Part shown: one piece after another, positions 1 through 64,000 of the stretch | Layout: each line of letters starts with the position of its first letter | Position numbering within the stretch: position 1 is the stretch's first letter | DNA from: Malania oleifera | Lineage: Eukaryota > Streptophyta > Magnoliopsida > Santalales > Ximeniaceae | Reading direction: 5' to 3' | Assembly: GCF_029873635.1 (NCBI RefSeq) | Contig: NC_080423.1 | Location: 100,378,991-100,442,990, forward strand | DNA: 64,000 bases | Made by a program: the position numbers and the translations under genes | The notes under the pieces: generated by a model | Told to the model about the DNA's origin: nothing | Databases searched by the model: none | The model's input: only the letters and a program-made list of their open reading frames with translations

Positions 1-802
1 CCTTCATTGTTTGACTTAATCTTCTGAATGATTAGTTGCTGTACCAAAAATTTTAGCAAATGATTTTTGAAGCTTCACGAACCTGTATTTCAGCAGCATT
101 TTACCTTGCCCACCATGAAACCAGATAGATGGTTTGGTTTGATCGATAACATTTTTTTCTGTGCATGGTTAACAACCTCTAGTCAAATTCAAGAAGCAAT
201 CTTAAAATATGATATCAGTTGAGAATAAATGCTGCTCTAGTGCTATAATAGTTATGATTGTTGGTGGAGATGTGATGCAGGGACAAAAGGAGTGGGGCAG
301 CTGATGGTTGATGGTGATCTATCTAGTACCTATAGTTTGTCTTGTGGCCCATGTCTTGTGCATGAAAACTAACACATTTGCTCTTGAGAAGAACTCAATT
401 TAACTTTTCCCCGGGCTTAGTGCATCAGAAAGATTGCAAACTGTGCCTGTTGGGGGAAAAGTCTACCAAATTGACATTATTGGTTTTCTATGCTTTCCTA
501 GACCATTGTCATCTCTCTCTTTTTCCCCTCTCATTAAAGCGCTTGTTATCACTTATTAGATGGCTATACTATTGTTGTATGCGAGCCATCTAATCTTAAC
601 ACTGGCATGATTATTGGCCTTGTTGATATGGTGATGCCTAATGACCAATGCAGAGTCATGTAATAGCATGTAAACGTGGCTGTGCCTCTTTAGGACTAAC
701 ATGAATGACTGCTGGCAATGGAAAATAGACAAAATAGAATAGTTGTATAATTTCTCAGAATGCAACAAAGCTAGAGCTTCACAGAACTTTTCCTACTTTC
801 AG
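1..802 (+). other. Intron of gene 1 (left-edge partial gene)
   Basis: This stretch lies upstream of the first recognisable exon and ends in a pyrimidine-rich tract and an AG at 801-802. No coding exon was recognised in it. Short open frames here have no recognisable protein character. It is read as intron of the gene continuing at 803. Confidence 0.5.
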
Positions 803-1085
803 GTCATCTGGATATGCTTTACTTCCTCAGGCACATAGACCATTGGCTGATTCTAACAGCATGGATTCTAGTGAAGGGCAAGCTGCTTCTGGGCTGCAAC
901 AAAACCAACAGTTCGCACTCCCAGGACATACTAATTTCCCCTTCTCTCAGTTTCCGCCCTCGACTTTTGTTCCTTTTCAGGCACCTGTCACCAATTTCAC
1001 ATCTGGAGTGAGATTGGGCAGTTATCCTAATTTACCGTTGGTGCAGTTGGAAGCTCAGAAAAAGCTTCTTGAAAATCAAATTGAG
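803..1085 (+). CDS. Gene 1, penultimate coding exon
   Basis: The acceptor AG is at 801-802 and the donor GT at 1086. The open frame runs from codon 804 to 1085 and reads straight into a stop if the donor is ignored, which supports splicing here. It encodes a Q/P/F-rich segment and the first half of the coiled coil. Confidence 0.72.
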
Positions 1086-3534
1086 GTATTTTAATTTCAT
1101 GTCCTGATCGTAGTTATATTTGAATTTCAAAATATTTATTTTAATTGATAATGCAAATATCCCTCATCTTAGCCCCCTTGACATTATGAATCCATATTGC
1201 TGAATCAATCATAGCTTTTGTCTGTAGTGTTTTAATGATAACATCATTACTTAAGCAGTAGCCATTTTTATCCATGTAATGTTTTTTGTCATTTTGCTTT
1301 TCATTTTTGTACCATGTTGGATTGCTTGTGTTGAGGCCTTGGGGCAGTGGGGCTAAATATGCTTGTGGGAGTATAAAATTGATTTATAGCTACTATATTG
1401 AATTTATATGGATTGTTTGAATATTATTTTTATTTTAATTTTTATGCAAGCAGCTATTATCTGTCCTGTGCATTATGATGTTATTTTTGAATGGGTGTAC
1501 ATTAATGGTTGTGACAAGAATTCATTACAGTGCAGATAATAAGCCTTTTCATGTTCAGAAAATGATGCTGCTCCCTGAAGCCTCCTTTCCCACCTTTTTG
1601 GTAGTTGGAAAAGGCCAGCCTTGGCTTTGGGGATGTGGTGGCTTAAACCAATTTTGTGGAGGAAAGGGCTTCCATACTGCCATGCTATGTGCTTATCCTT
1701 TATATGCAGATTCCTCTTCTGCATATTCTAACTTGTATGAACGGGAGTTCAATTAGAAGTCTTGACCAATGTTTTAAAAGGCGAAGGCATAAGGCGAGGT
1801 GTTTTAACCCTCAAAAGGCGAGGCGTAAGCCTTAAGGCATTGGGGGGCGTAAGCCTTTTGAGAATTTGTTTTTTAGGATAAAATTTATTAAATAAATAAA
1901 TTATATATATTTAAAATAAAGTAAAAAGTAAGAAAATCACAAATATAATGTAAAAAAGAAAAACTAGATGTACTTTGCAAAATACTTGTTGGTCATTCAA
2001 AAATTGCTCACTTGAAAACATGATATAAATCATGACAAAAGATAGCTATACCAGTACAAAGTTCAAACTATTTTCATGACGTAAGATACATGTGCAGTTA
2101 TTTTGGAAAGGTTGAGGTTCAAGAGTTTTAGAAATAAACTCATATTATGCCATTCCCTTTGTACAAACATGTAGTTAAAATTTTCTAACCAATTCTAACT
2201 TGAGAATCACACACCCAAAATGCGTAAGCCTCAACTAAAAAGGTGCAAAATGCGTCCTTTTTGCAAAAAATGCGTAAGCCTCAACATGTACTGCGTTAGC
2301 CTTTTTGGAATTTGGTATTTAAGATTGAACCTCAAGGCGTTTTAAGCATGCCTTGCCTTGAGGCTAGGCGAGCCTCAAGGCAAGCCTCGATTGAGCCTTT
2401 TAAAACACTGGTCTTGACTAGCTAAGTTTTCTGTCATAAACATTCAAATTTTTTTATAAAATTCCAAATATATTTTTTGAGAGTCAGGTTTTAAATTCTT
2501 TAATTTTCTATGTATTCTATAAACTGAATAGTGTGCTGTTAGTTGGTTTTGTTTAATGCACATGCCCCCCTCTCTCTCTCTCTCTCTCTCTCTGGAAGAA
2601 TGTCCTTCTTGGCCATCCTTATCTTGCTGTATATTCTTCACATATGTTTCTGTTTTAAAATGTTTCAACTAGAAAGTCTGAAAGTGGGAGGGTATTTTTA
2701 TTTTCAAAAGAGGTTGGAGACTAGGAGAGTATAATTTAAAGTTAAAACATAAAATGCCATACAAGCAGGCTATGATATGTTAATATATTGTGTCGTGTGA
2801 TTTTTCATGATTCTGTTTTGTGGGTGTGCGATGTACCTGCATTTGCACATGTTTATGTGTATTGACTGGTTAGATATTTGCTGTTTATGGTGTGTTCTCT
2901 AGAATGTTAGTTAGTTAGCCAAATAAAGGATGCATCAGTGAACTGTCAATATGTGCCCTGTTGAGAGCAATGCAGTTTCCCTCCCTCTGATGTGATGGCC
3001 CAAGTCAAGATGATCCATTTATTGCAGCCTTGGGTTTGTGTATGGCTAACTGATTTTGTTCGTGGGCAACTTAACTTAGGGATTGGCTACTTCATTTTAA
3101 ACTATCAGGTGTAGATAGATGCTAGGTTCTATCAATGCAACCCTGTTTGCATGCTGTGCACTTATATATCGAATGGCCAGTGACACATCATCAAGGTGAG
3201 GCATGGAACATGAATGTAGGAAATGAGTACATGATTAAGGGTTGCTTTCACATGCTTTAGCTGTATGTGCCATCTAAGGAAACCATGGTACTATTGGTAC
3301 CCTTGTATGCTGGTTCTACAGGGAGGGTTTCAATTTTTCATGTGGTGGCTCACTTCATTTTCCATTTAATATTTTTGCCAGGTTCTGAGAAACCAACTCC
3401 AACTTCTACAGAATCCCAAACACGAGGAGTGTGTGGATGCAGGTCCCTCAGCATCATCAGATGCTAAGGGAAAGTCTGTTGCTGCTGCATCTTCATCCGC
3501 TTCAGACTCTGGTCATCATGGGGAGGGAGATTAA
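803..3534 (+). CDS. 3' end of an unrecognised Gln/Pro/Ser-rich protein with a C-terminal coiled coil (two exons, 5'-partial)
   Basis: Two exons join cleanly: 803-1085 and 3382-3534, with GT at 1086 and AG at 3380-3381. The first visible base completes a split codon, so at least one exon lies upstream. The joined frame gives about 144 residues ending at TAA 3532-3534. The first part is rich in Gln, Ser, Pro and Phe and looks disordered. The exon junction lies inside a leucine-heptad helix (LEAQKKLLENQIE then VLRNQLQLLQN), which suggests a short dimerising coiled coil. The tail is Ser/Ala-rich and acidic (ending SGHHGEGD). This composition is common in nuclear regulators and chromatin-complex subunits, but I do not recognise the family and assign no function. 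The 2.3-kb intron holds a hAT-type MITE and a CT microsatellite. Confidence 0.72.
1767..2410. mobile_element. hAT-type MITE with GGCG/AAGCC-rich ends, in gene 1 intron
   Basis: The element is 644 bp. Its ends read CAATGTTTTAAAAGGCG and, inverted, CAGTGTTTTAAAAGGC. A perfect 8-bp direct repeat, gtcttgac, flanks it at 1759-1766 and 2411-2418. The 8-bp target duplication and CA(G/A)TG termini are typical of the hAT superfamily. Both ends carry clustered aggcg/aagcc motifs around an AT-rich middle. No transposase frame is present, so it is non-autonomous. Confidence 0.85.
2565..2594. repeat. (CT)n microsatellite
   Basis: An uninterrupted CT tract of about 13 units follows a short C run in the last intron of gene 1. 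Confidence 0.9.
3382..3534 (+). CDS. Gene 1, last coding exon
   Basis: It follows a T-rich tract and CAG ending at 3381. The 51 codons include the stop TAA at 3532-3534. It begins VLRNQLQLLQN, continuing the heptad pattern of the previous exon in phase 0, and ends in a Ser/Ala-rich acidic tail. Confidence 0.75.
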   Translation, partial: VLRNQLQLLQNPKHEECVDAGPSASSDAKGKSVAAASSSASDSGHHGEGD

Positions 3535-5321
3535 TGGACCTTTAAAGATGCATTGCGAGGAGAACATGAGGCTTTTTTCTTTGGGCAGAAGCTTAGCTCT
3601 GCTTCTTTAAAAGTTGGTTTTACTTTTCACTTGAGGTAAAGCAAGATGTAATTTTGTTGTACTGTGCCAAATTTATTTTCTAACAGTATGGTCATTGCGA
3701 AAAATACAAACCCTCATATTGATTTTATGACTGAATGTAAGATGAGCATCCGTAGTGCTGACAAATACATGCTTTTTCCTTCAATCCAGTGCTTCATTTG
3801 GAGGATGAATCATTTATTCTGTTTGGAACTGTAAATCCTATCTGCTAGTTTGGTACTTAGTAACAGGATGAAATCAAGAAGAATGTAATTAATTTTTTAC
3901 TTGATTTCATCATATCTGCTGTTCAAATTTTCATTTTATTCTATTCTTGTTCCTATTCCATTCCTCAGATTAAACGTGTGGAATGGGCCCTAGTACATCA
4001 CTGTCATGTTGTATTTGTCTGCTGGAGGTGCTATTAACTGGTTGATTGCCCTGCTGCCAACTTACTATGATGCTTGTTACATTTAGGTGGCAAGAGTCCA
4101 AAGTGGGTTTTATTTTTTTATATTTTATTTCAAAGTGACAGTGTCTTAGCCCCTTGGGTAATCCGATAGTAGGTTTGCCTCTTTATATTTCTTCATTTAA
4201 ATATTAAAATATTATATTGCCCCAAAATTAGAATATTCTAGTCACATATGGTTGAGCTTCATGTTCTCCTCTTCTATGGTGCCCACCTAAGCGCATGTTA
4301 ATATTTAATGTAACATTCTAAAAACAATAAAATACAAATTCTTTTTGGTTCATAATTAAAGTTTAGCTAATAAACAGCTACAGCAAGATAATTTAAATGT
4401 GAAATTAATTTGAAAAAATAAATTTAGTCAGAATTGCAAATGCAGGATTTAGGGGAAAAAGTTTCACATTTAGTTGGAATGTTTTTAGATAAATATAGTA
4501 TCTCAATAATTGATCAAATGTATATGTAGATTAAATATTATTTATATTTAGTAGATGGTTTTTTTTAACAATAAAATAAAATTTCATGTTATGATTATGT
4601 CAATGAATTAAAAGGTTGAATTTAAAAATGGTTCACATATTATTCCGATGGTTTTAGAGTTTATATTTATTAAAGCGTGCTTATAATTTTATTATCAATT
4701 ATTTATGTTATAATTTAATTATTATTTTTATTCATGTTTTGTCTATATATATTATTTTAAAAACAATATCAATCCGTAAAATGTTCAATAAATTAAATAT
4801 GCAACTTGATAATAATATAGAATCTATTTAATCAATTAGATAGGTAAAAATGAATTAACTTGTGTAAGATCAAGAAAAATAAATTTTACATATTTCATTG
4901 AAATGTCTTCAAGCATAATATCTTAAATAAATACATATGATATACATGTGTCTATTTTAAAAATAGTTTGAATTATTTTTATAATTCTAATGTACGTAAA
5001 CACTAGTATAACATGTTATAAATATTTTATAATTTTTAATAATTTAGATTTGAATTAATTTTACAATTTCATAATGAGTGGTATAATGTTAAAATATAAA
5101 TTAAAGAGTGAATATATTTGCAGCTTCTGTGAAAATAAGATAAGGGAGGGACAATTTAAATGATTTGGGCACTTGAGGTCACATAGTACACGAGTGAGGA
5201 AGAGTGAGTTAATTATTGTGAAGGATAATAAAAAGGATAAGAATAGATCTAAAATAATTTGAAATTAAATAATAAGGATTTAATGACCCTAAATTTATTG
5301 AAGGAAATTTTTCATAACTAC
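3535..5321. other. 3' untranslated and AT-rich intergenic sequence after gene 1
   Basis: The first few hundred bases probably hold the 3' UTR of gene 1; the exact polyadenylation site cannot be fixed. The rest is AT-rich with no recognisable gene. It is a tail-to-tail interval with the receptor gene. Confidence 0.5.
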
Positions 5322-5395
5322 ATAAATTGGCGGAAAAGGATTTGTGTAATTGACCATACCTAGTGGGACTTAAGGTTTGGTTTGTTATTATTATA
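5322..5395 (+). mobile_element. Probable RTE-type LINE 3' tail fragment
   Basis: The segment carries ggatttgtgtaattgacc, then cctagtgggacttaagg, then a TTATTATTA tail. This resembles the conserved 3' terminus of plant RTE LINEs, which end in a short tandem TTG/TTA-type repeat. No ORF remains. A related tail is at about 19120-19228. Confidence 0.5.
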
Positions 5396-5519
5396 TGTTA
5401 TTTTAAATAGAGGATAATGAAAATGAGAGTCAATAATTTGAATTAATTTTATATAAATGTAATATAAAGGTGTTGGGAAAGGATGATTGAAGTGGGACTA
5501 ATCACATGAAGAGGGGGGA

Positions 5520-5520
5520 G

Positions 5521-5553
<33 letters not shown>
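5520..5553. repeat. (AAT)n microsatellite
   Basis: About ten ATA/AAT trinucleotide units lie in intergenic DNA. Confidence 0.9.
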
Positions 5554-5556
<3 letters not shown>

Positions 5557-5814
5557 CGAATTGAGGACTCCCTTCAATTGCTGCTGCTAGGGAGAGAGAA
5601 AGAGAGACAAAAATATATGCAAAAAATATATTAGCCATTAAAGTTAGTGTAAACACATTGCCACCAAATGGTCATGGTTCAAAAAAAATACAAAAACCTA
5701 ACCAGCGGTAAAATATATATTTCATTCTATTATTGACTTATGCTATTGCAACGTATGAAAGTCTTGTATAAATAAATGAATATTTTTTTTGCATAAAATG
5801 GTATCATATACTTA

Positions 5815-6442
5815 GAATCTGTTTGGTACCATTGTTGTTTTTTGTTTTTTGTTTTTCTATAGTGAAAAAATATATTATAAAAACGTAATTATTTTTGTTG
5901 TCAGTTTTTTGTTTCTGTTGTTAGTTTTCAATTGTTTGCCAAAAAATTAAAATTAAATTTTATAATTTTCAATTGTTTTGACAACTTGCTATAAAAAAAT
6001 TTAATATTTAAAAATAGTTTTTGAGATTAAATTATTCATTTTATACACTTTTAAATTAAACTCAAAATTAAATGATCATATAAATTTAAATATAATTGAA
6101 AATATATACAAATTTCAAAAAATGATAATAAAATCAATTACAAAATACTTTTACTATTTTCCAATTGTCATGTCCAAAAAAATTTTATTGTAAAATAAAA
6201 TTTTAAAGTAGAACAATTAAGTAAAATGATTATAAGTAATTTTTTTATGTGTATTATTTATAATTTTATTATTTTAATCACATTTTTATAATATTTTTTT
6301 TTAAATGAAAATGAACCTTTTTTAAATTATATTAGTTTTATAAATCTTAACCAAATAGGTTGTTGATTTCTAATTTTTAATTTTTGTTTCTAATTTTTAA
6401 TTTTTATTTCCCTAATTTTTTACAGTAATACCAAACAACCGC
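5815..6442. mobile_element. Tourist-like (PIF/Harbinger) MITE
   Basis: The 628-bp element is flanked by TTA at 5812-5814 and 6443-6445. Its ends read GAATCTGTTTGGTACCATTG and, inverted, GCGGTTGTTTGGTATTACTG, so the TGTTTGGTA core is shared. A 3-bp TTA/TAA target duplication and a GTTTGGTA terminal core are typical of Tourist-like elements. The interior is AT-rich and non-coding. Confidence 0.72.
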
Positions 6443-6764
6443 TTAATTACTGTATATTTCTTTATGTCAAATAATGCTTTTGATATTAGTATAGAAGGAT
6501 ATGAGATTTGAGAATTGATTACTAGCCAATATTACAGAGTGTGTTCACAAATTTCACAAAAATACAAAAAGAAGTTGATGCCTAGAATTATTATTTTAAA
6601 CAAATTTACCGTTTTTAGGTTTACACTTTTTGTGGTTTTTTTAAAAAAAAAATTAATGACAGCTTCGAAATGAAACTCTTTAAAAATTATTTATCAAGAA
6701 ACTCGCTTCAATGATTACTAGTCATGGCAATGTGCGCAACGAGCCAATGATACTAATTTTATAA

Positions 6765-6800
6765 ATATATACACGCACACGTGTGTGTGCGTGTATATAT
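6765..6800. repeat. Perfect 16-bp-arm palindrome with GTGT loop
   Basis: The arms atatatacacgcacac and gtgtgcgtgtatatat are exact inverted copies separated by gtgt. The stretch also alternates purine and pyrimidine throughout, so it could extrude as a cruciform or adopt Z-DNA. Confidence 0.85.
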
Positions 6801-7139
6801 ATGTTACCTATTGTATTCCCATCGTGTCGCAACCTATATTTTAAGAATTTGATTTGCTCGCATATCAAAGTCATGCATATTTCCAGTTCCAACACCAAAT
6901 TTAAGTATCCATGGTCTGTTTCATTGAAGTATGGTAAAAATCCTTTTTAACTCTGCAAATGTTAAGCCATTTGACTATGCAAGTGACCGTGCTGCAGTGA
7001 ACCCTGATAAAGACAACATTACAGGAATGAAGCCATACACTATATGCTGAGTATAAATATTACAAGAATTCCTGAACTCCAATGCTCTTGCTGCATACTT
7101 TGTTAGCTGGCAACTGAAAATTGCCACGAAGGGGCAATT

Positions 7140-7176
7140 TCAAGCAGGAAGCTGAAGCCTCTCCTGATTCTTCCAG
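7140..7176 (-). CDS. ERD2: ERD2 exon 6 (C-terminus)
   Basis: It encodes the end of the cytosolic tail, [12 protein letters not shown], completing Ser204 across the junction. The stop TGA reads on the minus strand at 7140-7142. The acceptor CAG precedes 7176. Confidence 0.93.
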
Positions 7177-10100
7177 CTGAAGTACACAATCAGACAAGTG
7201 AATTAGCAAGGATGCAGTCCTCAAAAGACGTCAGAAATGTCATACTTGCATTTTAATTGGCCATGCAGGCAGAAAATTTACTCTTTCAATTGTTAAGCCT
7301 CTAAACTGACCATAGATTGATCTCTGTGGCAGCTTAGAAACCTTCCAACAAAACACCATGTTTCGAAACACTTTCACCAAAGCAATAGGGGTGGGGAGGG
7401 GGGGGAATCCAAATTGCAAGCTGTTTCCACTATTTTTTGTCCATTGATGATTCAAATAAATGTGGTGGGATTTGCCATTGCTACTTGAGAGTCAATCTCA
7501 CATCGTTTACCTTTCTCCCAAATGAAGAAAAAAAAGGATTTGACAGAGCAAAAGGTGTACAACAACAAAATCAACAAAGCCTTAGGTCTCACTAGGTGTG
7601 GTTTGCTATATGAAATCTTCTTCTATCATTTCTATAAATATTGCTTCCATTAAAAACTCTAAGGTAGTGTTTGGGAGCAAGGAAGGCTTGAATTTGGATT
7701 TGAGTAGATTTGAAAGAAACTCAAAACAATTTTGTATTACATTTCGCCCCAAATCCATATAAATCCAAATCTAAGTCTAAAAATTCATGCTCCCAAATGC
7801 AGGGAAAATAAAGCATGGAAGCTTACCTCTTTAGATAGTAGTAAAAGAAATCAGCATAGAGAGCAGTCTGAATGAAGCCGGAAACCCAAGCTGCATTTGG
7901 CATTTGACATGAACTCTTATTACAAGCAGTAACTTATGAAATTTTAAAATATAGCAAGCAAAAGTGAGAAGAACTTACGTATCCAGCGGACTAGGCGATT
8001 CTCTAAAAAGAAACGATAAACCCAATTAACCAGATATAAAGCCCGGTAAGCACTGCAGAAGGATGAACAACAAAATATGTCACTGTATAAAATTAAAATG
8101 GCAGAAGACTATTCAAATGAGCAAAACAAAGAGGAGAACTGTCAATTTGAATAAGGCAAGCAACAAATCAGATCAACCAAATTGCAAAATCAAACAGCAT
8201 ATGCCAGAAAACTAAACTTTATTTCATTTTCAAATGCTTTTTTTTTTTTTTTTTTGCTTTTTTGCAAAACATTATCGATTAATATAATAATACTTGGCGG
8301 AAACTAGAAATTAACCTCATTTCTGATGAATTTATGGCAGTATCCATTATCAAATACCATGTGAAATACAGAAGATAAAATTGATTTCAATCAAACATCA
8401 TAAAAAGAGGAGGAAGAGGGAGTTATTCCTGAATAATTAAATAGAATCAACAATTATTCTGCTTATTGCAACAACCAAATCAAGGTGCACAAATTTTCCA
8501 ATGCCCTCACGGTTTGGAAACAACTTCACTTAAAACAACATGAAGTGGACCAGGAGACTTCAGAGGGTACTCCTGATTAGGTCAGGGTTTTATCCATGGA
8601 TAATGTGCAAAAAACTGGGAAATTCCTGGCCAACAGACATTTTCTGGGTAAAGCAGTAGCAGCGTCATTTAATCACAAGCTACAGCACTGCTCTTGGGCA
8701 AAAAACCTGTGTTCCAGCCACCTGAGCACCGCATCAGAGCTCCATCAATTGGACGTGTACAACACTGATGACCTTCCTTCATGGTTGTGTGATTTATGAG
8801 TGGTTAAACCTGTCAGTACATCATTCTAAACCCTATTCCTCTTACCCAGCATCAGCATGGTATCAGAATTGTTTAAAGATTCTGATCGCACAAAGAACTG
8901 AAAGTTTCAGCAAACCCCCACCATGAAGTCCCTTCAGCTGCCCAGGAACAAAAATAGAGTACCTTAGGCCTTTAACATTGAAAACCCCAATTCCAAATAT
9001 TTACTCCAAAGCAGTGATCAATATTTCATCCAGTAGCAGAACTTCCAAAATGTCTTACTGCAAATGAAATTCTCCAATCAGACCACAAAAGAACAAATAC
9101 ATTCATAAATCCATTTTGTTGCCATCACTGTAATCCCAATCCACCAGTTCCACCCATGGTTCCTATCTAAAATATGATTAAAAAAAACACTTCCTAAAAC
9201 TGTCTTCTTCCATCTCAGATAGAACAGCTTGCCTTCAATATGGAATTTTTTTCCTGGCATATTCTTCCATCAGTTCAACTGAACATCAGCACAGCCGACC
9301 AGATGCCAAATCAAACTCCAAGTCGGGTACCTTCAAACCATTGGGCATTGAATTTGATTATATATATCATAAATAACAAAAATTCAAGTGCCATATATGT
9401 CTTTACTATGACAACTTCTTAATATTGTTATACGCAATACAATATATTGTTATATAAATAATTATATCAGATAATGCCCTCTGGGCTTGAAGTTGATCTG
9501 GATAAATTCAAACTCGGATTGTGCGCGTGTGTGCGTGTGTATAAAGTCGCTGGCATTGATCATAATACCATTGTCAAGACCATCATCAATGCTGCTGTGA
9601 ATGGCAACATACAACAGCTTCCAAGGAATAGTTGCTAGTACCTCCGCATCATCCTCATCTTTAAACATCACCACAATTTCACCATCTTCTTCCTTCACTG
9701 CATCCTCCACTACATTTACCTTCACTTCCACAATAGCATGGCAGCTGCCGACTCCACTTAACAGTGAAACCCCCCTGCCATAACAACATATCACCACTTC
9801 GAATGCAACTACACAACCTGAATATTGTTATTGTTGCATCCACTTTGACCAACACAACTCCCATATATTGCAATTATTTCTTCTAGACCATCTCAGTAAA
9901 TGCCACTGTATCATAGCAGAACTCTAAAAAATATTGTTGTAAAGTTAGAGATCGAGGAGAGAAGAATAAAAGAAATGAGAAGAGGAGAAGAAGAAAGTAA
10001 GAGAAAGGGGGAAGCAGTGGTATCCTGGATAGTTATGTACAGCTCCAGGTCTGCCCTCTTATATATTAATAATGATAAAATTCGTAAGTACAAAAATACC

Positions 10101-13100
10101 CCCACTTAACCAACCTAATTTCTGAAATAACGTATTCTCTTCTAACACTCTCCCCCAAGCTAAAGGTGTATAAATATCACCCAACCCCAGCTTGTTACAA
10201 CCATTAGACAAGGTAGGCTTAAATAAAGGCTTTGTGAAAACATTGCCTCGTTGAACCACAGATTTCACAAAAGGAGTCCTCACAACCTTCTTCCTCTTAA
10301 CAAAATAACAACCAACTTCAATGTGCTTTGTCCTCTCATGGAATAATGGACTGCTAGCCATATATATGGCAGCTTGATTATCACAAAATATATCCACTTC
10401 ATTATCAAAAACCTCATCTCTGAGATAAGAGATTTTAACCACATAAGCTCACTTCCAGTATAAGCTAGGGCGTAAACAAATTACTGAAAAACCGAAAACC
10501 TGACCAAAACCGAACCATTTAACATTTTGGTTCCATTTCTCGATTTCGGTTTTCAGTTTCGGTTTTAGTTTTGTAAAAGCCAATTTTCAGTTTTGGTTTC
10601 GGTTTCGGTTTGACAATAAAACTGAACCGAAAAAAACAGAAAACTTCTATATTTATTTTTAATTTTTTACATTTTTAGTGTATTGTTATTAATATTTCAA
10701 ATATTATTTTATAATAATTATCATTACATATAATAGTCTAAGAGAATTGATTGCTGAGATGGATGGAAAACAAAGAGGAAGAGGGAGGGAAGTGTTTTAT
10801 ATAGAAGAGAAGGGCTCTCGAGTTCTTTTCCGATGTGGGACAAACAAAGAGTGAAACAGAAGGCTTACTTTGAAATGTGAGTGTTGGCTTATGGGAAGTG
10901 AGAACAATTTGTCCCACATTGGCTGAGGGTAAAAGGGACGACCCTTCCACCCTTTATATATATACAACCTACCAGGCCTTGCTGTGTGCACAAAGCCTCT
11001 AGCGGATGGGCCCAGGCTGCATTTTTTGTGGTTGGCCCTTGCTAAAGTCTCTTGAATTGGGCTTGGATTGAAGGGCATCTGTGTTGGACCCTCTTCATAA
11101 TATGTAGTGTTCTCCATTGTGCCTTGCTTGATAAAAATTTTGAATTATGCCCTCCTACTTGGGGCTTTTCTTACATTAAAATTTTTATAGTCTTAAAAAC
11201 GGACATATAACCGAACCAAACCAAACCGAACCAATAGCAGTCAGTTTCCAGTTTTTTTAAACCATCAGCTTTCAATGCAGTTTCAGTTTTTAAAATAAAA
11301 AACCGATAATTTCGGTTCAGTTTTCAGTTATCAGCAAAAGCAAACCTAATAAAACCGACTACACCCCTAGTATAAGCCATAACTTGATATTCTGCTTCAG
11401 CACTAGATATGGCTATAGTAGTTTGTTTCTTGCTACACCAGGTAACAAGATTACCTCCAACAAATGTACAATAGCCAGTAGTATACTTTTGATCACAAGC
11501 AGAGTCAACCCAATCTGCATCAGAGTATCCCATGATCTCAATATTTTTATTACATTTATATATCAAACCTTTGTTAGGAAAACCTTTGAGACACTGTGAA
11601 ATCCTACATACTGCATCCCAATGTGGTTCTTTCCATAAAATGACTCACCATTCCTACTATAAAAGATATATCAGGTCTAGTGATAGAAAAGTAGATCAAC
11701 TTGCCAACCAACTGCTTATATTAATGCATGTCCCCAAATTCCGGTCCAACATCCCTAGATAGCTTCATGTTAGGATCCATAGGAATATTAGTTGATTTAG
11801 CTCCTAAAAAACCAGTCCCATTTAGCAAGTCCATGGTATATTTTCATTAAGATAGACTCAACCCTTTCCTACACCATACAATCTCAATACCAAGAAAGTA
11901 ACACGGGGTACCCAAGTCCTTGATTTGAAATTTAGCTTGACACCACTAACATTTGCCATCCCACCCTGATCATTGCCAGTAATGATGATATCATCAACAT
12001 AAACTACTATAAGTACCACATGTGCCTTTGTTTTGCAAACAAACACCAAATGATCATAATAGCACTAGATGAAGCCAAATGTAGAGACCACCACACTAAA
12101 TTTGTCAAACCAAGCTCAAGGAGACTGCTTAAAACCATAAATGGATTTATGCAACCACTTACCATCCTCCCCCTAAGCAACATACCCAAGAGGTTGCTCC
12201 ATGTATACCTCTTCCTACACATCTACATATAAAAAAGGCATTCTTCACATACAACTAGTATAAGAGCCAATCAAAATCGATTGCCAACAAGATTAACATG
12301 AGCAGACTTTAGTCAAGCAACAAAAGAGAAGGAATAATCAATACCATATGTTTGGGTGTACCTCTTGGCAATCAATCGAGCCTTAAGTCGTTCAATAGAG
12401 TCGTCAAAAAGATATTTAATGGTGCAGACGCATTGACACCTAACCAACTCCTTACCGGGAGCAAGATCAACCAAGCCCCATGTCCCTCAAGTGATCAAAG
12501 CATATATTTCTACATCCATTGCATGCTTCCACCCAGGTTAGCGAGGAAGGAACAGAAACAGAGGAAATAGACAAGATAAAAGAATGCAGAGGACTAGGAA
12601 GGTAAAGAACTAAAACATAATGAGCAATAGGATTAGTAACTAAGGATTGCGTACATGTTTGAGTACCTTTCCATTGAGCAATGGGAAAATCTAAGTCATA
12701 CTGGGATGGATCTCCAAAATCAGAAGTCGAAACAATGAAGGGCAGAAGAGGTGGCTGCATGGTAGTAGTGAGGTTTGCGCTTGCTTTCCGCCGTTCACAA
12801 ATCCTCAACTGTTTATCTTTGTCTGTATTTGATGGATTTGAATGAGAAACCACTTTACCTAAAAGCTTAAGCTATTAAGTTGTGGGCCAACAATGTATAT
12901 CAAGATTTGAAGCTCCCTCACAAATGCATCCTGACAGCTCGTGGAGAGATAAGCACACGATAAATAAAACCCCTTAGAGAGAATACATTAATTTTTTAAA
13001 CATCACACAATAAACACAGGCAGCAAGACTAGAACCCAAAACCTCCAGGTAATTAGCTCTGATAACTTGTTGTAAAGTTAGAGATGGAGAAGAGATGAAG

Positions 13101-16100
13101 AGAAGAAGAGAAGATGAGAGGAAAAGAAGAAGAAGGTAAGAGAAAGGAGGAGGCAACAGTATCCTGGAGAGTTACATGCAGCTCCAGGTCTTCCCTCTTA
13201 TATATTAATAACAATAAAATTCTTAAGGACAAAAATACCCCCCCACTCACACAACCTAATTTCTGAAATAACCTATTCTCTTCTAACAAATATATAATAT
13301 AACTTATGAAATATGAGATTCTAACAGTTGGTTTTGATTATCAAATAATAACTCTTTATACAGAACAGCATCCATCTTCACTATGGACTTCTCTCACGGT
13401 TCCTGCATGCAACAACTACTTAGAATACCCCAGGGGCTGACTTCTCTAAATGATAGGCATCTTTCAAACCATGTCAAAGCAATTTTATACCACATTTCTT
13501 ACCATCACACTCGCACTTAGCCACCTATCCGTCACCTACTAATTCTAAAAGTTTAGGAAGCATACAATCTTCGCCATTCCAAGAATACCAATACACAATT
13601 TGGCTTGATTGATAACTCATCTCATATCATGAATCCAAATAAATGTAACGCATCCTTCTCTCAATTTCAAGAGTCATTTTTCCAACAGTATAAAATGATC
13701 ATTGTTAGATTACCACTTAACCTAAAAGCTTAAACCATCAAGTTGTGGGCCAACAATATGTATCAAGCTTTAACACTCCCTCACATGTCCAGCTCAACAG
13801 CATGTGGAGAGATAATTACAGGGAATATAATAATTTTTTTAAAACACCACGTAGTAAATGCAGGCAACAAGACTAGAACCCAGGACCTCTGAGTAACCAG
13901 CCCTGATACCATGTTAGATTACAACTTCACCTAAAAGATTAAGCTATTTGGTTGTGGACCAACAATACATATCAAGCTTTAACAATCAGAAAATGGCTGC
14001 AAGTCCATACAGCCCCCACCCCCTTCTATACTTGATATGTCAAGTCAAATTAATTTTTCTTCCACATTATGGAACTGCTTTGATTATAAAATCAAGGTAG
14101 AACTGAGAAATTTATCACAATTGAATCAAGACCAATCAAATAGCATCGATATTGCTCTCGAACCTGGGAGCTTATACTCCAATATGGAACTATTTTAGGT
14201 AGAGCAGCCAGCTTTAACAAAACGGCCCCAGTTATGGTCCCCCACTTGGGGATCATGGAAGGGTGTTCCAGAAGGTCCTCATTTTGCGTGAAATGGCTGC
14301 TCTCGAGATTCATATTTCTGCACTTCCAGTTCCCAACTTGAAACTTCACCTTATTGCTGTCTCATCAAAAAAAAAATTCCCCAAAATTTGGAGAACTTAT
14401 CTAAAATATCTGAGTCTGATTCTGTTATAAATCATCTTGTGCCATAACATCATTAAGGCCCCTTTTTATAGAGTCATTGTGAACTGCCATGTACTGCAAC
14501 TTCTTCAACAATCTTTCAATCTGGACTTAATTTAGTTTTTCCTCTTCAACAATATTTCAATCTGCACTTAATATAGTTCTTCCTAACCTTAAAAATCAGT
14601 TTATGTTCTGGTTTTGGAGTATAATGCTTCATCCAATATTCCAATCCCTCCAAATCCATCACGTTGGCTCCATGGAAGGTTTGTCAATGTGATGCAACCT
14701 GAGCTTTGAGGCCTTTGATGCAATTTCATCATGTTTGGAAATTTTGAGTCGAGAAAAATTGTAATTATATTCCAAATTTTTTCTTATTTTCGCAGCATTT
14801 TATAATAGCATTTTTTACTAGGTAATAATCTAGTAGATACTGAGGTTTTATTTATTAGGAAAGAAGTATCCTAGTAGTATTTAAGTTTTCTTATTTTATT
14901 TGCTTAATTCCCTAGCATACGAAGCCTACAAATACGTGTAAGGGATTTTATTTGGAGTTGAATTTGAGTATTAGGGTTTATCCCTTGCATTAGGGGTGAG
15001 GACGTGAGATCCTGCATCAAATGGTATCAGAGCCTTGTTGTAGCTCCATTGCCATGTTGTTCCATGTCTCCATCATTGAACAACCCCACCAACAATCCCC
15101 CAGCCAGTAGCCAAGACCCAGTCAAGTCACTCAACCTTAGTTCCCCTTTTACCTCAACAGCTTCAAGTCCGCATTTGTTTCCACCCATTGAGGGCTTTTT
15201 TCTTTAACCTGTGTCTGCCATAGCCGACCAACCAACTCATCCTTCTTCCTCATCAAAGAGAGGATATCATCACACCCTCTGGCATTGCCATAGCCAACCA
15301 ACCATCAACAACCTTGTTATCATCCACAATTGACCATCACCACTATTCTCATCTTCAAAGGAGAAGTCAACTCAGATTTTCATTAGCTGATCTTCCACCA
15401 CCATATTTTCACCAGTAGAGATCGAAGTCTCTGAGATGCATTGCTATTGTAGCATTTGATTCATCCAGGTCCACATCTGCCAGAGAAAGTGACCACACTG
15501 GCAGCCTCCAATCTTGCACCTCCATGGCTAGCTGCAAGCATCTACCTCCAGCCTAACAACCCTCCCACATCACTCATCAATTTTGCATCTTCTTTGCTTT
15601 AAAGACACAGGGCAATAGAGTTGAGAGAACTGGACCAGTCCGACAAAACTGAACCAGCAGAGCAGAAAAACTGTGGTGACCAAGTAGGACTAGAAAGATA
15701 TTAATGTCCTTGTAAAGCAGATTAAACAGGACATACAACAGTGCAAAAAGGGAAATGCAGACCTCAGCATAGAAGAGAAGGGAATTGACGATGCAAATAG
15801 TACCACGGACTCGACTGTAGTTACTGCTGAGTGATCAGGACTCTATTTAGGTAACTTCCAGCACACCCTGGAACTATCCACTGGAGAGTTTGTTTACAAC
15901 AGCTAAGGGGTTGGTACAGTTATCTTGCAACAGAATATTCAAGAATCCATCCACCAGAAAGAATACTTGCAAAATATCATGAAGCAGCATACCGGGTGCA
16001 AAGAGCAAGCTATTGTGGCAGTTACCAAGCTAAGCCATCCATTGAACATTGTTAAAGCTCATGAGAGGGTTGACAAAAAGGATTTTATTATTGGAAAGAG

Positions 16101-19100
16101 GTCGAGCAGTATGTTTAGTGAGCAAGAATCAAATCCAAGATGAGACAAATTGTACTAGCAACTAGGACTGAAAGCATAAGTGGTGTATCAAAATTGACAT
16201 CTAAGCTCAAGGATTCAGAAAGGAATTTGACGAGGTGGAAACTGTAAGAATAAGCCATCCATGGAGAGTAAACATGTTGAATTCAAGCCGAAGACATGAA
16301 TGATTTTTTACAGTGATTCTACCCATTTGTCATACTATTTTTTATTCTTGCAGTTTATACCATTCATCTACACATTTGCTTGATTCTTCAATTCTCCGTC
16401 CTTTAAATGTTTCAAATTCAAGATCAAATTTTAACCAACCAAGGAAGAATGACGCGATGTAAGCTTCAAGGTCTGCAATGCAAATTCATCACATTTTAAA
16501 GTTTTTGAGATTTTTGGGCAATTTTGTAATTTTATTGTTTTCCAGGATTTTTTATATTTTTACAGCATTTTACACTAGTATTTTATTAGATAATAATAGT
16601 AGATGCCATAATTGTATTCATAGAGAAAGAAGTATCCTAGTAGTATTAAGGGGCCATTTGGTATTAGTATCACTCTCAAAATTATGAAAACAAAACCCAA
16701 AAAACACACTAAAAATAGAAATAAAAAATAAAAAAATGAAAACCAACAACTTATTTGGTTAATGTTTCTAAAACTAAAACAAATTTAAATTTTGGTTGAA
16801 CAAATGCTTATTTTTGTCCTTGAATCAAATAACAATTAAAAAATATGATTAAAATATTAAAAGTACAATAAAAATACAAATTAAAAATATTGTAAAAAAA
16901 ATAAAAATTATTGTAATTATTTTAATTAATCGTTATATTTCAAAATTCACTTTACAAGTACAACTGTTATGACAACTGAAAATAGAAAAAATAATTTTTA
17001 ATAAATCTCATTATTTTTAAAAAGAATTTACAAATTTTACAGATATTTGATTTTAAACAACATAAAAGCAAACGTGTTTGCATAATCTGTAAATGAAAAA
17101 AAAAAAAAAAAGAAATAGAAAAGGAAATGATACCAAACATACCCTAATGTCTCCTTATTTTATTTGCCCAACTCCCAAGCATATTAAAGCTATAAATATG
17201 CAATTTAAGATATTTACTTAAGGTTGGATATTGTGAATGGAATTTGAGTACTAAGGTTTATCCTGGCTTGGGTGCATGAGGTCTGCATCACAAAGCCACT
17301 GCTGTATATGAGGAGATGGAGCTTGTAACTTTCTATGGTAAAAATCCAGCACAAAGAACATCTGCTGCATTCAGTTTCCTTTCAAACACAAAACCCCTCA
17401 CAAACTGCACATGGCTTTTACCTTGACAAGAAAAGAAAAAATGACACAAAACAATAAAACAAACTGAAAACATAAATATATTTTGACTATTAGATTTTTG
17501 TCACAATTTTTTGATTAATTAATTTGAGGATCTAAGTACTGTGCTTTTGTGCTACTTCGCTTCACCAACAAGGATAGAAACAAAAAGTTAACACAGCTTA
17601 AGTTAAAAGAATGACATACCCAAGAAGAAAGATGTAGTTCCCAGTTAAGTTATCGATGTTTCTTGATCGCTGTAGTAATACCAGTTGTGGTAAAATTGCT
17701 ACTGCTTCAAGATATAGGGAAAATGTCCACAGCACCTATTAGAAACAGTCGGATATTACATCAGAAGTCAAAACCAACTGGCAAGTAAAAGGTGATGACG
17801 CTTTCTATTATCAAGCAATTGAAGCATAATGGAAAGTCTAACCAAAATGAACTACTCTTAATAACTAGTAATCTATAATCTATAATCAATATATGTATAC
17901 AAGTATGGATATTGGAAACCATTTTCTACACAAAAATATCATATCTTTTAAAGACAGACAAAATATATAAATTTCTATACTGTATATAAAAGAACTAATA
18001 GTGTAAATAATTATGTAGACAAACATGTCCTTAGCTCTTAAAAGGAATACATAGTATCTATATTGTATATAATATTATAAATAGCGTAAATAATTTGTGA
18101 ACAAAAATATCCCTATCAATTAAAAGAAATATTCCTAAAATTTGATTCAACTAAAATTGAAAAAAAAAATGATATTTCTTTTTTTAGATGGGTTAAAATT
18201 TGTACCCAAAGAATTTTATGAAAAAATTTTATTTACTTAAGACTCAACTTAACGTGTCTAATTTTGAAGCTATCTTATGACTACCAAAATGTTTATCATC
18301 ATTAAAAAATTTCCATTGGTTAAAAAATAAAATGAAATAGCAATATCATAATTTATACTATATAAAAGTACAAATAATGTAAATGTTTTCATACTTTTAA
18401 AACAATATACTTTTAATGTCTAACATGTCTCTCACACTTCTCAGGAACTTTTGGATGATCCCTTGGCACTTTTTTAAACATGTCAAAGACATATAATGAT
18501 AATATTGTAATTTGAGTTCACTTTATTCTATTCACATAAAATTATAGTTAAGAAAGAACACTATAACTTTAAAAAAAAAAAATTAAAAACTACAAACTTA
18601 TTGGCATTTTCAATAAAATAATTTTAACAAAATAAAAACATAGATGAAGATGCATGTATATTTACTAGATTTTTTGCATATTTTTTGTACAGAGTTTTAT
18701 ATGAATATTAACATTTAATATTTTTCATGCATAATATATTCAAATATAATATTATATAATTCCAAATTTTCAATTAATGTGCCCTACTGTGTCTTGTCAT
18801 GTATTTTTAGAATTTGCCATGGTTTTATATCTTTGTTGTGTCAAAACAATCTGCTAAGTGGGTTTTGTATTTTATAATTGCAAAGAAAATATAAGTTCCT
18901 ATAAAAATTCAAGTATTTCATACTTTAATTTATAAACTTTATCATAACAATGTACAACAATTTACTTAAAGAAATATTTATACATTATTAGAAATTATCT
19001 AAGGTTACACATGATTGCAAGTGAATAATCTTGTGTAATACATTTACCCCATGTTTGGGTGCTTAGAGTTTAGAACATAGATTTGGTATAAGATAGTGAG

Positions 19101-22100
19101 TGAGGATTCAACAACCCTTCATTTGTCAAAAGGAATTGCCCAAGATTGTGTAAATCATCAAAAAAGGATTCATGTAGACAACCCTAATTATTGAGACTTA
19201 AAAAGCTTGGTTGTTGTTATTAAAAATTATATATAAGGTTGTGTTTGGGAGCATGGACTTCATGCCTTGGATTTAGGTTTGTATGGAATTGGATTAGATT
19301 CATTATAATTTCACATTGTATTTTATCCAAATCCACACAAATCCAAATACAAGGTTTGAACCCCAAGCTCCCAAAAAGGGGGGGAATGCATTACACAAGA
19401 TTAGCCACTTGCAATCATGTATAACGCATTACTAATAACATGAAAAAGGTTTTTGCACCAAGTGAAGGGAATTAAGGAAGACCATGGTCTTAAATTTCCA
19501 CGAAATTGTCGAAATTTCCGTTGAAATTTCCAATTTCCATCACCCTCGAAATCAAAATGACAATAGATTTCCGTCTTGCATAATTTCCATCGAAATCTCA
19601 ACGAATCATCCAAAATTTATCGAAATCTCGAAATTTGTCGAAATTTTAACTATACAATGAAATTTTATCAGAATTCAAATGAGAGATTTAAGAGTGAATT
19701 GAAATTTTTCTTTTAATTTATTTTATCGAAACAAAAGATTATTACAAGTTCTTTTGAAATTAAATGAAAAAATAAACTTACAGTGACATTTTATTTAGCC
19801 ATTCATGTCTACATTATCATTATTTGTATAAGAAATAATATTTAAATTATTTATGAATTTCATTTGTATTAACTGAATATGTTTAATGTGCATTATCTTA
19901 CAAATATGTTTGATACACATACTATTTTACAACTTTTCCACCTCATACAAAATAAAGATGTATTTAATTTGTAATATATTAGTCCTAAAACTTATATTAT
20001 TATGTCTGTTAACCATTTCTAAAGTTTCACAAAGAATTCCATGCTTTGCTACTAATTTCCGTTATTTTTTCAAATTGAAATCGAAATTGACATCAAAATC
20101 AAAATTTCCGTCGAAATTTCCGAACTTTTGGAGCTTCGAAATTTGAGTCGAAATCGAAATTTAAGACCTTGAGGAAGACCATTGCAACTAAATTATCTCA
20201 TATGCATTTCTGAGCATAGTGTATAGTTTGAATGCTTCTATTGTAAAGCAATGGAAGCATAACAGCAAACCAAATAAGGCTGAACCAACATTCTAGAGAA
20301 TTTATGTTGCAGAAATTATTTCCACCCTTAAGGGGATGCAGTACGATGTTTATGTCTCTGAAAAGGGCAAAGATCTGACCCACAGTGTGGGCACATCAGT
20401 AGGTATTTCTCCGCTTGACTATATGATGATACTAGAAACTCCAATACAACTTTGCCAGCTCAAGACACATCTTTTTTCAGTCATAATTATGCTTTGCCTT
20501 GAAAGGGAACATTCTTTTTGCCTTTTGTACTTCCAGGCCCACTGGGTCCCATCTCATTTTATGAGCCAACAGATAGAATCTTACGGATCCAGTTTCAAAT
20601 AGTATTTTGAATTGATATTGATTTTTATTTCACAAAATTAAGATCATAATTTGCCTAATTAAAAAGCAAACGTGTAAAATCACAATAGGCATTTCAGTTT
20701 TTCTTTTTTGCATGCATGCGCACTTACATGATAAAGTTCAAGAATATTTTCATCAGAGAGTTTGCAAAGAAGTCCACATTATTTCATTATATGGTTTTAT
20801 ACGGAATGATCAATTTTTGAAGGGTATAACATAATTTGAGCTTCTTTAAGCTACCATGACATTGTGTTATATGGCTACTCATTGGACTGATTCTAATCTG
20901 TTAAAGCATTGTTGCTTCCTATTGCTCTATGTTCTCATTAACTTTCATTTATTTTTCCAGGGCAGATTCTCATTCCCACACAGTTACAACTCCACTATTC
21001 AAAAATGATTTTTATACTTTTTCATAAATTTGATAATGAGATTCTTTGAGAGAGGTAGAAATCACCTTTTATGAGTTTTGCTCGTATTTTAGTAGTGTGT
21101 AGGTTGGACTACTACATAATTAAGGTAGAAGCTTTTTGCCAAGGAACAAATCATTATCCATTTTTACAGATGATTTATGAACATACAGGTCACTTATGAA
21201 TTACAATTATTAGCATGCCCACATATCAGCCAAACCTTTCTCTAGTGATGCATGTAAATCTACAAGGACCTGGTGGGAAGAGCATGGCAGGTCCAATGTT
21301 GAATCAGAGTCCATAGTAATATTAGACAAACTTTTCTCTCACAAAGATGCACTATGGTCTACAGGACCGAGTAACCACATTAACAATATGGCAAAATCTT
21401 TTATATATTCTCTTTTCCTGTTTTTGATTTGTTTTGGAGGATGCCTTAGCACCTTTCTCTGTAATTGTTTTTCTCCATGCTTTAATGATTTTTTTATTAT
21501 CTTAAAAAATCTGCAAAAGCCTCTGAGGAGCCAACAATATGTTAGATAAACCTATTCCTAAATCTATCCTTAGGCTCTCACATAATAGCTTCAGCTTTTA
21601 GATCTAGTTCTTCTTGAACATAACATCACAGCTTCATTGACCCATAGGCATACGTTTCAAATCTTGAGTGCCCTCATTTTGATAATTGAATTTCAGCACA
21701 ATGTTAATGATGGGGCTATGTTTTACCAACAATTCCAAGTCCAATTACATTTCAACACAAGGTAAAACTAGGCACGTGCTTTGTGCACATTTTCAAGCCC
21801 AGTGGCCTACTATTTGCATTGCACATGGGCTCATAGGAAGGAAAACTCACAGTAAGCTGGAGGGCTGGGAAGGAGGGCCTAGGGAGAGGGTCCATCTCAA
21901 ATAGAGCAGATGGGGAAAGAGCATACACTCTTGCATTAGACTAGTTCCAAAGGTTCTTTCTTGACCTAGCCACAAGGATGGGGATTTCTAATATGGAAAG
22001 ACAATATATAGAACTCATAAAGAAAAAGATAATAGGAATTACTAGCCTTAAAATCTAAATGGACCAAAATAAAGATTGCTTACTTTTACTTGAGCTGCTA

Positions 22101-25100
22101 ATCTTTCAAAAGTTGATTTGATAGCAGAAACAGCAAGCTCGCTCTTGCTTACAGGATGCCCTTTTTGACAATCTGCTAAATGAATTTGACCATATGAGGA
22201 ATAAATCAAACCAGATATACTATTTTAGCAGTTGAGGAACATGTTTGATAATAAGACCTATTCTTAGGCAGTTAGGCCCTCTCCTAATACCTTTATCACC
22301 ATCACCTGTAATAACAAAATCATCCACATAAACAACAAGAAGGATCCTACCCGATTCCCTTGATTGCAGTAGTGGATCCATCAGCAAGAGTAACAGAAGG
22401 TAAATTTGCAGGATATTGAAGAGTGGAAAAAAAGCTAGGTATACTTGTGATATGATCAGTGGCAGCGGAGTCTACAACCCAAGGACTAGAATGGGAAGTA
22501 CTGGATTAAAGGCATACTGTGTGCTTACCTGTTTAGGCAAGGGATGCAATGGGAAGAGAAGCTTGTTCTAACGCTTGATACTGCTGGAACTTGAAACACT
22601 CTTCCAACATAGAGATAGCATGTTGCCCCCCACTCGACCCCAAAGGTGAGATTGGCTGCCCCCAAAAGTGTGAAGTCAGTGGTGCATTGGCAACACTGTG
22701 ACGGTCTGCCGTGAAGATCCCAACATTGCTCAATACTATGATTATTCCATCCACAATGACTGCACTTGCGAGGAGTACCTCAGCCTCATCAGTCTCTACC
22801 ACTACGACTACTCGAACCACTGCGATAACTTTTGTAGTTGATAGGTAGAGAACTAGAATCATTCTGTGTAGCAAAGGTTGTTCTCTCAGAGCTAGATGCA
22901 AGAGCAGGAGAAGGCGTACTAAAGGAAGCACGAAGGACACGAGAATAAACATCAGCAAATGATGGCAGCTTGGCACTACTGAGTATCTGGGACCAAACTA
23001 CCTCAAACTCAGGTCTCATGCCTGCTAGAACAAGAAGAACTGTCATCTGCTCCCTCTGCTTCTGACGAACGTCGGCTGTTATAGGTTGCATGACGTTAGG
23101 CTCCTCATGAACACACTTCATCTTTCCAAAATAATCCGCAATGCTCTTATCTCCTTGTTGTGACTGAAAGTACTCCTGGGATAAATCATACATACGTGTA
23201 ATGTTATTGGAGTATAGAAGTTTGACATAATCCCAAATCTCCTTGCACGTATCTAGATGCATACACATCCGTGCAATCTGTGGCTCCATCAAATTCCATG
23301 AAAGGGAAACAATCAAAGCATCTTCCTGAACCCATTTGTCTTTTCTCTTCTCATCAGAAGAATCAGATTGGAGCAAATGGTCAGATTTCCCTAATCCTAC
23401 TAAATAAATCCGAACAGCTTTAGACCATTGAACATAGTTCTTTCCATCCAACTTTTGAGTCGTCTAGGAAACAAATTTTTGGGATTCATAGATTCCATCC
23501 CAACACTCAAAAATCAGCAATCACACCAAAAACAACAAGAACAATCAAAACTAATCAGGACCATCATAAACTATGTCAAGCACAGGCACGACGATGGATG
23601 AGGTGAACAACTCACCGATGGATATAGCGCTGCCACAGCACTCACAAATCAGCAACCACACCAAAAACAAGAAGAACAATCAATAATTGGAGCAATCACA
23701 AACCATGTGAAGCACCAACGCAACCACAGACAAGGTGAACAACTCACTGACGGATATAGCACTGCAATAGAACGCTGCCATGGCTCCAAAAAACTCACAA
23801 GGAAGCCTTCACAAACCCTGAACAGAAATTAACAGAATACCACAAGTACATGGTTGAAAAGGTTGAATTTTTTGAGCAAAAAACTGGCCTAACGGCTTGA
23901 TAATATAGTCTAAAGAAGGAATCGGAGCATGGCAGGACAAAAAATAAATAAATAAGTGGCCAGAACTGCTATCACGTGCTAGCGCATGGGGTCGACCTTG
24001 CCGGAATTTGGCTGGCGCGTGGGGTGCCCTCCGGTGATGGGGTTTAGTGGGGTGGGTCATTGGGGAGGTCTGATTATGGGTATGTGATTCATTTTGTGAT
24101 TTAGTATCGGACGGAGGTGGATTAGGGAATAACAGCCATGGGAATGGTGTTTTCCGGCGATGGACGAGGGAAATAGGGTTAGATAGGATCATGCCCTGAT
24201 ACCATGTTAAGATTTGATTAAAAATGAATGACCTAACTTGAAGATAGGTCTCTCCCTCTATTTATAATACAACTTTAAATACATTCTAATGACAATAATA
24301 CCCTTACTAACCCTCACTAATTAATATACTAACACACTCAATAATAATACTACTAAAAGACATATATAACCTCTAACAACAACCTTAAACATGCAAAAAC
24401 CCATGTTGAGAGGAATTTAGAAGCAATGAAACTATAAAGATGGTGATGGATAATTTCAACTAGACATGATTTTTCAAACCATTAATGACACATGAAAAAG
24501 ATATTGCTACAAACTTTTCAGAAATAAAAGCTCAAAACCTAAAATCTGTCAAGGCTTATGTTTTTCTGGAAGATCATCTTCCTCTATTTAATACACTAAA
24601 TGGCCACTTGGCCTTTATGCTAGCAATTAGCCAGTGCAAACCCTGCTAAATCTGCCCTAGAAAGTTTGTCCATGATATGGTGTTAAACTTCACAATTCTT
24701 CATCTCATGGTGTGATTTAATAAAGTTACAGTTGTCATTTGGAGATCTCCCTTCTTAATAATACAGGGAATGAAAATACCATAGTCAAAAGAGAAAAAGT
24801 TATAGAAGGAGTCCTCTGAGAAGAGAAGAGACAATGAAAAAAGAAGCCAACTAACCACCCAAGAGAGAGAAATTAAAGCAGTTTCAGTAAAATTCAAGAG
24901 AAAAAAAATGACAATCGCAGAAAACCAAGGTTGAAGGAGAATAAAAAGAATGGTATCTATGGTCTAACAATAGTAGGAACAATGAATTGATTTGAATGAC
25001 TGAATTCCTCTCCAAATGCTGCCAAGAAAGCAAGCAATTCTGGTTCAACTACATGACAACACCAACCAACTACATACGAAGAATAAACCATGTTCCAAGA

Positions 25101-25579
25101 TCTTTGAAAAAATACCTCATACCAAAGCAACCTCAACCAAAAAAAAATATACCCTAAAAATTGACACTGGGAAAGCATCTAATTATTAACCTGAAAAATG
25201 TCCAGTTCTTGGCTCATAAATAAAGAGGAATCAAATGTATATTAGTAATTAACAGAAAATTTGCTTATGCCATAAAGGTCCCTCGGAAGAACATAAAGCA
25301 GTGATTGGGCCGTTTAGACCATAAATATCATAATATTCCATGTTTTGTCTGCATTCACCTTAAGGCCGTTTGGCTCAGGTTATCCTACAGGAGTCCAAGG
25401 GTTGTGGCCTCCAGAATGTTGGATGTGCACATTTAGGAACCCATGGGAATCCTATGTGGCACCTTGGATTCTTAGGGAAGGCAGGATGCCCTCAAAACAC
25501 AGGTATTTAGTACCCCATGTCTCCCTTAGGCAATCACTTCATTAGACAAAAATATCACCATCACTACTACTACTACTCC

Positions 25580-25610
<31 letters not shown>

Positions 25611-28600
25611 AATTTAAAATATTATTAAAATTATTGATAAAAATATCATAATCGTTGATAATAATAATTATTATCATCAGTTTTCAGTATTCTGATAATT
25701 AGTTTCAATATTTGGATTATTAACATTTACAAATAATTATTATATTACCTATTTTCTTTATTTTGATTTTAGCATTAAAATTTATCATTAAATTTTATTG
25801 CAATTATTATTTCTTTATTTTATTTTATTTTATTTTACTACTGCTACATACACAAATATGCACATGACTAGAATGTATATAATATTATTATCCTTACAAG
25901 TTAGGATTATTTTGGTAATTTTATTGAAGTAACAATAGCATTACATTTATGCTAAATACTATAATCTTATGTTCCCATGAATCCTAATTAGTGAACCAAA
26001 ACAAAAATAGACCCAAGAAATGATAATCTTATTCCCGATACCCAAGAAAGTGGTTCCAAAAGGGAATTTAGGATAACCTGAGCCAAATGCCTGCTAAAAG
26101 TCTCTCAATGTCATACATGTTTGACTGCATTTTCTCTAAGAGTCTAATCTAAACAATTTTTCCAGCGATTATGTACTATCTCAGACATTCAATTATGAAA
26201 TGGCTGGGCAAAATTTAGCTAAAATATATACTTGTATAGTTTCTACAAATGTCAAATACATTTTAAGATAGGGACTTTTTTTGCAGACTAAAAAAATATC
26301 ATATCCATCCTATACACCTTGCAAAAGCCATTCTTATTTCAAGTTGCCCTACACTTTGAATTATGTTTAAATTTCCTTTAAGGACATCATCTCCTCATCC
26401 CTAAATTTTGTTTTCAGCCTTCAGGCATGTACAAATTAATTTACAGAAAAGAGCGTAAGCACCACAAAAAAGACATGTGATTGAAATAGCATTTACGAGG
26501 ATGAAATGACAAAATTTAGCAATACATAAAACAAAATTCCAAAAGGCAAAAGCAAAATGCAGGGCATTTTAACTCTCATGAGGAAAGGTGCAAGCTTCAA
26601 AGGATTAAGGCACCTTCTGGGGACTTTTTATAAATAAATAAAATACATACATATTGAAAAAAATAAGAAAATTACACAAAAAAAATAAAACAAATACTTA
26701 TAATTTGTGAACTATTTTGTTGGTCATTCAAAGCATGCATACTTGATATCATTCAGGTAAACCATGCTAAGAGTAATCATAACATTAGAAAGCTTAAATT
26801 GTGTTCACGGTTCAAGATGCAATAATTTGTTTTGGAAAGGTCCAAAGTTTTAGGGATTCACTCAAATTAGAAATTCCTTAATCTTTTCTTGTATGCATCT
26901 AAATAAATTTGAACAAATTTTGAAAGCTTGATTTAAAACCAAACTTGACTTAAAATGCAAAAACTCAAAATGCGTAAGCGTCAAACAAAAAAAACACAAA
27001 AGAGCACATTTGGTGCAAATGCATAAACAATAGTTTATGTCTTTTGCTTTTTGAGAGTTAGTATTTAGATTATGCTCAGGGCAACTTATGCACTCTTTGT
27101 CTTGAGACAAGCGTTGTGCATTTTATCTGTTTAACATGCTGATAGGAAACATAGAAAAGTTAGAGTCATCTTGACCTCAAATAGAAGGGCTAGTGCACTA
27201 TGTGTTAAAAAGTATATTAGTACATATCATAACATAAATTTAAGAGTAGACAATTTTTCAACGATATATTGCAGGGCCTTGAGCATAGCTATCAGTTGGA
27301 ATGAGATGCATCTCTAAGTATCAACCTTACCTACTTATGCGGATTTTCAACTATTCCAAAGTGTCTAGTAAAAGTAACCATGTCCCATATCCAAGGGTTG
27401 GACATGGGTGTTCTAAATTGAAGTAAAGGACCCAGTTAGCTTGATAAACAATATAATAGCAGTAATATATTCCCAGTACTGCAATTGCATACCTCATTCA
27501 CGTTGAAAGCACGGTGTATCAAAAGAGCCAGCACAAAGCAAGGCAGAATGAGATAGTAATGTCGGAAGGTGTCTTCATTCTTGCTGTATGTCTGCTTCAC
27601 TACCTTATGGTATCTCATATACCAGACAATACCAATTGAAGTCCCAATAAACACTAACTTCATGATAGTATTGTACAAAGAGATATACCTCATGAACAAA
27701 TCAAGATACCGGGTAAGAAAGATGATAACATATAATTCTTGAGTCTTAAGCGAAATTCCTGATGCATGTTAAATGTGAATGTTAGGGATGATAGAATATT
27801 GCACAAAACAAGGGCACATACATTTTGAAAACTAAGCTTAAAATAAGCACAGAAAGTAAGACACATGGAAACAAAGAGAGACCTCAAGCTCTGCTTGTGT
27901 GCGTGTTAGCAACTTAATATTGATTTGGGGCCCGCTCATAGATAAAAATAATCGAATCTGAATTATTAAGAGATATCCCATTTTCAAGTTAAGGAGTTCA
28001 AATAGACTTGCACATCAGGCAACCTAAAAATCTCTGTATCCTACATTGCCAAATGCCGTTACAAAGTCTAGAAACATTCCTTTAGTCCTCTAATGTACCC
28101 AAGCTATGCCACATGGGCTAGTGACTCTAGTCAAGTGCAATCATTTTCTTCTTCTCCCCTTTTTCTTCGCATCACAAAGGTAAGACACCACCAGTTTGTG
28201 GCACCCTCCGTAGGCGTGACCAAGAGCTTCTGCCCATCAAGAACTTATGCCAGGAAGGGCTTAGATCCAAGCCCATAAGCAGACCATGGCCCCTACATTT
28301 AGGGCCTACCATGAGAGCTGCATGTGGATCCATCAGGGAAGTTGAGCCATACTTGACCTAACCCCACTGGGGCAAAGTGGCATGGTGCTGTAAGTTTGAG
28401 ATTGAATACTTTGAGCTAAAAAATAGCCACATCATTGCCCTCAGGATCAAACTTGTGAGTTTCCCATCCTCCAAACCACAAGGGAGTAAACCCTTACCAC
28501 TAAACTACCATCCCTAGTGATGTCCAACTACTTTTAATCATTTCAAGTAATGAACAGTGAAAACCAAGAATTCAAGAAAGCTTTCAGGAGTTTAAACTTT

Positions 28601-31093
28601 TCGAAAACCTAGAAAAACACCCCGAAAGTTCCTACTTGAGTGAGTACAAGTATGGATTTCCTTGAACCTCAATGGTATGTGGATGATTGGATATAAGGGG
28701 AAGACAAAATCCCCAAAACGCTTATGGGCAGTGGAAAAAATACCAAGGAATTTGAGAAATTGAGCTCTTTGGAGTTTAAACTTTTCATAATCTGGGGGAA
28801 AACCCATGCTTCTTGCTTGTGCCCAATGGGTTTTCTTGAACTTTAAGGATGTGGATAACTGGGTATAACAGGAATATTTTTGGTAATTTTAAGGAAAATG
28901 GATTACAAAGATCATCAGGGAACAGGGTTCTAGTAAATACTCCCAATACAAATATTCAACATCATTATTCCCTCTCAAATATATATCATTATTGTATGAA
29001 GTAGATGATTGGATATAAGAGGAAGATAAAATCCCTAAAACACTAACAGAGTGGAAAAAATCAAAGAACTTAAGAAATTGAGCTCTTTGGAGTTAAAAAT
29101 TTTCATAATCTGGAGGAAAAACCCATACTTCTTGCTTGAGCACAAGCAAGAATTTAATTTTCAATAGAATTTAATTTAGCAGATGGATGAAATTCAATTT
29201 AATAAATATCAACGGAACCAATAACCTATACCATATAGAATGTAGAAAAATGATCCATGAGCCACCCCTAAGTGGTCAGTTGCAGTAGTAATATTACAAG
29301 TAACAGTAGTGGCAATAATAGTGGAGCCAACCCTATACACACACACACACACATACATCCTGCCAAAAGAAGTACGATATCTAAGTTTTAGAAATATTTA
29401 GGACATGTACATTAGTTGCAGCTAACAAATTGGACAGCTCAAAATGAGCACAAAATGAACACATGGTCCATGATGTGTGCAAGACACAGCTTACTATGAA
29501 GTATGAACCATCTAATTTGGAATGTCACTCTTAACATTTCTCTTTCAAGTTTTTACTTGTTGCATTCTTTTGCGTGAGACAATAAAATGGTCTAAACCCA
29601 TGTTTCATTTATGAGAGACTGAAGGGAACGTTCTTTTGGATGAGTCTCTAGAGTTCGGAGACTCGATACACAACAAACTTTTGTGAGGGGCATTCTTTTG
29701 CATAGGACCACAAGAGCGAGGCACATTGAGTAAGATTCTCAGTTTCCCTTTTTTTATTGGGTCAACGGGGGGAAGTACCCCCTCTTGGCCCTTTCAGTCC
29801 ATCACTGCAGTAGCAACAGCAGCCAGCGGCAGTGGCGACATCAACAGTAGTAGTAGTGGCTGTACAAATTTTCAACACCTCTTCACTCTCCTATCGTGTG
29901 ACAATACTGCTACATTGAGAATACCTAAAACTGTTGGGATACTGGATAGTAAGAGATCTTGGGAAAATCTCTATTATTAAACACCACAACATACAGACCT
30001 ATTTTTATAATAAGAGAAGGCCAACCATAAACCTAGCACCACGACCCCTGCCAAAGGTGCCCACTTAAATACAGTATAGAGATGAATCAAACCAAGATAT
30101 CCTAGTCGACCACTCACCCTAGAGCTTGTCCTTATGACTCAGCTACTTTGTGCAGGGTATCAAAACATACAACACTTCCTAACCAACTGATAATACTAAT
30201 TTGGGAGGGGGGAATAGTCAAATGGTAGCCATTTTCATTTTCTTCTATCCAGGACTAGCAATTGAAGTGATTCAATGAAAAAAAATTCTAACTTCTTCGG
30301 CTGCATTTGGATAGGGTATTTCAAAAAGGTATTTTATTTTCAGATACCATTACAATACCTTCTACTAAAAATTTTTGTTTGGATACCTCGAGAGAGAATT
30401 TACAAAATTCGTATGATTTTTAGAGGACAGTTCCACTAACTAAAATTTTCTTCTCAAATAATACAAAAAAAAATTGTGTTTAAGAAAAGCCCCCTTCGGC
30501 ATCTGCTTCCCCAGCTCCGCCACCAAGCCCAACTGCACGCACCGGGCATCGCCAAGTTGCCCCACCGAGATAGAAGTGGGTTTGCCTAATTGAGCTAGTC
30601 CTTTCCCGCCGACCTTTCACATAATGGCTTTCATTATCGTTCTGAAAATGAGATTTATAAATTCCTAACCGAAGTATCAAAACAAAATATTCATAATTCT
30701 GGGGTTTTCTTATTAAAATCCATCATTTTTGGAAATTCCAGTAATTACAAATGCTTGCACAAACGCACCCCGTGCGATTTGGGGAAATGCTTCAGAGAAA
30801 TGTGTGTGATCAGTGATTTTTGGGAAATGGTCTTCATTTGTCCAAAAATCACAAATTCTCTCAAACCACCAACAATTTCGTTATTCCACCAAACACTACT
30901 CGCCGATCATGATAATCAAGCAAGAGCAAATGCATGAAGAGAACAGAGTCGGTAACGGAAAACGAACAGGAGAGAAAGAGTCGAGGCAACAATGGCGCAT
31001 ACCAGCACAGGACTTCGTGGTGCGAATCTTGAGTAGGAGAACGATGATGCTGAGGAGATGGGTCATGTCCCCAGCAAATCTAAACAGGTTCAT
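7140..31093 (-). CDS. ERD2: ER lumen protein-retaining (KDEL/HDEL) receptor, ERD2 family, complete six-exon gene
   Basis: The product is a seven-helix Golgi/ER membrane protein that binds C-terminal K/HDEL signals and returns escaped ER residents through COPI vesicles. Six exons join with GT-AG borders and correct phases: 31003-31093, 27493-27758, 17620-17735, 7979-8052, 7827-7890, 7140-7176. They total 648 nt, 215 residues plus stop, the same length as Arabidopsis ERD2. It begins [10 protein letters not shown] and ends in QLPA. Family signatures [19 protein letters not shown] (32-50) and [14 protein letters not shown] (128-141) are intact. Arg5, Glu129, Arg161 and Asn167-Trp168 match positions that line the receptor pocket in animal homologues (inferred by alignment from memory). 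Introns are 3244, 9757, 9567, 88 and 650 bp. The large ones are loaded with transposons in both orientations, yet no exon is damaged. Confidence 0.95.
7663..7803. mobile_element. Small TIR element (GTGTTTGGGAGCA ends) in ERD2 intron 5
   Basis: The ends read gtgtttgggagca and, on the far side, tgctcccaaatgc, inverted copies of each other. The interior repeats aaatccaaat in both directions. A second member lies at 19237-19380. Target duplication was not resolved. It is probably a MITE of about 140 bp. Confidence 0.6.
7827..7890 (-). CDS. ERD2: ERD2 exon 5
   Basis: It encodes [20 protein letters not shown] (184-203), the last membrane helix region, which is the most conserved C-terminal block of the family. 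The donor follows 7827 (minus strand GTAAGC) and the acceptor precedes 7890. Confidence 0.94.
7979..8052 (-). CDS. ERD2: ERD2 exon 4
   Basis: It encodes [20 protein letters not shown] and onward (from residue 159), with the Arg/Asn-Trp block characteristic of the signal-binding pocket. It is separated from exon 5 by an 88-bp intron and from exon 3 by 9.6 kb. Confidence 0.94.
8053..9934. other. ERD2 intron 3, proximal part; no recognised element
   Basis: Intronic AT-rich DNA with a T17 run near 8239-8255. A GT-rich patch near 9520-9540 lies next to an open frame of about 110 codons on the minus strand (9462-9797) that I do not recognise. No repeat with clear ends was found. Confidence 0.5.
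9935..13288 (-). mobile_element. Copia (Ty1) LTR retrotransposon fossil, internally deleted, with nested hAT element
   Basis: The LTRs lie at 9935-10147 and 13068-13288 (213 and 221 bp), both TGTTG...TAACA on the plus strand and roughly 85-88% alike by eye. The target duplication aatat flanks at 9930-9934 and 13289-13293. A primer-binding site resembling initiator tRNA-Met abuts 13068, and a polypurine tract abuts 10147. Parts seen: the pol segment before RT (12467-12853), the RT YVDD region (about 11.9-12.0 kb) and RNase H split on either side of the nested element. gag and integrase are not seen. It is broken, with several breaks in the remaining frames, and looks several million years old. 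Confidence 0.85.
10466..11369. mobile_element. Non-autonomous hAT-type element nested in the Copia fossil, with CCGAACC-rich arms and a promoter-like core
   Basis: The 904-bp element begins TAGGGCGTAAAC and ends, inverted, TAGGGGTGTAGTC. A perfect 8-bp duplication gtataagc flanks it at 10458-10465 and 11370-11377, splitting the RNase H region of the host element. Both arms, about 170 bp each, are tracts of ccgaacc/ggtttcg motifs. The core (about 10735-11170) differs in composition. It carries two TCCCACAT boxes in opposite orientations, each with a TATA-like box downstream, plus a tgggcccat motif. No transposase frame was seen. The core may be captured host sequence. Confidence 0.82.
13703..13984 (-). 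mobile_element. Very small LTR retroelement (TRIM/SMART-like), 73-bp LTRs
   Basis: Two 73-bp direct repeats, 13703-13775 and 13912-13984, both TGTTAGATTA...CTTTAACA, enclose 136 bp. On the minus strand the core starts with a primer site, tggtatcagggc, and ends in a purine tract, tgtgagggag. Near-identical flanks atcat (13698-13702) and atcag (13985-13989) are read as the target duplication. It has no coding sequence. The LTRs differ at roughly 15% by eye, so it is old. The total of 282 bp puts it at the bottom of the known size range. Confidence 0.78.
13985..14689. other. ERD2 intron 3, unannotated segment
   Basis: Intronic sequence between two LTR elements. A minus-strand open frame at 14092-14349 (85 codons) has no recognisable character. 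Nothing else is supported. Confidence 0.45.
14690..17290 (+). mobile_element. Non-coding LTR retroelement (LARD/TRIM-like) with a MITE in its right LTR
   Basis: The left LTR is 14690-15019 (TGATGCA...TGCATCA). The right LTR is about 16455-17290, including a 495-bp MITE; without it the two are similar in length. The primer site aatggtatcagagcc follows the left LTR at 15020, and a purine-rich aaggaagaa precedes the right one. Flanks caatg and caaag may be a decayed target duplication. The 1.4-kb core has no recognisable gag or pol, so it is non-autonomous. LTRs are well diverged and therefore old. Confidence 0.75.
16650..17144. mobile_element. Tourist-like (PIF/Harbinger) MITE nested in an LTR
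   Basis: The 495-bp element is flanked by TAA at 16647-16649 and 17145-17147. Its ends read GGGGCCATTTGGTATTAG and, inverted, GGGTATGTTTGGTATCAT. It interrupts the right LTR of the 14690-17290 element, so it is the younger insertion. Confidence 0.78.
17620..17735 (-). CDS. ERD2: ERD2 exon 3
   Basis: It encodes [20 protein letters not shown] and onward to [10 protein letters not shown] (120-158), including the second family signature. It is flanked by AG before 17735 and GTATG after 17620. It stands alone between introns of 9.6 and 9.8 kb. Confidence 0.95.
17736..19119. other. ERD2 intron 2, AT-rich segment
   Basis: Highly AT-rich intronic DNA with homopolymer runs. No gene, RNA or element ends were recognised. 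Confidence 0.45.
19120..19228 (+). mobile_element. Probable RTE-type LINE 3' tail fragment
   Basis: The segment contains aaaggattcatgtagacaac and gagacttaaaaagcttgg followed by a ttgttgttatta tail. It resembles the 3' end of plant RTE LINEs and the fragment at 5322-5395. No ORF remains. Confidence 0.48.
19237..19380. mobile_element. Small TIR element, second copy of the GTGTTTGGGAGCA family
   Basis: The ends read gtgtttgggagcatgg and agctcccaaa, inverted relative to each other, with aaatccaaat repeats inside as in the copy at 7663-7803. It sits directly after the LINE-like tail. Confidence 0.58.
19486..20171. mobile_element. Non-autonomous TIR element, Mutator-like by flanks, with GAAATTTC-rich arms
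   Basis: The ends read ggtcttaaatttcc and, inverted, aaggtcttaaatttcg. An 11-bp direct repeat aggaagaccat flanks it at 19475-19485 and 20172-20182; 9-11 bp is the range of Mutator-like elements. Both arms are dense in cgaaatttcc/ggaaatttcg motifs, about 160 bp each, around a plain AT-rich centre. No transposase is visible. The exact TIR/TSD boundary is uncertain by 2-3 bases. Confidence 0.7.
20183..22259. other. ERD2 intron 2, middle segment; nothing firmly recognised
   Basis: Mixed-composition intron. Several open frames of 60-90 codons on the plus strand (for example 20336-20602) have no family resemblance. No bounded repeat was found. Confidence 0.4.
22260..24378 (-). mobile_element. Copia (Ty1) LTR retrotransposon fossil with gag, zinc knuckle, primer site and 5' LTR
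   Basis: On the minus strand: a short LTR at 24205-24378 (TGTTAGAG...CTTAACA), a primer site tggtatcagggcat beside it, then a UBN2-type Copia gag (22789-23451; [13 protein letters not shown] near its start, [20 protein letters not shown] later). A CCHC zinc knuckle (C-x2-C-x4-H-x4-C) lies near 22.7-22.8 kb, and a short RT remnant with YVDDFVITG near 22.28-22.35 kb. Most of pol and the second LTR were not found. It is broken: a large loss plus at least a few breaks. Confidence 0.8.
24379..25363. other. ERD2 intron 2, unannotated segment
   Basis: AT-rich intron; nothing recognised beyond short frames of 65-73 codons without family character. Confidence 0.4.
25364..26091. mobile_element. TIR element with ggctcaggttatcc ends and an ATT microsatellite
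   Basis: The ends GGCCGTTTGGCTCAGGTTAT and, inverted, GGCATTTGGCTCAGGTTATC match over about 17 bases. The interior is AT-rich and includes a (TTA)n tract at 25582-25608. No clear target duplication was found. The GTTTGGC terminus is suggestive of PIF/Harbinger-type MITEs, but the superfamily is not settled. Confidence 0.6.
26542..27130. mobile_element. Decayed relative of the 1767-2410 hAT-type MITE
   Basis: Blocks align in order with 1767-2410: a left aaaggca/aaggca region, the ttggtcattcaaa segment, an aaaatgcgtaagcgtcaa block, and a right cttgagacaagcg block. Termini and target duplication are no longer readable. It lies in ERD2 intron 2. Confidence 0.58.
27493..27758 (-). CDS. ERD2: ERD2 exon 2
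   Basis: It encodes residues 32-119, completing Gly31 across the junction. It includes the first family signature (ISLKTQELY...FLTRYLD) and runs through [20 protein letters not shown] to NVNE. Donor GTATGC follows 27493 and acceptor CAG precedes 27758. Confidence 0.95.
28170..28525 (-). mobile_element. Probable tRNA-derived SINE (3' limit uncertain)
   Basis: On the minus strand an A-box-like tggtagtttagtggtaag is followed about 40 bp later by a B-box-like gtttgatcctgagg, the arrangement of a tRNA-derived Pol III promoter. The GC-richer body continues to about 28170. No A tail or target duplication was resolved. Confidence 0.45.
28560..29150. repeat. Local multi-copy duplication in ERD2 intron 1
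   Basis: The block with gatgattggatataagrgga, gaaattgagctctttggagt and cataatctggrggaaaaccc occurs at 28681-28825 and again at 29004-29148, a 323-bp period. A more diverged partial copy of its second half is at about 28587-28690. These are direct repeats of non-coding DNA. Confidence 0.7.
29151..31002. other. ERD2 intron 1, remainder
   Basis: It contains a short (AC)n tract near 29339-29352 and a GC-rich, CpG-containing patch at about 30485-30620 that stands out from the AT-rich surroundings but encodes nothing recognised. The rest is plain intron. Confidence 0.45.
31003..31093 (-). CDS. ERD2: ERD2 exon 1 (N-terminus)
   Basis: The start ATG reads on the minus strand at 31093-31091. The exon gives [20 protein letters not shown] then [10 protein letters not shown] and one base of Gly31 before GTATGC. 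The N-terminal Arg5 and KSCAG block are conserved in the family, which fixes the start. Confidence 0.95.
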
Positions 31094-32103
31094 GGTTTCC
31101 CTCTTTTCCTGTTCCTGCTCGCGTGCTCTGTCAGTTCAAATCTTGGAAGCTCTCCTCCTCTTGCAGAGGACCGATTTCAAGGCGCTATGTTAGTTTTGAA
31201 ATGCTTGACTCGTAAACGCATGAGCATTGACCTGACGCTAATTTATCTTCTTTCTCCTTATAAAATAGTATAGTAGACTAGTAGTTGAGAAAAATACTCC
31301 ATCTTGGTTTTTTTTTTTTTTCAAAAAAAAAAGGGCTTGTGTTGTAATTTTAGTACAAGATAAATGATATTTTACATAAATATTTTTTTTAAATATATTT
31401 TTTTATGATCCGAAACTCTAATCTTGATAAGTCTCTCAAATCCATCCAGACTGCACTAAATCAGGATATGAAAATATTGTCTCGTGACGTAAATTTTGGA
31501 TCTTAAATTTGAATTTTGGTTAATTTTGCTTCTTATTCAAATGCAATATAAATTCAAAACATGTAAAAGTCAGCATCGAGGCTATGTGAAAGGTGAGACT
31601 AGAGAGAGAGAGGTCTAACTAGGTACTATTTTGCCTGCAAAATAAGGGTCAATAAAGTTTGGTAGGCAATAAAAAATATGAAAATGAAAAGGTAATGTCT
31701 CATTCAGGTTTGCAAAAGTGAACTTCCATTCTCATTTCTCAATGTTAGTTTTTTTGTAATTTTGAATTAAAAATAAAAATCCTAACCACCAATCAAAACT
31801 TTTTTATTTAATTAAAATTAAATTTAACATAATAACCTACAATGTTAGTAATAGTAACATTTATCTAAAAATACTTTTTCGAAAAAATATATGTACTTAA
31901 ATGAAAAGCACTTATCTAAAAGTAGTGTGATATTACCTTTTGTAAGTGCTTTTTCAGATGAATAATTTTTTTAGAAATACATTTTTCTTTAAAAAAAATA
32001 CTTATTTTTTTATTAAAGGGTTAATTTGGAAAAGTATTTTTTTAAAGAAGTACTAATTTAAGTGTAAACCATACACTAGTTATGAGGATCCGTTAGTCTA
32101 CTG
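31094..32103 (-). promoter_or_regulatory. ERD2 5' UTR and presumed promoter region
   Basis: The first 100-150 bases beyond the ATG are GC-richer and purine-rich on the coding strand, consistent with a 5' UTR. No convincing TATA box in the right orientation was found. Beyond about 31.3 kb the sequence is AT-rich up to a retroelement at 32104. Confidence 0.4.
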
Positions 32104-32849
32104 TGTAACGCCCTAACCTGGGTCTGCCAAGGAGCACTACGTTTATCCTCCTCTACCTAGACCAGACAATAGGGAGGCCGGCATTATCAGATTAATGATT
32201 GGCCCCACAGATCAACACGTGTCATTTTCAGTGTATTTTATCTTCACTCACGCACTTCTTAAGAAAACTTCCCAATAGGTCACCCATCCCAATATTGCTC
32301 AAAGTCAAACACGCTTAACTGTGAAGTTCTTATGGGAAAACTCCCGAAAAGAAATGTGCACCTTGTTGATATGGGTAATAACATCTAATCTTTTTAAGTA
32401 TTTTCATCCATAGGGTATCACATTCTCCCCCACTTATAGAACGCAACGTCCTCGTTGCGAATCCAAATTTCCAAACCCAAGCGATGTGAATCTCATCACA
32501 CTTCTGGTTGGGTGTTGGTTCTGATACCATTTGTAATGCCCTAACCTGGGTCTGCCAGGGAGCACTGCATCTCTCCTCCTCCACCTGGACCAGACAACAG
32601 GGGGCCGGTATTATCGGACTAATAACTAACCCCATAGATCAACACATGTCATTTTCAGTGTATTTTGTCCTCATTCACACACTTCCTGAGAAAACTTCCC
32701 AGAAGGTCACCCATCCCAATATTACTTAAAGCCAAACACGCTTAACTATGGAGTTCTTATTGGAAAGCTCCTGAAAAGAAAGATACACCATGTTGATATA
32801 GGTAGTAACATTTAATATTTTTAAGTCTTTTCATCCATGAGGTATCACA
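32104..32849 (-). mobile_element. Cassandra-type TRIM with 5S rRNA-like LTRs
   Basis: Two LTRs, 32104-32422 and 32532-32849, both TGTAA...TCACA, enclose 109 bp. On the minus strand the core starts with a primer site (aatggtatcagaacc) and ends in a purine tract (aagtgggggagaa). On the minus strand each LTR carries agttaagcgtg and, downstream, gggatgggtgacc and tgggaagt, in the same order and spacing as 5S rRNA. That 5S-derived block defines Cassandra elements. Flanks tactg and tacta look like a one-off target duplication. The element has no coding capacity, as expected. LTRs differ at about 14% by eye, suggesting several million years. Confidence 0.92.
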
Positions 32850-33987
32850 TACTAGGTTGGGCCCACTTTCTCATCTATCATTAAACTACATAGGGTCGTG
32901 AGATCATGGACTCTAAACACATAAATGACAAAATAATCCAAATGCTTACCTATTTAATCAATTGTCTAAATTTAGCAATTTAGTAATGAAAATATCTATT
33001 TGCCTATTAAAAAATAATTGCATTGTTAATTTTATACTAATTTTATATATTTTCAAATAAATTATACTAAAAATTAACATTATCTCGTGCATTGCATAGA
33101 CCTCGGCTAGCATGATTGTTTAATGCAAATAACATAATTATAGAAATTAGGAAAGTTTCAAGTGAATTGAGGAAAGACACTATAATACCGATTTAAAAAA
33201 TAAATTAGATACTCAAAACTATAATAATTTTAAAGCATAATTAAATTCGAGTAGGCTATGAACATTTTACAAAAGGGTGATTGAAGAAGTACCAAGGTTT
33301 AGGAAAATCGATTGTCTTGTGTCCCATAGATTAACTACAAGTGATTTATATCTATTAAACAGATTAATAAAATATTTGAAAGAAATAAAATGATTTTGCA
33401 AATAGTTTTAATTGACTTAGAAAAAATCTAATATTAAAGTACATATGCAAGTTTTTAGTCAACTGTAGGAAGAAAAAAAACACATAGTAGTCATATAAAT
33501 GTCAATAAATGCATTTATGATAAAAGTCGTGACCAGTGTCAAGGTTGCAAGTAAATGGTTTGATAAATTTCTACTCACAGTAAGTGTGTCTAAAGGGTAT
33601 GCTTTTGAATCCTTATGTTCGTGATGCATTGGCATTTGAACTTGGTAAAATGTCCACATTAATTTATCACACTATCATTCACAAGTGATGTTAGTTTGAT
33701 CGACTAAAATTTAGAGAGGGAATGGAGTTAAGTTGGAACTAATGGGAGAAACTTTTGAATCTGAGTGCTTCAATATAAGAATATATATATATATAAAACA
33801 AAAATACATAAAATGTAATTTTAGTTGTTTTATGGTTTTAAAAAAATTAAACTCGGTATTTAATGGATTATAAGCACTAATAGATTTTCATACTTTCAAC
33901 TTATTTTGAATAGCGAAAAAATTAAACTATTCCTAAAAGGTTAAAGCAAAAACTTTGTAGTCCTCCAAGTGACAACTTCTTTAATAC
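32850..33987. other. AT-rich intergenic segment
   Basis: No gene or bounded element recognised; a short (TA)n near 33781-33798. Confidence 0.4.
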
Positions 33988-34063
33988 TTTTTTTTTATTA
34001 TTATTACTTAAGAACTCCAGCCACCAATAAGCCCTTCGGACTCCCCGATGCGGCACCAAACCC
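33988..34063 (-). mobile_element. SINE 3' fragment (tggtggctggagtt family)
   Basis: On the minus strand the segment ends ttggtggctggagttctt followed by an A-rich, TAA-repeat tail. The same terminus ends the complete SINE at 50344-50697. Only the 3' end is retained. Confidence 0.6.
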
Positions 34064-34142
34064 ACTTATATTACCTTTTGAGTGTCATTTATTGAAAATT
34101 TAAAAGTCTATTATGACTCATTTGGTAACATAATGCCCAAAA

Positions 34143-34146
<4 letters not shown>

Positions 34147-34215
<69 letters not shown>
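34147..34215. repeat. (TA)n microsatellite
   Basis: A 69-bp pure TA tract, about 34 units. Confidence 0.95.
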
Positions 34216-34217
<2 letters not shown>

Positions 34218-34980
34218 CACACGGTTCCCTTCACAACCCTTTATTTTCCAATACTTAATCACACCATTCTCTTCACCCTCCAACACTTTGCCTCTTCATT
34301 ATTTTCCTTTTCCCCCTAATATCACATAAAAAACTCACTCTTATTCTCTTGGCTTGCTAAGACATGATCATCAACTCGTTTTCTCACATGCTTATGAGCC
34401 AATTTAAAAAGAAATAAGACCCAATGGAATCTATTAGTTATTACTTTAATTTGAAAAAAAGACATCTATTGATATTGTCCGATCTTCATCTTGGAAGAAT
34501 AATTATGAGCTTACGTAAATATCAACTTTATTTTTTGTAGGCATTTTATAAAAGATCATATACTTCCACATTTTGTTCTAAAAACCAACTTCGAGATAAT
34601 GTTATTCAATAACTTTGCGCAAGGATTATATACCTTTGGCAAAAAGTTTAATGATATGTGCAAACCAAGGATGTGGATACGAGAGAGTGTTTTTTCTTAT
34701 TGTGCTAATTATATTTATTTCTCACGACTAAGTTCTTATTTGTAATCATAATATTGTTTTTTTGAATACTAAGCACACAGTAGTAGCTAACAATTTGTTT
34801 AAAAATTTAATATAGTCATGCATAAACCAACTATAGTTCAAGAAATTTTCAATAAAATTATAAAAATCCCTTTAATTACGAAAAATATAATGATTAATCA
34901 TACAAGTCATATAATTCCATTTTATAGCTTAAATTATTATTGTCAATAACTGAAATTTGCATCTTATTTTTGGTAACAAT
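34216..34980. other. AT-rich intergenic segment
   Basis: Nothing recognised. Confidence 0.4.
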
Positions 34981-36208
34981 TGTAGTAAGGTCTCGAAGAA
35001 GAATCCGGAATGGTAAGGAATAATAATAATACAAGTTTGATAGAATCATCACTAACCTATTACTTTCCTAGGTGTGGTTAGTTTACTTAATTATTACTCT
35101 TTAATTTGTCTTTAAACTAATCTCAGGTAAAGAAACCAATAGTTGTTGTCGATTTTTACCAAATCTAGGATCAAGAATATAGTTACTTAAGGAGGAGGTA
35201 TTAGCAACCCCTACACAACCACTATACGAATGATATCTAATTAATTATGAATTATCCCCAAATTGAATTAAATGGTCTTTAATTAACTCCTTAATAAGCA
35301 AATGAATATTGAAAAATTTTAAAGAAATTGTAAAATAAAGTGCGATTTATTAATGTTTAAAAAGATCTCCAAATAAGAGGATTTTATTAGATAAACCTCA
35401 CCTCAAAACTAATATAAGTAAGGTCTGAAACACCTTGTTACCCTTTGTTTTATCATTGGGATGCACACATGCACACCAAAAAATATATATTCAGATATAT
35501 AATATACAAAATGATTAAATAAATTAATAAAAATTAGCAAAAAGTCTTCAAAACATCCCCAAATTTTCTAGAATTTTTTTTAATAAAATTTTTTTCTGAA
35601 ATTTATAACATTTTAATGCAATTTTTTTTTTTGGCTTTTTAAGAATTTTCCTCCATTTTGTTTATTATTGGTATTTTATTTATTTTTTATCTGATTAATA
35701 AATTATTCAAATAATTTTTTAAAATTTTTTCCTAATTTTTTATGATTTTTTTACTATACCTCCAATTTAAAAAAAATTAAAATTAATTAAAATTAATTTA
35801 AGGTTCAAAAAATAAAATGAGCAGTTTAGGGAATGTTAGATCGGTTCAACCAGTTTGAATTGGTCAACAAGTCAACCTAGGTTGACTTTGGTCAACCCTT
35901 ATTCAGGGAAAGTGTTGCCATATGTCAACATTCGACGGTGACATGTGGCAGCTAGAGACTTAAAAAAAAAAAATTGTGGTAGGGTGACGTTAGCATGACA
36001 TCAACTGTCATGTGGTAGAAATTGACACCCACAGTGCACTTGAGATGGATTGCTAATGTGGCAACTATTTGGCCATCCGAAAAAAAAAACACACACACTG
36101 GACGGCCAAGATTTCGCCACATCACTCCCCAAATGTGCAGTTCTGGGTGCGCCACGTGTCACCGTCTGTATGGTGAAATGTTTTCCACTTACTTTTTTTT
36201 TTTGAAAA

Positions 36209-36239
<31 letters not shown>

Positions 36240-37892
36240 AGTTTTTCCCTTTTTCTTTTCTTTTATTTTCTTTTTTTTTTTTTCCCGAAGACTCTCAAAT
36301 CTCTCTCTCTCCTCTCTGTTCTCCTTTTCAATTCTCTACTTGTCTCTCTTCGAGTCTCCTACTTAGCTCTCTCTCTTTCTCTCTTCAAAGCTCCTTTTTC
36401 TCTCTCAACCCCCTTTTCCTATTTTGCTTGTTTTCTTTCCTTTTATTTTCATTTTTGTGACTTTTCTAAATTACTGGCTGAATTTTCCTAAAATTTCTTT
36501 CATGCCAAATAGGCTTGATGAGTGCTCATGTTTAGTTCTAACCTAGGATTAGGCTTGGGTTGAATCAGGCATGGAGTTGAGCTAAAGCTAGGTTAAGATG
36601 CAGGCTGTGCTTAAACTGGTTGGGTTAGGGACAAATTGAAGCAGACCCATTTGAGTCACTGGGCCTTGACTGTTGGTACTATGCCTTGGATTTGGCCCAA
36701 ACAAGTCATTAGGCTTAGATCTTAAATTAAAAATTTGGGCTTTGGTTTAGACTTAGCTATTTGGGCCAAATCAAGTCTGGGTGTTTGGTTAAATGGGCTC
36801 ATAAGGGTTATTGGGTTTAACCAGGGTAAAGCCCAATTGGGCTTCATGGGTTCTTAAGCTCAGGTAGACTGGTAAGTTGGGCTCAACCTAACTAGACTTT
36901 GGGCTAATTTAACTAGGCTAAGCCCAGTCTAGGTCCGGGACTAGATTTTATGTATTTGGGCTTAGGTTGGACCATTGGGCTTATGGGTTTAGGTGAAACA
37001 AGGTTTGGACTAGGATATAGGTTTAGGTGAATTTGGGTTAGGGTAAAACGTCAATGGATCCAAGTCAAAGTTAACTTGGATTTTAGGCCTTTAGGTAGGT
37101 TGACTTAATTTGACTCTGGTCTTCAGGTCAGATCTGGATATGGTTATTCAGGTTGAAACTTTAGATCCGGATCAAATATCCAGGTCTGGTGTTAGAGATT
37201 TCTACAAAATTTTTATTCTAACTTCAAGCATTCAATTTGACTATTAAATCTTTGGGAATTACTTATTCTTTTAAATTTTGTTTGAACCCATTCTCAATTT
37301 ATTTGTGAACAATTTAATCCTAAATTTATAACAAACATAACTAAAATAAATGGGTACTAATCTTTTTTACTCCTCAGTCTTTGAATCACTCTCCTTGCAA
37401 ACTTGCTGCTTCTCTTTGTTCTCTCTGCTTTTATATCTCTTCTCTGCTTTTAATCCAATGCTTTTATATCTCTTCTAGCTGCTCACCTTCTCTCAAACTC
37501 TCAATCTCTCGATTTTTCTCCTAAATCTCAGTATCCAATTCTTTCTCCAACTGTTGTTCTCCCTCTCAACCCTCCGATAAGAGAATAGTCCAATTAATTA
37601 TAATTGATCAATCAAATTAAATTTGGATTGATTGATTTAATTTGTTTTACTTTTGATTTACAATTATCCGCATGTCTAACTGAAAATATTTTTTATGTGT
37701 GTAGGTGCAAGCATGGTGAAGTTGGCCCATAAAACTTTATTTATTTGTTTATTTTTCTAGTTTTCATATATTATTTATTTTTTTATTTGAAATTGTACAA
37801 AATGAATATTTACAACAATATGTATGAATTTGATGAAAATAATAAGGCTAATTTTTGCTATATATAGCTCTAGATAAAATAAGGTGTCTACA
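34981..37892 (+). mobile_element. Probable solo LTR of a Tat-lineage Ty3/Gypsy element
   Basis: The 2.9-kb block begins TGTAGTAAGG and ends GGTGTCTACA, matching LTR-type termini. Near the left end acttaaggaggaggtatta followed by gcaacccc resembles a conserved LTR stretch of plant Tat-lineage Gypsy elements. Inside are CT-rich tracts and a long ggcttaggt/gggcttat-rich segment (36.5-37.1 kb). No internal coding region and no convincing target duplication were seen, so the boundaries and solo-LTR status are tentative. Confidence 0.45.
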
Positions 37893-38689
37893 GTAGTAAT
37901 ATTAGATAATTTACAAAAAGAGTTTGATTCTTCTTATCATCGAAAAAATTAATCATTATTTGTAATATATAAAATACGTTCCATGTGCAATGCACGTGTC
38001 CATAATGTATTGAGAGAATATGTAATTGGGAGTGTTTGGAGAATTGCCCATCTTTACCAACTTGACCCAAACCATCCATGAATAATGATCTTAAAATACT
38101 TGGTTGGCAAGAGATTGTTATTCTATATAAATTTATCTCATGGGTTGAACGACATATTTAGCGTGCAAAACTACTCTACCCAACATGACCCAAATATAAT
38201 TGTAATGGCAAGAAATTTATTTGAAAAGAAAAAGAAAAAGAAACAACAACAACAACAATGACAAAATGATGGAAGAGAAGGTCAAAGGCTATGTATAATT
38301 GTAAGAACTCTTTAAGGTTTAATCTCCACATTTCGAGTTAATAGACAATTAATTTTGTCAAATTAATGGATGTGGACGTTATTTGATGATTGCTTGATCA
38401 CTTTATCTACGCTGTCTATCCCTTGTTTTGCAAAGTCATTAACTAATATTATTGTTTTTGATTTATTACAAACAATAATTTTACACCGATGACACTAATT
38501 TTTATGCTCAACTTGGATTAGTTTAAGCCCTAATCTTTCAATCATCATCAGTTCCAGAAAACAATTACTTTATGTATAACAGTATAAGAAAAGAAGACAC
38601 TTGAGTTGCTTAGCTAAAGTGACCATCGAAGGACCTCATGCCTAAGTCAATTGAGATGTAGTCGTAATGGAAAATGGTGAATTTAGGAT
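37893..38689. other. AT-rich intergenic segment
   Basis: Nothing recognised apart from a short (AAC)n tract near 38243-38258. Confidence 0.4.
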
Positions 38690-39130
38690 TCCAAAGATGT
38701 TTTGTCGCGCCCCAAATCCGGTGGAGCCAAAGTGCTATATCTTATACATATATTTCTGATACCATAATTATAACGACTCGAACCCAAACAAGGAGTCTTG
38801 GGTGTCCCTATCCATAAACTCAATTTAAACATGTTGCGGAAGATATTTAAACATCAAACACATTACCAGAGTTCTAAACCATTATAGTTACACATATTTA
38901 TCTCTATGTTCTATATATTACATGCCAAAATAAACTAAACATGACAAATCCAGTGTTTCACAACACTTACGATACCTACAAAATCGAATCCTAGCCCCGT
39001 AGCACGCTAGGCTCGATTCCTTGTAGGACCTGAAATATGAGATGGATATTGGGGTGAGACACTTCTCAGTAAGACAGATTAGATTATCATCAATGTGTGG
39101 CTAACATGAGTTTTAGTGTGATCATAATAC
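38690..39130 (-). mobile_element. Ty3/Gypsy LTR fragment with primer site
   Basis: On the minus strand the fragment contains cttactgagaagtgtctcac, then further on gggttcgagtcgttata, directly followed by a primer site attatggtatcaga. This is the 3' end of a Gypsy LTR and the start of its leader; the same cttactga...gtgtctcacc pattern occurs in the LTRs at 41054-46880. It is truncated. Confidence 0.6.
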
Positions 39131-41053
39131 ATTCATATACCTAACTGTAGGTGAAAAGGCATTTGAAAACTATACTCACACCTATATTATTCAAAATACA
39201 TAATTTCCTTGATAACATACTTTTGGCTCATTATAGCCCATGTTGGGATTGGTGTATTCTTAAGAGGGAAATGAATGAATTACAACCAATAAAGTTTTTC
39301 GTACAATTAAAAGTTCTTTTAACACAATCAAGTTTATACAATTATATGATCCAAATATATGCACTCACAGATGATATGGATTTAATGCTCAAGTGAGATC
39401 TTGAAAATTTAATTCAAGACAATATATTATTCAAATGAATATTCAAGGTTACCTCAAAACCCTAATCAAGTATCACAAAGATATTTTATCAAATATAATC
39501 ATAACAGACACTTAGGGTTTAAGCTTGCAAAAGATTTATCAAATAAAGTAAGTAAGCTCTCAAATCTTGCATTTTGAATGCAAAGACTAGTAAGCTAAAA
39601 CAAGTTATTCCCAATCAAATATTTGCATACGAAATATTATGGGAATAAACAATCAAGCAAAACTCTCAAAAAGATTTTTCAAATTTGTATGAATATGTGA
39701 GAGTAAGGCCAAGGAAATGATTTGAAAGATGCACACAATAACCTTAATCAAATCCCTACAAACTTGTCAAATCCCTACAAACTTGCAATTGAATTGCAAG
39801 AGAGGAATAATATGAAACTCTCTACTTTAAAAATAATATTTGCAAGTAAGTGTAAGAGAGAGTATTAAAAAAAATATGCTTGATATGTAAAGTATATAGC
39901 AAAAGAAGTATAAAAATTTGAGAGGAATTTTTGCTAATTACTTTTTGCTAATCGCCTATCTAATCAAGGCAAATGATGGGTATATATAGAGTGCCTTCAA
40001 AAAATAGTCGTTGGGGGCACATTAGGTATTTTGAAAAAGTTTAATTAAAATTTAACCCCAATTACCTTTAATTAACCACGAAAAAAATAAGGCAACCCGA
40101 GAGTTTCAGTCACCCGGTTCTTAGGGTCGGTCGCCCAAACAGACATATAGAGAAAAGTGAAGTTTTTGACTTTGAATGCTCGAGGGTGAGTTCGGGTGGC
40201 TAAGTCAAGGCGATTTCCCAAACGTTCGAGGTTCGGTCGCCTAGTGAGTAGTTCGGTATGCCGAACCTCACAATTCGGTCGCCCAGGGTGATTTTGAACA
40301 AAACGTTCAGGCCCCGGTGGAAGGTAAAAAGTGATAGCTCTAGGGTTCGGTCGACCATAGACATTCAATTCAATTTCAGTTCGGTCGCCCGAGCCATAGT
40401 CAATAGTTTGACCTAGTCTAGTTCGGTCGACCGAGGCATTTATAATGCCAAGGTTCGGTCACCCGAAGCTCTTTCAAGCTTCAATTTTGGTCCTGATTTT
40501 GATAAGTAGTCACCCCTATTCATATACTTATAACTCTCGAGTTATAGGGGATTTGTCATGAGGTGCTTAGGGACCAAAAGTCATTCTATGGCCTAGGATT
40601 TTAAATTAAGCCCAAAAATCTGGCATGAATAAGTTATAGCATTTTGTGCTAAGGTTTTAGGGTCATAGTGGTCAATCTATGGTCTTTTGTATCTTGAGCA
40701 TTAAGTCTTATCATGCATGCAAATGCATTATTACATACCATATTATATTACAAACCCAAATAAAATTGAATACAATTACAACAAGAAAATGTGGTCTTCA
40801 TTCCCTTTGCTTCTCCAATAGCCATACGAGGCTTGATCTTTACGGACCGTATGACTTCCTTGTGTTCCTAAAATCAGTGCATGCTAAGAATGAACCTGTT
40901 CAAGAAGTTCAATGCACACGTAAGTTACTTTATATTTGTCATAATCAAAACGAGATAAGACTCAAAAAGTCAACAATCTCCCCATTTTTTATGATGACAA
41001 ATACAAATGCAAAAGTGGGAAAGCCAAAGAGGGCTCCTCCTAAGAGTATGCAT
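39131..41053 (-). mobile_element. SIRE/Maximus-like Copia fragment: 3' LTR and end of internal region
   Basis: On the minus strand the LTR starts TGTTGACTTTTTGAGTC at 40975, directly after a purine tract (aaaaatgggg agat, 40976-40989) and the last bases of the internal region. LTR sequence runs to about 39.13 kb, where the Gypsy fragment begins. It matches the inverted solo LTR at 52843-54786, including an array of ttcggtcgcccga motifs at 40100-40460 and the conserved ttttgattatgacaaa near the start. The internal part is interrupted at 41053 by the element below and resumes at 46886. Confidence 0.65.
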
Positions 41054-41297
41054 TATAAAGACCCGAAAAAATTAAAATGATTAAAATAATTAGAAAAAAT
41101 AATAATAAATAAAATAACAGATAAATAAATAAAAGAAATGGTGTGGAAAAAAGTAGAAAAAAATTAAAAATAAAAGAATTAAATTAAATTAAGATAAATT
41201 AAATAATTAAATAATTAGTTATTAAATTAAATATTTTTACATTGGATTTAAAAATAAAAATAAAAAAACCATATAAGATAAGTATAAGATAAGTTTA

Positions 41298-41331
<34 letters not shown>

Positions 41332-43673
41332 GTAAAGTTTACTGAAAAGAAGAAAGTAAAAGAAGAAAGAAGAAGCAGGAGAAGAACAGAGGCGACACCC
41401 CCCCCCCCAAAGCTTTTCTGCGTGCAGCACGCAGCCACGTCCGTCTCCGTCTCTTTCTCTCTCAATTTCTCGATGAGTTTGTAACAGATCGGGAAACGGA
41501 AGGTGTCGTTGGAATCCTGGTTCCGTTGCCGACATTTCTATTGGAGCAGATTTTTCATGGGAACGGTTTAGGCATTGCTCTTGGGGAAAGGTATTTTTTT
41601 CCTATTTTCTCAATTTCTCTGTAAATATACTGTTAAATCAACAATCGGACACCACCACGGGGTCCTAGTCGTCGTCATCGTCATTTTGGCATAGGTAATT
41701 TTACAATTGGGGTTTTCTAGGTCCTACTCCAAAGCAAGAGTGGGATTTGTAAAATTTGGCAATTTGACTATATTTGCAGGTATTACTATTTATTTAGGAA
41801 TTATGGCCCTAGGAAATATTTAAATAATATTTTATTTAAGAATAATTTATTGGAATTAGGAATTTAATTTCAGGATCCGGGTGAGCGCCGCAGGCATCTT
41901 TTCGAGGTCCCTGTTGGCGTAGTTCAAAAAACAAGGTAAGGGAAAAAATATATATTGAATCAGAATTTTTATGAATTTAATGAAAAAATAAATTGTGTTA
42001 TATGTGCGTGTATATGTCTCGGTATGGGTAAAATGCCAACCATTTAAATTATATTTTTTTCGAGTTTAGGGCTGTTTATTGGATATGTATATGCGAAAAT
42101 GAACTAATGAAAATGAGAAATATTTTCAGAATAATTATATAAGAAATGAAAGGTATTTTCAGTATATAAACATTAAATGTTGGTTGACTTATTTTACAGG
42201 CAGTTTATGAATTTTATTATTAAATTGTGTGGCATGAGTAAATAGAATGTTGTGTGGAAATATATGTTAAATGTATGAGATGCAGGTTAAGTAAATAATG
42301 CATTGTGAATAAAACATGACATGGACTATGTTGCTTGTGTGTGTTAATGCAACCAAGTAAAAAGCTTAAAGATGTTGGGTAAAACAGCTGAAAGATGTTG
42401 GGTAAATGTACGATAGCTGAAAGTCGGGTTAGTAGATTTTAGCGCATTTCTATGTGGACTAATTGTTAGTAGATCTAGCTTATTTCTATGTGGACTAACT
42501 GTTAGCAGATTCTAGCGCATTTCTATGTGGACTAACTAATGACGGCTAAAGAGCGGTTGTAGTACAAATGAATGAAATGAAAACGTTATGCAATGAAATG
42601 ACAATGGAATGACAATGCAATGAAATGAAATGTGAAACGTGAATGATATGAATGAGAAAGAGTCACTTAAAGTGAAATGCAATACAATGTTAAACTATGA
42701 ATATGAACAGATGTGTATGATTGAATAATGATAGAAAGAATGATGTATTATGATATTAGAAGTATGTATGTACGTAGAACATGTTACGATTGGGCGAGGC
42801 GTACCTTTCACTTGAGGGCTTGCTGAATAAGGCGAGTGTACTAGTAGTTACAGATGTGGTAGTAGCCGCATAACGTACTAAGGCAGAGGGAACCTACTTG
42901 TATGGGCGGGTAGATTTCCCTATCCTTAGGGCCTTCGCCGATAAACTTTTGTATGAACTGTGTGAGTACGAGATCAATTTATCACTTGAGAGCTTACTGG
43001 GTAAGGTGAGTGCCCTGGTATGCTTTAGTTGTGACCTTTGGGTTGCCAAATGTATCAGAGCAGAGGGGTGCTTCTTGTATGAGCAGGTAATCACCCCTAT
43101 CCTTGGGTAATCTCATGGGTAAAATATTTTGTATGTGTTTGAATAGGATCAGAAAATAATTTTGAAAATTATGTTAAGAATTTGCAAATGTTAAATATTA
43201 TGTTGACTATAAACTTATGTTGATCACACACTACTTTAATATATTGTTTGTTCCCTTACTGAAATGTGTCTCACCCGAATATGAATTTATCTTTTTTCAG
43301 GATTTCCTCGAAATTGAGCTTTGAGAGCTCGAGGTTTTTATAGCATTATTGGGAAATAGAAAAAGAAAATGGTATATTTCTATGTTAATTTTGGGGAATG
43401 TAAATATTTATGTTTTATGCCTTTATGTTTTAAGGATATTGAGTGAGGAATGATTGTGAAAATACTGAATTGTTTTGGAAGCTATGTAGATTTATGGAAA
43501 TGCAGGTGATGGGTGATTTAATATGGATTATAGTTAGAATTAGTAAACTCTGATATTATGTTATATGGAGATTTTATTTTTGTTTCCGCTGCTTATGATA
43601 CGGATTACGGATTATCAGGGATTTTATTAGGTATAACGCACCGGACCCGGGTTTAAGGGTTCGAGGCGTTACA
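41054..43673 (+). repeat. 5' LTR of the giant-LTR element
   Basis: The 2620-bp LTR has a (TA)n tract near 41301-41331 and a run of C at 41399-41408. A block of gaatgaaatg/gacaatg short repeats lies near 42565-42630. Confidence 0.88.
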
Positions 43674-44134
43674 TTGTGGTATCAGAGCAATGTCTAGCCG
43701 AAAGTGTGATTAATTTCACATCGGCTGGATATAAAAATCTTAGAGTATTAGGTTAGAAATGATTTATACCAGAGTATAGGAAACAGTTAAGATAAGGATG
43801 CTAAATGGATGAGTTAGGTTAGGTGTTGAGAAGTAGGTATGGTGTAGGGAAGTATAAGATTTTGTCTTATAGCTTGGAGCCGAAAATCCCTTGGCGGACT
43901 TATGTGATTTTCTGATTCATTTGAAAGTTTTTGAAAACCACGGTAAATCCATCGAGGGTAATGTTTCTTAACCGTGAGACTGGTCCTTATATGGAGAACT
44001 TGGATGTGTATTGGATTTAAAGTATATAATTGTGTTGTTGAGATTATGGTGTAGGATATAGTAAATTGTGGAATTATGAGAATGAAAGATCGGGTAACAA
44101 ATTTCAAGGACAAAATTTCTTAAGGAGGGAATAA
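43674..44134 (+). other. Core of the giant-LTR element: primer site, leader and polypurine tract only
   Basis: The primer site is at 43674-43690 and the purine tract at 44121-44130. In between is non-coding sequence, rich in short A/T tracts, without recognisable gag or pol motifs. Confidence 0.8.
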
Positions 44135-46880
44135 TATAAAGACCCGAAAAAATTAAAATGATTAAAATAATTAGAAAAAAATAATAAATAAAATAACAGA
44201 TAAATAAATAAAAGGAATGGCGTGAGAAAAAGAAAAAAAATTAAAATAAATAAATTAAATTAAATTAAGATAAATTAAATAATTAAATAATTAGTTATTA
44301 AATTATAATATTTTTACATTGGATTAAAAAAAAAAGCCTAATTAAAATAAGAGAATATATATATATATGTAAAGTTAACTGAAAAGAAGAAAGTAAAAGA
44401 ATAAAGAAGAAGAAAGAAGAAGCAGGAGAAGAACAGAGGCGGCACCCCCTCTTGAAACTTTTTTGCGTGCAGCGCGCAACCACGTCCATCTCCGTCTCTT
44501 TCTCTCTCAATTTCTCGATGAGTTTGTAACGGATCGGGAAACGGAAGGTGCCGTTGGAATCCTGGAAGAAGAAAGAAGAAGCAGAGAAGAACAGAGGCGG
44601 CACCCCCCCCGAAACTTTTCTGCTTGCAGCGCGCAACCACGCCTGTCTCCATCTCTTTCTCTCTCAATTTCTTGATGAGTTTGTAACGGATCAGGAAACA
44701 GAAGGTGCCGTTGGAATCCTGGTTCCGCTGCTGACATTTTTACTGGAACAGATTTTTCATGGGAATGGTTTAAGCACTGCTCTTGGGGAGAAAGGTAACT
44801 TTTTCCCATTTTCTCAATTTTTCTGTAAATATGTGGTTAAATCGACAATCGGACACCACCACGGGGTCTTAGTCGTTGTCGTTGTCATTTTGGCGTAGGT
44901 AATTTTCCAATTGGGGTTTTCTAGGCTCTACTCCAAAGCGAGAGTGAGATTTGGAAAATTTGGCAATTTGATTATATTTGTGGGTATTACTATTTATTTA
45001 GGAATTATGACGCTAGGAAATATTTAAATAATATTTTATTCAAGAATAATTTATTGAAATTAGAAATTTAATTTTAGGGTCTGGGTGAGCACCACAGGCA
45101 TCTTTTCAGGGTCCCTGTTGGCGTAGTTCAAGAAATAAGGTAAGGAAAAAAAAAATATTAAATCAAAATTTTTATGAATTTAATGAAAAAATAAATTGTG
45201 TTATATATACGTATATATGTTTCAGTATGGATAAAATGCCAACCATTTAAATTATATTTTTTTCGAGTTTAGGATTGTTTATTGGATATGTATATGCGAA
45301 AATGAACTGATGAAAGTGGGAAATATTTTCAGGATAATTATGTAAGAAATGAAAGGTATTTTCATTATATAAACATTAAATGTTGGTTGGCTTATTTTAA
45401 AGACGGTTTATAAATTTTATTGCTAAATTATGTGGCATGAGTAAATAGAATTTTGTGTGGAAATATATGTTAAATGTATGAGATGCAGGTTAAGTAAGTA
45501 ATGCATTGTGAATAAAACATTACATGGACTATATTGCTTGTGTGTGTTAATGCAACCATGTAAACAGCTGAAAGATGCTGGGTAAATGTACGATAGCTGA
45601 AAGCTGGGTTAGCAGATTCTAGCGCATATCTATGTAGACTAACTGTTAGTAGATCTAGCTTATTTCTATGTGGACTAACTGTTAGCAGATTCTAGCGCAT
45701 TTCTATGTGGACTAACTAATGACGGCTAAAGAGCGGTTGTAGTACAAATGAATGAAATGAAAACGTTATGCAATGAAATGACAATGGAATGACAATGCAA
45801 TGAAATGACAATGGAATGACAATGCAATGAAATGAAATGTGAAACGTGAATGATATGAATGAGAAAGAGTCACTTAAAGTGAAATGCAATACAATGTTAA
45901 ACTATGAATATGAACAGATGTGTATGATTGAATAATGATAGAAAGAATGATGTATTATGATATTAGAAGTATGTATGTACGTAGAACATGTTACGATTGG
46001 GCGAGGCGTACCTTTCACTTGAGGGCTTGCTGAATAAGGCGAGTGTACTAGTAGTTACAGATGTGGTAGTAGTCGCATAACGTACTAAGGCAGAGGGAAC
46101 CTACTTGTATGGGCGGGTAGATTTCCCTATCCTTAGGGCCTTCGCCGATAAACTTTTGTATGAATTGTGTGAGTACGAGATCAATTTATCACTTGAGGGC
46201 TTACTGGGTAAGGTGAGTGCCCTGGTATGCTTTAGTTGTGACTTTTGGGTTGCCAAATGTATCAGAATAGAGGGGTGCTACTTGTATGAGCGAGTAATCA
46301 CTCCTATAATTGGGTAATCTCATGGGTAAAATATCTTGCATGTGTTTGAATAGGATTAAAAAATGATTTTGAAAATTATGTTAAGAATTTGCAAATGTTA
46401 AATATTATGTTGATTATAAACTAATGTTGGCCACACACTGCTTTAATATATTGTTTGTTTCCTTACTGAAATGTGTCTCACCCGAATATGAATTTATCTT
46501 TTTTCAAGATTTTATAGAGATCGAGCTTTGAGAGCTTGAGGTTTTTATAGCATTATTAGGAAATAGAAAAAGAAAATGGTATATTTCTATGTTAATTTTG
46601 GGGAATGTAAATATTTATATTTTATGCCTTTATGTTTTAAGACTATTGAGTAAGGAATAATTATGAAAATACTGAATTGTTTTGGAAGTTATATAGATTT
46701 ATGGAAATGCAGGTAATGGGTGATTTAATATGGATTATAGTTAGAATTAGTAAATTCTGGTATTATGTTATATGAAAATTTTACTTATATTTCCGCTGCT
46801 TATGATATGGATTATAGATTATCAGGGATTTTATCAGGTATAACGCATCGGACCCAGTTTTAAGGGTTTGGGGCGTTACA
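44135..46880 (+). repeat. 3' LTR of the giant-LTR element, with an internal tandem duplication
   Basis: It is about 126 bp longer than the left LTR. The gain is mostly a tandem copy of the block with gaagcaggagaagaacagag and gagtttgtaacggatc, about 44411-44566 repeated to about 44700. A second, smaller gain is an extra gacaatggaatgacaatgca unit near 45800. Confidence 0.85.
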
Positions 46881-46885
46881 TGCAT

Positions 46886-47440
46886 AATTTCAAGACTTCA
46901 ATGTAAATCAAGCATATCTAAAGAGGAAGACATTTCAAATACAAAATGCATTCAAGTTTGTCATTTAAGCTCAAGTATCAAGAGTACCCAATTTTGCAAG
47001 TGTATTTCTCCCCCTTTTGGCATCAGCAAAAAGGGTTAAGTTAAGTAAAACAATTTGACCATTTTGAAAAAATATTAGCTTAAGAGAACAATCTTTATTT
47101 AATATAATTTCGGGCATATAAAAAATATAACTGTTTTTAAAAAGTATGGCAATTGAGTACTCAAAACAATATAACAGGTCATTTGAATTGAAAATGTCAT
47201 AACAAACCAAGTCAAACTAGAAGTATTCACAAATCATTGTAGTTTGAACAATACATAAGACCCACAAACATAGTGGAGTTCAGAACATGCGACATATGAT
47301 AGCAAATAATGGATTTGCGAATAAATTTAGTCTAATAGGTTTGCGTACATTTTCATGTGAAATCACCAAACTAGTTATGCAATTCAAAAACATATATGTA
47401 TATAATAATCAATAAAGCAATAGATAAAGGAAATACATCA
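46886..47440 (-). mobile_element. SIRE/Maximus-like Copia internal remnant, distal side of the nested insertion
   Basis: After the duplicated tgcat the interrupted sequence resumes. On the minus strand it carries ccaaaagggggagaaata, a purine-rich stretch of the type found near the end of the internal region of SIRE-like elements. No recognisable coding domain is left. Confidence 0.4.
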
Positions 47441-47462
47441 AAACCTTTTTCATATAGTTAAT

Positions 47463-48495
47463 ATGGTAGATGCCAAGCTTATTTCTGCACCTCTTGTGAC
47501 TACAAAAGCTCTCAAATTGTCTGATGGCTCTCCATCAACTGATGCCACTTTGTATCGCCATACTCTTAAGTCGTTACAAAACATTTTCTTGACATCTCCT
47601 CATGTTTCCTTTTCCATCAACAAGCAGTGCCAGTTCATGCACTCTCGTCCCACCCTTCATTGGTCTGCAGTTAAACGATTGCTCCGCTATCTGGTTGGCA
47701 CTCTTGACTACGGCATCATGCTTCGCACAAACTCTCCTTGGACACTTCATGCACTTGCGGATGTCAATTGGGTAGGTGATCCTAATGATTGGACTTCGAC
47801 CTATGCTTATGTTATTTTTCTTGGCCCTAATCCCATTTATTGGAGTTCTAAAAAGCAAAAGATTGTCGCTCGCTCCTCCACTGAGGCTGAATATCAGGCT
47901 ATTGCCTTTACTGCAACTGAAGTAAATTGGGTAATGAATCTTCTTCAAGAGTTGCATGTACCTGTATCTCTTACTCCGGTCATCTACCATGACAACGTGA
48001 GTGCTATGTATGTCTGTGCCAACCCAGTCTTTCGTTCTTGAATGAAAGACGTCGCTATCGACTTCCACTTTGTTCGTGATCAAGTTGCTATAGGTCGCCT
48101 ACGTGTTTCCCATGTTCATACTTTTGATAAACTTACGGTATTCTCTTACCAAGCCACTGTCTCGTCTCCACTTTCTTACTCATGGAACCAAGATTGATGT
48201 CCTCAACGACTAGTCAATCTTGCGGGGGCATGATAAGTCAAAAATGTCTATTGCTCCTTCATTCAAGCCATCCATGGCTCCTCAAGTCAATCCATAATTA
48301 TCTCCTTGATTCTTGACTCCAAATATATGGAAACAATATTTATTTTATCTGTAATTATTATGTGGATATTTAGTTGATCTCTAGGATTCATTTCCTTCGA
48401 TATTTTTCTTTTATATTGTTGGTATTTACTTGTATAAAGCTATGTACCATTCAGAATCAAAGTACATAATATCAATATCTTCTTTCTATTAGTCA
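47463..48495 (+). mobile_element. Ale-like Copia 3' fragment: RT end, RNase H, 3' LTR
   Basis: The fragment starts within the C-terminal part of RT (MVDAKLISAPLVTTKAL). It runs through LHWSAVKRLLRYLVGTLDYG and RNase H with RSSTEAEYQAIA and IYHDNVSAMYVCANPV, then a polypurine tract (tgcgggggca, 48221-48230). A 265-bp LTR follows at 48231-48495 (TGATAAGTCA...TTAGTCA). The 5' half is absent. It is broken, with a few breaks downstream of RNase H. Confidence 0.82.
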
Positions 48496-50335
48496 CCAAA
48501 AGCTGTGATTGATTTGCACTACTAGCTTACTGGTAAAGGGATTAGTCATGTAAATCCCAAACTCAATTTTAAGTCTACCAAGTGGTGATAATCTAAACTT
48601 ACTATGTATTGTGGTGTATTGAGCCTCGAGAGAAATAATGGTGCATGATAGTTATCTATAGCACACTAGCACATTATGAGCGTCAAAGTGGGAGAAGGGA
48701 CAATGATATCAAGTAAATATAGCCATGGTGGATATGATTACCGATATTGTTAAATCAAAATTGACTCAGTAACGAAATATTTAAAAAATAATAAAGAAAG
48801 AAATAGTCAATTCCATTTATTTCACTTGTGTATTTTTTGACTATTTTTTTAGTTATACTGTTTTTTAATTATCTTCGAATGGGGCAATTGAAGAAGTAAG
48901 GATCAAACCACATATTCAAGTTTTTTTTTATGATAAAGTAAAATCATAGTTAAAAAAAATGAGTATTTTGATAAATTAATTTTTGGCAATAAAAAAAATG
49001 ATTGTGATTATTGTGATTATCTGTTATTACATTTCAAGTTGTATTATATTATTTTATCTTATTCATTTCTCACTAGACAATATTATGAAACTTGACATGT
49101 CACATATTAGAAAAACCTTTGACAAGGCCTCGAGGTGAACTAGAATACAAATTCATAGCTAGCTTTATTTATATATTTGTTTGCACATTTTTTTTAAAAA
49201 AAAAGAGGAGGACAAATATAAATATGATTTTTTTTAAGAAACACAATCTTCCAAAAGATACGTGGATCAAAACCTATAAAATTTAGTCTAGTGTATACTT
49301 TTTAGATACAAACTATTTAAATTTTTTTTGACTTTGCGCTTAGAAATGACGTTTCTTTTATGTATATGTAAATTTTTTTAAATGTCTCTTGGATATAGAA
49401 TATTTTATACATTTATAATCTATTTAATTAGAGAGAAAAGGCAAATTAATGAACTTATAGATGAGAAGAAAAAAATTGAAAAATAAAAGACATTAATTCC
49501 TCTCCACGCTTTATGGTCTAATAAACGACAAAGTGGAGAAAATCACGAAAAATAAAATGAAAAAAATGATGACACGTTACAATCATACAATATGAAGGAA
49601 TGCTTTTTTAAAAGTGACTCGGGATAAACTATAAAGTTGCTATTTTAAAAAAAATTTGTTTGTCTTTAGTTTGCAGAGAAAAATAACTCCTTTAAAAAGA
49701 TTGCTCTTCTTCGATTTCATACAAATCAAGCGGTAAAAGTGAAGAAAATCTCACTTATTATTACTATTTGATCTTTTATGATTTGATTCTATCCAACTAA
49801 ACTTACTATTTGGAGTGAAAAAAAAGAACAAATGATAATATATTTGAAAGTTGAACAACAAAATTGAATATTTTCCCGCCTTACACACACACACACACGC
49901 ACAAATACTATGTGTAGGTTGAGTTTGACATTTTTTTTTTCCCGATACATCATTTCTAAAAGTAAAAGTTTTGTTTAACACATTTGATAAGTAACCATTT
50001 TTGGAAACCTTTAGAAACTATGAATTTAAAAATTTTAAAAGCTAAATGTTAGTTTCCTGCACCCCCCAAAATATTATATTCCATTGTTGCCCTTAATTTT
50101 TTTTTTCAAATAATAATTACAAAATTGTCATTGTATTAGTTTCATTGCTTAAAAATACATATCCATTTTAATCATTTTAAATATTTTCACTCACCTTATA
50201 ATTTGTTTACTAAACACTAAAAACTTGCTTTTTCTTTCTAACAACTTAAGAAAAAAAATCTAAACAATGTTTGCAATAATCTCAATTGACTCATTTTCAT
50301 AAGTATTTTTTAGTATATTTTTGAAAGTCGCAAAG
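48496..50335. other. AT-rich intergenic segment
   Basis: Nothing firmly recognised. The stretch at about 50020-50290 resembles that at about 52240-52530 (shared aaaatacatatccattttaa/aaaatgcatattcattttag blocks), probably two copies of an AT-rich MITE without resolved ends. Confidence 0.4.
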
Positions 50336-50343
50336 CCAAACTA

Positions 50344-50697
50344 TTTTTTTTTTTTTTTATATAGAAACTCCAGCCACCAACAAACCCAACTTTCGAGACA
50401 ATGTTTGCGGACATGGTTTCCGTACATCAGTTGAACGTTCGGCTAACCCAACTTTCGGGACACATCTCCATTACCATCCACGGTCCCCGCTGGCTCACAG
50501 AGAATTCTCACCATCTACGGTCTCCGCTGACTCACAGAGCGAACTCTCACCATCCATGTTATCCGCTGGCTCACAAAGTAAATTCTCACCATCCACAGGT
50601 ACCGCTGGCTCCGTGAGTGTATCTACCTAAAATTGAACCCCTGATGCTCCTTCTTATGTGCTGATGTTTTTCCACTATACCATGCCCGTGGGGGCAA
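50344..50697 (-). mobile_element. tRNA-derived SINE, complete with target duplication
   Basis: A perfect 8-bp duplication ccaaacta flanks it (50336-50343 and 50698-50705). On the minus strand it starts ttgcccccacgggcatgg, with an A-box-like tggtatagtgg and a B-box-like ggttcaatttt about 40 bp later, and ends ttggtggctggagtttc followed by an A-rich tail. Length is 354 bp. The body contains a tandem minisatellite (50473-50618). Confidence 0.85.
50473..50618. repeat. Four-unit 37-39 bp minisatellite inside the SINE
   Basis: Units begin accatcca(c/t) and end ctcacagag...ctc, for example accatccacggtccccgctg then ggctcacagag. Four consecutive units differ slightly from one another. Confidence 0.82.
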
Positions 50698-50705
50698 CCA
50701 AACTA

Positions 50706-51675
50706 ATTTTTAGAGAATGCAAGAAGTGGATTGATAACAAAAAAAAAAAAAAAAACTAAATTCTCTCTACCTTGTTTGGTTTAATGAAAAGATAGTGTGG
50801 AGAGAAACACAATAAAATAAAATAAAAAGTGTTTTTGAACTTTAAATGCTAAAACAATACCATGCAAAGGATTATTATTATTATTTTTTAGTGTCCAAGG
50901 GAATAAAGTTATTTTTATTTTTATTTTTTACAATTTCTCCCTCTTCGATTTTGAGAGAAAAATCCTTTTAAACTTTGGTCCCTCCTAGATTATGCGAAAA
51001 CTAAACTATATAAGTGAATGATAATTCACTTATTTTTTCTTTTCTTTTCTTTCCTTTTGATTTACTTCTCTCCAACTAAACATACTATTAGGTGCAAGAA
51101 CAAAGTTATCTAATACATGAAAAAAAGAAAGGCTAAATATTTATCTCTACACTATTTGATTTACAAAAGAAGGTAAAATTTGATCATATGTTACAATGTT
51201 ACCGCTACACAAATATTATTTTTTAAAATTTATCTAGGGTATAAAGTTTTTCTTTTGAACGGTTAGAAAAAAGAGAAAAATGACTTTTTAAACTTGGATA
51301 TTCTCTCACTTTTATATGAACCCAAATGATAAAAGTAAGGAAAATTCATGTATTTTCCTTTTATTCAGTTCTCTTTTCTCTAATTTAACTACATAAAACA
51401 ATAGATTTTAAGTAAGTAAATGGAAAGAAGGAGCTTCGTACTTTTTTTGAAAAGATTGTTTGGATTATAGTAGGAGACTTTAGCACAATAAATAAAACTA
51501 CTAAATATTGTAAGGAATTATCTTTGACAATCTTGGAAGAAAGGAAGACATTTAAAGAGTTTTTGTCCAATGTGACTATGTGAGTTGGGTGACTACCATA
51601 TTTAGGGTCTTTTTTCTTTTTTTCTTTTTTCTAATAAGAGGAAAAATGATCATATTGCAATGAAGTTGACATAGT
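50706..51675. other. AT-rich intergenic segment
   Basis: Nothing recognised; a poly-A run near 50742-50756. Confidence 0.4.
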
Positions 51676-51835
51676 TAGGGGTGAGCATTCGGTTAGTTCG
51701 GTTAATTGACCGAATTAACTAAAAAAATTTCGCAAAATCTAATTAACTGACCCGACTAAAATTTCATATTTAATTGAACTCAAAATTGACCGAGCCGAAT
51801 TTCAGTTAAATCGGTTAACCGATTTAATATATATA
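51676..51835. mobile_element. Truncated hAT-type MITE with CGGTT arm
   Basis: The segment starts TAGGGGTGAGCATTCGGTTAG, nearly the same terminus as the complete element at 55345, and continues with cggttaattgaccg-type motifs. The far end and target duplication are missing; AT-rich DNA follows. Confidence 0.6.
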
Positions 51836-52562
51836 AAATATTAATAATATATATAATATATAAAAAGTAAGTAAATTTTAGTATATATATAATATATAAA
51901 ATATTTTAATATTGAATATATATATATAATTAATTTATTATATATATATGTATGGTGGTTCACATTTTACCATGGAGTTGGGAATACCAATTGATGCAAA
52001 GTTCTCCACCATAATTAGGGATAATACTGACTCTGCTGAGAAGATTCACAACAAATTTCTTTTCTTTTAAAGTTGCCAATTGGATTTAATCCAATTTCTG
52101 CGGGAGGGCATAGTTACATAGAGTTAAAATGCATATGGATCTTACTCACTTGGTTCTACTTGGGAAGGTATTAGAGAAATAATTCTTTTGTACTATGGCC
52201 AAAAATACTTTGACTGAAACACAACATTTGAGAAGGGTGGTCAAACTTTTTCAACTCGTAAGTGTCAACTTTTAACTTTTTTGATAAACTTTTAAAAGTT
52301 ATAAGTTTGAAGTTTTTAAAAGTTAAAAGGCTAACTTATTTTCTAACAAATTATTCTATTTCACTATTATTCGTAATCTTTTCAAATATTACAAAACTAT
52401 CAAAATATTAATTGTATTTTCTAAAAATGCATATTCATTTTAGTCATTGTAAATATTTTTTAGCATTTTATAACTTTTTTATCAAATGCTCAAAGTCAAC
52501 TTTTTCTTTTTAATAATTTATTTTTTCACAATAGGGGCGAACATTTATAGAATAATATCAAT

Positions 52563-52598
<36 letters not shown>

Positions 52599-52842
52599 TC
52601 TGCTCCTTTTTAGAAGTCCCTTTTGAAAAGTCATAGGGAGACCAAATTAAGCTTAAACAAATTATTTACATTGGAGAAAGGCATCAAAATGGAATAAAAC
52701 AAACATTCAACTATTCATAATTTGTGCATGTAATTTAAAACCAGAGAGCATTTTTTCTTTTAGTGTTAACCTTTCAAAGAAGCTTACCAAATAATTTGCA
52801 CAAATATGGATCTAAAGGTACTTAGGTCAAATTGGGAAAGTC
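51836..52842. other. AT-rich segment with a T29 homopolymer
   Basis: It contains TA-rich tracts to about 51950 and a run of 29 T at 52567-52595. No gene was seen. Confidence 0.45.
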
Positions 52843-54786
52843 TGTTGACCTTATGGATCATATCCCGTTTTGATTATGACAAATACTTTGATATTTAATA
52901 ATTGTCAAATTTGTGTGCAGGTTCATATTGATGAAATCATTTGATGGCATATGAAGACTTGAAGAATAAAAACCTTGAAGATTCATTCACTGTAATTTAC
53001 ATTATGTTCATTTCGGGTCTGTAATAGTCAAATAGGAAAGGTCTGTAATAATCTGCATATGATGCATGTAGGAACTACAAGCTCAAAGGCTTTATAACGA
53101 CCCTGGGTCCTTGTACTTACACGTAAAATATTCCCTAATACCACATATATTATCAGGGAAATTAATTGAAATAAAATAGGACTTAAAGGGTAAAATTGTG
53201 AGGATTCGAGCGATCGAACCCTTGGTGTTCAAAACACCTCGGGCGACCAAACCCTTTACCAATCAGAAGGTTGACTTCATTTCGGGCTACCGAACCACTA
53301 TTATGACTTTTCCCATAAACTCGGCAACTTGAACATCACGTTCAAATTTGCCTCGGGCTACTGAACTTGATATCGGGCGACCGAACCATGGTCTTTTGAA
53401 ATCGCATTCAGTTCAGCAAACTAAGCCCATATTCGGGCACCTGAACTTCAAACTAAACTTTTTTTACTAAGTCTGTTTGGGCGACCGAACTGTAGATCAG
53501 GCGCTCGAAACTCTCAAGTTGTTTTATTTTTTATCATGATTAAGAGCGATTAAAATGGTTAATTTTCTTAAGCATAATTAAAACATTTTTGAAAATTACC
53601 AACTTGTCCCCAACGACTAATTTCCCCCCCTTATCTATATATACACATTCATCTGTCTTGATTAAGGGGGAATTAGCATTGTGATTAGGGCAAAAACTCT
53701 AAAAAAATTTCTAATCCTATTTTACTCATATTACTCTCAAATACTCTCCTACTTCCTATTCCTTGATTATTCAAGCCTACAAAGAGTATTTAAACTATTT
53801 GTGGTCCATTTTAAATAGCCCTTAACTCTCATTTGAAATTTGTATTGATTGATTTTTATCTTGAGAGTTAGGCTAGAGTTTTTCCCACTTGTTTGAATAT
53901 ATAAATCTTGTGTGGGAAAACTCATTGACTTTAGGGTCTTTGCATTAATATTGCAAAATTCCTTAAGCAATATTTTTGTGTGAAAAATATTTTTACAAGT
54001 TTGATTTCAAACAACTTTTATGCTTGCTACATTGAGAAAATATTTTTTGAGTTTATTTGAATATTATTGCTAACATTTTTGAAACCATAATCTGACTTTG
54101 AGATTTAGTATATCTTGTTTCAAATAATAGTTTGTTTGAACACTTTTGTGCATATTTGAGATTATACATCATACTGAGTGTTGTTTGCATATATACACCA
54201 TCGAGCTTATAGTTCTTACATGATTGGTGTGCATTGATAATACTATGTTATATTGTAGTACATTTTTTGCTTGTTGAGAAGTATATTTTCGTGTACGCAA
54301 AATTGTATTTCATTATTGTATTCCAAATGTGAGTCTGAAGAGGGAGACTAGCACTGTTGAATAGTTTCAGATTGACTTAAAGCCGATTACGAAAGTTAGG
54401 TTCACTATCCTGATTAGGTGTGGTTGTAGGTTGAGGTGAATCTCGTTAATTAACTTGATTGTGATCGGTGCTGTTACATCCGTTAAGTGAGCATTAGTGG
54501 AATCCTCAGGCTTGCGAGTCAGAGGCGATGACGTAGGTATAGTTGGTTAAACCCCGGTAACATATCGTGTGTGCACTTTATTTTTTCACAAATTACATTC
54601 CTACACATGTATGTTTTATTATGAATGTTGTGCGTGATTTAATTTCCGCATATTTTGTTTATTTGTGCATTCGAGATTCTATAGACAGACCATATGTTGT
54701 GTATTATTGTTTGTAAAATTGAAATCAACTTAGAAAATTTTACATACCCAATTCACCCCTCTCTTAGAAATACACCAAAGCTAACA
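52843..54786 (+). mobile_element. Probable solo LTR of a SIRE/Maximus-like Copia element
   Basis: The 1944-bp block begins TGTTGACCTTATGGATC and ends AAAGCTAACA. Flanks aagtc (52838-52842) and aagcc (54787-54791) look like a target duplication with one change. The first 60 bases carry cgttttgattatgacaaa and the last 60 carry caattcacccctctcttag, both features of this LTR class. An array of about ten cgggcgaccgaac-like motifs lies at 53206-53515. A second, inverted copy of the family is at 39131-40975. No internal region is attached. Confidence 0.65.
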
Positions 54787-54791
54787 AAGCC

Positions 54792-55336
54792 AATTTGAGT
54801 AGGCTCTCCAATTTGTGAAACTCAAAAAAAAAAGAAGAATTGCATTTTCCTTCATGTATCATTATGCGGAAAGCTATAAATAAATGAATTTTTTTGTTTT
54901 ATAATAAAAAAAAGCCAAATTTAGACATTATTGTGAATTTGATAAAAAAACGATGGCAAAGTAATTTATTGATAGTGAAATACATAGGTCAAAATTAAAC
55001 ATATTGTTCACTGTTTTGTATTGTTGTTGTACTATGCACTGCTTTTACAGTTACTTAAATGTATTTTGGGAGCTCTATCTCTCATTTCGATGTTTAGATT
55101 TCAACTTTTCAAAAATAATATGTGGACTTAATTATTACTAAAAAACTTTTTAACACAAAATTAAATGCAAAAAAGAAAAAAACAATCCAATCTATCTTAA
55201 AAATTAAAAGTCCATCAACAAAAGATACAAAACAAATTATTTGTTTACCTTATGAGAAAATTAGAATGAAAAAATGAGGCTATGTTTTATTTTTAAACAT
55301 GTCCTCTTGTTTGATAAAGGGAAAATGGAGAGAATG
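54792..55336. other. AT-rich intergenic segment
   Basis: Nothing recognised. Confidence 0.4.
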
Positions 55337-55344
55337 ATTGCAGA

Positions 55345-55777
55345 TAGGGGTGAGCATAATTCGGGGAAACTCGAACTAACCGATCGAAATTGGTTGGTTT
55401 GGTTTGGGTAAAAAAATTGGTTCAGTCGGTTCGGTTAAGCTTCACCAAAATTCAGTGAATCGGTTTTCAATTTGGTGAATAGGAAATATAAATTCAGTTA
55501 ACCGATTATCTAATTTAATAATTAATTAAATATAAAATATAAATTAATATATGTTAAATAATTAAGTTTCACCAAAATTCAGTTTTTAATAATTAGTTTT
55601 AAATAATTTCGGTTAAATTCGGTTAACTGAATTACCCGAACATATAATTTGGTCGGGTGAGGTTCGGTTAATACCCCTTATTCGGTCGGTTCAGTTAATG
55701 GAAAAGATTAATTGAAATTTTCAGTTAATTTGATTAATTAACTGAATTTCACCGAACCGACCGTTTGTTCACCCCTA
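55345..55777. mobile_element. hAT-type MITE with CGGTT/ACCG-rich body, intact ends
   Basis: The 433-bp element begins TAGGGGTGAGCATAATTCGG and ends, inverted, TAGGGGTGAACAAACGGTC. The 8-bp duplication attgcaga is perfect at 55337-55344 and 55778-55785. The body is filled with ttcggttaa/aaccgaacc motifs. No ORF. Confidence 0.88.
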
Positions 55778-55785
55778 ATTGCAGA

Positions 55786-56432
55786 AACAAAATACGAATA
55801 ATAAAAAGATTGTTTCTAAAAATTGTCAAAGGTAAGTACTAAACATACTCTCATTAATTTTCCCTTTCAAAAAATGACCATTAAAAAAATCCAACTTCTC
55901 TTCTCAATTTTTTTTGAATCAAAAGATGAGAATAAAATTAAACTAGTTTTCTAAATTTTCTCTAATTAAAGGCGAAAAAGAAAAATCGGTCCAATGTAAC
56001 TGAAAAATTAAAACCCAACAGCAAAAAATGCAAAATTGATCACTCTACCACATCTTCTAATTTTAATTATATTTTTCTGTTCAATTTTCTCAATGCAATT
56101 TAAACTTTTCCACCTCCAAAAATTTTAAGGACACAAAATTCCTCAACATTTCCCTTTATTTTTTTGTTTTTGTTTGGGGGACGAGAAAGTTAAGAATAGT
56201 CTCTAGTCTTCACTGTAGGCTTAAAAAGAGTCGCCAGTCGTGAGTCGTCCCCCCCTTTTCCCTGACCTGCGCTCGCCGCTCAGTCCAATTCTCTGATTTC
56301 TCTCTGTTCTAAATATTAAAATAAAAAAAAAAGAAAGAGGAGGGAAGATAAAAGGGCCTTCCCCCAAACCCCTCTCCCCCCCCCCCCCCCCGGGTCTTTC
56401 AAAGTCACTCACTCTGCTTGAATTTCAAGCTG
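55786..56432. other. XPO1 upstream region
   Basis: AT-rich upstream sequence that becomes GC-richer after about 56220. A pure run of about 16 C ends at 56391, just before the pyrimidine-rich leader. Confidence 0.45.
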
Positions 56433-56649
56433 TCCTTTTGTCCCTCTCTCTCTCTCTCTCTCTTCATAACTCGGTCTCTTTCTCTCTCTCGCCTCTTACC
56501 TCTTGCCTCTTCCCTCTTCCCTCGCAACTCTTACTATATAAAACGCTCTCTCTCTCTCTCCACAGTCCCAACTAGGGTTTCGTCCGTACTGTGCCTAGGG
56601 TTTTTGCTGCTGAGCTCCGATTTCCTGGATTCTGGTCAGGTCTGCTGCC
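56433..56649 (+). promoter_or_regulatory. XPO1 core promoter and 5' UTR: TATA box, CT patches, telo-box-like motifs
   Basis: A TATA box, tatataaaa, is at 56535-56543, followed by a CT microsatellite (56546-56561), so transcription probably starts near 56565-56580. CT-rich Y-patch sequence covers about 56436-56520. Two agggttt motifs (aactagggttt near 56570, cctagggtttttg near 56593) resemble telo-boxes, common in promoters and leaders of housekeeping and translation-related plant genes. Confidence 0.6.
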
Positions 56650-56748
56650 ATGGCGGCCGAGAAGCTTAGGGATTTGAGCCAGCCAATCGACGTCGCCTTG
56701 CTCGACGCCACCGTCGCCGCCTTCTATGGCACCGGATCTAAGGAAGAG
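56650..56748 (+). CDS. XPO1: XPO1 exon 1
   Basis: The exon opens at the ATG and ends GAG before GTGAAC. All 33 codons match the conserved plant exportin-1 N-terminus. Confidence 0.95.
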
Positions 56749-58234
56749 GTGAACCTCCACTCTCCATTTCTCCTCCGCCTCCTTCTCCGTTATCTCTCTC
56801 CCTCTCCCTCTCGAGCTCTTATTTGTGTTGGCATGCCTTTGCTGCGAAAGTCTGCACATGTGTGCGAAATTACGATTTTGCATCCCGAGCTTTTCACTGT
56901 TTCGGATTTGAAAAAGTGAAGGACTTTGCTCTGTTTACGGTTTCTGTTTAGCTCCGGTGCACTTGCGTGTTTTCTTACATTTTGGAATCTAACGGAGCGT
57001 CAGCGCGTCAGTGTTTGGATATTTTTTTCTTTTTCGGTTTTTGATTTTAGGGAATGAAGTTTGTGGTTATGATCTTGCTTTGTATTTTACGGTTACGCTA
57101 CATTTGGCGACTGAGAAAACAAAGAAGTACTAGGAAACAAATTTGAAGTTTCGCATTTTCTGCATTTTAGTTTTGAAGAGATTTGGAGTATTTCATTTTC
57201 TGCTGCCTGGTTATGTCTTTCAATTTTTTGACTCCCGAGCAAACCAATTGGAGCATTGAATACAGCAATGAGGGTTTTTGTTTCTTTTTCTAGAGCATGG
57301 ATTTCCAACAGAAGCACATTATCTGTGTATGTAAGTTTATGTATATCCTCATGAAGTTATACCAAGGAATGATGCTGGCAGTTGTGAATTTAAAGTACTA
57401 TTGTTATTTCGTTTCAATAATCATGGTGTATGGATCTGTTATAGAATCCTCCACATTATGATGCTCTAAACCAAAGACACGCCGTTATTATTCTTTAGGG
57501 AACATCAATCGTGATATGACCTTGTTTCTACACTCTGATCATGTGACAAAATCACATTGCTTTGGCAAATGTTGTAAGAAGTAGCCGTTAACCCAGTATT
57601 GTAGGTTCCACATTGAATTTAGGAATATTTCTATTTTCACCTTGTATCGTGGAAGATTTTAGCAGCAGTTGATCACTTTTTTTCATGGCAAGTGAAGACC
57701 AAGCTAAGTATTGCTTCTTGAAAGTTTCTTTTGGTTGGAAATATGATTTCTTCTGTTGCACCTGTTTGTTGAAACCCTTTGGTTGCACAATTCATGCACA
57801 AAGGAGTTGCTGTTAAGTGCTGTGAAAGGCTTCTGGAGCCCAAAGGAATGCTCTCTTACTTCTTAGCTTGGATTTGGGCATTCCATGTTTTTGATGAATC
57901 GGATGCAGTGTTAGTGAAATGAAAGATAAATTTACCTTCAAATCTTCAATGCCTAGATTAATGCTGGAAGTCAAGTTGCATTTCAAGTAGCATTCTTATA
58001 TATATGGATATATGTTGGATCGAAGCCTATCCCAACAAAATGGTTTAATTGGAATTGTATTTATTGTGGAGGCATATTTGCTAACTAAACTTTTTTTTTT
58101 CTGTGCTGGTGAGATAGAGGACAGCTGCAGACCAGATTTTGAGGGAGTTGCAAAACAATCCAGATATGTGGCTTCAAGTGGTACACATTCTACAAAAGAC
58201 CCAGAATCTGAACACAAAATTCTTCGCATTGCAG
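56650..58234 (+). CDS. XPO1: Exportin-1 (XPO1/CRM1), first two exons; 3'-partial
   Basis: Exportin-1 carries leucine-rich NES cargo and RanGTP out of the nucleus through the pore. Exon 1 is 56650-56748 (MAAEKLRDLSQPIDV...TGSKEE, 33 codons) and exon 2 is 58118-58234 (RTAADQILRELQNNPDMWLQ and on to NTKFFALQ, 39 codons). They join in phase 0 across a 1369-bp GT-AG intron. The 72 residues follow Arabidopsis XPO1A almost position by position and cover the N-terminal HEAT repeat and start of the importin-beta N-terminal domain. The full protein is about 1075 residues, so over 90% lies beyond the window. The ATG sits in tgccATGgcg, a good plant initiation context. No exon 3 (expected to begin VLEGVIKYRW) was found up to base 64000, so intron 2 exceeds 5.7 kb. 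Confidence 0.94.
58118..58234 (+). CDS. XPO1: XPO1 exon 2
   Basis: Acceptor ATAG precedes 58118 after a T-rich tract and donor GTCAGT follows 58234. The 39 codons encode the importin-beta N-terminal helices (ADQILRELQNNPDMWLQVV). Confidence 0.95.
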
Positions 58235-58739
58235 GTCAGTTGTAACCCTGAATTCAACCACAATCTTTAACAGTGTATTCACAACTATGTTGAACAACCA
58301 AAATAACAGCAGATAGTGTTTTAGATTTTTGTGCAAACTTGTATGGCCTCATTTTCTCCGTCAACATATCATTGTTTATTAGTCATGGAACTATCACCAG
58401 GAGTCATATTATTGTAAAAATTTGCATCTTCGAGGACCTGAAGAATCCATGTTTATTTCCCTCTCATGTGCACATACATTCATGTATATTGGACTGTTTG
58501 CTCTTGTAATGCGTAATTCTTTCGTGGAATGATTAGATTCCTTCCATAGAGATTATCACATTATTAGATCATATTTCATGAAGTTCTTGGTGGAGCATGT
58601 TAGATTTAGACATTAAAAAGAAAAAAAAGGGAGGGGGGGGGGGTGAGGAGCTTTTTGGATTATATTGGTATTTTCATATCCCATGTTTTGTGTTTTTTTT
58701 GTTTTGTTTTTGATTTTTTTGTTTGTAGTTTTTTGTATT

Positions 58740-58908
58740 ATTTTTTTAATGATCGTGTACAAGGTCTTTTGGACCCTTGACTATTCCACCGGGATGATGG
58801 GCTCATCCTCTACCCTTCTCCACTTAAATTCCTCCAAGACTCCCAAGACTCGAAACCAGGAGAGTCTTGAGTTTACCACCTGAGCCATATCTCATGTCTT
58901 GTTATCCC
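58740..58908 (-). mobile_element. Probable tRNA-derived SINE in XPO1 intron 2
   Basis: On the minus strand an A-box-like tggctcaggtggtaaac is followed about 30 bp later by a B-box-like ggtttcgagtctt, then a body of about 110 bp and an A-rich tail (attaaaaaaataat). No target duplication was found. Confidence 0.55.
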
Positions 58909-59210
58909 TTGCCACTAATAAATTATTTTAATACAAAGTTTATATTCAAATTTCATTCAACATTTTGAAGGTGGATCGGTCGAAATAATATTTAGATTTG
59001 TTGCACCTTGCTATTCTGAATGGTGGGACCTAGCCTTTTTCCCCTAGACCTGAATTAGCTCCATGTGAATTATAAGATGATAGAATTTGACATTTGTGCT
59101 CCTCTAGGCCCAGAGTGATTATCTTTACCAAGTAGGCAGGTAAAGATATGTTCCTTAACAATCACATGGTAATAGATGGAAGTTCTCACTAGTAGTTGGC
59201 AAAACACTTA

Positions 59211-59535
59211 GGTTTTGTTTGGTTTGTGAATGACTATTAGTAGGAATAGCATGCAAGATAAGAAAAATGTAATGAAAATTGTATACAAATGTAATTATTT
59301 GGAAAGAAGCGAGACATGTTAAAGTTTGTTCTATTGCACTCAACACGGGATTAAAAAAGAACAAATATTCCCGTGGTGAAATTTGGGAATAGTTATTCTT
59401 TGTCTATTCCTTGTTATGAATTATATGAAATTTTCACATTGTTATTTGTTTTATGATGACAATGCTTTTTGTTTTTTTGCTTGGTGTAAACTACCAATTC
59501 CTCATTGTAGAAATATTAATTCCATCAACCAGACG
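59211..59535. mobile_element. Candidate Tourist-like MITE (weak)
   Basis: The left side ggttttgtttggtttgtgaa and right side attccatcaaccagacg are loosely inverted copies, with ggaatag/ctattcc-type motifs inside. The flanking trinucleotides do not match cleanly. Confidence 0.35.
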
Positions 59536-59599
59536 TAAGCTTATTGCCTCCATGTGTATGATATCATTCATCTGCTTTTTGTTATTTTAAATAGAAAAA

Positions 59600-60090
59600 A
59601 AACAATGGAGGAATTTGCACATGTGGCGAGAAGAGAATTTGCAGCATTGTTGGATTTGAGTAACTATTTCTTTGGAGAATTAAATATATGATTGTATTGA
59701 ATTTGCAAAATGAGGTTCCTGTGCTAGGTAAATCTTTGATAGAATTCCGGAGATAGATATCTAAATGTGGAACTTGACGAAAATGGGAAAAGGTTCTCAA
59801 TTCTTGTTCTTGAGGATATTAGAGGAGATCGATGGTGATTGTCCATTGGTGCTCTTGTATATAAGTCTTTAGCAGGATGCTTGGGAGATACTAGGAGCAC
59901 CACCTTACACCATAGATTAGGAAGGAAAAACCTTCAATTTGAGACTTGAAAAGGTCAACAATGGAGGAATTTGTATATGTGATGGAAAGGAAGCATGCAA
60001 CATGTTGGATTTGTGTAACTCTTTCTTTGGAAAATTAGATATGGAATTCTCTGGAATTTGCAAAACGAGAATTTGGTGATTGGGTCTATA
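59600..60090. repeat. Diverged direct repeat in XPO1 intron 2
   Basis: The block acaatggaggaatttg...tgttggatttg...tttctttggagaatta occurs at about 59603-59715 and again at about 59957-60070. The copies are clearly related but diverged. Confidence 0.6.
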
Positions 60091-60329
60091 TTGTTATGAA
60101 GGTAAAATTTTTTCATTGAATCATATGCTAAATTAACATCTCAAAGATTCATGTTGAATTGTGAAGGACAAAGCGAATTTCTTTTCATTTGAAAAAGGGG
60201 TAGAAATGTGTGCACTGAAAAATGGAATTTGTTTAGACAATATAGAAATAGTAGAGAATGGGTGAGTGGTTGGGTTTTGTTGGTAATAATTTGAAGGAAG
60301 ATGCATGAGCAAATGTTTTCAGGCATATT

Positions 60330-61546
60330 GATGCTCTTGTACAATGGAATGACTTGAGCCTTAAGATTATAATTGATTGGGTGAACTTTTAAAATAGTAC
60401 CTTAATTGGGAAGGCCCAAGTATATAGGACAAATATTAACTCAACTCGATTTCTTTTTAATGGCCTAGTTTCATTGGCTTCTGTTAAGGTCTAGGCAACT
60501 GAATTGCAACAATTGGTTTTAGAGGCTCAACAAAAAAAAGGCTTAGAGGCATTGTACAAAAGGTTTGAGCAGTTCATTTTTCTTCTTCTTCTTCTTCTTC
60601 TTCTTTTTTAATGTGAATTTGAAGGTATCTTTTTGCTTTGCATTTTGTAGAATGAGGAAGCATTGATACCGATGTGAGACATAGATATGACATCATAGGT
60701 GATACTACATTTTTCGAAAAAATGTCGATACGATTTGTTAGGGATACATTAACTAATTAGTAAAGGAGTGCTAATCTGAAAAAAAGGGGATGGATTTTGT
60801 TATCTGTCCTAGGAAACAATTTTCTCTCTCTCATGAACTTCTCTTTGGCTTCGATAGTACTAGGCAATGTGTAAGCGCTTGATTCAGATCAAGGGGGTTA
60901 GACAAGGTGGAGAGATTTAATTTCTATTCGTGTTTTGATGCTCTTGTACAATGGAATGGCTTGAGCCTTAAAATCTTAATTGATTGGGTGAACTTTTAAA
61001 ATAGTACCTTAATTGGGCAGGCCCAAGCATATAGGACAAATATTAACTCAATTTGGTTTCTTTTTAGTGGTCTAGTTCCATTGGCTTTTGTTAAGGTCCA
61101 AGCAACTGAATTGCAACAATTGGTTTTAGAGGCTCAACTAAAGAAGGCTTAGAGGCATTGTACAAAAGGATTGAGTAGTTCAATCTTTCTTCTCCTTCTC
61201 CTTCTTCTTTAAAGTGAATTTGTAGCTATCTTTTTTGCTTTGCATTTTGCAGAACTAGGAAGCATTGATATCGATGTGAGACATAGATACAACATGATAT
61301 TGATGTGGTGATACTACATTTTTCGAAAAAATGAGGATACAATTTGATAGGGATACGTTAACTAACTAATAAAGGAGCACTAATTCGAAAAAAAGGAGGG
61401 ATGACTCTTGTTCTCTTTCTTAGGAAACAATTCTCTCTCTCTCTCATAAACTTTTTTTTGGCTTTGATAGTACCAAGCAATGTTTAAGCGCTTGATTTAG
61501 ATCGAGGGTGTTGGACAAGATGGAGAGATTTAATTTCTATTCATGT
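60330..61546. repeat. 607-bp tandem duplication in XPO1 intron 2
   Basis: Both units begin gatgctcttgtacaatggaa (60330 and 60937) and end in gagagatttaatttctattc. They share, in order, gattgggtgaacttttaaaa, the TTC-rich tract, gaagcattgata and ggaaacaatt. Similarity is roughly 90% by eye. The second unit runs directly into the reading frames at 61.5-63.1 kb. Confidence 0.85.
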
Positions 61547-63140
61547 TCGAGAATAACCTCTCTTGCACTCGATGGGTACAACTCTCGAAAGAGGCAACTC
61601 ATTGGTTTGTTGATGGTCTATCAGATTTGGCTCGGCTAAAGAGGGTTTCATGGAAGGTCCACATGGGAAATCTACAATATTGGATGACGATTAGGTGGAC
61701 GAGGGTGGGGAAGTATTTGGAGTCGGGGCTGGGTGGAAAGGTAAGAAATTTTTATGTTTGTTCTTGGTGGAGCAGAATGGGATGTTTGGCGAAGCTTTGT
61801 GAATTAGCTAAGTAGCTTCACCATCAATCTAGAGGTGGTTGTGTTGCAAGTCCTATTGCTCCTAGATCATGGACTCAGGTGATGATGGAAGGGAAGGTAG
61901 GTGATGGAGAAGATTGCATAAGTAAATTCCAATTAGGTAAGGAGGATGTTGTGCGTGGGAGAGAAGCTGTGGCTTCGGTGTTGGGACAAGCTGTAGTTGA
62001 AGGTTTCAGACCTGCCCAAATTGCTAAGGAGGCTAGGGTTTCAAAGGATGTTGTGACTCTAGCTGAGGTAGCTAGGGTTACGCTTGGGGAAGAGGAGGTT
62101 AGTTGGGCCAATTCCTTTGTTTTGGATTGGGTTGGATAATTGAAAAAGAAGGAGCCTCCTTTTTAATTGAGTTAGGCTGCATAATTAAACATGCCCATAT
62201 TGCTCCGAGCCCTATTTTGGATGATAAGGATGGCTCGCCTCTTATGTGTCTTTTGTCCATCATAAGGGAAAGGACTGGGCCAATCAGCTCATAGATTTTG
62301 ATAATGGGATGGCCGAACTCCCAAGCTTCAATTCACAAAAGCAGAATATTGAGAAGAAGACTATGCCCAATGTATTTCTCTAGCTCCTCAAGATACGTGG
62401 AATAAATCAATTGTGGAGCAAATTTAGGATTGATAGCTTGACTTCGAGAAATTCTCTTGTGGCAAAGATGGAACAATAAAGTATAGAAGTGGCTGATGAT
62501 TTTGGTTTTGCAGAGGTATAAGAGCCTGATGTCGCCAAGGCTGATAGAGGAGATGGTGACTTAGGGTAGCAAATATGATGTTTTAGGCTTGAAGTTAGAT
62601 GAATCTAAGGGTCCCAAGGTTTATGCTTGTTGGAAGGCTGATCTGACGGGTGCAGAAAAGAGGTAGCTATATGAAGAAAAGAAAAGGCTCTTCAGTGAGA
62701 ATGTGCCAAATCTTTTTTGCTTAGAAGATGGGCAATTCTTGTGATGATGGGGCTAGTGAAGGAAAGGAGGAAATGAAATGGGGGGTTGATAATGATAGTT
62801 ATGATCTTAGCGAGTTTGATTGTGCTGAGGGTTTGCTGTTGGATGAGTTTAGGGAACAACATGGTTATATTTTTAATTCATGTGATGTTTTAGGGGACAT
62901 ATCATATGTACATCTGTCTCCGTTGGAAGGATTTGAGGTTGTTTCTATTTTTGAGGACAATGGTTTGGTTAATGAACTACGGTGTGAGGACAGAATTTTA
63001 CCTACACTAGGGGAGGAGATTCCAGTGAAGGATTTAGAAGCTAAAGATCTTATGGATAAATTCGATTTTAAGTTTTGTGATCTTGGAGGAAATAAAGTGC
63101 AATATGATGGGGGCAATGATAGAGCTAAGAAAGGTTAAAG
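61480..63140 (+). pseudogene. Degenerate repeat-type reading frames, possibly a plant LINE ORF1-like remnant
   Basis: Short consecutive open frames lie on the plus strand: 61543-61815 (with WMTIRWTRVGKYLE, loosely like a gag/ORF1-type module seen in plant repeat proteins), 61879-62139, and 62728-63138 (acidic, Asp/Glu-rich). They lie in different frames and are separated by stops. The gene is inside XPO1 intron 2, in the same orientation, and follows the tandem duplication. No reverse transcriptase or nuclease motif was found, so the LINE idea is weak. A captured or decayed host gene fragment is equally possible. Confidence 0.3.
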
Positions 63141-64000
63141 GGAGTTTGCTAACTTGAAATATGGTTAATTACGACAAAAAGGATAGAAGAGGAGACTCCT
63201 TAGTTAATATTTTTTTTGGGGTGGATTTACTGCCCCCTTCAGTTTGTATCTTCTCTTTCTCATTCTATATATAAGTCATGTTTTTCCTTTTAGATTATAA
63301 ATATTGAGGTAATTTTGATTTAAAATGTAAAAAAGGCACCATGCAAAATTATCAACTACACATTTTACAAACTACACTTGCACAATCATCAACTACATTC
63401 ATATTACAGAATATCAGTCCAGCAAAGCAATGCCTTATGATGGGCAAAAAAAGATTACTGGAGAGTGGTGAAATGGAGATGGATTTAGAAAGGCTAGAAG
63501 GTTTGATGGCGCTCTACAAGTTGACGCAATAGCACCAGGGTTGGGAAGTCCAACGACTCCAATGTCAAAGAAACTGTGACTCAAGTCTCTCACCTTCTCA
63601 ATTTTTTTTGGGGTTGTCTACAGAATTAAAGGGGCAACAGGGTGCAGGCAAGAAGTGTTCTAGAGGTGTCTTTGTGGTTTTAGAAAGTGTCTCAACTGTG
63701 TCCAATAATAAAAATAAATAAATTAATTTCTGACACGTGTAGGATACATGTCAGAGAGTGTCAGGCAGGTGTCAGTGTTCAACTAGGCTTCCATAAGTAT
63801 CCATGTTTCCTAGCTGCAGAACATTGTGCGCTGACTGGTAGGGAGGGAAATGAGGTCATTCCTTGGTAAAAAAATGGTTGGTTTTTGTTCAGGACTCTTC
63901 TTAGAGTTGAAGGAAGTTGTAACTGATACTGGTGCTGATTTGGTGGACCTCCAAACCTGATGCAGGATCTGTTGGCAGAAGAGAAAGTAACTAGAAAATT
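63141..64000. other. XPO1 intron 2, right edge
   Basis: Intronic sequence running to the end of the window. Open frames of about 60 codons here have no recognisable family character. Confidence 0.45.

What the first reader, a model, noticed from the sequence alone, without database searches (positions are those of the whole stretch)
41054..46880. Gypsy-like element that is almost all LTR: 2.6-2.7 kb LTRs around a 461-bp core
Seen: two long direct repeats, a perfect 5-bp target duplication, an initiator-Met primer site and a terminal purine tract, with no gag or pol. Known: TRIMs have short LTRs and short cores, and LARDs have long LTRs with multi-kilobase cores. Inference: this combination fits neither class well and may define a distinct non-autonomous group that borrows proteins from a Tekay/Del-like partner.
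Basis: partly seen in the sequence, partly recalled or inferred. Interest (0 to 1): 0.75.

Follow-up and report, generated by a model that had tools for sequence, protein, structure and literature searches.

The report
Giant-LTR parasite retroelement that recombines with Cassandra
A high-copy plant retroelement that is almost all terminal repeat carries no genes, looks like a stripped Gypsy element, and is found fused to the tiny Cassandra element, a clue to what moves Cassandra.

Summary
It is a dispersed family, not a one-off deletion: a core 30-mer (<=3 mismatches) has 447 genome matches, reversed control 0; of 16 elements measured, 10 have perfect and 5 have 4/5 TSDs; in a second sample 17 of 20 loci keep primer site and 3' LTR start, core 456-464 bp in 16.

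The core reads as a Gypsy 5' UTR joined to a Gypsy polypurine end, gag-pol absent: positions 93-408 align at 60% to one gag-bearing element (E 1e-10), and three elements with Gypsy integrase domains share the 3' end.

Unexpected: the sequence after the primer site is shared with Cassandra, a 5S-bearing TRIM also in this window. The two families are joined at the primer site in both orders; the two composites read with Cassandra at both outer ends have perfect TSDs. I infer co-packaging and strand transfer in one particle. By a published size rule it is a LARD; the short core and the Cassandra link are unusual. No autonomous partner with these LTRs was found.

The parts
41049..41053 (.). left target-site duplication TGCAT
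41054..43673 (+). 5' LTR, 2620 bp, TA...CA ends
43674..44134 (+). core, 461 bp, no open reading frame
43677..43688 (+). primer binding site TGGTATCAGAGC (initiator-Met type, recalled)
   Evidence: kept in most of the 22 rows
43690..43732 (+). stem-loop straight after the primer site, sequence shared with Cassandra; proposed packaging/dimer signal
   Evidence: (z -5.15 in this copy; weaker in others)
43766..44081 (+). stretch related to the 5' UTR of a gag-bearing Gypsy-like element (core positions 93-408)
   Evidence: 196/326 identical, E 1e-10 with L032
44122..44130 (+). polypurine tract; 44100-44134 resembles the 3' end of elements with Gypsy integrase domains
44135..46880 (+). 3' LTR, 2746 bp
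44406..44722 (+). tandem duplication of about 160 bp inside the 3' LTR (92% between copies)
46881..46885 (.). right target-site duplication TGCAT
32532..32849 (-). Cassandra TRIM 5' LTR with 5S-like stretch (element TSD TAGTA/CAGTA, 4 of 5)
   Evidence: 5S_rRNA model 1-120, E 0.0018, below gathering score
32423..32531 (-). Cassandra core with primer site and the related post-primer stem-loop
32104..32422 (-). Cassandra TRIM 3' LTR with 5S-like stretch
   Evidence: 5S_rRNA model 1-120, E 0.00038, below gathering score

Best explanation
This is one copy of a successful non-autonomous LTR retroelement family. A Gypsy element lost gag-pol but kept what the machinery needs in cis: LTRs, primer site, a stem-loop after it, the 5' UTR and the polypurine tract. 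Its RNA is made from its own long LTR, packaged by proteins of a Gypsy element through 5' leader signals, reverse transcribed from initiator-Met tRNA, and integrated with a 5-bp target duplication. The leader is shared with Cassandra, so the two RNAs are packaged in the same particles; strand transfer at the common primer site then joins them, giving composites with Cassandra LTRs outside and this element inside. Shown: anatomy, family, TSDs, shared leader, composites. Inferred: trans-mobilization, co-packaging, the role of the stem-loop, the exact partner.
For: Family with own TSDs. Core to Gypsy UTR: 196/326 identical, E 1e-10; best core hit against reversed subjects E 0.056. That element (L032) runs on into a gag fragment that matches a Pfam-recognised Gypsy gag. 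3' end shared with three loci carrying the SH3_Tf2-1 integrase domain. Shared leader: this copy scores 20 against Cassandra, reached by 1 of 5000 shuffles; 22 copies score 20-30; five Gypsy UTRs 9-10. Composites: locus A [Cas LTR]-[our core]-[our LTR]-[Cas core]-[Cas LTR], TSD ACATC 5/5 (its middle 2.6 kb not fetched); locus B, same order with an internal deletion, read in full, TSD TGTAC 5/5. Junction counts at <=3 mismatches, reversed controls 0 each: ours-ours 99, ours-Cas 19, Cas-Cas 542, Cas-ours 15, of which 8 were read and 7 are true hybrids.
Against: No autonomous element with these LTRs was found. Three hybrids with unlike outer LTRs lack a perfect TSD (4/5, 2/5, 1/5), which suggests DNA-level recombination for them. 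The stem-loop folds clearly better than shuffles in this copy (z -5.15) and moderately in L022 (-2.31) and Cassandra (-1.89), but three other copies are near shuffles (-0.29, -0.55, -0.73). Covariation is modest: one double change between the families and one isolated one, a number of pairs that 387 of 500 shuffles reach, though 0 of 500 reach the percentage paired; on 22 copies alone RNAalifold prefers another outer fold. Only 1 of 5 Gypsy UTRs aligns beyond 16-19 bases. Expression and particles were not tested.
Confidence: 0.6

Rival explanations
1. Composites arise in the chromosome: ectopic or circle-mediated homologous recombination between inserted copies at the shared primer-site/leader region, with no co-packaging.
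For: Mixed arrays of varied order exist (L064/L073; L077/L078); 3 of 3 hybrids with unlike outer LTRs that were read at both ends lack a perfect TSD; a one-LTR circle recombining into a resident Cassandra would also leave Cassandra's TSD intact.
Against: The shared stretch is short (PBS, then 32 of 43 columns identical in this copy), while LTR-LTR homology between copies is kilobases long; before the core in 18 second-sample loci with a primer site I found the family's own LTR end (13), Cassandra's (2), or own LTR plus a ~220-bp insert (3, of which 2 were read in full) and no other family.
Confidence: 0.35
2. Ordinary LARD: a Gypsy deletion derivative; the similarity to Cassandra's leader is an old common Gypsy leader with no present functional meaning.
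For: A size rule files it as LARD (PMC6022998); Cassandra is long known; LTR divergence of 0.04-0.14 shows mostly old insertions.
Against: None of the five sampled Gypsy UTRs carries the leader (scores 9-10), and junctions with Cassandra are not rare beside the families' own.
Confidence: 0.3
3. One-off internal deletion of a full element at this locus only.
For: None found.
Against: 447 core matches and the same core size at independent sites with their own TSDs and in the second sample.
Confidence: 0.01

Closest known systems
LARD (large retrotransposon derivatives)
   Same: Long LTRs, no coding core, high copy number, Gypsy type, over 2 kb
   Different: Classic LARDs have a multi-kilobase conserved core (recalled); here the core is about 460 bp, 8% of the element
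Cassandra TRIM
   Same: Post-primer leader sequence, primer site, tandem arrays with shared LTRs; physically joined to this family in composites
   Different: Cassandra LTRs here are about 320 bp with a 5S-like stretch; these are about 2.6 kb and no Rfam family reaches its gathering score in 38000-50000
Chromovirus-type Gypsy elements (Tekay/Del-like, label recalled)
   Same: 5' UTR stretch in one of five sampled, polypurine end, weak LTR-end similarity
   Different: They carry gag or pol sequence and the five sampled lack the Cassandra-like leader
Template-switch complexes of Sabot and Schulman 2007 (PMC1950507, passages seen)
   Same: Three LTRs, two cores, like outer LTRs, flanking TSD
   Different: Their examples (Angela, Squiq, Opie) join members of one family; composites A and B join two different non-autonomous families

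Membership tests
LTR retrotransposon | two direct LTRs with TG...CA-type ends, PBS, PPT and TSD | tested here: met
   this copy starts TA instead of TG
LARD | no coding domain and length >=2000 bp (Inpactor rule, PMC6022998, passage seen) | tested here: met
   5827 bp; stops in all six frames of the core
LARD | multi-kilobase conserved non-coding core (recalled) | tested here: not met
   core 457-465 bp in 15 of 16 measured elements; L025 spans two cores
TRIM | whole element shorter than 1000 bp (PMC10886601, passage seen) | tested here: not met
   5827 bp
Gypsy derivative | leader and 3' end related to Gypsy elements that carry gag or pol | tested here: met
   the long leader match is to 1 of 5 sampled elements
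Tekay/Del chromovirus lineage | partner with chromodomain and placement in an RT tree | tested here: inconclusive
   no Pfam hit in the 46-aa piece that looks chromodomain-like by eye; no RT tree built
Cassandra (window 32104-32849) | 5S-like sequence in both LTRs | tested here: met
   both LTRs match the 5S_rRNA model 1-120, E 0.00038 and 0.0018, both below the gathering score; the same scan of six fetched loci with Cassandra LTRs gave no hit at E<=0.1
Cassandra | membership of the 5.8-kb element itself | tested here: not met
   no Rfam match at gathering score in 38000-50000; a Cassandra LTR query found no match inside this family's LTR in L054 and L055 at E 1e-6

The most novel reading that the evidence does not exclude
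Cassandra, for which a 2024 author saw no indication of an autonomous partner (PMC10886601), is packaged and integrated by the same Gypsy machinery as this giant-LTR family; a common leader stem-loop is the packaging tag, and the composites are fossils of both RNAs sharing one particle.
Probability: 0.45. Interest if true: 0.8.

Novelty: new variant of a known kind. Interest (0 to 1): 0.6.

Why it matters
[quoted passage not shown] TSD-flanked composites and a shared leader make that question testable in this genome, and point to a Gypsy element whose leader resembles this core. The family also shows that an element can reach high copy number with a core of about 8% that keeps little more than the Gypsy cis regions.

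Tried and rejected
Internal-deletion one-off: rejected. Autonomous partner with the same LTR ends: a 5' pattern with excluding letters gave 221 matches; 5 of 221 were fetched; their LTR ends differ from ours apart from weak 62-72% matches near the LTR end (L030, L031, L033; E 5e-5 to 3e-4) and AT-repeat hits that the reversed control also gives. A search for hairpins followed by neither known core gave 3 matches, which look to me like changed copies of the two known cores; because the excluded letters act on whole families, one other family would be missed about 7 times in 8, so this is weak. Covariation within the family alone is poor: RNAalifold on 22 copies kept the inner stem but preferred another outer fold. 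Core versus LTR identity between elements (0.911 against 0.829, core higher in 55 of 55 pairs) is biased, since loci were chosen with a core query; I draw nothing from it. A third LTR-core arrangement (L034, L050, L052) turned out to be own LTR plus a ~220-bp insert between two primer-like sites (2 of 3 read in full). A third composite (C2:134700850) ends right in a Cassandra LTR, but its left end was not in the stretch fetched. Two Cassandra papers on recombination, PMC7750724 and PMC4079214, are not held, so composites of this kind may already be in print there.

Rows dropped or doubtful: one search used the window and 15 of 20 loci (L013, L016, L023, L026, L028 left out as truncated or complex); its LTR divergence is misaligned or rests on a short piece for L014, L015, L018 and the last LTR of L020. 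L014 and L015 have the same flanks, a duplicated site, so their TSDs count as one event. One search used 11 elements. In one search the script reported a 592-base core for L043; one search shows that this is not a core length, and I do not count it.
Full report
Anatomy. The element is 41054-46880: LTR5 2620 bp, core 461 bp, LTR3 2746 bp, TSD TGCAT on both sides. The LTRs differ by K2P 0.073. LTR3 holds a tandem duplication of about 160 bp. Stop codons interrupt all six frames of the core. Both LTRs of this copy begin TA; most others measured begin TG.

Family. The host is an unnamed assembly of 1.49 Gb. A query of 801 bases over core and LTR edges returned a capped list: 40 candidates scored of 8263 in the first look. 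I fetched 10 kb around 20 places of that list; all 20 hold the core with these LTRs or parts of them. Of 16 elements measured (window and 15 loci), 10 have TSD 5/5, 5 have 4/5 (two of these, L014 and L015, share flanks) and L011 has 1/5; where both LTRs could be aligned over most of their length, K2P runs from 0.039 to 0.140. A core 30-mer with up to 3 mismatches has 447 matches, and 0 for the reversed control. From its first 100 listed places I fetched 20 on the plus strand: 17 of 20 have primer site and 3' LTR start, core 456-464 bp in 16 of these and 441 in L036; L037 and L051 lack the 5' part; L043 has the primer site but passes from core position 417 into LTR position 85. That sample is of well-kept copies, since the listed places have 0 mismatches.

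Tandem copies. L016, L019, L020 and L028 show LTR-core-LTR-core units. L019 (CACGG) and L020 (GAGAC) have perfect outer TSDs around three LTRs. Core pairs inside an array are 0.965 (L019), 0.935 (L020, L016) and 0.895-0.902 (L028) identical, against a mean of 0.908 for 114 pairs between loci. Sabot and Schulman read TSD-flanked three-LTR complexes as template switching (PMC1950507, passages seen); unequal crossing-over inside one element would also keep the TSD (my inference).

Source of the core. A pattern for the primer site after a CGTTACA end, with letters that exclude this core, gave 221 matches. I read 5. Core positions 93-408 align to L032 at 196/326, E 1e-10; L030, L031 and L033 share only 16-19 bases there (ATACCAGAGTATAGG-like) and L029 gave no BLAST match at that point; the best core hit against reversed subjects is E 0.056. 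Gag-like pieces of L031 and L032 match the gag of L017 (E 5e-21 and 1e-13 for single comparisons), which Pfam calls Retrotrans_gag and Ty3_capsid; the pieces of L031 and L032 themselves had no Pfam hit. The last 35 bases of the core resemble the 3' ends in L015, L016 and L024, loci that carry the SH3_Tf2-1 integrase domain. So the core is best read as leader plus purine-tract end of a Gypsy element. The name Tekay/Del is recalled, not tested.

The Cassandra link. Window 32104-32849 (minus) is a TRIM with 5S-like LTRs: both match the Rfam 5S model over 1-120 (E 0.00038 and 0.0018, below the gathering score); the same scan of six other fetched loci with Cassandra LTRs gave no hit at E<=0.1. Its post-primer sequence resembles the leader of the big element. 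The local score is 20 for this copy (32 of 43 columns identical; 1 of 5000 single-letter shuffles reaches it), 20-30 over 22 copies, and 9-10 for five Gypsy leaders. The leader folds into a stem-loop: z -5.15 in this copy, -2.31 in L022, -1.89 in Cassandra, but -0.29, -0.55 and -0.73 in three other copies. On 22 rows of this family plus 5 Cassandra rows, 92.3% of cells pair, against 25-56% when slid and never in 500 shuffles; one pair changes U-A to C-G in five rows; but the number of pairs with double changes (2) is reached by 387 of 500 shuffles and the covariation score by 15 of 500. A leader pattern has 909 matches, control 0; among the 100 listed, five pairs lie 423-430 bases apart, as in Cassandra arrays.

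Composites. Among the 18 second-sample loci with a primer site, the LTR before the core is the family's own in 13, Cassandra's in 2 (L042, L048; read at length as L054, L055) and the family's own plus a ~220-bp insert in 3, of which 2 were read in full. Junction patterns (<=3 mismatches, reversed control 0 each): ours-ours 99, ours-Cassandra 19, Cassandra-Cassandra 542, Cassandra-ours 15. The last differs from Cassandra-Cassandra by only 4 letters, so it needed reading: of the 15, I read 8; 7 have this family's core after a whole or partial Cassandra LTR (L055, L058, L060, L062, L064, L068, L070), 1 (L066) is Cassandra alone; 7 are unread. Because the patterns contain the post-primer letters, they say nothing on where in the leader the switch lies. 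Of the 19 ours-Cassandra matches, the one in L061 was read across the junction and the one at C9:30854593 was read on its Cassandra side.

Both outer ends could be read in five loci. Locus A (C6:109671122-109675028; L060, L061, L072): Cas LTR, our core, our LTR, Cas core, Cas LTR, TSD ACATC 5/5; the 2.6 kb between L060 and L061 were not fetched, so our core (first 123 bases read) and our LTR (last 400 read) are joined by inference from their spacing. Locus B (C4:80579644-80581323; L062, L074, read in full): the same order with our core ending at 412 and our LTR starting at 2102, TSD TGTAC 5/5. L054, L055 and L068 have a Cassandra LTR left and our LTR right: 4/5, 2/5 and 1/5. So 2 of 2 with like outer LTRs have perfect TSDs, 0 of 3 with unlike ones do. 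That is what reverse transcription predicts for A and B, since both outer LTRs copy one template; a circle recombining into a resident Cassandra would look the same. The three unlike cases look more like recombination after insertion. The two outer Cassandra LTRs are 0.893 identical in A and 0.928 in B; each is about as close to some other Cassandra LTRs compared (up to 0.902 and 0.924), so this does not single out the pair.

Mechanism. I think the RNA is packaged in trans by Gypsy proteins via the leader, primed at the initiator-Met site, and integrated by Gypsy integrase. Cassandra RNA enters the same particles by the same leader; transfer at the shared primer site joins the two. The anatomy, TSDs, shared leader and composites are shown; packaging, partner and the role of the stem-loop are inferred.

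Known or new. By a size rule it is a LARD (PMC6022998, passage seen), but the core is short. The statement that Cassandra has no known partner is from PMC10886601 (passages seen). Searches for print on long-LTR short-core elements and on Cassandra chimeras, packaging or partners showed nothing of this kind in the titles and abstract starts listed; several lists were cut (25 of 32, 10 of 13, 20 of 194, 15 of 80), only open-licence papers are held, and two relevant papers could not be read.

Noticed in passing
32104-32849 (-): A Cassandra TRIM with 5S-like LTRs and a 109-bp core, TSD TAGTA/CAGTA (4 of 5).
   Followed up: yes
L016, L019, L020, L028: Tandem LTR-core arrays of the family; the three-LTR arrays L019 and L020 have perfect outer TSDs.
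   Followed up: partly
L056:3127-3351 and L057:3060-3282 (also L034, L050, L052): Variant with a ~220-bp insert between two primer-site-like sequences after the 5' LTR, not found after the 3' LTR of L056.
   Followed up: partly
22789-23463 (-) and 47424-48041 (+): Copia-type gag (PF14223) and, by eye, a Copia RNase H-like fragment near the element; the second had no Pfam hit.
   Followed up: no
60328-61547: Direct tandem repeat of about 610 bp, 87% identical.
   Followed up: no
L080 (C2:134706700-134707800): By eye, short tandem repeats of about 50 bases in a row, upstream of a third composite.
   Followed up: no
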